DNA of 47,543 bases, from NCBI GenBank assembly GCA_013824015.1, contig PNNC01000211.1:1-47543 (forward strand), read 5' to 3'. The position numbers were made by a program, and so were the translations under genes. The notes under the pieces were generated by a model. It saw nothing but the letters and a program-made list of their open reading frames with translations. It did not search any database and was not told where the DNA came from. The stretch's first letter is position 1, and every line of letters begins with the position of its first letter. This DNA comes from Polaromonas sp. GTDB lineage: Bacteria > Pseudomonadota > Gammaproteobacteria > Burkholderiales > Burkholderiaceae_C. Positions 1 through 47,543 of the stretch are shown piece by piece.

Positions 1-884
1 TTGTCGATCACGGTCATGCCCTTGGCGCGCAGGTCGGCGACACCCTTGGCGTCGTCTTCGTCGACACGGGCGCGGTTGGCTTTCGTGCCTTCTTTCGCGG
101 CGTCGAGGAAGGCCTGCTTGTCGGCGGCGCTGAGCTTGTCGAAAGCGGCCTTGTTCATGACCCAGATGCAGGGTGAATAGACGTGGCCGGTCAGGGACAG
201 GTGTTTTTGCACCTGGTCGAACTTGGCCGAGATGATCACCGACAGCGGATTTTCCTGGCCGTCAACCGTGCCCTGCTGCAGCGCGGTGAAAACTTCCGGG
301 AAGGCCATCGGCGTGGTCACGATGCCGAAACCCTTGTAGGCGGCGATGTGGACCGGGTTTTCCATGGTGCGCATCTTCAGGCCCTTGAGGTCCTCGGGCG
401 ACTTCACGTCGCGTTTGCTGTTGGTCATGTGGCGGAAACCGTTCTCGGCCCAGCCCAGCGCCTTGAAACCCTTGGCGTCGAACTTGGTCAGCAGGTCCTG
501 GCCGATCGGGCCGTCGAGCACCGCGCGGGCATGCGCCTTGTCACGGAACAGGAAAGGCACGTCAAGGATCTTGGTCTCGGGGACAAAGTTGGGCACCGGG
601 CCGGTCGACGAGAAGGCCAGTTCCTGGGTGCCGAGCTGCGCGGCCTCGATGGACTCGCGCTCGCCGCCGAGGGCGCCGTTGTAAAAGGTCTGGATCTTGT
701 AGCGGCCGCCGGTGCGTTTTTCAACTTCCCGCGCGAAGGTGTCGATGGCCACGCCCTGGTGCGAGTTCTGCGCCGTGGAGATGCTGATTTTCATGGTGGT
801 CTGGGCCGAGGCGCCGGCAACCAGGCCGAGCGCCAGCGTCATGCCCAGGGCCAGCCTGGAAAGCGCGGGTTTGAAAAATGTCAT
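1..884 (-). CDS. dctP: TRAP transporter substrate-binding protein, DctP family (C-terminus cut by window start)
   Basis: The visible 294 codons encode a periplasmic solute-binding protein that would deliver an organic acid to a TRAP DctQ/DctM membrane pair. Residues 1-28 are a signal peptide (basic start, leucine/alanine core, cleavage likely after GASA). The mature part carries family landmarks: NSHQGVAIDTFAREVEKRTG near the start, VDGQENPLSVI in the middle and a GHVY segment after it. The ATG at 884 is chosen because AGGAG (891-895, reverse strand) sits at good spacing and the signal peptide begins there. The gene lies 59 bases downstream of a DenD-like dehydrogenase on the same strand, which suggests a sugar-acid ligand; that is inference. 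The membrane subunits must lie outside the window. Confidence 0.9.
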   Translation of the reverse strand, partial: MTFFKPALSRLALGMTLALGLVAGASAQTTMKISISTAQNSHQGVAIDTFAREVEKRTGGRYKIQTFYNGALGGERESIEAAQLGTQELAFSSTGPVPNFVPETKILDVPFLFRDKAHARAVLDGPIGQDLLTKFDAKGFKALGWAENGFRHMTNSKRDVKSPEDLKGLKMRTMENPVHIAAYKGFGIVTTPMAFPEVFTALQQGTVDGQENPLSVIISAKFDQVQKHLSLTGHVYSPCIWVMNKAAFDKLSAADKQAFLDAAKEGTKANRARVDEDDAKGVADLRAKGMTVID

Positions 885-943
885 GGATGTCTCCTCGAAT
901 TGAAGGGGTGATCGGGAAAAAGTTGTCATACAACTTGCGATTC

Positions 944-1966
944 TCACCCCGGAGACTGGCTCACCGCATAGGGGTTTTCGCTGAGGTAGGCGCGAATGAT
1001 GTCGTCGAAATTTTTTTCCGGCAGCAGGCCGAGGCGCTCGGCACGTTGGGCGTGGATATGGGCCGGCCAGCTGGTCACGATGTTGGCGATCACCGGGTCG
1101 GGTTGCCAGTCAATCAGCGCCGCGACCTCCTTGCCGGCCACGCGCGCCAGCGCTGCGGCCATTTCGCCGGCGGTGGTCTTGAGTGCCGGCAGATTGATCG
1201 CGGTGCGCGCGCCCCAGTCGCTGTCGCTGGCCTCGGCCGCGCGGATCAGGCCGTCTATGGTGTGACCCGGTGAAGAGAGGGCCACCGGTGTGTCCGGCGC
1301 GACCGGGCAGACGGCCCGCACGCCGGCCAGCGGCTCGCGGATCATGCCGCTGAGGAAACTGGACGCCGCGCCGTTGGGTTTGCCGGGCCGCACGCTCACC
1401 GTCATCAGCCGCACATTGCGGCCACGCACAAAACCCTTGCGTGCATAGTCGGCGACCAGTTGCTCGCCAATGAACTTCTGGATGCCATAGCTGTTTTGCG
1501 GCGTCGGCAGCGTGGTGTCCTCGACCACCTGGGGCAGCGGCTGTTCGGGCGAGTTGCCGAACACCGCCAGTGAACTGGCGAAGACAAGGGTGGGTTGGGT
1601 CCGCAGCGCGCGGCAGGCCTGCAGCAGCGCGCGCGTCGCGTCCAGGTTGCTGCGCATGCCGAGGTCGAAGTCGGCTTCACATTCGCCGCTGACGGCAGCG
1701 GCCAGATGGAACACCAGCGAGGTGTTCGCGGCGACCACCGGCGACGCGGTGTTGCCCGCCTCCAGCAGCGTGTTCAGGTCGCCTTCCATCGTATGGACCC
1801 GGCTGTCGCCCGCCAGGTCTGCCGGGGGGGCGGCGCGATCGACCAGCGTGATGCGGCTGATGGCTTGCGGCGGGCCGCCGGCCAGCGACAGCGATTCCTT
1901 TTTGAGCAGTTCGCGGGCCAGGCGTACGCCCAGAAATCCGGCGCCGCCGGTGATGACGATGTTCAT
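944..1966 (-). CDS. denD: NAD-dependent epimerase/dehydratase family protein, D-erythronate dehydrogenase-like (DenD)
   Basis: This 340-residue Rossmann-fold protein has the NAD-binding TGGAGFLG at residues 6-13, a VFASSLAVFG strand with the catalytic Ser around 131-132, and the YxxxK pair Y160/K164. Overall it resembles the DenD group, which oxidises D-erythronate at C2 in tetronate catabolism. That function is known for the family; the substrate is inferred here. An ATG at 1966 is chosen although the frame stays open 79 codons further upstream, because the Rossmann fold must begin at MNIVITGG; the upstream part is Arg-rich and lacks domain signal. The ribosome binding site is weak (AGAAAG). 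It probably forms a transcription unit with the downstream TRAP binding protein. It could act on another sugar acid. Confidence 0.8.
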   Translation of the reverse strand: MNIVITGGAGFLGVRLARELLKKESLSLAGGPPQAISRITLVDRAAPPADLAGDSRVHTMEGDLNTLLEAGNTASPVVAANTSLVFHLAAAVSGECEADFDLGMRSNLDATRALLQACRALRTQPTLVFASSLAVFGNSPEQPLPQVVEDTTLPTPQNSYGIQKFIGEQLVADYARKGFVRGRNVRLMTVSVRPGKPNGAASSFLSGMIREPLAGVRAVCPVAPDTPVALSSPGHTIDGLIRAAEASDSDWGARTAINLPALKTTAGEMAAALARVAGKEVAALIDWQPDPVIANIVTSWPAHIHAQRAERLGLLPEKNFDDIIRAYLSENPYAVSQSPG

Positions 1967-2093
1967 GGGTTCAAGCTTTCTCGGTGCGTTGCGGCCACGG
2001 GCAGGCCGGAAGGCACCGAGTCTAGCGCGCCCCTGTTGCCGCGTCAGCGTCAACCGTCCCTGACGCGCCAGGCGCGCTGCTCGCCGGCGGACC

Positions 2094-3779
2094 TTACATG
2101 CCGCTGTAGTTCGGTCCGCCGCCGCCTTCAGGGGTGACCCAGACGATGTTTTGCGTCGGGTCCTTGATGTCGCAGGTCTTGCAGTGCACGCAGTTCTGCG
2201 CATTGATCTGCAGGCGGTCCGAGTTGTCCGGGTTCTTCACGAACTCATAGACGCCCGCCGGGCAATAACGCGCTTCCGGCCCGGCGTAGGTCGCCAGGTT
2301 GATGTTGACCGGCACGCTGGCGTCTTTCAGCGTCAAATGCGCCGGCTGCTGCTCCTCATGGTTGGTGTTGGAGACAAACACCGAACTGAGGCGGTCGAAG
2401 GTGATCTTGTTGTCCGGCTTGGGGTAGACGATTTGCGGACACTCGGCCGCCGGCTTGAGCATGGCGTGGTCGGCGGTGGTGCGGCGCAGGGTCCAGGGCG
2501 GGTTGCGGATGCCCAGCTTGGGCAGCAGCCACTGCTCGATGCCGGTCATGAAGGAGCCGAGGTAAACGCCTTTCTTGAACCACTGCTTGAAGTTGCGCGA
2601 CTGGTTCAGTTCGGCATGTAGCCAGCTCTTTTCGAAAGCTTCGGGGTAGGCCGTGAGTTCGTCGTGCTGGCGCCCGGCCGTGACCGCGTCGTAGGCGGCT
2701 TCGGCGGCCAGCATGCCGGTCTTGATGGCCGCGTGGCTGCCCTTGATGCGCGCGGCGTTCAGGTAGCCGGCTTCACAGCCGATCAGCGCGCCGCCGGGGA
2801 ACACCGTCTTCGGCAGGCTGACCAGCCCGCCGGCGGTGATGGCGCGCGCGCCGTAGCTGATGCGTTTTCCACCTTCCAGATAGGCCTTGATGCTGGGATG
2901 GGTCTTCCAGCGCTGCATTTCCTCGAAGGGGCTGAGGTAAGGGTTGGTGTAGTCGAGACCGACCACCAGGCCCAGCGTGACCTTGTTGTCCTCGAGGTGG
3001 TACATGAAGCCGCCGCCGTAGGTCTTGCTGTCCATCGGCCAGCCGGCGGTGTGCACCACCAGGCCCGGCTTGTGTTTGGCCGGGTCGATTTCCCAGAGCT
3101 CCTTCACGCCCAGGGCGTAGGCCTGCGGGTCCTTGCCTTCGTTGAGCTTGAACTGCGCCATCAGCTGGCGGCCCAGGTGGCCGCGTGCGCCTTCGGCAAA
3201 AATCGTGTACTTGCCATGCAACTCCATGCCGAGCTGGAAATGGTCGCTGGGCTGGCCGTCCTTGCCGACCCCGAGGTTGCCGGTGGCCACGCCCTTGACC
3301 GAACCGTTGTCGTTGTACAGCACTTCCGCAGCAGCAAAGCCGGGAAAAATCTCCACGCCGAGGTTCTCTGCCTGCTGGGCCAGCCAGCGCACCACATTGC
3401 CCAGGCTGATGACGTAGTTGCCTTCGTTGTGGAAACACTCGGGCACCAGAAAGCCCGGCGTTTTGGTGGCGCCGGTCTCACTGAGGAACAGCACTTCGTC
3501 GGCGGTCACGGCCTGGTTCAAGGGGGCACCCAGCGCTTTCCAGTCCGGGATCAGTTCGGTCAGGGCCTTGGGGTCCATCACTGCGCCGCTCAGGATGTGT
3601 GCGCCGGGCTCGGAGCCCTTTTCCAGCACCACCACCGACAGTTCCGTGCCTTTTTCAGCCGCGAGCTGTTTCAGGCGGATCGCGGTGGCCAGGCCGCCGG
3701 GGCCGCCACCGACCACGACCACGTCGTATTCCATGGCTTCACGGGGGCCGAACTGGGCCAGGATTTCTTGGTGGGTCAT
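2094..3779 (-). CDS. Electron transfer flavoprotein-ubiquinone oxidoreductase
   Basis: The 561-residue protein matches ETF-QO, the inner-membrane flavoprotein that passes electrons from reduced ETF (acyl-CoA and related dehydrogenases) to ubiquinone. The FAD-binding GGGPGG is at residues 24-29. The C-terminal [4Fe-4S] ligands are visible as C506 (YCPAGVYE) and C530, C533, C536 (NCVHCKTCDIK). The length is normal. The ATG at 3779 gives the MTHQEILAQFG start; a later Met at residue 16 (MEYDVVVVGGG) is a possible alternative. The frame remains open upstream but without recognisable sequence. The gene is divergent from the SDR gene at 3905, sharing a 125-base upstream gap. ETF genes themselves are not in the window. 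Confidence 0.95.
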   Translation of the reverse strand: MTHQEILAQFGPREAMEYDVVVVGGGPGGLATAIRLKQLAAEKGTELSVVVLEKGSEPGAHILSGAVMDPKALTELIPDWKALGAPLNQAVTADEVLFLSETGATKTPGFLVPECFHNEGNYVISLGNVVRWLAQQAENLGVEIFPGFAAAEVLYNDNGSVKGVATGNLGVGKDGQPSDHFQLGMELHGKYTIFAEGARGHLGRQLMAQFKLNEGKDPQAYALGVKELWEIDPAKHKPGLVVHTAGWPMDSKTYGGGFMYHLEDNKVTLGLVVGLDYTNPYLSPFEEMQRWKTHPSIKAYLEGGKRISYGARAITAGGLVSLPKTVFPGGALIGCEAGYLNAARIKGSHAAIKTGMLAAEAAYDAVTAGRQHDELTAYPEAFEKSWLHAELNQSRNFKQWFKKGVYLGSFMTGIEQWLLPKLGIRNPPWTLRRTTADHAMLKPAAECPQIVYPKPDNKITFDRLSSVFVSNTNHEEQQPAHLTLKDASVPVNINLATYAGPEARYCPAGVYEFVKNPDNSDRLQINAQNCVHCKTCDIKDPTQNIVWVTPEGGGGPNYSGM

Positions 3780-3904
3780 GTGGGGCTCGCTGATAATGAT
3801 TTGCGTAGGGTGTCGGCGGTGTCTGCCGGTGCAATGGCTGATTTTATTCTGCCAGCGTCGGCGGCAGGCAAGACACCTGCCTCTAATGATGAAAGGAGTT
3901 TGCC

Positions 3905-4687
3905 ATGGCTTACAGCATGGATTTGTCGGGACGGGTTGCGCTGGTGACAGGTGCTTCGGGCGGTCTGGGCGCACAGTTTGCCAAAACCCTGAGCCGCGCG
4001 GGCGCCGCGGTGGTGCTCGCGAGCCGGCGCATGGACAAGCTCAAGGACCTGCGCGCGCAGATCGAGGCCGAGGGCGGCGATGCGCATGTGGTGATGCTCG
4101 ACGTGACCGACACGGCCAGCATCAAGTCGGCCGTCGCGCATGCCGAGACCGAGGTCGGCCCCATCGACATCCTTGTCAACAATTCCGGCGTCAGCACCAC
4201 GCAGCGCCTGCAGGACGTGGGGGAAGAGGACTACGACTTCATTTTCAACACCAACGTCAAGGGCGCATTTTTTGTCGGCCAGGAGGTCGGCAAACGCATG
4301 CTGGCGCGCTCGCGCGGCATGGCCCCGGGGGCGTTCTCCGGCGGGCGCATCATCAATATCGCCTCGATGGCCGGCCTGCGTGTGTTGCCGCAGATCGGCG
4401 TGTACTGCATGAGCAAGGCCGCGGTGGTGCAGATGACCCGGGCCATGGCGCTGGAGTGGGGCAAATTCGGCATCAATGTCAACGCGATCTGCCCGGGGTA
4501 TATCGACACCGAGATCAACCACCACCACTGGGAAACCGAGCAGGGCAAGAAGCTGGTGCAGATGCTGCCGCGCAAGCGTATTGGTACACCGGAAGACCTG
4601 GATGCGCTGCTGGTGATGCTGGCCAGCGGCCAGAGCCATTTCATCAACGGCGCGGTGATTGCCGCCGACGACGGCTTCGGCGTCTGA
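3905..4687 (+). CDS. Short-chain dehydrogenase/reductase (classical SDR)
   Basis: The 260-residue protein has a complete classical SDR set: cofactor motif TGASGGLG at 15-22, NNSG at 92-95, catalytic S154, and Y167/K171 in YCMSK. RR at 41-42 after the second strand hints at NADP(H) preference, which is an inference. AAGGAG at 3893-3898 lies well placed before the ATG. The substrate cannot be read from sequence. A hotdog thioesterase follows 18 bases downstream and ETF-ubiquinone oxidoreductase lies divergently upstream, so a 3-hydroxyacyl-CoA or related fatty-acid step is plausible. FabG-like or 3-hydroxybutyrate-dehydrogenase-like roles are alternatives. Confidence 0.9.
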   Translation: MAYSMDLSGRVALVTGASGGLGAQFAKTLSRAGAAVVLASRRMDKLKDLRAQIEAEGGDAHVVMLDVTDTASIKSAVAHAETEVGPIDILVNNSGVSTTQRLQDVGEEDYDFIFNTNVKGAFFVGQEVGKRMLARSRGMAPGAFSGGRIINIASMAGLRVLPQIGVYCMSKAAVVQMTRAMALEWGKFGINVNAICPGYIDTEINHHHWETEQGKKLVQMLPRKRIGTPEDLDALLVMLASGQSHFINGAVIAADDGFGV

Positions 4688-4705
4688 ACCGGCGGATGGC
4701 GAACG

Positions 4706-5125
4706 ATGAAAATAGAAATTCCCGACAACAAGAAGCTGGTCTTCGAGACGCGTTTGCCGATCCGCTGGGGCGACATGGACGCGATGGGCCACGTCAACAA
4801 TGCCAGCTACTTCCGCTACCTGGAGACGGTGCGCATCGACTGGATGTATTCGATCGGCTGCGTGCCCGACCCGAAAGGCGAGGGCCCGGTGATCGTCAAC
4901 GCGTTCTGCAATTTCTACAAGCAGCTCGAGTACCCGGGCGAGATCCTGGTGCGCATGTATGCCAGCGATCCGGGTCGCACGACCTTTGAAACCTGGGGCA
5001 CGATGGAGCGTATCGACCAGCCCGGTGTGATTTACGCCGCTGGCGGCGCCACCACGATCTGGGTGGACTTCCCGAGCCAGAAGGCGGCCACCTTGCCCGA
5101 CTGGATGCGGGTCATCGTGGCTTAG
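4706..5125 (+). CDS. Acyl-CoA thioesterase, 4-hydroxybenzoyl-CoA thioesterase-like hotdog fold
   Basis: The 139-residue hotdog protein carries the 4HBT signature WGDMDAMGHVNN (residues 21-32). D25 corresponds to the catalytic aspartate in the GD-x-D position of this family, and the following long helix begins at SYFRYLE. Such enzymes hydrolyse acyl-CoA or aryl-CoA esters in the cytoplasm. The gene follows the SDR by 18 bases on the same strand and likely shares its transcript. The substrate is unknown. A copy of the dispersed repeat begins immediately after its TAG stop. Confidence 0.88.
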   Translation: MKIEIPDNKKLVFETRLPIRWGDMDAMGHVNNASYFRYLETVRIDWMYSIGCVPDPKGEGPVIVNAFCNFYKQLEYPGEILVRMYASDPGRTTFETWGTMERIDQPGVIYAAGGATTIWVDFPSQKAATLPDWMRVIVA

Positions 5126-5184
5126 GCCTCAAATCGCCTTCCGGCCCATGTCCTGAAAGGGGCGATAGCTATCAAATAGATAGC
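5126..5184 (+). repeat. Dispersed repeat, copy A (convergent gene gap)
   Basis: This copy contains GGCCCATGTCC followed by GCTATC-AAATA-GATAGC, a perfect 6-bp hairpin at 5168-5184. It fills the gap between the thioesterase stop and the convergent CMD-family stop, so it may shape the 3' ends of both transcripts. There is no T-tract of the kind expected of an intrinsic terminator. The left hairpin arm (ATGGGC) is degenerate in this copy. Confidence 0.6.
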
Positions 5185-5196
5185 AAATTGTGCCGG

Positions 5197-5772
5197 CTAC
5201 TTTTGTTTGGGCACGCGCCCCATCAGGTAAAACTCGGGGTTGGGCAGCATGCTGGAGAAACTCGCGATGCGGTTGGACAGGCCGAAAAATGCGGTGATCG
5301 CCGCGATGTCCCAGATGTCCTCGTCATTGAAGCCGTGGGCCTGCAGCGCCACAAAGTCGGCCTCCTCGACCTCGTGCGAGCGCTGGCAGACCTTCATCGC
5401 GAAGTCCAGCATCGCGCGCTGGCGCGGCGTGATGTCGGCCTTGCGGTGGTTCACCGCCACCTGGTCGGCCACCAGCGGCTTCTTCTCGTAAATCCGCAGC
5501 AGCGCGCCGTGCGCCACGACGCAGTACAGGCACTGGTTGGCGGCGCTGGTGGTGGTGACAATCATTTCGCGGTCGCCCTTGGTCAGCCCGGATTCTTCCC
5601 GCAGCATCAGCGCGTCGTGATAGGCAAAAAACGCCCGCCACTCGGCCGGGCGCCGCGCCAGCGCGAGGAACACATTCGGCACAAAACCGGCTTTCTCCTG
5701 CACTTCGAGGATTTTGCCCTTGATGTCGTCGGGCAGGGTGTTGAGGTCGGGGAGGGGATATCTTGTGCTCAT
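5197..5772 (-). CDS. Peroxidase-related carboxymuconolactone decarboxylase-fold protein (AhpD-like)
   Basis: This 191-residue protein of the CMD/AhpD superfamily contains the redox motif CLYCVVAH: C81, C84 and H88, with acidic E69 ahead of it in the AhpD arrangement. AhpD proteins use the CxxC pair for thiol-dependent peroxide detoxification; here that activity is inferred from the motif and the neighbour. The start is the ATG at 5772, preceded on the reverse strand by GGAGACA. The upstream open frame overlaps the katG end and is not used. It lies 98 bases downstream of katG on the same strand, consistent with a shared oxidative-stress transcript. The sequence resembles the uncharacterised peroxidase-related subgroup more than true AhpD. 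Confidence 0.85.
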   Translation of the reverse strand: MSTRYPLPDLNTLPDDIKGKILEVQEKAGFVPNVFLALARRPAEWRAFFAYHDALMLREESGLTKGDREMIVTTTSAANQCLYCVVAHGALLRIYEKKPLVADQVAVNHRKADITPRQRAMLDFAMKVCQRSHEVEEADFVALQAHGFNDEDIWDIAAITAFFGLSNRIASFSSMLPNPEFYLMGRVPKQK

Positions 5773-5870
5773 GTTGTGTCTCCATTCGATAGGCCTTGAT
5801 GATACGTTCGGCTGTGCAGGGACAGGCTTGCTGGGAGACCACCGCAATCGGAGGCCTGCCAAAACCAACA

Positions 5871-8099
<2,229 letters not shown>

Positions 8100-8116
8100 C
8101 TAGGAGTGCGTGGTTA

Positions 8117-8162
8117 ATAGATCAATCCAATGTTTCCAATGCCATCGATAGTTTTTTGTTAT
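8117..8162 (-). promoter_or_regulatory. Possible OxyR operator upstream of katG
   Basis: The tetrads CAAT (8137-8140), ATAG (8148-8151) and TTAT (8159-8162) are each spaced by seven bases. This resembles the OxyR pattern ATAG-N7-CTAT-N7-ATAG-N7-CTAT with single mismatches; the fourth tetrad (8126-8129) does not fit. A second ATAG-N7-CAAT pair lies at 8117-8131. The site is about 60-105 bases from the katG start and could also serve the divergent gene. It is a pattern match only. Confidence 0.35.
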
Positions 8163-8266
8163 TTCTTGCCAGGACCATCGATGTTGACCGGGCAAGCGGG
8201 TGACGGAGAGACAGCGTTGGCAGAAACCGTCGGCGTTATGCTGGCGGTTTCATTTTGGAGAGACAG

Positions 8267-8644
8267 ATGGACGCGGCATTTGAAAAAGGTCTGGCGACAC
8301 GCAGGCAGGTGATGGGCGAAGACTTTGTGGCCAAGGCCTTGGGCAATGCCACGGATTTCACGCAGCCGATCCAGGAGCACATCACCGCCAGGGCCTGGGG
8401 CGATGTCTGGCAGCGGCCCGGTCTCGACCTGAAGACGCGCAGCCTGATCACCGTCGCGATGCTGACGGCGCTGGGCAAGCAGCATGAGCTCAAGGGTCAT
8501 GTGCGCGGCGCGCTCAACAATGGCGCCACGCCGGCCGAGTTGCAGGAAGTGCTGCTACACGCGGCCGTGTACTGCGGCGTGCCGACGGCGGTGGATGCCT
8601 TCAGGACCGCCGCCGAGGTGGTGGACGGACCGCGGACCGCCTGA
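8267..8644 (+). CDS. Carboxymuconolactone decarboxylase family protein (PcaC-like)
   Basis: This 125-residue protein resembles 4-carboxymuconolactone decarboxylase: LKTRSLITVAMLTALG in the first helix pair, then HAAVYCGVP with H98 and C103. It lacks the CxxC pair of AhpD, so a thiol peroxidase role is less likely than for the gene at 5197. The ATG at 8267 is preferred over an in-frame TTG at 8255 because GGAGAG (8257-8262) is the ribosome binding site of the ATG and would fall inside the longer form. The gene is divergent from katG. No other beta-ketoadipate genes are nearby, so a catabolic role is unsupported by context. Confidence 0.82.
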   Translation: MDAAFEKGLATRRQVMGEDFVAKALGNATDFTQPIQEHITARAWGDVWQRPGLDLKTRSLITVAMLTALGKQHELKGHVRGALNNGATPAELQEVLLHAAVYCGVPTAVDAFRTAAEVVDGPRTA

Positions 8645-8673
8645 CAGGCTGGCTTCGGATACATGCCATTCAT

Positions 8674-8721
8674 GCCTCCAGCCCATGTCCGATATGGGCT
8701 GGCAGCTATCAAAAAATGAGC
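8674..8721 (+). repeat. Dispersed repeat, copy B (best-preserved hairpin)
   Basis: CAGCCCAT-GTCCGAT-ATGGGCTG forms a perfect 8-bp stem at 8679-8701, followed by GCTATC, an A-run and GAGC. The copy sits between the convergent ends of the PcaC-like gene (8644) and the PAS-LuxR gene (8735), the same kind of place as copy A. Confidence 0.65.
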
Positions 8722-8734
8722 AAAGGCGGCGCGC

Positions 8735-9289
8735 TCAGCCTTCCATCAGCTTGTGCACCAGGTCCGCGGTGGTCGATGCCTTGTACTTGCGCATCAGGCG
8801 GGCACGGTAGATTTCCACCGTGCGGTGGCTGATGACCAGGGCGCGGCCGATTTCCTTGGAGGTCATGCCGTCCATCAGGTGCGCGGCGACTTCGCGTTCA
8901 CGCGCCGTCAGTTCGGCCTTGACCGGCCGGCGCGAGCTCAGGTCCTCAAAGGTCCAGATGCCCGACTCGTGCGGCGCGGCGCGGTTGAGGGCGCGACCGG
9001 TGACGTGGCACCAGAAGGTTTCGCCCTTGAGTCGGCCGTCCACCCGTTTCATGATGCGATCGTCGGCGTAATGGCCCTTGGCATTGAGGATGGGCAACAT
9101 GCGCGCGCCTATGCGCTCGTATTCGTCGGCGCTGGGATACAGGATCTGGAAGGACTGGCCGATCAGCTGTTCGCGCGTGGCGCCGAACATCTCGCACAGG
9201 TGCTGGTTGCAGTCCATGATGCCGCGGTTGCGTGACAGCACCAGTCCGACCGGTGCCATGTTGAAGGCGAGGCGGTAATCGATGTCCAT
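8735..9289 (-). CDS. PAS domain LuxR-type transcriptional regulator
   Basis: The 184-residue protein has an N-terminal PAS sensor (about 4-118, with GATREQLIGQSF and a GIWTFEDLS end) and a C-terminal NarL/FixJ-type helix-turn-helix (124-184: LTAREREVAAHLMDGMTSKE and the recognition region ISHRTVEIYRARLMRKY). There is no receiver domain, so the PAS probably senses a small ligand or a redox signal directly. The start at 9289 (MDIDYRLAFNMAPVG) matches the PAS onset; the open frame upstream runs into the scoA promoter region. It is divergent from scoAB across about 110 bases and likely regulates that pair. The ligand is unknown. Confidence 0.85.
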   Translation of the reverse strand: MDIDYRLAFNMAPVGLVLSRNRGIMDCNQHLCEMFGATREQLIGQSFQILYPSADEYERIGARMLPILNAKGHYADDRIMKRVDGRLKGETFWCHVTGRALNRAAPHESGIWTFEDLSSRRPVKAELTAREREVAAHLMDGMTSKEIGRALVISHRTVEIYRARLMRKYKASTTADLVHKLMEG

Positions 9290-9329
9290 GGGGTCTGTGA
9301 GAAGCACTGAGGGTTTGGCTTTAGGGGTA

Positions 9330-9359
9330 ACTACGTATGTGGATAAGTAGTATCGTACG
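9330..9359 (+). promoter_or_regulatory. Candidate operator between PAS-LuxR regulator and scoA
   Basis: ACTAC (9330-9334) and GTAGT (9347-9351) form an inverted repeat. TACGTA (9332-9337) and CGTACG (9354-9359) are palindromic hexamers within or beside it. Their place in the divergent gap makes them candidates for binding by the LuxR-type regulator. The assignment is an inference from position and symmetry. Confidence 0.3.
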
Positions 9360-9398
9360 GCTTTTGAAGTGTGTGCTGAAGTTCTCCAGGAGATTTTT

Positions 9399-10100
9399 GT
9401 GAATAAACTTTTTCCCTCCGCTGCCGAGGCCCTCAAGGGTGTCGTCAAGGACGGCCAGCTGATGGCTGTTGGCGGTTTTGGCCTGTGCGGCATTCCCGAG
9501 GCCCTGATCCAGGCACTGCGTGACAGCGGCACCAAAGACCTGACGGTGATCTCCAACAACGCCGGCGTGGATGGTTTTGGCCTGGGCAAACTGCTGGAGA
9601 CCCGCCAGATCAGCAAGATGATTTCCAGCTATGTCGGCGAGAACAAGGAGTTCGAGCGCCAGTACCTGGCCGGTGAGCTGGCGCTGGAGTTCACGCCACA
9701 GGGCACGCTGGCCGAAAAGCTGCGCGCCGGCGGCGCCGGCATTCCGGCCTTTTTCACCAAGACCGGTGTTGGCACCCAGGTGGCCGAAGGCAAGGAACTG
9801 CGCGAATTTGATGGCGAGACCTACGTGATGGAACGCTCGCTGGTGCCCGACGTGGCGCTGGTCAAGGCCGCCGTGGCCGACAAGTCCGGCAACCTGCGCT
9901 TCAACCTGACCGCGCGCAACTTCAATCCGGCCGCCGCGATGGCTGGCAAGGTCTGCATCGTCGAGGTGGAGAAAATTGTCGAAGTCGGCGAGCTCGCGCC
10001 GGACGACATCCACCTGCCGGGCATTTATGTGCACCGCATCGTGCTCAATGCCACGCCTGAAAAACGCATTGAAAAACGCACCATCACCGAGAAAGCCTGA
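9399..10100 (+). CDS. scoA: 3-oxoacid CoA-transferase subunit A
   Basis: The 233-residue subunit A of a succinyl-CoA:3-ketoacid CoA-transferase-type enzyme contains the family segment [19 protein letters not shown] near its start and [20 protein letters not shown] further on. The enzyme moves CoA from succinyl-CoA to acetoacetate or a similar acid. The GTG at 9399 is chosen because AGGAGA (9388-9393) precedes it; an upstream in-frame GTG at 9369 lacks a ribosome binding site. The B subunit starts two bases after its stop. The divergent PAS-LuxR gene is the likely regulator. Confidence 0.93.
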
Positions 10101-10101
10101 T

Positions 10102-10740
10102 ATGCCCTGGACCCAAGACCAAATGGCGGCGCGTGCCGCGCAGGAACTCGAAGACGGGTTTTACGTGAACCTCGGCATCGGCATTCCGACGCTGGTGGCC
10201 AACTTTGTGCCGGCCGACAAGGAAGTCTGGCTGCAGTCGGAAAACGGCATGCTCGGCATTGGCGCCTTCCCGACGGAAGACGAGGTCGATGCCGACCTGA
10301 TCAACGCCGGCAAGCAGACCGTCACCACCATCAAGGGCTCGTCGATTTTCGGCAGCCATGACAGCTTCGCGATGATTCGCGGCGGCAAGATCAACCTGAG
10401 CATCCTCGGCGCGATGCAGGTCAGCGAAAAGGGTGACCTGGCGAACTGGATGATCCCCGGCAAGATGGTCAAGGGCATGGGCGGCGCGATGGACCTGGTC
10501 GCCGGCGTCAAGCGCTGCATCGTGCTGATGGAGCATGTGGCGAAGAAGAAGGACGGCACGGAAGACTTCAAGATCCTGCCCGAATGCACGCTGCCGCTGA
10601 CCGGCAAGGCGGTGATCGACCGCATCATCACCGACCTGGCCGTGATCGACGTGACGCCCCAAGGCCTGAAGGTGGTCGAACTGGCGCCTGGCGTGACGAT
10701 GGAGGCCCTGCAGGCCAAAACCGGGTGCAAGCTGCACTGA
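10102..10740 (+). CDS. scoB: 3-oxoacid CoA-transferase subunit B
   Basis: The 212-residue subunit B contains [15 protein letters not shown] and the catalytic SENGMLGIG, in which E47 is the glutamate that forms the enzyme-CoA thioester in this family. [18 protein letters not shown] and the later GGAMDLVAG are also typical. The ATG at 10102 follows the scoA stop by one base, indicating translational coupling. The frame continues upstream inside scoA, but that is overlap. Context (PAS-LuxR regulator, DMT exporter) does not fix the acyl substrate; acetoacetate is the default expectation. Confidence 0.94.
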
Positions 10741-10756
10741 AAGCGCCTGCTGAGCG

Positions 10757-10778
10757 CCGCCGGATGGCCAGCCGGCGG
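10757..10778 (+). other. Hairpin between scoB and the DMT gene
   Basis: CCGCCGG (10757-10763) and CCGGCGG (10772-10778) pair perfectly across an 8-base loop. No T-run follows, so it is not a typical intrinsic terminator. It may stabilise the scoAB 3' end or be chance in GC-rich DNA. Confidence 0.3.
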
Positions 10779-10790
10779 TGGGGCTGAGCC

Positions 10791-11744
10791 GTGGGCGCGG
10801 TGACGGGTGAGCTGTTTGCAACAGCCGCGCTGGCGCTGTTTTCCCTCAACATCATCCTCACCAAAGTTGCGGCCGCCCGGCTGAATCTCGATCTGGGCTT
10901 TCTGGTGTCGGTGGCGGTCAACGTGCTGTTCGCCGCGCTGCTGTGCCTGCTGCAGCTGGTCTGGCGCGATGACGGTGTGGTCTGGCAGTCGCGGGGCTTC
11001 ATGTTGTTTTTGCTGGCCGGGGCCTTTTCCACCTGGCTGGGGCGCTGGTTCTTTTTCGAGTCGGTGGTCCGGTTTGGCCCCTCCCGGGCCAGTCTGTTCC
11101 AGATCAGCAGTCCGCTGTTCACCGCGGTGTTTGCCTGGGCTTTCCTGAATGAAGCGCTGCGCCCGCTCGAACTGGCCGGCATGGGGCTGGCGCTGGCCGG
11201 CTTGCTGCTGGTCCTGCCTGGCTCGACAGGCGCGCCGGCCGTGCTGGCTGCCGCGGGCGGCGATCCGGCGACCGGCGGGGCGGCCGGTCCGGCGGGCAGG
11301 CGCCGGCTGCTGCAGTCCGCGCTGGTGCTCGGTATCGGCAGTTCCATTGCGTATTCCCTGGGCAACATCTTCCGCGGTGCGGCCATCCGCAGCTGGGACG
11401 AAGCCCTGCTGGGCGCGCTGACAGGCGCGCTTGCCGGGCTGTTATTACATGCGGGCTTCAGCCGTGACAAGGGCCTGCTGCCGGGCCGGCTACGCCAGGC
11501 CGACCGGCGCGGGGTGCTGTTGTTTGCCCTCAGCGGGGTGCTGACGATCTCTGCGCAGACCTGCCTGATCCTCTCGCTGAAATACATCCCGGTCTCGGTC
11601 GCCGCCCTGATTACGCTGTGTACGCCCTTGCTGGTGTTCCCCATGAGTTACCTGCTGTTCAACAACAGCGAGAAAATCACGCCACTGACCGTGCTGGGCG
11701 CCTGCCTGACAGTGGCCGGCGTCGCGCTGATTGTGGCGCGCTGA
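10791..11744 (+). CDS. EamA/DMT family transporter
   Basis: The 317-residue integral membrane protein has about ten hydrophobic segments in two EamA-type halves, separated by a Gly/Ala-rich loop (about 145-170). PSRASLFQISSPLFTAVFAWAF in the first half and IPVSVAALITLCTPLLVFPM in the second mark the characteristic fourth and ninth helices. Members are drug/metabolite or amino-acid exporters of the inner membrane; the substrate here is unknown. A GTG at 10791 is used because it begins right before the first helix; no ATG is close. It lies 50 bases after scoB, so read-through is possible but functional linkage is unproven. Confidence 0.85.
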   Translation: MGAVTGELFATAALALFSLNIILTKVAAARLNLDLGFLVSVAVNVLFAALLCLLQLVWRDDGVVWQSRGFMLFLLAGAFSTWLGRWFFFESVVRFGPSRASLFQISSPLFTAVFAWAFLNEALRPLELAGMGLALAGLLLVLPGSTGAPAVLAAAGGDPATGGAAGPAGRRRLLQSALVLGIGSSIAYSLGNIFRGAAIRSWDEALLGALTGALAGLLLHAGFSRDKGLLPGRLRQADRRGVLLFALSGVLTISAQTCLILSLKYIPVSVAALITLCTPLLVFPMSYLLFNNSEKITPLTVLGACLTVAGVALIVAR

Positions 11745-11807
11745 CAACCAGAACGCGGCCTGGCCGCCGCTCATCGCTGATTGCTGTCGCCCCATCGCAT
11801 ATGTGAT

Positions 11808-11836
11808 TTGTGAGTCATGGAAAACGTGTTTAAATA
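11808..11836 (+). promoter_or_regulatory. Candidate sigma-70 promoter for the MSHA pilus operon
   Basis: TTGTGA (11808-11813) and TTAAAT (11830-11835) are 16 bases apart in the AT-rich 165-base gap before mshM. The gap is markedly lower in GC than its surroundings. Hexamers match consensus only partly (4/6 each). Confidence 0.4.
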
Positions 11837-11909
11837 CAACAAGTTGCTGTAACTTCTTGTTTCAATTACATAATCGCCAGGTGGCTGCAGGAATCAAAGT
11901 AGCACCAAC

Positions 11910-13424
11910 ATGAGCGTCCTTTATCTAGACCATTTCAGCCTCGCGGCAGATCCTTTTCGCATCACGCCTGACACGGAGTTTTTTTTCACCGGGGGGCAGC
12001 GCGGCGACATCCTGGAAGGCCTGATCGTTGCGGCCATGCATGACGAGGGCATCGTCAGCGTGGTCGGTGAAATCGGCATGGGCAAGACCATGCTCAGCCG
12101 CATGTTGCTGGAGCGTCTGCGTCCGCTGCCCTGCGACACCGTTTACCTGGCCAACCCGGTGTTTGACCGGGATGAAATTCTCGGCGCGATTGCGCACGAC
12201 CTGATGGCCGAGCCGCCGCAGGGCAATCGGGCGCACATGCTGGCTGCGCTGGAGGCCGTGCTGATCGAGCGCTACTCCCAGGGCCGGCGCGTGGTGGTGG
12301 TGATCGACGAGGCCCACAGCATGCCGGCGACCACGCTGGAGGAAATCCGGCTTCTGTCGAATCTGGAAACCACCCAGCACAAGCTGTTGAAAATCGTGCT
12401 GTTTGGTCAACCCGAACTCGACGAGCTGCTGGACGCGCCCCAGCTTCGCCAGGTCAAGGACCGCATCAGCCACCGTTTTGAACTGCAGCCGCTGAATGCC
12501 GACGAGGCCTCGGCCTATTTGCGGTTCCGCCTGCACAAGGCCGGCTGGCAGGGCGGCGAACTGTTTGATGCCGAGGCGCTGAAACTGCTGGTGCAGGCCT
12601 CCGGCGGGCGCACCCGGCGCCTGAACATGCTGGCCGACAAATCGTTGCTGGCGGCCTATGCCGAGGGTGTGACGCAGGTGGGGGCGCAGCAGGTGAGCCG
12701 CGCGGTGGGTGACAGCCTGTCCAAAGCCGGCCGGAACCTCCTGGGCACGGGTGGCCGTTCCCTGCGCCCGGCGGCTTTCTGGAAGCGCTGGTTACCCCTG
12801 GCGGCGGGCGCCGTGGGCGTGCTGGTGCTCGGTTATGGACTGGGTTATGGCTCCGGACATCGAAGCGACAGCCAGCCGCGGGCTGCGGCTGCTTCCAGTC
12901 AGATGGCTTCGGGTGTCGTCGAGGCGCAGGCCGCGCCTGTGCCTGTGCCGCAGGCCCAGGTGGCACCGGTGGCCACTGTCGGCACGGTCTCGCCTGAAAA
13001 GCCGGTTTCTCCGCAAGCGGTGACCACGGCTGCCAAGACCGCGTTGGACGACGGCCTGCGTTCGGAGTCGCTGGCGGCCCGCATGCGGGCCACCAACCAG
13101 TTCATCGCCGAGCCCTCCACGCGTGGCTTCACGGTGCAAGTCCTGTCCCAGAAAGCGCCGCGCCCGGCAGAGGTGATGATCATGGCCCAGGAAATCCAGC
13201 AGGTGCTGGACCAGGCGTCGGCCAAAACCGGCGAGCGGGCTGTTGTGCCGCTGCTGGTGCACGACCGGCTTTATCAGGGCCAGGTTTTTCACGCGATGTA
13301 CGTGGGACACTTCGACAGCCGGCCGGCAGCCCTGCAATTTATTGAAGCTTCCCCAGCGGCCCTGAAACATTACAAACCGGTCGTCCGCAGCCTGGACGCC
13401 ATCCGGAAGGAACCCGCCCCTTGA
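11910..13424 (+). CDS. mshM: MSHA biogenesis AAA ATPase MshM / ExeA-like, with TM and SPOR-like C-terminus
   Basis: The 504-residue protein opens with an ExeA/GspA-type AAA domain: YLDHFSLAADPFRITPD, Walker A GEIGMGKT (53-60) and Walker B VVVVIDEAH ending at 136. One transmembrane helix (about 294-315) is followed by a Pro/Ala/Gln-rich linker. The C-terminus (about 406-495, FTVQVLSQ... VGHFDSRPAAL... YKPVVRSL) resembles a SPOR peptidoglycan-binding domain. It should therefore couple cytoplasmic ATP hydrolysis to the cell wall during pilus assembly. Vibrio MshM, as I recall, lacks this C-terminal extension, so the layout is closer to GspA. The start is the ATG at 11910 after CAGGAATC. Its stop overlaps mshL by four bases (TTGA). 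Confidence 0.85.
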   Translation: MSVLYLDHFSLAADPFRITPDTEFFFTGGQRGDILEGLIVAAMHDEGIVSVVGEIGMGKTMLSRMLLERLRPLPCDTVYLANPVFDRDEILGAIAHDLMAEPPQGNRAHMLAALEAVLIERYSQGRRVVVVIDEAHSMPATTLEEIRLLSNLETTQHKLLKIVLFGQPELDELLDAPQLRQVKDRISHRFELQPLNADEASAYLRFRLHKAGWQGGELFDAEALKLLVQASGGRTRRLNMLADKSLLAAYAEGVTQVGAQQVSRAVGDSLSKAGRNLLGTGGRSLRPAAFWKRWLPLAAGAVGVLVLGYGLGYGSGHRSDSQPRAAAASSQMASGVVEAQAAPVPVPQAQVAPVATVGTVSPEKPVSPQAVTTAAKTALDDGLRSESLAARMRATNQFIAEPSTRGFTVQVLSQKAPRPAEVMIMAQEIQQVLDQASAKTGERAVVPLLVHDRLYQGQVFHAMYVGHFDSRPAALQFIEASPAALKHYKPVVRSLDAIRKEPAP

Positions 13425-15199
13425 ACATTTCCCCTCCTTTCTGGCGCTGCACCCTGCTCAGCATCCTGCTGGCCGGATGCGCCACGCCGCCGCCGCCGCT
13501 GTTGCCGGGCCACCTGGCGCAGGACCCCGGCCAGATTCCCCCGGTGGCGCCGTCGGCCAGCGAGGCCGCCGGCATTCCCTCGCTGTCATCCGGCGCGCCG
13601 CGCCTGCCCGCGCCGCGGGCCGTGGTGCCGCAGGAAACCTACAGCGTGGTGGTCAGCAATGTCAGCGCGCAGACGCTGCTGTTTGCGCTGGCGCGTGATG
13701 CCAAACTCAATCTCGACATCCATCCCAGCATCACGGGCACGGTGACCCTCAATGCGCTGGACCAGACCATCCACGAGCTGCTCGACCGTGTCGCGCGCCA
13801 GATCGACATGCGTTACGAACTGGAAGGGAAAAACCTGTTCGTGCTGCCCGATGCGCCTTTCCTGCGCCTGTACAAAGTGGACTATCCGAACATCACGCGT
13901 GATTCGCTGAGCAGCACGGGCTCCGAGTCGCAGGTCGCCACCACAGGGCAGGGGACGGCAACCGGCACCGGGAATTCCTCGTCCGCCTCGATTCGCAACA
14001 CCTCTAACAACCGCTTCTGGCCGACGCTGACCGACAACATCCGCGATCTGCTGCGCGAAACCGACAAGGTGATCGATCCCGCGGCCGCCACGGCGCCGGT
14101 GGCTGCACCCGTTGCGCCTGTGCCCGCCGCTGCCGTCTCTTCGGCCCTGGGCGCAGCCGCGCGCACGATCACGGGGACCGGCGCAACGCCTGCGCCAGCT
14201 GCCGCGCCGCAGCCGCTGTACCGCGAAGCCGCGTCGGTGATTGCCAACCCTGAAACCGGCGTGATCAGCGTGCGCGCCACCGGCAAACAACATGCGCGTG
14301 TGCGCGAATTCCTCGACCAGGTGGTGGGCAATGCGCGGCGGCAGGTGCTGATCGAAGCCACGATTGTGGAAGTGGCGCTGACCAACGACTACCAGCAGGG
14401 CATCAACTGGTCTGCGATTCGCACGGCCGTGAATGCGCCGCTGAGTCTGGTGATGGCGGCCGGCGGCGGGACAGCCTTGTCCACCGGTGTGAACCCACCG
14501 TTTCTGGGCAACTTTACCGCGCGCCGCTCTTATGGCAGCACCGACATCAGTGCTGCGGTGCGACTGCTCGAATCCTTTGGCCGCACCCGGGTTCTGTCCA
14601 GCCCCAAGGTCAGCGTCATGAACAACCAGGCGGCGCTGCTCAAGGTGGTGGACAACAAGGTCTATTTCACGATTTCAGTGACCCCCGGCACACCGGCGTC
14701 GCTGGGCGTGCCTGCCACCGCGGCCGTGTACACCACCACCATTAATACGGTGCCGGTCGGCTTCCTGATGAATGTGACGGCGCAGGTCGGGGATGACAAC
14801 GAGATCACGCTGAACCTGCGGCCCTCGGTGTCGCGCATCACCAGTTACGCGAACGATCCGAGTCCCGCGCTGGCGCAGGCCGGTATCACCAACCGGATCC
14901 CCGAAATACAGACCCGCGAATTCGAGTCCATCATGAAGGTGCGGGACGGCGAGACGGCGGTGCTGGGCGGCCTGATGCAGGACGATCGCAGCAACGCGAC
15001 GGACCAGATCCCCGGTGTGGGTGACGTGCCGGTGGTTGGCGAGCTGTTCAAGCTGCGCAGCAACCAGTCGAACAAAAGCGAACTGGTGATTTTCCTCAGG
15101 CCCACGATCCTGCGTGATTCCAGCATTGACGGCGATGCCTCCTTCATTCGCAGCCAGCTTTCGATTGGCACGCCGGTACCTGTGGGGCGGCGCCAATGA
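13421..15199 (+). CDS. mshL: MSHA pilus outer-membrane secretin MshL
   Basis: The 592-residue lipoprotein secretin would form the outer-membrane channel for the pilus. The lipobox LLAGC places the acylated cysteine at residue 20. An STN-like N-domain lies around 65-150 (QTLLFALARDAKLNLDIHPS), then a Ser/Gly- and Ala/Pro-rich linker. The secretin core runs from about 270 to the end, with VEVALTNDYQQGINW, the LLESFGRTRVLSSPKVSVMN region and the hallmark AVLGGLMQD followed by IPGVGDVPVVGELF. It starts with TTG at 13421, overlapping the mshM stop, with GGAAGGA upstream. mshN overlaps its end by four bases. PilQ or GspD identity is less likely given the msh neighbours. Confidence 0.92.
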   Translation: MNISPPFWRCTLLSILLAGCATPPPPLLPGHLAQDPGQIPPVAPSASEAAGIPSLSSGAPRLPAPRAVVPQETYSVVVSNVSAQTLLFALARDAKLNLDIHPSITGTVTLNALDQTIHELLDRVARQIDMRYELEGKNLFVLPDAPFLRLYKVDYPNITRDSLSSTGSESQVATTGQGTATGTGNSSSASIRNTSNNRFWPTLTDNIRDLLRETDKVIDPAAATAPVAAPVAPVPAAAVSSALGAAARTITGTGATPAPAAAPQPLYREAASVIANPETGVISVRATGKQHARVREFLDQVVGNARRQVLIEATIVEVALTNDYQQGINWSAIRTAVNAPLSLVMAAGGGTALSTGVNPPFLGNFTARRSYGSTDISAAVRLLESFGRTRVLSSPKVSVMNNQAALLKVVDNKVYFTISVTPGTPASLGVPATAAVYTTTINTVPVGFLMNVTAQVGDDNEITLNLRPSVSRITSYANDPSPALAQAGITNRIPEIQTREFESIMKVRDGETAVLGGLMQDDRSNATDQIPGVGDVPVVGELFKLRSNQSNKSELVIFLRPTILRDSSIDGDASFIRSQLSIGTPVPVGRRQ

Positions 15200-16908
15200 G
15201 CCTGCTGCTTGATGCACTGCGGCGGGCCGAGCAGGATTCCAAAAAGCGCAAGCTCGCGGACGCTGAAACGCCTGCCCCCGCGCCGGAGTTCACGCCGCCA
15301 GAACCGGTCGCCACGCAGCAGCAGCCGGTGCCGCCTGAACTCACCCTGGAGGCCCAATTGCCGGTCCCGGAGCTGGAACTCGACATCGAACCGGCACCGG
15401 CCCTGGCACCCCAGCAGGCGGTCGCCGAAAACAGCCCTTCCGGCTTCGGTGCCGCACAGGCGGCGCCCGATGCCAGTTTTCTTGATTTCGAACTGCCGTC
15501 GGATGATTCACCTGTGCCGCTGTCTGAGGCCGTGATCCCGGCGTCTCTCGCGCCGCGCAAGGCCGCCAAACCGTATGGCCGTTACGACCGGCCTGCCTGG
15601 GAAGATTCCAATTCCAACTGGGGCGCGCTGACCGCCAACCCGATCGCGTCCAGAAGGCCGGCTTCCGATGAAGCCAGGACCAGTGGTCCGGTGCCCATCA
15701 AACCGGTGGCGCGCCGGGCGCCGGAGCCCGCGGCCGAGACCCACGTGTATGCCCGGCCGGCAGACGGCGCCCCCTTGAAGCCGGCGTCAAGACAGCCCGA
15801 GCCAGTTCCGCCCAGCCCAGCCCTTGCCGCCACGCCGCGTCAGGCCCTGTCGGCGGCCAGCGTGATGGCTGGCCGGAAAAAAACCGGCACGCGTCATGCC
15901 GGCGACCGGCGTCGCCAGATGGTGCTGGCTGCGGTGGCGCTGCTGGTTGCCTTGCCGGTGATGGCCTTCCTGCTTTTCGGTGAGGCGTTGTTGGGTTCTT
16001 CTGGCGGGCTGGGCGCTGTCAACACGACGGCTTCGCCAGCGCCGGTTGCCCTGAACCCGGCCCCGACCGGCGCCGAACCTGCACCGGCCGCGCCTGCTTC
16101 GCCGGCAACGCCACTGCCTGAGCCCGCGGCCACCGCGCTGGTCGCCGCGCCGGTTGTTGCGCCGGCTCCCCCGCCCGCGCCGGCGGTGGCTGAGCCACGC
16201 GTGACGGCCGCGAACACGACCGTTCGCGCGGCAGCGCCTGCGCGCACCCCGGCACCGCGCAACGCACCGGAGCGCACCGCCAGGCCGGCGACGCCCGGAG
16301 CGGCCGCGCCTCCAACAGCAGTTGCCGGCGCCAACCGGCCTGCATCGCTGATGGACTCCGCCTATGCGGCCTACCAGGCCGGCAACAGTGTCGAGGCGGC
16401 GCGCCTGTACCGCGAGGTGCTCAAGGCCGATGCCACCCAGCGGGATGCCTGGCTGGGCCTGGCGGTGATCGCCCATGCGAACAACCAGCTGGAGCCGGCG
16501 ATGGACGCCTACCGGCGGGTGTTGCGCCTGGAGCCGCAAAACGCCACGGCGCTGGCCGGCGTCAGCAGCCTGAGCCGGGCCGCCGGTGAGCCGCAGCAGG
16601 AGTCACGCCTGCGTGAATTGCTGGCCCGCTCGCCGCAGGAAGCCGACCTCAACCACGCGCTGGCGCTGGTGTTGTCCGGCGAGCAGCGCTGGTCGGAAGC
16701 GCAGCCACTGTTTTTCAAGGCGCACGCGCTGGCCCCCAAAGAGCCGCAGTTCGCCTACAACCTGGCGGTGTCGCTTGATCACATGCGCAAGTCCAGCCTC
16801 GCCGCCCAGTACTACGAAACCGCCCTTGGGCTGGCGCAGGGAAAGGCTGCAGGTTTTGACGAAACCAACGCGCGCAGCCGGCTGGCTGCGTTGAGGGCTG
16901 CCCGGTGA
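15196..16908 (+). CDS. mshN: MSHA biogenesis TPR protein MshN
   Basis: The 570-residue protein begins with MSLLLDALRRAEQDSKKRK, the typical MshN/GspB-like cytoplasmic N-terminus. It has a single TM helix at about 242-263, long Pro/Ala-rich linkers on both sides, and a periplasmic tetratricopeptide region (about 383-560) with repeats such as NSVEAARLYREVLKADATQR and LAVIAHANNQLEPAMDAYRR. TPR units in this position are thought to bridge pilus subcomplexes across the periplasm. The four-base overlaps with mshL (ATGA) and mshE (GTGA) indicate coupled translation. Assignment rests on operon position plus this layout. Confidence 0.85.
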   Translation: MSLLLDALRRAEQDSKKRKLADAETPAPAPEFTPPEPVATQQQPVPPELTLEAQLPVPELELDIEPAPALAPQQAVAENSPSGFGAAQAAPDASFLDFELPSDDSPVPLSEAVIPASLAPRKAAKPYGRYDRPAWEDSNSNWGALTANPIASRRPASDEARTSGPVPIKPVARRAPEPAAETHVYARPADGAPLKPASRQPEPVPPSPALAATPRQALSAASVMAGRKKTGTRHAGDRRRQMVLAAVALLVALPVMAFLLFGEALLGSSGGLGAVNTTASPAPVALNPAPTGAEPAPAAPASPATPLPEPAATALVAAPVVAPAPPPAPAVAEPRVTAANTTVRAAAPARTPAPRNAPERTARPATPGAAAPPTAVAGANRPASLMDSAYAAYQAGNSVEAARLYREVLKADATQRDAWLGLAVIAHANNQLEPAMDAYRRVLRLEPQNATALAGVSSLSRAAGEPQQESRLRELLARSPQEADLNHALALVLSGEQRWSEAQPLFFKAHALAPKEPQFAYNLAVSLDHMRKSSLAAQYYETALGLAQGKAAGFDETNARSRLAALRAAR

Positions 16909-18620
16909 GCACCAAGCTGGACATCTACAACCCGACGACGTTCTACCTTGAACTCGAGCGCAGCGGCCTGATCACGCAGGACCAGGCCGAAATTGCCTGG
17001 ACCGAGCGCGAGAAGCGCGGTGGCTCGTTCGGCGACATCCTGGTCAGCCTGGGCATGTTGTCCATCGATGACCTGACCGCGATCATGGCGGCGGCCAGTG
17101 CGACCGAGGCCATCAAGCTCAGCGACATGGTGCCCGATGACGCGGCCATCAAGCTGATCCCCAAAACGCTGGCGCAGAGTTACGACGTGTTCCCGGTCGG
17201 CTTCGATGCCGACAGCCGCAAGCTGACGGTGGCCATCACCGATACCAACGACGTGGTGGCGATGGACCAGTGCCGGTCGGTGGTGCCGGTGGACATTGCC
17301 CTGGCCTGGCGGCTGGCGTCCAAGGCCGACATCAAGGCTGCGATTGACCGCTTCTACGGTTATGCCTTGTCGATCGATGACATCCTCAAGGGCTTGCGCA
17401 CCGGCAAGATGGATGACGACGCCCTGTCGATGCGCGGCATCGAGGCTTTTGCGCATCCGATTGTCCGGCTGATCGATGCGCTGCTGGCCGATGCCGTGCA
17501 CGAGGGCGCGTCCGACCTTCACTTCGAGCCGGAAGAAGGATTCTTGCGGATTCGTTACCGCATCGACGGCGTGCTGCGTCAGGTACGTGTGCTGCACAAG
17601 CAGTACTGGCCGGCGCTGTCGGTCAGGCTCAAGGTGCTGTCGGGCATGGACATCGCCGAAACCCGCGCGCCGCAGGATGGCCGTATTTCCATGGTGATCC
17701 GCGGCCACGACGTCGATTTCCGGGCCGCTGCACAGCCGACCATCCATGGCGAGAATTTTGTGCTGCGTGTGCTGGACCGGCGCAAATCGATTGTTCCCAT
17801 GGACAAGATGGGCCTGCCCGAGGCGCGCATGAATACGCTGCGCCTGATGCTGGCGCGGCCCTACGGCATCATCCTGGTGACCGGGCCCACCGGTAGCGGC
17901 AAGACCACGACGCTGTATTCCATCCTCAACGAGATGAACACCGAAAGCGTCAACATCATGACGCTGGAAGACCCGGTGGAATACCCGATGGCGCGTATCC
18001 GGCAGGCCTCCGCCGCGGACAACCCGAAGATGGATTTCGCCAACGGCATCCGTTCGATGATGCGGCAGGATCCGGACATCATCCTGGTCGGCGAGATCCG
18101 CGACCACGAGACGGCCGAGATGGCTTTCCGCGCTGCCATGACCGGCCACCAGGTGTTCTCCACGTTGCATGCCAATTCGGCGGTGCTGGCCATCGCGCGT
18201 TTGCTCGACCTCGGCATTCCCGCCAGCGTGATGACCGGCAACCTGATTGGCATCGTGGCCCAGCGCCTGGTGCGCCTGCTGTGCCCGAAGTGCAAGGAGG
18301 CTTACGAGGCCGGGGAGGTTGAAAAAACCCTGCTGGGCGCGCCGGTCAAGCTGCCGCTGACGCTGTATCGCGCCGTGGGCTGTCCGCAGTGCAAGGGGCA
18401 GGGCTACAAGGGCCGCACCAGCATCATGGAACTGCTGCGTTTCGACATGGGACTCGACGACCTGCTGTCGCGCAATGCCCGCACGCCGGAGATATCGGCC
18501 TACGCACGCAGCAACGGTTTCACCACCATGGCCGAGGATGGGCTGTCCCGCGTGAAGGCCGGCACCACCTCGCTCGAAGAGGTCGCCCGCGTGGTGGACC
18601 TGACCCGCGTGGGGACCTGA
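16905..18620 (+). CDS. mshE: MSHA pilus extension ATPase MshE (GspE/PilB family)
   Basis: The 571-residue hexameric assembly ATPase powers pilus extension from the cytoplasm. Residues 1-150 form a GspE/MshE N-terminal region (GGSFGDILVSLGMLSIDDL). The ATPase core has Walker A GPTGSGKT (327-334), Asp box TLEDPVEY, Walker B ILVGE (393-397) and His box TGHQVFSTLHAN (413-424). The tetracysteine zinc site is C460, C463, C493 and C496. Related MshEN domains bind cyclic-di-GMP through an RLG-containing motif; here that position reads SFG, so binding is doubtful. It starts with GTG inside the mshN stop (GTGA). mshG begins at the last base of its stop codon. Confidence 0.94.
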   Translation: MSTKLDIYNPTTFYLELERSGLITQDQAEIAWTEREKRGGSFGDILVSLGMLSIDDLTAIMAAASATEAIKLSDMVPDDAAIKLIPKTLAQSYDVFPVGFDADSRKLTVAITDTNDVVAMDQCRSVVPVDIALAWRLASKADIKAAIDRFYGYALSIDDILKGLRTGKMDDDALSMRGIEAFAHPIVRLIDALLADAVHEGASDLHFEPEEGFLRIRYRIDGVLRQVRVLHKQYWPALSVRLKVLSGMDIAETRAPQDGRISMVIRGHDVDFRAAAQPTIHGENFVLRVLDRRKSIVPMDKMGLPEARMNTLRLMLARPYGIILVTGPTGSGKTTTLYSILNEMNTESVNIMTLEDPVEYPMARIRQASAADNPKMDFANGIRSMMRQDPDIILVGEIRDHETAEMAFRAAMTGHQVFSTLHANSAVLAIARLLDLGIPASVMTGNLIGIVAQRLVRLLCPKCKEAYEAGEVEKTLLGAPVKLPLTLYRAVGCPQCKGQGYKGRTSIMELLRFDMGLDDLLSRNARTPEISAYARSNGFTTMAEDGLSRVKAGTTSLEEVARVVDLTRVGT

Positions 18621-19822
18621 TGCTCGAGTTCAGCTACCGGGCCGTGACCGCCGAAGGCCGGACCATTTCCGGCCGGCAGTCGGCCACCAGCGAATCCGAC
18701 CTGGAAGCGCGGCTGGGGCGCATGCAGCTGGAATTGCTGCAGGCCAAACCGGTGCGTACCGCCTCGGTGTTTGCGCGGAAAAAGCTCGAGAGCAAGGAGC
18801 TGATCAACATCTTCATTCACATGCAGACCTTGAGCCAGGCCGGTGTACCCCTGTTCGAGTCGCTGATCGATTTGCGCGATTCCGCGGACACGCCGAGCGT
18901 GCGGCGCTTCATCTCGGACCTGGTGGACCGCATCGAGGGCGGTGCCAGCCTGTCCGACGCGCTGGAGCAGTCGCCGGCTGGCATCGACAAGGTCAACATC
19001 AGCCTGATCCGCACCGGCGAGGCCACTGGCAAGCTGCCCGAGGTGCTGGCCGAACTGGTCGAAAGCCTGAAGTGGTCCGATGAAATCGCAGCCCAGACCA
19101 AAAAGCTGCTGATGTACCCGGTGTTCGCCGGCACCATTGTGCTGGGCGCCGTCGGTTTCCTGATGATTTACCTGGTGCCGCAGTTGATCGGTTTCATCAA
19201 GAATCTGGGGGGCGTCGTTCCGATCCAGACGCGCGCGCTGGTGGCGTTTTCCAATTTCCTCGTCGGTTATTGGTACACCATCCCGGTGGGTGTGGCCGCG
19301 GTTGCGGCTGTCTGGATCACGGCGGTTCGCATGTCGCCCGAGGCCAGACTGTGGGTCGATGGCTGGAAACTGAAGTTTCCGCTGTTTGGTCCCATCCTCA
19401 AAAAAATCATCATGGCGCGTTTTGCCAGGTCGTTCGGGCTGATGTACCGCAGCGGTGTGTCGGTGCTGGATGCGATGGGGTTTTGCGAAAGCCTCTCGAC
19501 CAATGCGGCCTTCCGCAAGGCCATTGGCAGCGCCGCCCGGAGCATTTCCCAGGGGCAGAAGGTGTCGGATGCCTTCGCGGCGACCGCGCTGTTTCCGGCG
19601 TTGGTGGTGCGCATGATCCGAGTCGGCGAAACCACCGGCGGCCTGGACAAGGCGCTGGACAACGTCAGTTATTTCTATACGCGCGAAGTCAACGATGCGA
19701 TCGAGAAATTGCAGGGACTGATCCAGCCGGTGTTGACGCTGTTCCTTGGCGGCATGATCGCGTGGATCATGTCGTCGGTGATGTTGCCGATCTACGACCT
19801 GATTTCCAAGGTCAAGTTTTAG
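18620..19822 (+). CDS. mshG: MSHA pilus inner-membrane platform protein MshG (GspF/PilC family)
   Basis: The 400-residue protein has two T2SSF domains (about 64-188 and 265-388), each with the GxxL...ALE/ALD pattern (GGASLSDALEQSP, GQKVSDAFAATALFP). TM helices lie at about 168-190, 216-236 and 370-392, and the usual MLPIYDLI C-terminal end is present. It forms the rotating inner-membrane platform driven by MshE. The start is the ATG at 18620 (TGATG overlap with mshE); the frame stays open upstream within mshE. Its TAG stop (19820-19822) lies across the left edge of the inverted-repeat element, so that element was inserted exactly at the gene end without losing protein sequence. Confidence 0.93.
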   Translation: MLEFSYRAVTAEGRTISGRQSATSESDLEARLGRMQLELLQAKPVRTASVFARKKLESKELINIFIHMQTLSQAGVPLFESLIDLRDSADTPSVRRFISDLVDRIEGGASLSDALEQSPAGIDKVNISLIRTGEATGKLPEVLAELVESLKWSDEIAAQTKKLLMYPVFAGTIVLGAVGFLMIYLVPQLIGFIKNLGGVVPIQTRALVAFSNFLVGYWYTIPVGVAAVAAVWITAVRMSPEARLWVDGWKLKFPLFGPILKKIIMARFARSFGLMYRSGVSVLDAMGFCESLSTNAAFRKAIGSAARSISQGQKVSDAFAATALFPALVVRMIRVGETTGGLDKALDNVSYFYTREVNDAIEKLQGLIQPVLTLFLGGMIAWIMSSVMLPIYDLISKVKF

Positions 19823-20087
19823 GGCCTGCCCACACTATTTATGCAAGATGCGTTGCGAGTCAAAAAGGTCATGCGCGAGGCGCAAAACGCAGCCGGGCTT
19901 GCGCCCGGCAAGGCTTTGCAACGCGGCGCATGGCCTTTTTGGCCGCAACCCGGAGGGAACGGGGTGAAAACAGCACCACTCGTTGTTGCACTCCTAGCCC
20001 AGCCGCCCAGGCTGGGCGTCGTCGCGCGCCTAGATTGGCACTGTTTTCACCCCGTTCGCACTTGTATAAATAGTGTGGACAGGCCCT
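19821..20087 (+). mobile_element. MITE-like cloverleaf element with 27-bp terminal inverted repeats
   Basis: The left end (19821-19847) and right end (20061-20087) are inverted copies matching at 25 of 27 positions, beginning AGGGCCTG. Inside are two independent hairpin arms. The left arm pairs 19852-19876 with 19926-19949 and holds a tip stem GCCGGGC/GCCCGGC (19892-19909). The right arm pairs 19957-19973 with 20041-20057 (17 bp, perfect) and holds an 8-bp tip stem (19997-20017). No protein fits; open frames across it are by-products of the symmetry. It separates mshG from mshI in an operon whose neighbouring junctions overlap. A clear target-site duplication was not found. Confidence 0.75.
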
Positions 20088-20091
20088 GGCC

Positions 20092-21669
20092 ATGACCGCT
20101 TTCGCCCTTGTCATCGCGCAGCAGTCGGTACACCTGTACCGGATGGATCGCGCCGGGGCAGAGCCGGTCGCGATTGCACACGCCCACGACGACCCGGTGG
20201 CGTGGGTGGCCAGCCATCTACCGGCGCGCGCCGAGTGTTCGCTGGTCAGCGACATCATGGACGAGGCCTACATCCGCAACGTGTTGCCTCCGATCTGGCT
20301 TGCAGGCACGCGGCAGCAACTGCTGCAGCGGCGGCTGACGCAGCAGTTGCGCGACAACCCCTACCGCGCAGCGGTTCTGGAGCCTTCGGGGTCATGGCGG
20401 CCACCGATTCGTGTGAGCCTGATCGGCATGGGCCAGAGCGAGCGCATTGGGCAGTGGCTCAAGGCCTTGACGGCGCACCGTATCCGCGTCAAGGGCTTGT
20501 GGCCTTTGTCGGCCCTGATTGCACTTTCCGTGAATCACAAGGCCCCGCGCCGTGCGCGGGCCGATGCGGGTTCCGGCGCCGCGAACAAACCGCCGCCTGC
20601 CAGTGCACGGCCGGTTCTCGCGCTGGTGGCCACCCAGGCCGGCTTGCGCCAGGTGCTGGTACGGGGGAAAACGCCGCTTTTCTCCCGGCTGGCGCTCAGT
20701 ATGGGTGAGGGCAGCCTGTCGGCCGATTTTGTGCTGGCCGAGGCACGCCGGACCATCCAGTACCTGATCTCGCAAGAGTGGATCAGCAGCGCCGAGCAAC
20801 CGGTGGCCACGCAGATGTGGCTGCCATCGGAGGATGAGCAGGCGCTGGAAGCGGTTGCCAGCGACCCGGCGCTGGATCTGCAATTCATAGCGCCAGTGGC
20901 CGATGCCTATGCCTACTTGCTGCCGCGGCTCAAATCCGCCCCTGCGCAACTGCAGTTTCTGCCCGATGAGTCACGCACCCAGTGGCGCGCAGCCCAGGTC
21001 GCGCGCACAGCAAAGATCACGGGCATCACGGCGCTGGTGGTCGCGGTGCTCTGGTCTGCCGACCTGATGTGGTTGTCCTGGGGCAAACGCAACCTGGCCG
21101 AAGAGCAATTGATCCGCGCCGCAGCCATCAACCGCCAGGCCAATCAGGAGGTGTTGCGTGCCAAGGGCGACCTGACCGAGGCCGGCCTGGCCGTGGCGAC
21201 CGTGCAGGCCTGGAAGCAAACCATTGCGGCGCAACCCGACCAGCTTGCCGGCCTGCAGCACCTCGCCGCCGCGCTCAGCAATTCGCCCGGTGTGGCGGTG
21301 CAGAAAATCAGCTGGGAACTGCCGCGCCTGCCAGTCCAGGTGGCGGGTGCGCCGCCTGCACCCGCTGAACCCTTTGCCTGCCCCGTGGTGGTGGATGCCG
21401 CCGCTGCGGCCGCGCTGCCTCCCCCTGCCGAGCCGGCCAAACCCTCGCTGGCCTTGCTGAGCTTCAGCGCCGAACTTCCCCGTACCCTCACGCAACGCCA
21501 GGCGCTCGCCTTGCAGGACAGCCTGCTGACCAGCCTGAATGCCGGTGGCTGGTCGGCGTTTCTGCTGAAGTCCACCGTCACGCTGGATCCGGTCCAGGTT
21601 CAAACCGGCACGCTGGGCGAAGTCGGCGCGAGAACGCTTGAGTTGTGTTTGCAGAAGGCCGCCACATGA
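20092..21669 (+). CDS. mshI: MSHA biogenesis protein MshI, PilM-PilN-like fusion
   Basis: The 525-residue protein has a cytoplasmic N-terminal half (about 1-300) of PilM/GspL-like, actin-related type and one TM helix (about 309-329). Then come a coiled-coil stretch (about 332-390) and a C-terminal PilN-like periplasmic domain with an Ala/Pro-rich insertion (about 418-450). It would link the cytoplasmic motor to the periplasmic alignment complex. The ATG at 20092 is only five bases from the right end of the inverted-repeat element and lacks a good ribosome binding site; GGACAGG from the element is the nearest candidate. It overlaps mshJ by four bases. The family assignment is by layout and position. 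Confidence 0.78.
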   Translation: MTAFALVIAQQSVHLYRMDRAGAEPVAIAHAHDDPVAWVASHLPARAECSLVSDIMDEAYIRNVLPPIWLAGTRQQLLQRRLTQQLRDNPYRAAVLEPSGSWRPPIRVSLIGMGQSERIGQWLKALTAHRIRVKGLWPLSALIALSVNHKAPRRARADAGSGAANKPPPASARPVLALVATQAGLRQVLVRGKTPLFSRLALSMGEGSLSADFVLAEARRTIQYLISQEWISSAEQPVATQMWLPSEDEQALEAVASDPALDLQFIAPVADAYAYLLPRLKSAPAQLQFLPDESRTQWRAAQVARTAKITGITALVVAVLWSADLMWLSWGKRNLAEEQLIRAAAINRQANQEVLRAKGDLTEAGLAVATVQAWKQTIAAQPDQLAGLQHLAAALSNSPGVAVQKISWELPRLPVQVAGAPPAPAEPFACPVVVDAAAAAALPPPAEPAKPSLALLSFSAELPRTLTQRQALALQDSLLTSLNAGGWSAFLLKSTVTLDPVQVQTGTLGEVGARTLELCLQKAAT

Positions 21670-22298
21670 GCGACATTCAGCCCGCGCGCAGCATCTGGCA
21701 GATGGCGGCAAAGCCGCTGATGGCGGGTGCGGTCATGTGCCTGGCTGCCGCCGCCATCGCTGGCGGCGCCAACTGGATGGCGCAGCGGATTGCCGTGGAG
21801 CAGGGCAAGGCGCAGGCCGCGCTGGATGCGGCGAATCTTTCACTTGAAAACACCCAGTCGGATCGTGCGAGGCTGGAAGAAAACCTCCAGATGTTCGGCA
21901 AACTCAGGCAGTCACGTTTTGCCCACGCCCCTGAACGACTGGTGATGCTGGAAGCGCTGGGTGTCGCTGCCCGTCATCTGGGGAAAACGCCGCTTCTATG
22001 GGAACTGGGTGCCCAGCAGAAGCTCATGCCACTAAACGATGACAAGACCGGAGAGGCCGTGGCTCACCTGGTGCGCGTACCCATGAAGCTGAGTGCCTCT
22101 GGCGTCCACGAGGAGGAATGGCAGGTGCTGCTGGCGCTCCTGAATGGCAGCCCCGCAGGTTATTTCACCACCGATAGTTGCGTGTATGACGCCAAATCTG
22201 TGGTCCTGTCTGGCAGTTCGGGTCCCGCCGTCGATGTGCGGTGTGAGCTGTCCTGGTTGTATGTGGTGGCCGAAGGCACCGCGCCGAAACCACCGTAG
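21666..22298 (+). CDS. mshJ: MSHA biogenesis protein MshJ (PilO/GspM-like)
   Basis: The 210-residue bitopic protein has an N-terminal TM helix (about 18-37), a coiled-coil (about 42-75, VEQGKAQAALDAANLSLENT) and a periplasmic alpha/beta domain with two cysteines near the end (TDSCVYDAK, DVRCELSW). This is the layout of PilO/GspM partners of PilN-type proteins. ATG at 21666 overlaps the mshI stop (ATGA), so translation is coupled. Recognition is from architecture and order, with weak sequence support. Confidence 0.75.
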   Translation: MSDIQPARSIWQMAAKPLMAGAVMCLAAAAIAGGANWMAQRIAVEQGKAQAALDAANLSLENTQSDRARLEENLQMFGKLRQSRFAHAPERLVMLEALGVAARHLGKTPLLWELGAQQKLMPLNDDKTGEAVAHLVRVPMKLSASGVHEEEWQVLLALLNGSPAGYFTTDSCVYDAKSVVLSGSSGPAVDVRCELSWLYVVAEGTAPKPP

Positions 22299-22308
22299 GA
22301 GGCAGTTG

Positions 22309-22866
22309 ATGAAACATCCCGTGATAACTCCCGGAGTTGCAGGCGTCGGTCGGCGGTTGGCAGCCATCGCCCTGACGATGTGGGCCGCCGGCTTTGCCAT
22401 GTCGCAAACGCCAGGTCCTCTTCTGGGCGGGTCCGGCGGCGCTGCCGCAGCGCGCCAACTTGGAACGCTGATTCTTTCTCCTGAACAGCGCCGCCATCTC
22501 GAGTCAATCCGCAACGCTGCCGGCAGTATGGAGGGCAGCGCCCCTCCAGGAAATCTGTCCAATGAAGTTGCTGCAGGCTTGCCGGACGCCCTCGTTGTCA
22601 GTGGTGTGGTTATCCGTTCGGACAACCGCAGCACGGTGTGGGTGAACGAGCAGCCGCTGTATGGCCGAGCCGTTGCCACGCCTTTGCGTGCGCTGGCTGG
22701 ACGAACCGGTGTGTTGCAGCCTGAAGGCCGCGACATGCGGATCAAAGCCAGGCCGGGGCAAGTGGTGGATGTACCGTCCGGGCAGTCGGTTGATCTTTTA
22801 CCGCCCGGAGCGATCCGGATCATTCCGCCAAAAATTGGCGCCGGCGAGTTTTCGCGAAAGGACTAG
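22309..22866 (+). CDS. mshK: MSHA biogenesis protein MshK-like periplasmic protein
   Basis: The 185-residue exported protein has a signal peptide (about 1-32). Its C-terminal half has the pattern VVSGVVIRSDNRSTVWVNEQ followed by LYGRAV, seen in MshK/GspB-type small periplasmic domains. The ATG at 22309 is preferred over the upstream open frame because TAGGAGG (22296-22302) precedes it and the signal peptide starts there. The TAGGAGG overlaps the mshJ stop. A prepilin gene begins three bases after its stop. In Vibrio, MshK is a small protein helping secretin assembly; that role is inferred here. Confidence 0.7.
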   Translation: MKHPVITPGVAGVGRRLAAIALTMWAAGFAMSQTPGPLLGGSGGAAAARQLGTLILSPEQRRHLESIRNAAGSMEGSAPPGNLSNEVAAGLPDALVVSGVVIRSDNRSTVWVNEQPLYGRAVATPLRALAGRTGVLQPEGRDMRIKARPGQVVDVPSGQSVDLLPPGAIRIIPPKIGAGEFSRKD

Positions 22867-22869
22867 AAG

Positions 22870-23703
22870 ATGAAACATCACTTTTTCAGGGACAGGGCTT
22901 CCGCCGCCGCCAGCAGCGCGCGCCAACGCGGTTTCAGCTTGATAGAAATTGCCCTGGTGCTTGTTATCGTGGGGTTGGCGCTTGGCGGCATCGTTAGTGC
23001 TCTTGGGCCGCAGTTGCAGCAACGGCAGTATATTGCAGCGCAGGAACAGCTTAAGACTGTTGCAGATGCGCTTTATGGATTTGCCGTATTGAATGGACGC
23101 CTTCCTTGTGCAGCAGGAGCCGGCAACAACGGGCTCGAAAATCAAACCAACGCCGCGACGGGGCAGTGTGCGAACAATGGTCAAGGATATTTGCCGGCAG
23201 CTACATTGGGCTTGCCCGGCTTGGCGCCATCCGGCGCGCCGACTAGCGGTCTGTTGATTGACTCTTGGGGCAATCCTGTGAGGTATGCGGTTTCTCAGCA
23301 GCAACGCGGTTTGGACTATGTTCTCACCAAAACTGACGGCGTAAAAGAAGCAAAAGCCGCGGGAACTGCTGGAGTGACTGCCCTGAACAATACCTTACTA
23401 CGCGTTTGCTCGGTTTGGGTGGCTTCGACAAGTGCTTGCGGCGCGGGACAGGAATTGGCGCAACCAGCGTTTGTAGTTTTGTCGACAGGTAACAATGGTC
23501 GGAGTGCAGGTGGAAATGACGAAACCAAAAATGTGAATAAAGTTGCTGGCTTGCCGGCACCGCCTGCAGTGGGGGTGCCCCTTGACGTGGTTTATGTCTC
23601 ACATGCCAGAAGTGAAGTGGTCGGAAATCCGTTTGACGATCTTCTGTACTGGCAGTCAGTTTCAAGTCTCGTGAACAGAATGTGTTCTACGCCCACCTGC
23701 TGA
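22870..23703 (+). CDS. Type IV prepilin-like protein (minor MSHA pilin)
   Basis: The 277-residue protein has a type III signal: basic leader to R20, processing site G21|F22 in RGFSLIE with E26 at +5, then a hydrophobic helix (IALVLVIVGLALGGIVSALG). After it comes a large globular domain with cysteine pairs (LPCAAGAG...GQCANNG, RVCSVWV...SACGAG, NRMCSTPTC). A PilD-type peptidase, absent from this window, should cleave and methylate it. Its length suggests a minor or tip pilin rather than the main subunit. Base composition is lower in GC than the flanking biogenesis genes. It might correspond to MshO/MshP/MshQ-like proteins but I could not assign one. Confidence 0.85.
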   Translation: MKHHFFRDRASAAASSARQRGFSLIEIALVLVIVGLALGGIVSALGPQLQQRQYIAAQEQLKTVADALYGFAVLNGRLPCAAGAGNNGLENQTNAATGQCANNGQGYLPAATLGLPGLAPSGAPTSGLLIDSWGNPVRYAVSQQQRGLDYVLTKTDGVKEAKAAGTAGVTALNNTLLRVCSVWVASTSACGAGQELAQPAFVVLSTGNNGRSAGGNDETKNVNKVAGLPAPPAVGVPLDVVYVSHARSEVVGNPFDDLLYWQSVSSLVNRMCSTPTC

Positions 23704-23746
23704 CACAACGTTGACTCATAAAGCCCTACATACAAGAAAGTGTTGA

Positions 23747-24367
23747 TTGAGCACGTTTCGGCAACTGATCCTTTGTGTCGAAGACGACGCGTCACTGCGC
23801 GATTGGTGGTGCGGTTCCCTCGAAGACATGGGTTACAGCGTGCTTTCTGCGGGCTCTGCTGCTGAGGCTTTGGTGATTGCCCGGCAGACGCAAGAGCCGC
23901 TTGACCTTGCCCTGCTTGACTTGGGGCTTCCGCCGCATCCCAACGAAGCGACGGAAGGGCTGGAACTGTTGCGCCTGCTGATCCTCGAGCGCCCCGCACT
24001 GAAGGTACTTGTGCTGACGGGCCAGGACGAGCCCTCGGTGGCGCTCGCCGCGATTGGCATGGGAGCCTTCGATTTCCTGAACAAGCCCGCCAGCAGCCAG
24101 CGCGTGCGCGAAGCCCTGGCGCGCGCCGTGTTGTTTCTGCAGGCTGAGAGGCAGCTCAACAGCGACGGACAGGCGCGCATGACGCTGACCGCACCCATCA
24201 GCGAAGGCGTGCGCGAATTCGGTGAAGCGGCGCAGGAGCGGCTGGTGCGCGCTGTGCTGGCCGAGAGCCAGTTCAATGTCGCGCAGGCCGCCCGCAAGCT
24301 CGGTTTGACCCGGGAGCACCTGTACTACTTCATGAAAAAGTTCGGCATTGAAAGAGCTTCGTCTTGA
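23747..24367 (+). CDS. Response regulator with Fis-type helix-turn-helix
   Basis: The 206-residue protein joins a receiver domain (about 6-125) to a C-terminal Fis-like DNA-binding helix-turn-helix (about 158-203, ESQFNVAQAARKLGLTREHL). The receiver has acidic D13/D14, phospho-acceptor D58 in LALLDLG, T91 and K113 in LNKP. There is no sigma-54 AAA domain between them, unlike NtrC-type regulators. A TTG start at 23747 preceded by AAGAAAG gives the right receiver onset. The stop overlaps the kinase start by four bases (TTGA). Position between two pilin genes suggests control of pilus expression. Confidence 0.85.
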   Translation: MSTFRQLILCVEDDASLRDWWCGSLEDMGYSVLSAGSAAEALVIARQTQEPLDLALLDLGLPPHPNEATEGLELLRLLILERPALKVLVLTGQDEPSVALAAIGMGAFDFLNKPASSQRVREALARAVLFLQAERQLNSDGQARMTLTAPISEGVREFGEAAQERLVRAVLAESQFNVAQAARKLGLTREHLYYFMKKFGIERASS

Positions 24368-25515
24368 TCACTCTCTACGACGCCGCCGTCGCCCTGGTGG
24401 TGGCCGGCCTGAGCGTCGGCCTGACCCTGTTCTGGCTGCGTTACCTGAGCCGTCAGCACCGGCGACGCATGGACCAGTTGCTGGCCTTGCGCGAAGCCTT
24501 GCATGACGATTTGCTGGGCACCCTGGTGCTGCACCAGAAAACACTGGCCGATCTCGGCCTGCACAGCCTCGACTGGCGCGGCAACTGGTACGGGTCACCG
24601 GTCTTCACGCGGCTCGGCGCCAAAATCCCGATCAACCTGCATGAGGGTACTCCGCTTCTTTCCCTGGACGGCGACCGGGTTCGCGACCGGGTTCTGCATC
24701 AGCGCTTTGACTACGACGACATTTCGCTGGAGTTCCGCATTGGCCTGAAGGGCTTGCGCGGTGAACGCCACCTGTTTGCGGTCCAGGCCGCGGAAGTACT
24801 GTTCGCCATGATCCAGGGCGCCCTGGCAGCTCGCCAACTGGCGCTGGTGGCCGCCTCCAGCCAGCGCGCCAGGGTGGGCGTGTTTTTGCAGCACGACATG
24901 CGCAACCTGGCACAGTGGGTGCAACTGGTCGCCGAAGATTTTGGATCTGCGCAGGACGATACCGAATTGCTGGCACGCGCAAAACGCCTGCAAAAAAATG
25001 CCGCCCATGCCACCCAGCGGGCAGAGCGCATGAGCCAGGCCTTGCTGAACCCGACCTGGCAGGCGTCGGCTTCGGCCCCGCTGGAGGCACATGACGCGCC
25101 GACATTCGAGCCGCTCGACCTGTCAGAGCACATCCGGCAGGCCGCCGAGCTGCATCAGGTGGAGGTCAAACTGGTGGGCGCTGCCCAGGTCGACTGGGAC
25201 GGCCATGCCCTGGCTGCGGTGCTGGACAATGTGCTGGGCAATGTGTCCACCCTGTCCCGTGAGCGGATGCTCCCGGCCCGTTGCCGGATCGTGATCAGGC
25301 AAGACGCACAGAACACCCTGGTTTTTATGGAAACGCAGCATTTGCGGCTGGAAATCCCGCTGGAGAAGCTGTTTGAACCCTGGTCCAGCTCGGGTCCGGT
25401 CAACAAGGGCCTGGGCATGTACCAGGCGCGAAAACAGGCGCAGGCAGCCGGCGGTGAGCTGTTTGCCGAAGCTCTCGGCCAGGGCATCCGGGTGGTGCTG
25501 TCCATCCCCCTGTAA
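24364..25515 (+). CDS. Membrane-anchored sensor histidine kinase with degenerate ATP lid motif
   Basis: The 383-residue protein has one N-terminal TM helix (about 4-26) and no periplasmic domain. A cytoplasmic region of unknown fold (about 40-165) follows. The H-box reads FLQHDMRNLAQWV, with H177 as presumed phosphorylation site. In the ATP-binding domain the N-box is present (LDNVLGNV, N289 and N293) and the G2 box is present (GLGMY, 349-353). Where the G1 box DxGxG should stand, around 321-326, the sequence reads METQHL. Kinase activity may therefore be altered or lost; this is an inference. It starts with TTG within the regulator's stop. The partner is the upstream response regulator. Confidence 0.8.
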   Translation: MITLYDAAVALVVAGLSVGLTLFWLRYLSRQHRRRMDQLLALREALHDDLLGTLVLHQKTLADLGLHSLDWRGNWYGSPVFTRLGAKIPINLHEGTPLLSLDGDRVRDRVLHQRFDYDDISLEFRIGLKGLRGERHLFAVQAAEVLFAMIQGALAARQLALVAASSQRARVGVFLQHDMRNLAQWVQLVAEDFGSAQDDTELLARAKRLQKNAAHATQRAERMSQALLNPTWQASASAPLEAHDAPTFEPLDLSEHIRQAAELHQVEVKLVGAAQVDWDGHALAAVLDNVLGNVSTLSRERMLPARCRIVIRQDAQNTLVFMETQHLRLEIPLEKLFEPWSSSGPVNKGLGMYQARKQAQAAGGELFAEALGQGIRVVLSIPL

Positions 25516-25598
25516 AAATTCCTGACTCCCGCATCCTGAAAACAAAAGATACATTTTCTTACCGGCGCACTTCGTGCCGATTAATTTTGGAGTCATGA

Positions 25599-26270
25599 AT
25601 GAAGTCATTCAAGAAACAAGCGGGTTTCACGCTGGTTGAAATCGCCATTGTTCTGGTTATTGTGGGCTTGCTGCTCGCGGGCGTGCTCAAGGGGCAAGAG
25701 CTGATCGAGAACAGCAAGGTGAAAGCACTGGTGTCTGAGGTGAACGGGGTTTCTGCCGCACAAAACGCTTATGTGGATCGCTTCCGTCGCATCCCGGGCG
25801 ATGACGGCAATCTTGCAGCAGTTCAGGCCCGCGGCGGAGCTTGGGCAAGCGTTACAGCTGCAGGCAACAATGACGGGTTATTTGTGGTTGCACAAAATCA
25901 GGTGTTCACCGGCGCTGGCGAGGGTGCTGCCTTCTGGCAGGCGTTGAAGGCTGCGGGTTTCCTAACAGGCAATCCTGCCGATGCAGGTGCCGCTTCGTTG
26001 CCTCGAAATGCTTTCAATGGTCTGGTGGGCGTAGGCACCGGAGTTACCGGCATGACGGGCAGTGCCGTTTGTTTGTCGCAGGTTCCGGGTAAGGCTGCAC
26101 AAGCGCTTGATGTGCAGATGGACGATGGTGTTTCAAATACAGGTGTGATCCGGGCGACGTTGGGGGTAGTTGGAGCCAATACAGCGCCTGGCGCAGTTGT
26201 AGTACCCGCTCCGGTCGGGTCGTCGGGTTATATCGAAACCAACCAATACACGGTGTGCAAGACGCTTTAA
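25599..26270 (+). CDS. Type IV pilin, probable major MSHA-like pilin
   Basis: The 223-residue prepilin has a very short basic leader (MKSFKKQAG) and processing at G9|F10 in GFTLVE with E14 at +5. The typical N-terminal helix follows (IAIVLVIVGLLLAGVLKGQELIE), then a globular domain with a C-terminal disulfide pair (SAVCLSQ ... YTVCKTL). The ATG at 25599 follows TTTTGGAG; another ATG at 25595 is out of frame. The gene has its own 83-base AT-rich leader and a strong terminator after it, fitting high, separate expression of a main subunit. Base composition is lower in GC than the operon core. It could instead be a second minor pilin. Confidence 0.87.
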   Translation: MKSFKKQAGFTLVEIAIVLVIVGLLLAGVLKGQELIENSKVKALVSEVNGVSAAQNAYVDRFRRIPGDDGNLAAVQARGGAWASVTAAGNNDGLFVVAQNQVFTGAGEGAAFWQALKAAGFLTGNPADAGAASLPRNAFNGLVGVGTGVTGMTGSAVCLSQVPGKAAQALDVQMDDGVSNTGVIRATLGVVGANTAPGAVVVPAPVGSSGYIETNQYTVCKTL

Positions 26271-26290
26271 GTTTGCATGTGCCAAATTGA

Positions 26291-26317
26291 AAGGGCCCTT
26301 CGAGGGCCCTTTTTTCT
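26291..26317 (+). terminator. Rho-independent terminator after the pilin gene
   Basis: AAGGGCCC (26291-26298) and GGGCCCTT (26304-26311) form an 8-bp stem with a TTCGA loop, followed by a run of T. It closes the pilus locus. Confidence 0.93.
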
Positions 26318-26366
26318 TTGTGGACTCTCAAGATTCCCTGGGCCTTGCCGGCAGCATGCTGTTTTG

Positions 26367-26440
26367 TGGAGCGGGTGAAGGGAATCGAACCCTCGTATGA
26401 AGCTTGGGAAGCTGCCGTTCTGCCATTGAACTACACCCGC
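26367..26440 (-). tRNA. tRNA-Gly (anticodon CCC)
   Basis: Reading the reverse strand from 26440, the acceptor GCGGGTG pairs with CACCCGC, and the encoded CCA end lies at 26367-26369. The D-arm region GTTCAATGGCAGAAC, anticodon loop TTCCCAA and T-arm GAGGGTTCGATTCCCTT are intact. The loop gives anticodon CCC, reading GGG glycine codons. The anticodon stem GCAGC/GCTTC has one C-U mismatch at the second pair (28-42). Confidence 0.95.
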
Positions 26441-26759
26441 ATGACGCTGATTGTAGAACCACCGGCCGAATGATCTGCAGGCGCAGGAGCAAAGGGGCCG
26501 CAGACAGGCCCGCGCGTTGGCCAGCCGCCATGGCTTTCTGGATCGCTTCGCCGCGTGCCCCCCGAACGGTTGACATCCCCTGGCCCGTCGCCCCGGTCCT
26601 GGCCGATGCCTCTGAGCCGGACGCGAGTTTGCGGCAGTTTTGGCTTCCAGCCCATGTCCACTGGTCTTTTGGTGCTATCAAAAACGAAGCAAAAGGGGTG
26701 GGCGCCACGGTGGTATTTCTCTCCTTGGACAGGCAGGCGCGTGCTAGACTGAAAAGACG
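26441..26759 (+). other. 319-base gap without a gene, holding repeat copy C
   Basis: No convincing gene is present on either strand; the open frames here run through the tRNA or into the next gene's antisense. The only structure seen is one copy of the dispersed repeat (26642-26690). The last 60 bases must carry the promoter of the sensor kinase at 26760, but no strong hexamers stand out. Confidence 0.6.
26642..26690 (+). repeat. Dispersed repeat, copy C
   Basis: It reads CTTCCAGCCCATGTCC, then a divergent middle, then GCTATCAAAAACGAAGC. The GCT...AGC ends match the other copies while the left hairpin has lost its second arm. It lies about 70 bases upstream of the sensor-kinase start. Confidence 0.6.
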
Positions 26760-29468
26760 ATGCCCCGCTCAAGCTGCTTGCCCAGGCCCCCGCTGAGTCC
26801 GGTGCTGCGGGCGGCTGTGTACGGCCTGCTTGCCCTGTGCGGGGTCTGCACGGTACCGTCACCTGCTGCGGCGGCCGTCGAGGCACCCCAGGCGGTGACC
26901 CTGCAACTCAAATGGCTGCACCAGTTCCAGTTTGCCGGTTATTACGCTGCACAGGCCAAAGGGTTTTACCGGGACGAAGGCCTGGAAGTCACGATTCGTG
27001 AGGGCGGCGCGGACCGGCCGGTGATCCAAGCGGTGCTCCAGGGCGATGCCCACTATGGCATCGCCGACTCGGATGTCCTGATCAACCGGATCAATGGCCA
27101 GCCGCTGGTGGCGCTGGCCGCGATTTTTCAGCACACCCCCTACGTGATCATGAGCCGGGAGGATCGCCGTATCCGCGCTCCCAGCGACCTGGTCGGCGCG
27201 CGCGTCATGCTGTCCGACGAACAGGGCGGTATCCAGTTGCGCGCCATGCTCAGGCGTGAAGGCATCGATCCTGCCCGTGTCAACATCGTTCCGCAGTCCT
27301 GGAAGCTGGAGGACCTGATCGAAGGCCGGGTGGACGCCGTGTCAGCCTATGCCACCGTGGAGCCGGCCATGCTCCGTGCCCGCGGTGTGGTGCCAGCCAC
27401 CATGCGCAGCCTGGACTACGGCATCGATTTCTACGGTGACATTCTTTTTACCCGCGAGATGCAGGCGAAAAATTCGCCCGAGAGCACCGCCGCCTTTTTG
27501 CGCGCCACGCGCAAGGGCTGGGACTATGCCTTCAGCAACGAGCGGGAAATTGCCGACCTGATCGCAGGCATGCCGGGCGTCGCGCAGCGCGGACTGACCA
27601 GTGAGCAGTTGCTCGGTGAGGCTGCGCAAATGCGGCCGTTCGTGTTGCCTGATCTGGTCGAGATCGGACATTTGAATCCCGCGCGGCTGGAGTCGATTGC
27701 CCGCGCCATGGCCAGCCTGGGTGTGGTCAGGGCCGACTACTCGCTGGCGGGCCTGATGTTCGAGCCGCGGACGGGGCTGCATCCTGGCGCCGTGCGATGG
27801 CTGGCCGGGACCGGCCTGGGCGTCGGCGCCTTGCTGACGCTGGTGCTGGTCTGGAACCTGCAAATGCGGCGCAGTGTGCGCGATCGCACCCGCCAGCTCC
27901 AGGCCGAGGTCGCGCGGCGCACGCAGGTGCAGCAGGAACTCCGGGACAGCCAGGAGATGGTCCAGCTGATTTTCGGCACCGCTGCCACAGGCATCGTGAT
28001 GAACACGCCCGAAGGCCGTTTCCTGATGGCCAATCCGGCCTATCACGCCACCGTGGGCTACACCGAGGCAGAACTGCAGACCATGGACACGCGCGAGTTG
28101 ACCCACCCGGACGACCGCGTTCGCTACACGGCGCTCAGGGACCGCATGCTTGCCGGTGAGCTCGAGCATTTTTCGGATGAAAAACGCTACCTCAGAAAGG
28201 ATGGATCTTCCGTGTGGGTTCATTCCACGGTCTCCATGGTGCGGTCGGCAGCGGGGCAGGCGACCCACATTATTTCGGTGACGGAGGACATTACCGAGCG
28301 CCGGGCCATCGAGGACAAACTGCGCCAGAGCGAGGCCCTGCTCAGGATCGCGGGCCGCACCGCGCGCATAGGCGGCTGGATGCTGGAACTGCCATCGAAT
28401 CAGGTCGTCTGGTCCGACGAGGTCTGCAGAATCCACGAGGTCGCGCCCGGGACCAGCCCCACGCTGGAGGAAGCGCTGGGGTTTTATGCCTCGCCCGAGT
28501 GGCGCGTGAAGATGCAGGTGGCAGTCCAGGCTTGCATAAGCAGCGCTGTCCCGTTTGACGAGGAAGTTGAAATCATCGGCGCACGTGGCCGACGGGTCTG
28601 GCTGAGGGTGATTGGCGAGGTGGCGCGCGACGACAACGGCCAGCTTGTCCGGCTTCACGGGTCGGCCCAGGACATCACCGAACACAGGCAGGTCCAGGAC
28701 AACATCCTGCGCCTCAATGCCGAGCTCGAGGAACGGGTGCGCCAGCGTACGGGCCAACTGGAGGCGGTCAACCGCGAACTCGAGGCGTTTTCCTATTCCG
28801 TTTCGCATGACCTGCGCTCCCCGCTCAACACCATCGATGGTTTCAGCCAGTTGATGCAGCGGATGCCGCTGGAAAAAGTCGGCGAGCAGGGCCGTCACTA
28901 CCTCAGCCGCATCCGCGCCGGCACGCGCCAGATGGGCGAATTGATCGAGGGACTGCTGTCACTGGCCAAGCTGTCGCGGGATCCCTTGCGCGCCACCACC
29001 GTGGATCTGTCAGAGATGGCCAGGCAGGTCGTCCAGGCCTGCCGTGAGCGCGAGCCCCAGCGCGAGGTGGAGGTGGTGGTCCAGCCGGACCTGCGGGCGC
29101 TGGGCGATCCGCTGTTGCTGTCGGTGGTGATGCACAACCTGGTGGGCAACGCCTGGAAGTTCACTTCGATGCAGCCGGTGGCGCATATCGAGGTGGGCAG
29201 CGAAACCGGCGCCGATGGTGACATGGCTTATTTTGTCCGGGACAACGGCGCCGGCTTCGACATGGCCTACGCCGACAAACTATTCGGCACCTTCCAGCGG
29301 CTGCATTCTTCTGTCGACTACGCGGGCACCGGCATCGGGCTGGCCACTGTCAAGCGCATCATCGACCGGCATGGGGGCCGGGTCTGGGCCCAGGCCGCTG
29401 AAGGGCAGGGTGCGACCTTTTATTTCACCCTCGAGACAGCGTTCGACAGGCCGGCGTCCGCAGGGTGA
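26760..29468 (+). CDS. Sensor histidine kinase with periplasmic NMT1/THI5-like domain and two PAS domains
   Basis: The 902-residue hybrid begins with a signal peptide (about 1-40). An NMT1/THI5-type substrate-binding domain (about 42-270) shows KWLHQFQFAGYYAAQAKGFY and the EGGADRPV region, as in pyrimidine or thiamine-precursor binding proteins. A TM helix (about 347-366) leads to PAS 1 (about 400-515), PAS 2 (about 530-643), a coiled-coil, and HisKA with H683 in SVSHDLRSPLN. The HATPase has DNGAGF and GTGIGLATVKRI. The binding domain probably detects an extracytoplasmic ligand and signals inward. No response regulator is adjacent. The start at 26760 gives the complete signal peptide. The ligand is unknown. 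Confidence 0.9.
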   Translation: MPRSSCLPRPPLSPVLRAAVYGLLALCGVCTVPSPAAAAVEAPQAVTLQLKWLHQFQFAGYYAAQAKGFYRDEGLEVTIREGGADRPVIQAVLQGDAHYGIADSDVLINRINGQPLVALAAIFQHTPYVIMSREDRRIRAPSDLVGARVMLSDEQGGIQLRAMLRREGIDPARVNIVPQSWKLEDLIEGRVDAVSAYATVEPAMLRARGVVPATMRSLDYGIDFYGDILFTREMQAKNSPESTAAFLRATRKGWDYAFSNEREIADLIAGMPGVAQRGLTSEQLLGEAAQMRPFVLPDLVEIGHLNPARLESIARAMASLGVVRADYSLAGLMFEPRTGLHPGAVRWLAGTGLGVGALLTLVLVWNLQMRRSVRDRTRQLQAEVARRTQVQQELRDSQEMVQLIFGTAATGIVMNTPEGRFLMANPAYHATVGYTEAELQTMDTRELTHPDDRVRYTALRDRMLAGELEHFSDEKRYLRKDGSSVWVHSTVSMVRSAAGQATHIISVTEDITERRAIEDKLRQSEALLRIAGRTARIGGWMLELPSNQVVWSDEVCRIHEVAPGTSPTLEEALGFYASPEWRVKMQVAVQACISSAVPFDEEVEIIGARGRRVWLRVIGEVARDDNGQLVRLHGSAQDITEHRQVQDNILRLNAELEERVRQRTGQLEAVNRELEAFSYSVSHDLRSPLNTIDGFSQLMQRMPLEKVGEQGRHYLSRIRAGTRQMGELIEGLLSLAKLSRDPLRATTVDLSEMARQVVQACREREPQREVEVVVQPDLRALGDPLLLSVVMHNLVGNAWKFTSMQPVAHIEVGSETGADGDMAYFVRDNGAGFDMAYADKLFGTFQRLHSSVDYAGTGIGLATVKRIIDRHGGRVWAQAAEGQGATFYFTLETAFDRPASAG

Positions 29469-29480
29469 GCGCCATGCCGA

Positions 29481-29933
29481 TCAGGGCCGCAAATAGGCCC
29501 AGCCGTCCTGCTGTTTTTTCATGATTTCAACCACGCCGGCAGGGACGTAAGCGATGGCGGGCAACATGTCGTCCCTGGTGATCTTCTGGCCGCGCATGGT
29601 GTTTTCGCAAGCGACCACGCGCACATTGGCCTTCAGGGCATCGGCGACACGCGAGCCGGTCGGCGACTCGAGCTTGAGCATGCCAATGCCGGGGCCGTAA
29701 GCGACGATGGCGATGTCCACATTGGCGGCCCCGACGTCGTCCTGGACGTTCTTCGCATTGTTCAGCGCCAGGTTCCATTTGGCCGGGTCGTTGTCGCTGA
29801 CCTGGATCACGATTTTGTGACGTTTTTGGCCTGCAGCCCCTGTCCCCTGGGCATGACTCGCTATCAAAAACGGAGCGGATAAGGCCGCAACGCCGGCCAG
29901 GCCGGCTTGAAGCAGCAGTCGGCGGTTGATCAT
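29481..29933 (-). CDS. Exported DsrE-like protein
   Basis: The 150-residue protein has a twin-arginine-like leader (MINRRLLLQAG) with a hydrophobic core up to about residue 27, then a DsrE/DsrF-like fold. The fold shows KIVIQVSDNDPAKWNLALNN, a VDIAIVAYGPGI strand, and VRVVACENTM where DsrE proteins often carry a cysteine. Family members relate to sulfur relay, but exported versions are uncharacterised. ATG at 29933 overlaps the gabD stop (ATGA), so the pair is co-translated. A copy of the dispersed repeat lies in frame and encodes the end of the signal peptide and the start of the mature protein. Confidence 0.78.
   Translation of the reverse strand: MINRRLLLQAGLAGVAALSAPFLIASHAQGTGAAGQKRHKIVIQVSDNDPAKWNLALNNAKNVQDDVGAANVDIAIVAYGPGIGMLKLESPTGSRVADALKANVRVVACENTMRGQKITRDDMLPAIAYVPAGVVEIMKKQQDGWAYLRP
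29828..29876 (+). repeat. Dispersed repeat, copy D, inside the DsrE-like gene
   Basis: CTGCAGCCCCTGTCCCCTGG ... GCTATCAAAAACGGAGC matches the intergenic copies in order and spacing. Read on the coding (minus) strand it is in frame and gives approximately APFLIASHAQGTGAAGQ, about residues 20-36 of the protein, across the predicted signal-peptide cleavage region. Confidence 0.6.
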
Positions 29934-31402
29934 TTCTGGATATCTCCGAGGCACAGGTATTTCATTTCGAGGTACTCGTCCATGCCGTGGCTGGAGCCTT
30001 CGCGGCCCAGGCCCGACTGCTTGACGCCGCCAAAAGGCACGTGTTCGGTGGCGATCACGCCGGCATTGATGCCGACCATGCCGTATTCCAGCGCCTCGGC
30101 CACGCGGTAGATGCGGCCGATGTCACGGCTGTAGAAGTAGCTGGCCAGGCCGAACTCGGTGTTGTTGGCCGCATCAATCGCTTCCTGCTCGTGCTTGAAG
30201 CGGAACACCGGCGCAAACGGGCCAAAGGTTTCTTCCTTGGCGCAGAGCATGTCGCCAGTGGCTTCGGAGATCACGGTGGGCTCGAAAAACTGGCCTGTCA
30301 TGCGTTTGCCGCCGGCCAGCAGCTTGCCGCCCCGGGCAATCGCGTCGTCCACATGGCGCTGCACCTTGTCCACGGCAGAGTCCTCGATCAGCGGGCCCTG
30401 CACCACGCCGTCCTCGAAGCCGTTGCCGACCTTGAGCTGCTTGACCTTGGCCGCGAATTTTTCGACGAACTGGTCGTACACGCCGTCCTGCACATAAATC
30501 CGGTTGGCGCAGACGCAGGTCTGGCCGGCGTTGCGGTACTTGCTGGCCATCGCGCCTTCGACGGCCGAGTCGATGTCAGCATCGTCGAACACGATGAAGG
30601 GCGCGTTGCCGCCGAGCTCCAGCGCGAGTTTCTTGATCGAAGGCGCGCTTTGCGCCATCAGGATGCGGCCGACCTCGGTGGAGCCGGTGAAGCTGATGTG
30701 GCGCACGGTGTCGCTGGCGCAGAAAACCTTGCCGACAGCGGCGCTTTCGTCGGTCGTCAGCACGTTGAGTACACCGGCCGGGATGCCGGCGCGCATGGCG
30801 AGCTCGGCCGCGGCCAGTGCGGTCAGCGGCGTCAGCTCGGCCGGCTTGATCACCACCGGGCAACCGGCCGCCAGGGCGGGCGCGACCTTGCGCGTGATCA
30901 TGGCCAGCGGGAAGTTCCAGGGCGTGATCGCGGCGCAGACGCCGATCGGCTGCTTCAGGACCATCAGGCGGCGGTTGTTGTCGAACTGGGGCAGGGTTTC
31001 GCCGTTGACACGTTTGGCCTCCTCGGCATACCACTCGACAAAACTGGCGCCGTAGGTCACTTCGCCTTTCGCCTCGGCAAACGGTTTGCCCTGTTCGGCG
31101 GTCATGATGCGGCCCAGATCCTCGACGTTGGCCATCAGCAGCTGGTACCACTTGAGCAGGATGGCGTGGCGCTCCTTGCCGGTCTTGCTGCGCCAGGCCG
31201 GCCAGGCGGCGTTGGCGGCGGCAATCGCGTCCTCGGCGTCTTTTGCGCCCAGGTTGGCCACATCGGCGAGTTTGAGGCCGGTGGCGGGGTCATTCACGTC
31301 GAAACGTGAACTGCCCTTGAGCCACTGGCCGTTGATCAGGGCGTCGGTCTTGAACAGGCTGGGGTCTTTGAGCAGCGCGAGGGGGGAAGTCTTCATGTCC
31401 AT
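29930..31402 (-). CDS. gabD: NAD(P)-dependent succinate-semialdehyde dehydrogenase
   Basis: The 490-residue aldehyde dehydrogenase matches the GabD group, oxidising succinate semialdehyde to succinate in the cytoplasm. The proton-accepting E262 lies in LELGGNAP and the nucleophile C296 in NAGQTCVCANR. PWNFP (161-165) and the FGPFAPV motif near the C-terminus are also present. The start at 31402 gives MDMKTSPLALLKDPS; M3 is a possible alternative. The gene overlaps the following exported DsrE-like gene by four bases, an unusual partner for this enzyme. Other semialdehydes, such as glutarate semialdehyde, cannot be excluded. Confidence 0.92.
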   Translation of the reverse strand: MDMKTSPLALLKDPSLFKTDALINGQWLKGSSRFDVNDPATGLKLADVANLGAKDAEDAIAAANAAWPAWRSKTGKERHAILLKWYQLLMANVEDLGRIMTAEQGKPFAEAKGEVTYGASFVEWYAEEAKRVNGETLPQFDNNRRLMVLKQPIGVCAAITPWNFPLAMITRKVAPALAAGCPVVIKPAELTPLTALAAAELAMRAGIPAGVLNVLTTDESAAVGKVFCASDTVRHISFTGSTEVGRILMAQSAPSIKKLALELGGNAPFIVFDDADIDSAVEGAMASKYRNAGQTCVCANRIYVQDGVYDQFVEKFAAKVKQLKVGNGFEDGVVQGPLIEDSAVDKVQRHVDDAIARGGKLLAGGKRMTGQFFEPTVISEATGDMLCAKEETFGPFAPVFRFKHEQEAIDAANNTEFGLASYFYSRDIGRIYRVAEALEYGMVGINAGVIATEHVPFGGVKQSGLGREGSSHGMDEYLEMKYLCLGDIQK

Positions 31403-31623
31403 GGGAGTCTCTTTCGGATGCGCCGCCTGTCGATGAATGCCGGGCGGCCGGTGGGCACAGTCTGCAAGCATAGCGCCTCCCACGGGTTTGCGCAGCAGCC
31501 GGGCCTGCGGGCGGCGGCGCAAACTTATAATCGAGGGCTCAGGCAAATCGAGCATCCACGGTGCGGTCGGCCGCTCCGGGCTGCAGGCCCGCCGGCGCCG
31601 GCCTCACCAGCAACCCACACACC

Positions 31624-34248
31624 ATGAGCACACCCACTTTCACCGTCGCCGACATCCGCAAGAGCTTTCTGGATTTTTTCGCGTCCAAGGGGCACACCGT
31701 GGTGGCCTCCAGTTCGCTGGTGCCGGGCAACGACCCGACCCTGATGTTCACCAACTCGGGCATGGTGCAGTTCAAGGATGTGTTCCTCGGCTCCGACAAG
31801 CGTCCCTATGTGCGCGCCGCGTCGGTGCAGGCCTGCCTGCGTGCCGGCGGCAAACACAACGACCTGGAAAACGTCGGTTACACCGCGCGCCACCACACTT
31901 TTTTCGAGATGCTGGGCAACTGGAGTTTTGGCGATTACTTCAAGCGCGAGTCGCTGAAGTGGGCCTGGGAACTGCTGACCGAGGTCTACAAGCTGCCGCC
32001 CGAACGCCTGCTGGCCACCGTGTATGAAGAGGACGACGAGGCCTACGACATCTGGACCAAGGAGATCGGCCTGCCGCCCGAACGCGTGATCCGCATCGGC
32101 GACAACAAGGGCGGGCGCTACAAGTCCGACAACTTCTGGATGATGGCCGACACCGGCCCCTGCGGCCCCTGCAGCGAGATTTTTTACGACCACGGCGCGC
32201 ACATCCCGGGCGGCCCGCCCGGCAGCCCCGATGAAGACGGCGACCGTTTCATCGAGATCTGGAACAACGTGTTCATGCAGTTCGACATGGCGGCCGATGG
32301 CAGCGTCACCAAGTTGCCTGCACCCTGCGTGGACACCGGCATGGGCCTGGAGCGGCTGGCCGCCATCCTGCAGCATGTGCACAGCAACTACGAAATCGAT
32401 ATTTTCGACGCCTTGGTCAAGGCCGCGTCGCGCGAGACCGGCGAGAAGGACCTGACCAACAAATCGCTGCGCGTGATCGCCGACCACATTCGCGCCACCG
32501 CCTTCCTGGTCAGCGACGGCGTCAATCCGTCCAACGAAGGCCGCGGGTATGTGCAGCGCCGCATCATCCGCCGCGCGATCCGCCACGGCTACAAGCTGGG
32601 CAAGAAAACGCCGTTTTTCCACAAGCTGGTGGCCGACCTGGCTGCACAGATGGGCGAGGCCTATCCCCGACTCAAGACCGACGAAGCCCGCATCACCGCG
32701 GTGCTCAAGGCCGAAGAGGAGCGTTTCTTCGAGACACTTGAAATCGGCATGACGATTCTGGACACGGCGCTTGCTGGCGGCGCGAAAGTGCTGCCCGGCG
32801 ATGTCGCTTTCAAGTTGCACGATACCTACGGCTTTCCGCTGGACCTGTCGGCCGACGTCTGCCGCGAGCGTGGTGTCGAGGTGGACGAAGCCGGCTTCAC
32901 CGCGGCCATGGACCGGCAGAAAAACCAGGCGCGTGCCGCCGGCAAATTCAGGATGGACCGTGCGCTCGACTACAGCGGCGAGATCAACGGTTTCACCGGT
33001 TACGAGGTCCTCGAGGAACCCGCGAAAGTGGTGGCGCTGTACGCCGACGGCGTGGCGGTGCCGGCGCTCAGTTCAGGCCAGAGCGGCGTGGTGGTGCTGA
33101 ACAGCACGCCGTTTTACGCCGAAAGTGGCGGCCAGGTCGGCGACCAGGGAACGATCACCGCTGAAGGTGTGTTGTTCGGCGTCGAGGATACGCAGAAGAT
33201 CAAGGCCGGTGTGTTTGGTCACCACGGTCTGCTCAGCGAGGGCACGCTGAAGGTGGGTGACGCGGTGCTGGCACGGGTGGACACGGCGCGCCGCGCAGCC
33301 ACCGTGCGCAACCACAGCGCCACCCATTTGATGCACAAGGCCTTGCGTGAGGTGCTGGGTGGCCATGTGCAGCAAAAGGGCAGCTTGGTCAACGCCGAGC
33401 GCACACGTTTCGACTTTGCCCACAACGCACCGGTGAGCGACGAGCAGATCCGCGAGATCGAGGCGCGTGTCAACACCGAAATCCTGGCCAACGAGCCGAC
33501 CGACGCGAGCGTGATGGACATGGAGTCGGCGCAGAAGACCGGCGCCATGATGCTGTTCGGCGAAAAATACGGCGATGAAGTGCGCGTGCTGAGCATCGGT
33601 TCCAGCAAGGAACTCTGCGGCGGCACCCATGTCGGCCGCACCGGCGACATTGGCCTGTTCAAGATCGTGGCCGAGGCCGGCGTGGCCTCGGGCGTGCGCC
33701 GCATCGAGGCAGTGACCGGCGCCAATGCGCTGGCTTACCTGCAGTCGCTGGAGTCCAGCATGCAGGCGGCGGCAGCGTCGCTGAAAGCCAGCCCGACCGA
33801 GCTGCAGCATCGTATCGGCCAGGTGCTGGACCAGGTCCGCACGCTCGAGAAGGAAATTGCGGCGCTCAAGGGCAAGCTGGCCTCGTCCCAGGGCGATGAA
33901 CTGATGGGCCAGGCGGTGGACATCAAGGGCCTGAAAGTGCTGGCCGCGAAGCTCGAAGGCGCCGACGCCAAGACCCTGCGCGACACCATGGACAAGCTCA
34001 AGGACAAGCTCAAGACCGCGGTCATCGTGCTGGCCGCGGTGGATGGCGACAAGGTGCAGATCGCTGCCGGTGTCACCGCCGACAGCGTGGGCAAGCTCAA
34101 GGCCGGTGAACTGGTCAACTTCGTGGCCCAGCAGGTCGGCGGCAAGGGTGGCGGCAAGGCCGACATGGCCATGGCCGGCGGCACCGATGCGTCCAAACTG
34201 CCGGCGGCATTGGCCTCGGTGCAGGGCTGGGTCAGCGAACGCGCCTGA
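31624..34248 (+). CDS. alaS: Alanyl-tRNA synthetase
   Basis: The 874-residue enzyme charges tRNA-Ala. The class II core begins at [14 protein letters not shown] and includes [17 protein letters not shown]. The editing domain has H564 and H568 in HSATHL and the zinc ligands C665 and H669 in CGGTH. The C-terminal C-Ala region with coiled-coil follows ([15 protein letters not shown]). The ATG at 31624 gives the conventional start; an in-frame GTG upstream lacks conserved sequence. It is divergent from gabD across about 220 bases. Housekeeping gene with no abnormality seen. Confidence 0.97.
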
Positions 34249-34277
34249 GGTTTCAGCCAAGCGAACGCGTGCGCAGT

Positions 34278-34790
34278 TCAGGCGAGGGCGTCGGCGCTGG
34301 CCGGTGCCTGCAGCTTCTGCAGGCTCGCCACCGTGCGCAGGCAGGCTTGCGCGACTTCCTGGCCTTTGACCCGGAAGTGTTCGCTGAAATATCGCCGGTG
34401 TTGCTCGTGTTCATGGAAGTGGTGCGGGGTCAGCACCGCCGAAAACACCGGCACGCCGGTGTCCAGCTGCACCCGCATCAGGCCGCTGATCACCGCGTCG
34501 GCTACAAACTCGTGGCGGTAAATGCCGCCGTCCACCACCAGGCCACAGGCCACGATGGCGGCGTAACGTCCTGAGCGCGCCAGTTGCTGCGCATGCAGCG
34601 GAATCTCGAAAGCGCCGGGCACTTCGACCAGATCCATGTTTTCACGCGCCACGCCCTGGCCGGCCATTTCTGCCAGAAAGGCGTCGCGCCCCTGGTTGAC
34701 GATGTCGGCATGCCAGCTGGCTTGAATGAAGCAAAACCTGGCCGAGGGCTGTTGCGGCAAAAGCTCTGCCTGGGGATGTCTTTGACTCAT
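34278..34790 (-). CDS. ribH: 6,7-dimethyl-8-ribityllumazine synthase, type-II-like
   Basis: The 170-residue enzyme joins the pyrimidinedione and the butanone phosphate in the penultimate step of riboflavin synthesis. The substrate-binding SWHADIV and EVPGAFEIP motifs and the LTPHHFHEHEQHRRYF segment are visible. The latter, with its His-rich run and long C-terminus, resembles the RibH2 decameric group rather than the icosahedral type. AGGAGAA immediately precedes the ATG at 34790. An FMN riboswitch lies about 100 bases upstream in the leader. No other rib gene is near, so this is probably a dedicated, separately controlled copy. Confidence 0.9.
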   Translation of the reverse strand: MSQRHPQAELLPQQPSARFCFIQASWHADIVNQGRDAFLAEMAGQGVARENMDLVEVPGAFEIPLHAQQLARSGRYAAIVACGLVVDGGIYRHEFVADAVISGLMRVQLDTGVPVFSAVLTPHHFHEHEQHRRYFSEHFRVKGQEVAQACLRTVASLQKLQAPASADALA

Positions 34791-34892
34791 GGCTTCTCCT
34801 GAAAACGATCACCGAAATTCAGGGCGCACGAGCCTGCGGCTTGTCTTGAGCTGGCGTGCGAAAGCCAGCCTGCGAAACAGGCCGAAAACATC

Positions 34893-35043
34893 GCGCTCTC
34901 TTTCATCCGGACTGTGACCGTCGGCTTCGGAGTTGAACCGAATCTGCTGACCCTGGCTGCGTGAGCAGGCCAGGCGCTCGCGGGCTGATGCGTTTTGAAT
35001 GCAAACACCGCCGGTGGGGAATTTCGCCCCGCCCTGAGAACGC
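34893..35043 (-). promoter_or_regulatory. FMN riboswitch (RFN element) upstream of ribH
   Basis: On the reverse strand the conserved blocks occur in order: GTTCTCAGGGCGGGGCGAAA, TTCCCCACCGGCGGT, AGCCCGCGAGCGCC, GGTCAGCAGATTCGGTT, AACTCCGAAGCCGACGGTCA and CAGTCCGGATGAAAGAGAG. These are the six-helix FMN-aptamer landmarks. About 100 bases separate it from the ribH start, with small hairpins (for example GCTGGC/GCCAGC) but no T-run, which suggests translational control. A TAAAAT at 35075-35080 (reverse strand) may be the -10 element. 35044-35174 holds nothing else recognised. Confidence 0.95.
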
Positions 35044-35174
35044 TGTCCCTGGAAAAATCCCGGGGACGGTCTGGATTTTAGGCCGGGTGTTTGCCCCCTG
35101 CTTCAAGGGGCTCATTCGACCGGTTGCTGGTCAGGCAGGATTCGCGCGCGCTCTGTCAGGCACCGGCCTGCGCT

Positions 35175-35888
35175 TTACCTGGCGCACTGCCTGAGTTGCT
35201 GAATCACCGTCGCGGCGTTGGCCCACTGGATGGTCATCAGCGTTTTGCCATCCAGCGACAGCGTGAAGCTCTGCTTGTCACGCATGCCGTCCAGCGCCGC
35301 CGCCAGCCCCGGCACGGCAAACGCCACCGTGCCAACCTCTCTGGACTCCCTGTAATTGAACACCTGAACCGTCTGGGCAGGTTCATCATCCTGCTGCAGC
35401 GTGATCTTCAGTTTTTCGACGTTTCGCGGCTTGGGCAGTCCCGCGCCATGAAACATCAGCCAGGCATCCGGTTTGGGTTGTTGAAACCCCATGATGGTGA
35501 CGACGCCGCCGATGACGCCGTCGTTGATGTTGCTGGTGGATTTCGCAAAAGTCGCAGCGCATAACTTGCCTTCGGGTGTGGCGGTGGATTCGACACCCCA
35601 TTCCCCTTTGGCCAGCTTCTCACGCTTTATTTCCTTTTCTTGCTGTACTTTCAGGCGGAGGCGTTCCAGCTGAGCCAGCTCCTCCGCGCTTCGGACACGA
35701 CCGTTGCTCGCAGGCCGATCGGCGCCCATGGCCTCAATCGCAGCGCGCCGGTCCCGCAGCAAGTCCCAACCGGTGTAGACATACGGAGGACTGCACCCGT
35801 TCCCGTTGAATTGCATCCCGATGGGGCAGGCAACTGCCCCGATCGGAAACGCGAGCGCCAGCAAACATGGCAGGAAGGGTGTTTTCAT
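35175..35888 (-). CDS. Exported protein of unknown function
   Basis: The 237-residue protein has a clear signal peptide (about 1-20, cleavage near AVA|CP). The mature N-terminus has a small cysteine motif, CPIGMQFNGNGCSPP, similar in style to short Cys/Pro motifs at the start of some secreted DUF4189-type proteins. A charged, probably helical stretch (about 68-95, EELAQLERLRLKVQQEKEIK) leads to a beta-rich C-terminal domain with a final TVIQQLRQCAR. I do not recognise the family. It stands alone between the riboswitch region and ridA, on the minus strand. Confidence 0.7.
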   Translation of the reverse strand: MKTPFLPCLLALAFPIGAVACPIGMQFNGNGCSPPYVYTGWDLLRDRRAAIEAMGADRPASNGRVRSAEELAQLERLRLKVQQEKEIKREKLAKGEWGVESTATPEGKLCAATFAKSTSNINDGVIGGVVTIMGFQQPKPDAWLMFHGAGLPKPRNVEKLKITLQQDDEPAQTVQVFNYRESREVGTVAFAVPGLAAALDGMRDKQSFTLSLDGKTLMTIQWANAATVIQQLRQCAR

Positions 35889-36038
35889 ATCGATGGTTGG
35901 TCAGGCAAAAAGCCGCTGGTACAGCCGTCCAGTATGCTGTTTTGACTGCCAGCCGTGAACCCGACCCTGGTCGGGTGGCGCGGGTGGATTCAACGCAGTT
36001 CCGCTGGACGCGCGGCGCCAGAAGCGAGGCCCGCTGCG

Positions 36039-36503
36039 TCAGCCCACTTCGGCGATCAGCTCGATCTCGACGCAGGCGCCCATCGGAATCTGCGCCACGC
36101 CGAAAGCGCTGCGGGCATGCGAACCGGCCGCGCCGAACACCTCGCCGAACAGTTCGCTGGCGCCGTTGGTGACCAGGTGCTGCTCGGTGAAGTCGCCGGT
36201 CGAGTTGACCAGGCTCATCAGCTTGACGATGCGTTTGATCTTGCCGAGGTCGCCGACCGCGGCATGCAGCGTGCCCATCAGGTCGATCGCAATCGCGCGC
36301 GCCGCTGCCTTGCCTTCCTCGGTCGTCATGGTTTTGCCAAGCTGGCCGACCCAGGGTTTGCCGTCCTTCCTCGCGATGTGGCCGCTCAGGAACACCAGCT
36401 GGCCGGTCTGCACAAAAGGCACATAGGCCGCCGCCGGTGTGGCGACCGGTGGCAGGGTGATGCCCAGGGCCTTGAGTTTGTCGTAAATCGGGGTGGTGCT
36501 CAT
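36039..36503 (-). CDS. RidA/YjgF family protein
   Basis: The 154-residue protein belongs to the RidA superfamily, whose members hydrolyse reactive enamine/imine intermediates or have related roles. GQLVFLSGHIARKDGKPW, the later LVNSTGDFTEQHLVTNGAS and PMGACVEIELIAEV resemble the larger 'ridA-like' subgroup, not canonical RidA. The usual catalytic arginine cannot be placed confidently. ATG at 36503 follows AGGAGAA. Repeat copy E lies about 50 bases upstream. It is downstream of the transglutaminase operon on the same strand but separated by 120 bases. Confidence 0.88.
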   Translation of the reverse strand: MSTTPIYDKLKALGITLPPVATPAAAYVPFVQTGQLVFLSGHIARKDGKPWVGQLGKTMTTEEGKAAARAIAIDLMGTLHAAVGDLGKIKRIVKLMSLVNSTGDFTEQHLVTNGASELFGEVFGAAGSHARSAFGVAQIPMGACVEIELIAEVG

Positions 36504-36550
36504 GGGGTTCTCCTGAGGCGGCAGCACGCCGCCGGTTGATGATGAAAAAT

Positions 36551-36598
36551 GCCGCCAGCCCATATCGGACATGGGCCAAAAGCTATCAAAATAATAGC
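36551..36598 (+). repeat. Dispersed repeat, copy E
   Basis: GCCCAT-ATCGGAC-ATGGGC (6-bp stem) followed by GCTAT-CAAAATA-ATAGC (5-bp stem) shows both hairpins of the consensus. It lies between the transglutaminase stop (36624) and the ridA start (36503), so it would be within a read-through transcript. Confidence 0.65.
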
Positions 36599-36623
36599 GA
36601 TTGAAGCCGCGCTTGCAACGATT

Positions 36624-37562
36624 CTAAAGCGGCGGCCCGGCCTCGACCGGTGTGACCGTGACCGCCACATCGAGCACATGGCGGGCGCCGCCGCGGATCA
36701 CGCCGCGCATCGGCGAGACGTCGAGGAAGTCGCGACCGGTGGCCAGCGTCACATAGTCTTCACCAGGCGCGCGGTTGTTGGTCGGGTCGAAGTCCAGCCA
36801 GACGCCGGGGTTCTGGCCGTCGGCCAGCCGCATGCCGCTGGCATCGCTGGCCATCGGGCAGTACACCGAGGCCCAGGCATGCGAGGCATCGCTGCCGATC
36901 AGGCGCGGCTGGCCGGGTGGCGGATTGGTCAGCAGGTAGCCGCTGACATAACGCGCCGGCACGCCCATGGAGCGGCAGCAGGCGACCATGATGTGGGCAA
37001 AGTCCTGGCACACCCCCTTGCGCAACTGCAGCGCCTCCAGTGCGGGCGTGCCGACCTCGGTGCTGTCGCTTTCGTAGGCCATCTCGGTGTGGATACGCTG
37101 CATCAGGTGTTCGGCCGCCTCGGGCAGCGGCCGGCCGGGCGTGAAGCTGGGGCGGGCGAATTCGGCGAAGGCTTCGTCGCGCGGCACGTAAGGCGAGGCG
37201 AAGACAAATTCGCAGGCGCTGTCGTAAGCGCCGCCGGCCTGGTAACGGAACTGCTCACGCACCTGCTCCCAGGGCAGGCCGGCGCCCCGATGCGCGACCT
37301 CGGGGAGGGCCAGCGTCGAGACCATGCTTTCGGCGGTCACGGTCAACTGGTCGTGCGGCGTGTGCAGCGAAAAGAAGGTGCGGGTGTTGCCGTAGACGTC
37401 GGGCAGCTCGTGGACCTGCGCCGGCTGCGGGCTGATGCTCAGCGTATGGCTCAGCAACTCCTGGCCGGCATGGCTGGCCGGCCGCAGGTGCAGCACATGG
37501 TGGGCGCTTTCCACGGTCGGGCTGTAGGCATAGCGTGTTTCGTGGACCAGATGGAGCAGCAT
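36624..37562 (-). CDS. Transglutaminase-like cysteine peptidase family protein
   Basis: The 312-residue protein has a bacterial transglutaminase-like N-terminal beta domain (LHLVHETRYAYSPTVESAHH) and a transglutaminase core. The catalytic triad is C185 in KGVCQDFAHIMVACCR, H228 in SHAWASVY and D259 in WLDFDPTNN. No signal peptide is visible, so a cytoplasmic role is likely. Such proteins travel with circularly permuted ATP-grasp and alpha-E proteins and are predicted to cleave or modify peptides made by them. The ATG at 37562 fits the domain start. It follows the ATP-grasp/alpha-E gene by 46 bases. Confidence 0.88.
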   Translation of the reverse strand: MLLHLVHETRYAYSPTVESAHHVLHLRPASHAGQELLSHTLSISPQPAQVHELPDVYGNTRTFFSLHTPHDQLTVTAESMVSTLALPEVAHRGAGLPWEQVREQFRYQAGGAYDSACEFVFASPYVPRDEAFAEFARPSFTPGRPLPEAAEHLMQRIHTEMAYESDSTEVGTPALEALQLRKGVCQDFAHIMVACCRSMGVPARYVSGYLLTNPPPGQPRLIGSDASHAWASVYCPMASDASGMRLADGQNPGVWLDFDPTNNRAPGEDYVTLATGRDFLDVSPMRGVIRGGARHVLDVAVTVTPVEAGPPL

Positions 37563-37608
37563 GATGTCGGTGGCAAAAAGCAGGGCAGGGCGGTGTGCGC
37601 AAGGCGTG

Positions 37609-40389
37609 TCAGGCGCCCAGGCTGTGTTCGTCCGCCGACACATGGCTGAAGTAGCGACGGCTCAGCGTGTCCGACAGGTCAAAGGCGGCGCTGCAGCACT
37701 GCTCGAGCCGGGTCAAGAGGCCTTCGTAACGCTGGTCTTCCGGCAGCCGCGGATCGGGGTTGTAGAGGTCGTCCATTTGCCAGGCGCCAGGGTCGGGCAG
37801 GCCGGGCGTCAGATCCGGCACCGGTTGCGGCGCGCCCACGGTGTTTTCGGCCAGCCGCGCGAGCCGGCCGCGCAGCGTCTGCACCACCCAGCCGAGCGAG
37901 CGCGGATTGTCGCGGTCGAACACCAGCAGGTCCAGCAGCGCCGGCACATCGCGCTGCTGCTGGTACTGGGCATGGAAGGTGATGGTGCTGTCGAACAGCG
38001 CGACGATGGCGCCGAAGCCGCCTTCGTCGTGCACCGCGCCGGTTTCAAAGCCGAGCACCAGCGCGGCCGCCAGGGTGTTCAGGCGTTCGATGTGGCGGCC
38101 GGTGCTGAGCAGGCGCCAGCCGTCGTCGCGGGTCATGCGGTCGGTCTGGGCGCCGGTCATGGCGGCCAGGAAGCTGCTGGCCGACTCCAGCGCGTGCAGG
38201 GCTTCGACCGAGGAGTATTCCAGCGCCTGCGCCGCCGGATGCTCGGGGCCGCTGAAGGCTTCGCAGCGGCGGAAAAAATCTTCCTCGGCGCGCACAATCA
38301 CATGCCACTGCTCCTGCGACAGCCGCTCGCGCACGGCCGAGGCCGCGCCCTTGAGCGCGCGCAGGTTGTAGCCCACGCTGGCGGCGCTTTCGGTGTCGGC
38401 CAGGCTGGCGATCAGCGAACGTTCAAACACACGGCGCGCCTGCGTGGCCGAGGGCACGGAGTCCAGCACCAGGCCGTTCTTGACCGTCAGCTCCGACAGC
38501 CAGGCCAGCAAGGGCTCGGAGGACTGGTCTTCGCCGCTCAGCGATTGCAGCGTGAGCTGCGCCAGCCGGATCGCGTTTTCGGTGCGTTCGGTGTAGCGCC
38601 CCAGCCAGAACAGGTTTTCCGCCGCCCGGCTGGTCACCGGTGGCTTGTGGCGGCTCAGGCTGGCGGCGCGGGCCGCCGCGCCGGGCTCAGGCGCTGCCGG
38701 TTCGTGCGCCGTGCCGCGTTTGCCTGATGCGTCTGGCGCGTGCGCTGCAGCGCCGGCATCGGGCTCGCCGAGTGCCCAGACGTCGGCGCTGCTGCCGCCC
38801 TGCTGCATGGAAGCGATCTTGTCGTTGGGACCGGCCAGACGCGCCAGCCCGCCGGGCAGCACCTGCCAGCTACCGTTGCCGTCGGCCACCGCGAAGACCC
38901 GCAGCATGGCCGAGCGCGGCGCCAGCCGGTTGCCGTGCCAGGTCGGCGTCTGCGACAGCGGCAGATAGGCCTGCACGGTGTAATCGTCGCTGCGCCGCAG
39001 CAGCCGTCCCGCCCACTCGTCGAGCTCGCGGCGCGACAGGGTCTGCGCAATCACCGAGTCGATGCCGGAGCCGGGGTAGGTGCCCTTGATGACACAGTCC
39101 TTGAGCAGCGGCAGCACTTCCTGCAGCGCGGCCTGCTCGCCGCACCACCAGGTGGCCAGCGAGGGCAGCGCCAGCGGCTCGTCCAGCAGGTGCCGCGACA
39201 GCGCCGGCAGGAAGCCCAGCAGCGCGCTCGATTCGAGAAAGGCCGACCCTGGCGCATTGGCCACCAGCACATTGCCGGCGCGGATCGCCTGCAGCAGGCC
39301 GGGCACGCCGAGCGTGGAGTCCGAACGCAGTTCCAGCGGATCGAGGAACTCGTCGTCCAGCCGCTTGAGCAGACCATGCACCGGTTCCAGGCCCTGCAGC
39401 GTCTTGAGGTAAAGCCGGTTGTCGCGCACCAGCAGGTCGCTGCCTTCAACCAGCGTCAGGCCGAGGTAACGCGCCAGGTAGGCGTGTTCGAAATAGGTTT
39501 CGTTGTAAGGCCCGGGGGTCAGCAGCACGATGCGTTTGTCGGTGGCACCGGCGCCCGCCGGGCTGTGCGCTTTCATGCCGTCGATCAGCGCCTTGTAGGA
39601 AGCGGCCAGGGCCTGCACCTTCATCTCGCGGAAGGCTTGCGGGAACAGGCGCGAGATCGCCAGCCGGTTCTCCAGCAGGTAACCCAGGCCGGACGGCGCC
39701 TGGGTGCGCTGCGACACCACCCACCAGCGGCCGTCGGGGCCGCGCGCCAGATCGAAGGCCGCGATGTGCAGAAAGGTGCCGCCGGCCGGCTGGACCCCGT
39801 GCATGGCGCGCAGGTAGCCGGGGTGACCCTGCACCAGCGCCGTCGGCAGCAGGCCCAGCGACAGCAGCTGCTGCGGCCCGTAGACGTCGGCCATGATGCG
39901 GTCCAGCAGGCGCGCGCGCTGGCTGATGCCGGCAGAGATGTGCGCCCAGTCAGCGGCCGACAGCACCAGCGGGAACAGGTCCAGCGACCACGGGCGCTGC
40001 GGGCCGTCGGCATCGGCATACACGTTGTAGGTGACGCCGTTGTCGCGGATCTGCCGGCGCAGGTTGGCCGCGCGGTGATTCAGGTCCTCGAAGCCCTCGC
40101 CGCCCAGGAAGTTGAAAAAGCGGTGCCAGTCCGGCGCCAGCCTGGCCGGCGTTTCGGGCACGGCGCAGGCGTCCGGTGCGGCTGCGGCCGGGGCGGTGCC
40201 GGCCAGGTGCAGGGACGACTGGCTTTGCTGCTGGCTCTGGCCCTGGGGGGCGGCCGGCGCGGGCTTGGCCAGCGTGCGGCCGTGCAATTCGTCAAAGTGG
40301 CCGGACGTGGCTGGCAGCGCCAGGGCCGCGGCCAGGTCGACAGGGGACTCCAGCGCCGCGGCTGCAAAAAGAGAGGGGTTGTTTTCCAC
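37609..40389 (-). CDS. Circularly permuted ATP-grasp / alpha-E domain fusion protein
   Basis: The 926-residue protein joins two units usually encoded separately. A circularly permuted ATP-grasp domain (about 90-480; DLFPLVLSAADWAHISAGIS, LLDRIMADVYGPQQLL, LLTPGPYNETYFEHAYLARY) is followed by an alpha-E helical domain (about 583-905; SRAAENLFWLGRYTERTENA). A Gln/Ala/Pro-rich N-terminal stretch (1-85) precedes them. ATP-grasp enzymes of this type are predicted peptide-bond or amide ligases; no substrate is known to me. The GTG at 40389 is the only early start; the ribosome binding site is weak. It sits between a DUF2126 transglutaminase gene and a small transglutaminase gene on the same strand. 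Confidence 0.88.
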   Translation of the reverse strand: MENNPSLFAAAALESPVDLAAALALPATSGHFDELHGRTLAKPAPAAPQGQSQQQSQSSLHLAGTAPAAAAPDACAVPETPARLAPDWHRFFNFLGGEGFEDLNHRAANLRRQIRDNGVTYNVYADADGPQRPWSLDLFPLVLSAADWAHISAGISQRARLLDRIMADVYGPQQLLSLGLLPTALVQGHPGYLRAMHGVQPAGGTFLHIAAFDLARGPDGRWWVVSQRTQAPSGLGYLLENRLAISRLFPQAFREMKVQALAASYKALIDGMKAHSPAGAGATDKRIVLLTPGPYNETYFEHAYLARYLGLTLVEGSDLLVRDNRLYLKTLQGLEPVHGLLKRLDDEFLDPLELRSDSTLGVPGLLQAIRAGNVLVANAPGSAFLESSALLGFLPALSRHLLDEPLALPSLATWWCGEQAALQEVLPLLKDCVIKGTYPGSGIDSVIAQTLSRRELDEWAGRLLRRSDDYTVQAYLPLSQTPTWHGNRLAPRSAMLRVFAVADGNGSWQVLPGGLARLAGPNDKIASMQQGGSSADVWALGEPDAGAAAHAPDASGKRGTAHEPAAPEPGAAARAASLSRHKPPVTSRAAENLFWLGRYTERTENAIRLAQLTLQSLSGEDQSSEPLLAWLSELTVKNGLVLDSVPSATQARRVFERSLIASLADTESAASVGYNLRALKGAASAVRERLSQEQWHVIVRAEEDFFRRCEAFSGPEHPAAQALEYSSVEALHALESASSFLAAMTGAQTDRMTRDDGWRLLSTGRHIERLNTLAAALVLGFETGAVHDEGGFGAIVALFDSTITFHAQYQQQRDVPALLDLLVFDRDNPRSLGWVVQTLRGRLARLAENTVGAPQPVPDLTPGLPDPGAWQMDDLYNPDPRLPEDQRYEGLLTRLEQCCSAAFDLSDTLSRRYFSHVSADEHSLGA

Positions 40390-40551
40390 GCTGGTCCAAG
40401 TATGCCCTCATGCCCGCCGCCACAAGCGGCGCGGACGCCGATGGCCGGCGGTTCAGGCAATCAAACACGGCCCGGGCTCATGGGCTGTTGCGGCTATAAG
40501 ACAAAAGGCTCACTCCTAGCCCGGAATAAGCCGGCTGTCCAGCCTCGCGGA

Positions 40552-43500
40552 TTAACGCAGATCCAGCGTGAACGGGAACTCGCGACTCGGTTGCGCCGGC
40601 TGGACCTGGATCCTGCCCGGCGTGTGCCCCATCTGGAAGAAGCGGTTCAGGCGCCGGCTTTCGGCCTCGTAGGAGTTGACCGGCAAGGTGTCGTAGCTCA
40701 GGCCGCCCGGGTGCGCCACGTGGTACTGGCAGCCGCCCAGCGAACGTTCCATCCAGGTGTCGACGATGTCGAAGGTCAGCGGCGCATGGACGCCGATCGA
40801 CGGGTGCAGGGCCGAGGGCGGATTCCAGGCCTTGTAACGCACGCCGGCCACATACTCGCCGACGGTGCCGGTGCTTTGCAGCGGCAGCGCGCGGCCGTTG
40901 GCGGTGATCACATAACGGTTGTCGTTGAGGCCGGTGACATGGACCTCGACACGTTCCAGTGAGGAGTCCACATAACGCACGGTGCCGCCGGACGAACCTT
41001 CCTCGCCCATCACATGCCAGGGCTCGAGCGCGCTGCGCAAGGTCAGCTCGATGCTGTTGGCTTTCACCTGGCCGATCATCGGGAAGCGGAACTCGAAATG
41101 CGGTTCGAACCAGGACATTTCAAACGGGTAACCGGCCTCGTTGAGCTCGGTCAGCACATCGGCAAAGTCCATGCGCACAAAACCCGGCAGCAGGAAGCGG
41201 TCGTGCAGTTCGGTGCCCCAGCGCGTCATGCGGCCGTGGTAAGGCTTGTTCCAGAAGCGCGCGACCAGCGCGCGCAGCAGCAATTGCTGCACGATGCTCA
41301 TGCGCGCATGCGGCGGCATCTCGAACGCGCGCAGCTCCAGCAGGCCGAGCCGGCCGGTGGCCGAGTCGGGCGAATACATCTTGTCGATGCAGAACTCGCT
41401 GCGATGCGTGTTGCCGGTGACGTCGACCAGGATGTTGCGCAAGGTGCGGTCCACGATCCAGGGCGGCATGTCCTGGCCGTATTTCTCGCGGTTGGCGGCG
41501 ATTTCTCGCAAGGCGATTTCGAGCTCGTACAACTGGTCGTTGCGCGCCTCGTCGACCCGCGGCGCCTGGCTGGTCGGGCCGATGAACATGCCCGAGAACA
41601 GGTAGCTCAGTGACGGATGGTTGTGCCAGTAGGCGATCAGGCTGCCCAGCATTTCCGGCTTGCGCAAAAACGGGCTGTCCGGCGGCGTCGCGCCACCGAG
41701 CACAAAGTGGTTGCCGCCACCGGTGCCGGTGTGGCGGCCATCGGTCATGAACTTTTCGGCCGACAGGCGCGTCTCGTGCGCAATCTTGTAGAGGAACTCG
41801 GTGTGTTCGACCAGCTCGTTCCAGTTGTAGGCAGGGTGGATGTTGACCTCGATCACGCCGGGATCGGGCGTGACCTGCAGCATCTTCAGGCGCGGATCAC
41901 GCGGCGGCGGGTAACCTTCGAGCACGATCTGCAGGCCCAGCGCCTGGGCGCTGGCTTCGACCGCGGCCAGCAGGTCCAGGTAGTCTTCCAGACGCTCCAG
42001 CGGTGGCATGAAGATGTAGAGCGCGCCGGTCTCAGGCTTGGCGCCTTTTTCTTTCGGCGCGGCTTTGGGTTTGTCCTGGGGACCGTTGGCGCGGTTCGGG
42101 TCGCGCACCTCGACGCACAGTGCCGTGCGGGTCAGCCAGGCGGCGGACTCGCCGGGTTGGGGCATACGTGCCGAGGGATCGGCCGGGGCCGGTGCAGGTG
42201 TTGCGGGGGCGGTGGGCAAGGCAGCGGTTTTGGGGCGCTGGTCAAAACGCAGGTCCACGCTGGAGGTGGTGGTCCTGAACTGTATCAGGCGATTGGCTTC
42301 GTTGCGCGTGCCGTTGCCGGTCATGTAACGCGCCATGTACTGCGCCAGCATGCTGGCGCTGTTGTGCCGGGTGCCGGCCGGCGCGGTCGGCGCCGTCGCT
42401 GCGGGAACAGGCTGTGTACGGGCGGCGTTGTAGCGTTCGGCAAAAACATCGGCCGGCGGCAGTTCCTCGCGTGGCGCAAACGGGTCGGCCTCGGTCATGT
42501 AGGGGTAGTCGGTCTTGGACACCCAGGGCACCGAATCCAGCGGCAGGCGGTAACCCATCGGCGAGTCGCCCGGCATCAGGTACATGCGTTCGTCACGGAA
42601 AAACCAGGGTCCGGTGGACCATAAGGGGCCCTGTCCCTGTGCTTTTTCTTCCCTGACCTTGAGCGGCAACACATAACCGACCACGGCGTCCAGTCCCTGC
42701 GAAAACACACGGCGCAGGCGCGCGCGTTCCATCGCGTCGTCGAGCTTGGTGTCGAAGGGGTCGACGTTGACCGGCAGACGGCGCTCGCGCCAGAGGTAGT
42801 ACCAGGTGTCCTCGTAACCCGGCGTGATGTGTTTCGTGGACAGGCCCAGCTTGCTGGCGAGCATGTCGGCGAAGCGTTTGGCATCTGCACTGGTGTAATT
42901 GCAGGGCTGGCGTTCGTCGGTGAACAGCGCCGGGTTTTTCCAGACCGGCTGGCCGTCCTTGCGCCAGAAAATGCTCAGCGCCCAGCGCGGCAACTGCTCG
43001 CCCGGGTACCACTTGCCCTGGCCGAAGTGCAGGAAGCCGCCTTCGCCGTATTCGGCGCGCAGCTTTTGCACCAGCTCGGTCGCGTAACCGCGTTTGGTCG
43101 GGCCCAGTGCGTCGATGTTCCACTCGGCGGCGTCACGGTCCTGGGTCGCGACAAAGGTCGGCTCGCCGCCCATGGTCAGGCGCACATCGCCGGCGACCAG
43201 GTCCTGGTCCACCTGGTGGCCGAGCTTGAGCACGTCGGCCCACAAGGCGTCGGTATAGGGCTGGGTGACGCGCGGCGATTCGTAGATGCGCTGCACGCCC
43301 ATGTGGTGGGCGAACTCGACTTCGCTTTTGTCGACGCCGCCTTCAATCGGCGCGGCGCTCGAGGGCTCGGGTGTGCAGGCCAGCGGAATGTGGCCTTCGC
43401 CGGCCATCAGGCCCGAGGTCGGGTCCAGCCCGACCCAGCCCGCGCCAGGCAGGAACACTTCGCACCAGGCGTGCAGGTCGGTGAAATCGCTTTCGGCGCC

Positions 43501-44157
43501 GCTCGGGCCATCGAGTGACTTGACGTCGGCCTTGAGCTGGATCAGGTAGCCCGAGACAAACCGTGCGGCCAGGCCCAGGTGGCGGAACAGCTGGACCATC
43601 AGCCAGCCGGTGTCGCGGCAGGAACCAACGGCGAGCTTCAGGGTTTCCTCGGGCGTCTGCACGCCGGGCTCCATGCGAATCGCGTATTTGATGTCGCCCT
43701 GCAGCTTCTGGTTCAGCCCGACCAGGAAGTCGATCGTGCGTTTGGGTGTGCGGTCCACGCTGTCCAGGTAAGCCTTGAGCAGCGGCGTGACCGGCTCGGT
43801 CGCCAGGTAGGGCGCGAGTTCGCGCGCCTGGTCCTTGCTGTACTTGAAAGGGAACTCCTCGGCTTCCGGTTCGAGGAAAAAGTCGAAGGGGTTGAACACC
43901 GCCATCTCGACCACCAGGTCCACCGTGACCTTGAACTCGCGGGTCGGCTCGGGAAACACCAGCCGGGCCTGGTAGTTGGCAAACGGATCCTGCTGCCAGT
44001 TGATGAAATGGCCCGTGGGCTCGACCTTCAGCGAATAGGACAGCACCTTGGTGCGGCTGTGCGGGGCAGGGCGCAGGCGGACGACCTGGGGGCCGAGGCG
44101 GACCAGCCGGTCGTATTGGTAGTGGGTGATGTGGCTCAGGGCAACGTGGATGGACAA
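40552..44157 (-). CDS. Large transglutaminase-domain protein with DUF2126
   Basis: The protein of about 1201 residues has a transglutaminase N-terminal domain (IHVALSHITHYQYDRLVRLG) and a core triad C180 (VGSCRDTGW), H229 (LHAWCEVF) and D245 (GLDPTSGL). A long DUF2126 region follows, with VRLTMGGEPTFVA, GGGNHFVLGGATPPDSPFLR and WHNHPSLSYLFSGMFIGPTS. DUF2126 resembles amidoligase-type glutamine-synthetase folds in published predictions as I recall; function is unproven. I start at the TTG (44157) because homologous proteins begin with SIHVAL; the frame is open 42 codons more with no family signal. Upstream of the ATP-grasp/alpha-E gene by 162 bases. Confidence 0.87.
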   Translation of the reverse strand: MSIHVALSHITHYQYDRLVRLGPQVVRLRPAPHSRTKVLSYSLKVEPTGHFINWQQDPFANYQARLVFPEPTREFKVTVDLVVEMAVFNPFDFFLEPEAEEFPFKYSKDQARELAPYLATEPVTPLLKAYLDSVDRTPKRTIDFLVGLNQKLQGDIKYAIRMEPGVQTPEETLKLAVGSCRDTGWLMVQLFRHLGLAARFVSGYLIQLKADVKSLDGPSGAESDFTDLHAWCEVFLPGAGWVGLDPTSGLMAGEGHIPLACTPEPSSAAPIEGGVDKSEVEFAHHMGVQRIYESPRVTQPYTDALWADVLKLGHQVDQDLVAGDVRLTMGGEPTFVATQDRDAAEWNIDALGPTKRGYATELVQKLRAEYGEGGFLHFGQGKWYPGEQLPRWALSIFWRKDGQPVWKNPALFTDERQPCNYTSADAKRFADMLASKLGLSTKHITPGYEDTWYYLWRERRLPVNVDPFDTKLDDAMERARLRRVFSQGLDAVVGYVLPLKVREEKAQGQGPLWSTGPWFFRDERMYLMPGDSPMGYRLPLDSVPWVSKTDYPYMTEADPFAPREELPPADVFAERYNAARTQPVPAATAPTAPAGTRHNSASMLAQYMARYMTGNGTRNEANRLIQFRTTTSSVDLRFDQRPKTAALPTAPATPAPAPADPSARMPQPGESAAWLTRTALCVEVRDPNRANGPQDKPKAAPKEKGAKPETGALYIFMPPLERLEDYLDLLAAVEASAQALGLQIVLEGYPPPRDPRLKMLQVTPDPGVIEVNIHPAYNWNELVEHTEFLYKIAHETRLSAEKFMTDGRHTGTGGGNHFVLGGATPPDSPFLRKPEMLGSLIAYWHNHPSLSYLFSGMFIGPTSQAPRVDEARNDQLYELEIALREIAANREKYGQDMPPWIVDRTLRNILVDVTGNTHRSEFCIDKMYSPDSATGRLGLLELRAFEMPPHARMSIVQQLLLRALVARFWNKPYHGRMTRWGTELHDRFLLPGFVRMDFADVLTELNEAGYPFEMSWFEPHFEFRFPMIGQVKANSIELTLRSALEPWHVMGEEGSSGGTVRYVDSSLERVEVHVTGLNDNRYVITANGRALPLQSTGTVGEYVAGVRYKAWNPPSALHPSIGVHAPLTFDIVDTWMERSLGGCQYHVAHPGGLSYDTLPVNSYEAESRRLNRFFQMGHTPGRIQVQPAQPSREFPFTLDLR

Positions 44158-44368
44158 GTCGGTCTCGCTTTTCAGAAATATCGGGGCGTTGTGGCAACTA
44201 TGCCGCAGAAATGGCGCGGTGGCCGCCTCCCGGGCCGTATTCCACGGTTTTAACACCGCCAATATAAGCAAGAGCTGCGCCAAAGGCCTGAATGCCTGTC
44301 AGCCGATGCACGGGACCGGCCGTTGAGAGGGTTCGCCGCAGCACACCAAAAAACGGACAGGGAGGTTT

Positions 44369-46960
44369 GTGCGAGCCGAGCCATCTGCCATCGCGCCGGG
44401 CCGGGTATCGGGCCTGGTTTTTTGCGGGTTTGTCGCGGGTGCGGCCCTGCAGTTGCAGCAGCCGGTGTTGCAGCCGCCGGGTGCGTATGCCGCCTGGCTG
44501 GCTGCCTGCCTTGGCGCTGTGCTGGTGTGTGCCCGGATGCGGAGGGGGGTGTGGGCGCTGCGAGCGGCTTCTGCATTGGTACTGGCGCTGGTAGCCGGCT
44601 TTGGGCTGACCGGGCTGCGCGCCGCCATCTTTCAGGCCGGCGCCTTGCTGCCGGTACTGGAAGGCCGCGACATCGAAGTCACCGGCAGGGTGCTGGCCAT
44701 GCCGCAGCGCAACGACGACGGCCTGCGGTTTCGTTTTGCCGTCGAAGCGGCCCGGCTGGACGGCGCGCCGGTGCACTTGCCGCCGCGGGTGTATCTCGGC
44801 TGGTATGCCGGCTTCGGTTTCCGGGAACCGGCGCCCGGCACCGGCGGACCCGACAACCCCGAAGCCGGCACCAGCCCTGTCGCCACCCTGGCCCTGCAAC
44901 GCCAGCCGCCGGCCCTGCGCGCCGGCGAACGCTGGCAGATGACGGTGCGCCTGAAGGCGCCGCACGGCAACAGCAACCCGCATGGCTTCGACTACGAACT
45001 CTGGCTCTGGGAACAGGGCATCCAGGCCACGGGCTACGTGCGGGCCGGGCCGCGTGATCCGGTTCCCCGGCTGCTGGGTGACAGCTGGCATCACCCGGTC
45101 GAGCGGGCGCGCCAGACGCTGCGTGATGCGGTGTATGCGCGGGTCAGCGACCCCCAGCTCGCCGGCGTGGTGGCGGCCCTGCTGGTCGGCGACCAGAATG
45201 CGATCGAACGCGCCGACTGGGACGTGTTCCGGGCCACCGGCGTGGCGCACCTGATGTCGATTTCAGGATTGCACATCACGATGTTCGCCTGGCTGGCGGC
45301 GCAGGCGGTGGCCTGGATCTGGCGGCGCTCCACACGCTGGACCCCGGCCCTGTGCCTGGCGCTGCCGGCCGGGCGCGCCGGGGCCTGGGGCGGCTTGTTG
45401 CTGGCGGCCGCTTATGCGCTGCTGTCGGGCTGGGGCGTGCCGGCGCAGCGCACGGTCTGGATGCTGGCGACCGTGGTGTTGCTGCGCCAGAGCGGCAAGC
45501 GCTGGCCCTGGCCGCAGGTCTGGTTGCTGGCCATGGCGGTGGTGGTGGCGCTCGATCCCTGGGCCTTGCTGCAGGCCGGATTCTGGCTGTCGTTTGTGGC
45601 GGTGGGGGTGTTGTTTGCTGCCGGCAGCGACAGGTCGGGTGGCGGTGCTGCGAAAAGTGCTATCGATACAGGAGCGTCCGAGGACCGTCCGGTATGGGCT
45701 GGGGGCCAAAATACACCTTGTTTTTCAGCGTCGGGAGCCGGCTGGCCCCGTGGTCTGCGGCTGGCGGGCGTCGCGCTGCTGCGTGCTGCCCGCGAACAGT
45801 GGATCGTCACGCTGGCGCTGGCGCCGCTGTCACTGCTGCTGTTCAACCAGGTCTCGCTGGTGGGCCTGCTGGCCAACGGATTGGCCATTCCCTGGGTGAC
45901 GCTGGTGGTGACGCCGCTGACCATGCTGGGCGTGGTCTGGAACCCGCTGTGGGACCTGGCGGGCGCTGCGGTCGCCGGTCTGATGGTGTTTCTGCAGTGG
46001 CTGGCGCGCTGGCCGCTGGCCAGCATCAGTGTCGCGGCCGCGCCGCTGTGGTGTGCGGTGGCGGGCGTGGCGGGCGGCCTGCTGCTGGCCATGTCCCTGC
46101 CCTGGTACTGGCGGGTACTGGGCCTGCCGCTGATGCTGCCGGTGTTGCTGTGGCAGCCGCTGCGGCCGGCGGCGGGCGAGTTCGAGCTGATCGCGGCCGA
46201 TGTGGGGCAGGGCAACGCGCTGGTCGTCCGTACCGCCAGCCACACCCTGGTCTATGACAGCGGGCCGCGCTTTTCCCGCGAGAGCGACGCCGGCCACCGG
46301 GTGCTGGTACCGCTGCTGCGGGCTTTCGGCGAACGCGTGGACACCCTGATGCTGAGTCACCGTGACAGCGACCACATCGGTGGTGCGCCGGCCGTGCTGG
46401 CCATGCAGCCGCAGGCCGTGCTGACCAGTTCCATCGAGGACACGCACCCGCTGCAGGCCTTGCGCCCCTCACAACGCTGTGTGGCCGGTCAGCGCTGGAA
46501 CTGGGATGGCGTTGATTTTGAGCTGCTGCACCCGCCCGTGGGCGATTACGAGACGATACAGAAATCGAATGCCATGAGCTGTGTGTTGCGGATCTCGAAT
46601 GGCAGCAGCGCGGCCTTGCTGGCCGGAGACATCGAACTCGCTCAGGAACAGCGGCTGGTGGCCTCCGGGCTGGACCTTCGGGCGGATCTGCTGCTGGTGC
46701 CGCACCACGGCAGCAAAACCTCGTCGAGCCCGGCCTTCCTCGATGCCGTCAGGCCCACGCTGGCGCTGGCGCAGGCCGGCTACCGCAACCGCTTCGGCCA
46801 TCCGGCGCCTGCGGTGCTGGCACGCTACCGGGAGCGCGGCATCCGGGTGTTGAGCTCGCCGGTATGTGGCGCAGCCAGCTGGTCCAGCGGGCAGCCGGCC
46901 ACGGTGAGTTGCCAGCGCCAGACCGGACTGCGTTATTGGCATCACCGCACGGCGGATTAA
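44369..46960 (+). CDS. comEC: DNA uptake channel protein ComEC/Rec2
   Basis: The 863-residue membrane protein imports single-stranded DNA during transformation. It has an N-terminal DUF4131 domain with an OB-like part (about 35-190) and a Competence domain with many TM helices (about 225-520; LMSISGLHITMFAWLA is the signature). The C-terminal metallo-beta-lactamase-like domain (about 600-835) has SHRDSDHIGG starting at 663 and LLVPHHGSKTSSS. GTG at 44369 follows GGGAGG. Between two TM segments (about 430-446) a copy of the dispersed repeat is carried in frame. The gene is divergent from the DUF2126 operon. Pilus genes in the same window could support DNA uptake, but MSHA pili are not the usual uptake pili. 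Confidence 0.92.
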   Translation: MRAEPSAIAPGRVSGLVFCGFVAGAALQLQQPVLQPPGAYAAWLAACLGAVLVCARMRRGVWALRAASALVLALVAGFGLTGLRAAIFQAGALLPVLEGRDIEVTGRVLAMPQRNDDGLRFRFAVEAARLDGAPVHLPPRVYLGWYAGFGFREPAPGTGGPDNPEAGTSPVATLALQRQPPALRAGERWQMTVRLKAPHGNSNPHGFDYELWLWEQGIQATGYVRAGPRDPVPRLLGDSWHHPVERARQTLRDAVYARVSDPQLAGVVAALLVGDQNAIERADWDVFRATGVAHLMSISGLHITMFAWLAAQAVAWIWRRSTRWTPALCLALPAGRAGAWGGLLLAAAYALLSGWGVPAQRTVWMLATVVLLRQSGKRWPWPQVWLLAMAVVVALDPWALLQAGFWLSFVAVGVLFAAGSDRSGGGAAKSAIDTGASEDRPVWAGGQNTPCFSASGAGWPRGLRLAGVALLRAAREQWIVTLALAPLSLLLFNQVSLVGLLANGLAIPWVTLVVTPLTMLGVVWNPLWDLAGAAVAGLMVFLQWLARWPLASISVAAAPLWCAVAGVAGGLLLAMSLPWYWRVLGLPLMLPVLLWQPLRPAAGEFELIAADVGQGNALVVRTASHTLVYDSGPRFSRESDAGHRVLVPLLRAFGERVDTLMLSHRDSDHIGGAPAVLAMQPQAVLTSSIEDTHPLQALRPSQRCVAGQRWNWDGVDFELLHPPVGDYETIQKSNAMSCVLRISNGSSAALLAGDIELAQEQRLVASGLDLRADLLLVPHHGSKTSSSPAFLDAVRPTLALAQAGYRNRFGHPAPAVLARYRERGIRVLSSPVCGAASWSSGQPATVSCQRQTGLRYWHHRTAD
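45659..45706 (-). repeat. Dispersed repeat, copy F, inside comEC
   Basis: On the reverse strand it reads GCCCCCAGCCCATACCGGAC, then a divergent middle, then GCTCCTGTATCGATAGC. It is in frame in comEC and encodes about 17 residues (SAIDTGASEDRPVWAGG) in a loop between membrane segments. The match to the other copies is weaker than among A-E. Confidence 0.45.
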
Positions 46961-47039
46961 AAAGTCAGCTTCCCTGCAGGCGACTGGCGCATTCCTTGCT
47001 AAGCTAGGCCATACAGAAGAACCTGACGGAGATAAGCTG

Positions 47040-47543
47040 ATGAGCGGACCGAAGTTTGACGAGATGAATGCTGGCGATGCGTCGGTGAGGGCGCATTACC
47101 AGAGTTACCAGCGCTGGCTGGCCCGGCAGCCGGACTCGGTCATGCAGGCCAGGCGCGCGGAAGCCGAGATGATTTTCCGCCGCGTCGGCATCACGTTTGC
47201 GGTTTATGGCGACAAGGATGACGGCAACTCCGAAACCGGCGGCACCGAGCGGCTGATTCCCTTCGACCTGATACCGCGCATCATTCCCGCGCACGAGTGG
47301 GACAGCATGGAGCGCGGCCTGGTCCAGCGCGTCACGGCGCTGAACCGCTTCATCCACGACGTCTACCACGACCAGGAAATCATCAAGGCCGGCGTGATCC
47401 CGGCCGAGCAGATCTTCCAGAACGCGCAGTTCCGCCCCGAGATGATGGGTGTGGACGTGCCGGGCAACATCTACTCGCACATCAGCGGCATCGACATCGT
47501 GCGCGCGCCGAATGCGCAGGGCGAGGGCGAGTACTACGTGCTC
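47040..47543 (+). CDS. Circularly permuted ATP-grasp protein (C-terminus cut by window end)
   Basis: The first 168 codons match the start of a stand-alone circularly permuted type 2 ATP-grasp protein: MIFRRVGITFAVYGDKD, RLIPFDLIPRIIPAHEWD and LNRFIHDVYHDQEIIKAGVI. The same order of motifs occurs in the 37609-40389 protein, so the window holds two paralogous ligase modules. ATG at 47040 follows CGGAGA (47028-47033). It lies 79 bases after comEC on the same strand. In many genomes such a gene is followed by separate alpha-E and transglutaminase genes; this should be checked beyond the window. Confidence 0.92.
   Translation, partial: MSGPKFDEMNAGDASVRAHYQSYQRWLARQPDSVMQARRAEAEMIFRRVGITFAVYGDKDDGNSETGGTERLIPFDLIPRIIPAHEWDSMERGLVQRVTALNRFIHDVYHDQEIIKAGVIPAEQIFQNAQFRPEMMGVDVPGNIYSHISGIDIVRAPNAQGEGEYYVL

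Follow-up and report, generated by a model that had tools for sequence, protein, structure and literature searches.

The inverted-repeat element lying between mshG and mshI in a Polaromonas sp. genome is best explained as a MITE with IS5/IS427-type ends that was inserted at a TA and moved in trans by an IS427-like transposase, a joint reading to which we assign, from sequence comparisons, a probability of about 0.92. The stretch of DNA analysed, 47,543 nucleotides of contig PNNC01000211.1, is called the window throughout. An IS5/IS427-type transposase acting in trans would recognise the GGGCCTG-type ends, as inferred from the ends, the target and the duplication, and would insert the element at TA, preferably at YTAR, duplicating the TA. 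In this GC-rich genome YTAR sites survive mainly between genes, often in the stop codons TAG and TAA, and the target here was a YTAG holding the mshG stop, just before the mshI ATG. The long internal arms remain paired in the aligned copies, for which templated correction of one arm by the other as DNA is synthesised would be the simplest cause. Of the readings offered in a preliminary description of this DNA, that of a non-autonomous transposon is supported by the other copies, the empty sites, the TA duplication and the matching insertion-sequence ends. Thereby, a striking operon insertion can be explained without new biology, and a genus-wide repeat is tied to a specific insertion-sequence group.

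Position and predicted fold of the element

The 27-base ends of positions 19821-20087, described earlier as inverted repeats, are identical at 25 of 27 positions and form the terminal inverted repeats expected of a MITE; none of 20,000 base shuffles reached 24. In the predicted fold a terminal stem surrounds two long branched arms to give a three-way cloverleaf with an MFE of -172 kcal/mol (z -12.8), and none of 200 shuffles folded as well; this is the three-way junction suggested before. Both predicted arms carry the tip hairpins that had been noticed, and one has an uninterrupted 17-bp stem (GAACGGGGTGAAAACAG / CTGTTTTCACCCCGTTC). CCGGAGG at the junction of the fold forms a 2-bp hairpin. The placement at the mshG stop and before mshI stands, while the limits 19821-20087 are replaced by 19822-20086 through comparison with empty sites, which leaves an element proper of 265 bp with the duplicated TA outside. 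The mshG stop TAG consists of the TA at 19820-19821 and the first G of the element (G19822). The features are as follows:

18389-19822, plus strand: mshG, type II secretion F-like (T2SSF); listed open reading frame, whose true start is probably the ATG at 18620
19820-19821, no strand: left copy of the duplicated target TA (empty sites of G017, G033, G075 and G073 against the filled window and G026)
19821-19851, plus strand: left terminal inverted repeat, which forms the 5' strand of the stem at the base of the fold (25/27 match to the right end; structure)
19822-20086, plus strand: MITE proper, 265 bp, GGGCCTG...CAGGCCC (empty sites; two other full copies in its own genome; family alignment)
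19852-19949, plus strand: internal arm 1 with tip hairpin GCCGGGC..GCCCGGC (fold; helices 2-4 of the covariation analysis)
19950-19956, plus strand: 2-bp junction hairpin CCGGAGG (fold; helix 5 of the covariation analysis)
19957-20057, plus strand: internal arm 2, with a perfect basal stem of 17 bp and the tip hairpin GCCCAGCC..GGCTGGGC (fold; helices 6-9)
20058-20087, plus strand: right terminal inverted repeat, which forms the 3' strand of the same stem as the left one (fold; covariation analysis; 25/27 end match)
20087-20088, no strand: right copy of the target dinucleotide, TG in the window and TA in G026 (filled/empty comparison)
20092-21669, plus strand: gene in the mshI position, downstream of the insertion (open reading frame list; no Pfam match)

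With 265 bp the element is below the limit of about 500 bp for a MITE lacking a transposase gene. That it encodes no protein, as had been stated, agrees with the open reading frames crossing it, which are short or read through from neighbouring genes. A promoter scan returned one weak minus-strand site each in the window copy and in the copies L019 and L030, and none in L012; a promoter at the right end was discarded as the TATAAA there is absent from the G025 subfamily.

The tight packing of the operon noted previously is seen in overlaps of 4, 4, 1 and 4 bases at the mshL/N, N/E, E/G and I/J junctions, and four bases (20088-20091) separate position 20087 from the mshI ATG at 20092. Pfam searches assigned T2SSF to MshG, T2SSE and MshEN to MshE and Secretin to MshL; MshI and MshJ had no Pfam match, so that their names rest on gene order.

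Copies across Polaromonas

BLASTN revealed three full-length copies in the host genome, that of the window included, at 100, 93 and 84%. The element was found in 11 of 61 genomes searched, its own included, and all 11 belong to one genus. Within Polaromonas, matches occurred in 27 of 87 genomes, again counting its own, of which four (G016, G031, G072 and G087) hold fragments only; at most eight candidates per genome were scored in this search, and the numbers of copies are therefore minimum values. A 24-base pattern from the interior, searched for without mismatches, was present in 83 stretches, and among the 80 matches listed 77 are titled Polaromonas, with one each from Hydrogenophaga, Ramlibacter and Rhodoferax. 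A plasmid collection searched with the whole element gave no match. Filtering reduced 354 profile hits to 180 full-length copies, to 96 without identical copies and, after removal of reverse-strand repeats and same-flank rows, to 90 non-redundant full-length copies, which occupy 81 sites among the loci fetched when grouped by their flanks. The family alignment contains 89 rows and leaves out the 284-bp copy L024. The search for further copies that had been proposed for this genome and its relatives therefore shows a multicopy, dispersed element, as is typical of a MITE.

Empty sites and target preference

The mshG-mshI junction could be aligned in 5 of 60 other genomes, of which four (G017, G033, G073 and G075) are empty and one (G026) is filled. 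The empty junctions read AAGTTCTAGCATG in G017, AAGTTCTAGCCATG in G033 and G075 and AAGTTCTAACCATG in G073, i.e., the pattern CTAGC..ATG in the first three genomes and CTAACCATG in G073. The filled junctions are AAGTTCTA[GGGCC...GGCCC]TAGCCATG in G026, where the TA duplication is evident, and AAGTTTTA[GGGCCTG...CAGGCCC]TGGCCATG in the window. The empty site of G017 (G017:C67:8784-10117, CTAGCATG) has one C fewer than those of G033 and G075. With empty relatives and a TA duplication, the proposed insertion between two coupled genes holds. A single copy kept at the same position in all relatives had been named as the pattern speaking against mobility; instead, the element is multicopy and four relatives are empty.

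TA is present on both sides at 45 of 81 independent sites, and the other 36 are without a clean TA on both sides. The target is YTAR at 32 of the 45 TA-flanked sites, compared with 31 of the window's 549 TA sites, and clean targets are often CTAG. IS5 itself favours YTAR. Such a preference in a GC-rich genome explains why stop codons beside start codons are hit, and the seemingly precise insertion needs no further cause, since a CTAG/YTAG target held the mshG stop.

Whether the two filled junctions go back to one event is answered differently by different parts of the sequence. The G026 copy, which has the same orientation as the window copy and has lost about 40 bp from its 5' side, has its nearest relatives at other sites (96.3% over 214 bases), and the window copy is closest to L008, also at another site (96.6%), as against 93.9% between the two; each being nearer to copies elsewhere than to the other, this suggests two separate insertions. 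On the other hand, the two copies have in common an unusual GCCCAC close to the left end, for which L047 alone among the aligned copies offers a near match, and this suggests one shared insertion. By mshG identity to the window, G017 is closest (91%) and has an empty site, while the more distant G026 (81%) is filled, which may reflect loss, independent insertion or gene transfer.

Maintenance of the fold

The fold is real and is kept between copies. The alignment of 89 copies has 98.2% of its cells paired over 101 pairs. Two-sided changes affect 51 of the 101 pairs and 474 cells; the shuffle means are 25.5 and 107.6, and none of 500 shuffles reached the observed values. At most 62 two-sided cells were obtained when partners were slid. 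The covariation analysis recommended earlier thus finds compensatory changes in abundance, as expected of a conserved fold in a cis-regulatory RNA. A fold kept as RNA is expected to tolerate G-U on the transcribed strand and not A-C. For pairs predicted on either strand, however, one-sided events amount to 92 from Watson-Crick to GT and 96 from Watson-Crick to AC, so that no wobble tolerance confined to the transcribed strand was detected, and because both changes are equally common, the covariation gives no indication of a transcript-specific RNA. The alignment energies of the two strands, -149.3 and -148.0, are likewise close. An apparent excess of plus-strand wobble (naively 361 GT vs 65 AC) was rejected because the structure had been predicted on the plus strand; with the minus-strand structure the counts are 65 vs 549, and on pairs common to both strands they are 59 vs 50. 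As a set of 90 palindromic copies, the family permits a strand-symmetry test that tells covariation and RNA function apart, and it carries the warning that in palindromic mobile elements covariation alone is no proof of a functional RNA.

From these data, DNA-level arm-to-arm correction seems to fit the covariation better than a transcript-specific RNA. We lean slightly towards the view that the compensatory changes arose by template-switch correction between the palindrome arms, i.e., by a mutation process and not by selection. In the union of pairs, 134 double changes from one Watson-Crick pair to another fall on single branches, 89 on terminal ones, compared with a total of 255 one-sided changes (92 GT, 96 AC, 67 other). 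Of 117 double changes in the pairs that both strands share, 57 are double transversions. The single-branch double changes and the symmetry of GT and AC fit templated arm-to-arm correction. Template switching was reported to create and maintain hairpins (PMC8794818). Against it, the columns scored also served to build the tree, and apparent double changes could be due to recombination between copies. Furthermore, the double changes of a terminal branch are seldom found in adjacent pairs, although tracts would be expected, and conservation is higher in paired than in unpaired interior columns (0.935 vs 0.855), which also fits selection.

Possible effects on the msh mRNA

The mshG-mshI spacing is 2-3 bases in relatives, and the insertion extends it by 267 nt of very stable predicted stem. 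As this parts genes that are so close elsewhere, the coupling of mshI translation to that of mshG is probably weakened or lost. By analogy, the stem may also create a double-stranded RNA processing site in the mshG-mshI mRNA, and processing by RNase III would parallel what is described for NEMIS (PMC2229807, PMC10969869).

Orientation was analysed with the direction of neighbouring genes scored by codon usage, and neighbours whose direction could not be assigned (17 of 81 right-hand, 27 of 81 left-hand) were left out. Where both neighbours run alike, the element follows their direction at 23 sites and runs against it at 8 (p 0.011); with the right-hand, downstream gene it is co-directional at 43 sites and opposite at 21 (p 0.008). 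This modest bias may stem from selection on surviving insertions, and it leaves room for a possible effect on mRNA. A terminator scan of four copies gave no consistent reason for the bias, with two minus-strand sites in the window copy and in L012 and one per strand in L030 and L019.

That the element is a functional cis-acting RNA, whose cloverleaf sets the mshG:mshI ratio by being processed or by sequestering the mshI start, with selection on the RNA keeping the fold, is considered unlikely. The very stable fold, the strong covariation in ends and internal arms, both orientation biases and the G026 copy, which occupies this junction in the orientation of the window copy, would fit such a role, and the related MITEs ERIC and NEMIS are described as acting on mRNA (PMC2229807). 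Against this, evolution is strand-symmetric and both strands fold equally well, the G026 copy lacks about 40 bp of the 5' side, four relatives do without the element, the three matches in Rfam all lie far below their gathering scores, and the orientation counts cover only neighbours of assignable direction. Of the earlier suggestion that a structured RNA sets the ratio of gene products, the part that stands is the fold kept with compensatory changes; the strand symmetry and the truncated G026 copy speak against the rest. Still more tentatively, the branched interior might be more than a passenger, and the MITE might have been recruited repeatedly as a ready-made module for processing or uncoupling within operons, its perfect fold being renewed by template switching rather than by selection, since copies prefer one orientation to downstream genes and two species carry a copy in the same orientation at mshG-mshI, possibly as separate insertions.

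Likely source of the transposase

IS5-family (IS427-like) insertion sequences have the outermost 17-20 bp of one end, the TA duplication and the CTAG targets in common with the MITE and are therefore its likely transposase source. In Polaromonas, two-ORF elements of the IS5 family (NF033580, PF13340) were found: five measure 828-835 bp and one 712 bp, both TAs counted, and all six lie at CTAG and have ends such as TAGGGCCTGTTAACGCTATCGAAG. One end of the insertion sequence at L287 equals TAGGGCCTGTTAACGCTAT of MITE copies in G032, i.e., 17 element bases plus TA. A search with the consensus end also detected an 820-bp two-ORF element on pBPHY01 of Paraburkholderia phymatum, which starts with CTAGGGCCTGTTCACACTATTTA and equals the MITE consensus end over 23 bases, CTA included (20 of the element). 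The likeness is limited to the ends, and the second end of each insertion sequence matches less well. The IS5-type element on the JS666 plasmid NC_007949 is annotated as 'IS5 family transposase', and NCBIfam names the transposase protein IS5 family, with one of two query fragments just under the cut-off. IS5/IS427 elements are described as 832-865 bp long, with mostly 2-bp repeats, as seen here in the TA duplication, and two overlapping ORFs (PMC3281130); by size, ORFs and repeat length the insertion sequences fit the IS427 group.

A search of the host genome (G000, 88.8% complete) for a PF13340 transposase as autonomous partner gave no matches. PF13340 matches occur in only 4 of 15 MITE-bearing genomes searched, some of them fragments, and a protein search for the IS5-type transposase gave matches in 24 of 87 genomes. 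Among MITE-bearing genomes, G067 (JS666) has an intact-looking partner and G004 and G080 have fragments; in G061, G070, G091 and G101 an IS5-type partner is present with no MITE match. The transposase gene with the same ends that had been proposed as a search target was therefore encountered in IS5-type elements of Polaromonas and P. phymatum, best at one end, and not in the host genome.

Mobilisation by an IS630/Tc1-mariner element, as proposed for RUP, would agree with the TA duplication and with DDE_3 transposases in 8 of 15 genomes, but it is very improbable, as 24 DDE_3 loci (up to 1.5 kb on each side, some cut by contig ends) showed no inverted TAGGGCCTG pair around the gene with one mismatch allowed, whereas IS5-type elements do carry such end pairs. 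An ordinary conserved, immobile intergenic structure of the msh operon, to which only the same occupied junction in two species would point, can be dismissed with near certainty in view of the copies elsewhere, the empty sites and the TA duplication.

Relation to known elements and derived forms

MITEs of Polaromonas sp. JS666 (Mattes et al., 2008) are mentioned in a review (PMC10969869), the only source to which a literature search on Polaromonas MITEs led, and the family is not claimed here as unpublished. The window element belongs to the same genus and is found in records titled Polaromonas sp. JS666; it may be of the same family as the MITE noted there. With the IS427 group of the IS5 family the element shares the outer ends (17-20 bp), the 2-bp TA duplication and the CTAG targets; the partners in Polaromonas and P. 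phymatum have about 820-835 bp and two ORFs, whereas the MITE lacks a transposase, and its cloverleaf interior is unrelated to theirs. ERIC/IRU, Correia/NEMIS and RUP are similarly small and multicopy, with TA termini, terminal repeats and stable folded transcripts (PMC2229807). Most of these are described there as stem-loops without arms, in contrast to the two branched arms of the window element; they occur in other hosts, RUP is linked to IS630, and the distinction is drawn from their descriptions. The Chunjie MITE of Geobacter uraniireducens, 235 bp and likewise inserted into an operon (PMC10969869), is from a different host and is likened by description only.

Several shorter relatives were observed. 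A sister family of about 171 bp, at 1193-1365 of L161 (G067:C1:1769300-1771900), has the same GGGCCTG ends and motifs similar to GATGCATTGG and CCCGAAGGG with a different and shorter interior, and like fragments occur in G084 and G067. Minimal derivatives of about 40-60 bp, little beyond the two ends back to back, lie beside TA in L149 (G026:C14) at 953-1007, in L035 (G026:C31) from 2441 and in L037 (G017:C71) from 2573. Near 7328-7493 of L231 lies a partial copy whose two strands match positions 1-131 and 1-129, respectively, at overlapping coordinates, and which is perhaps a symmetric derivative with two left ends.
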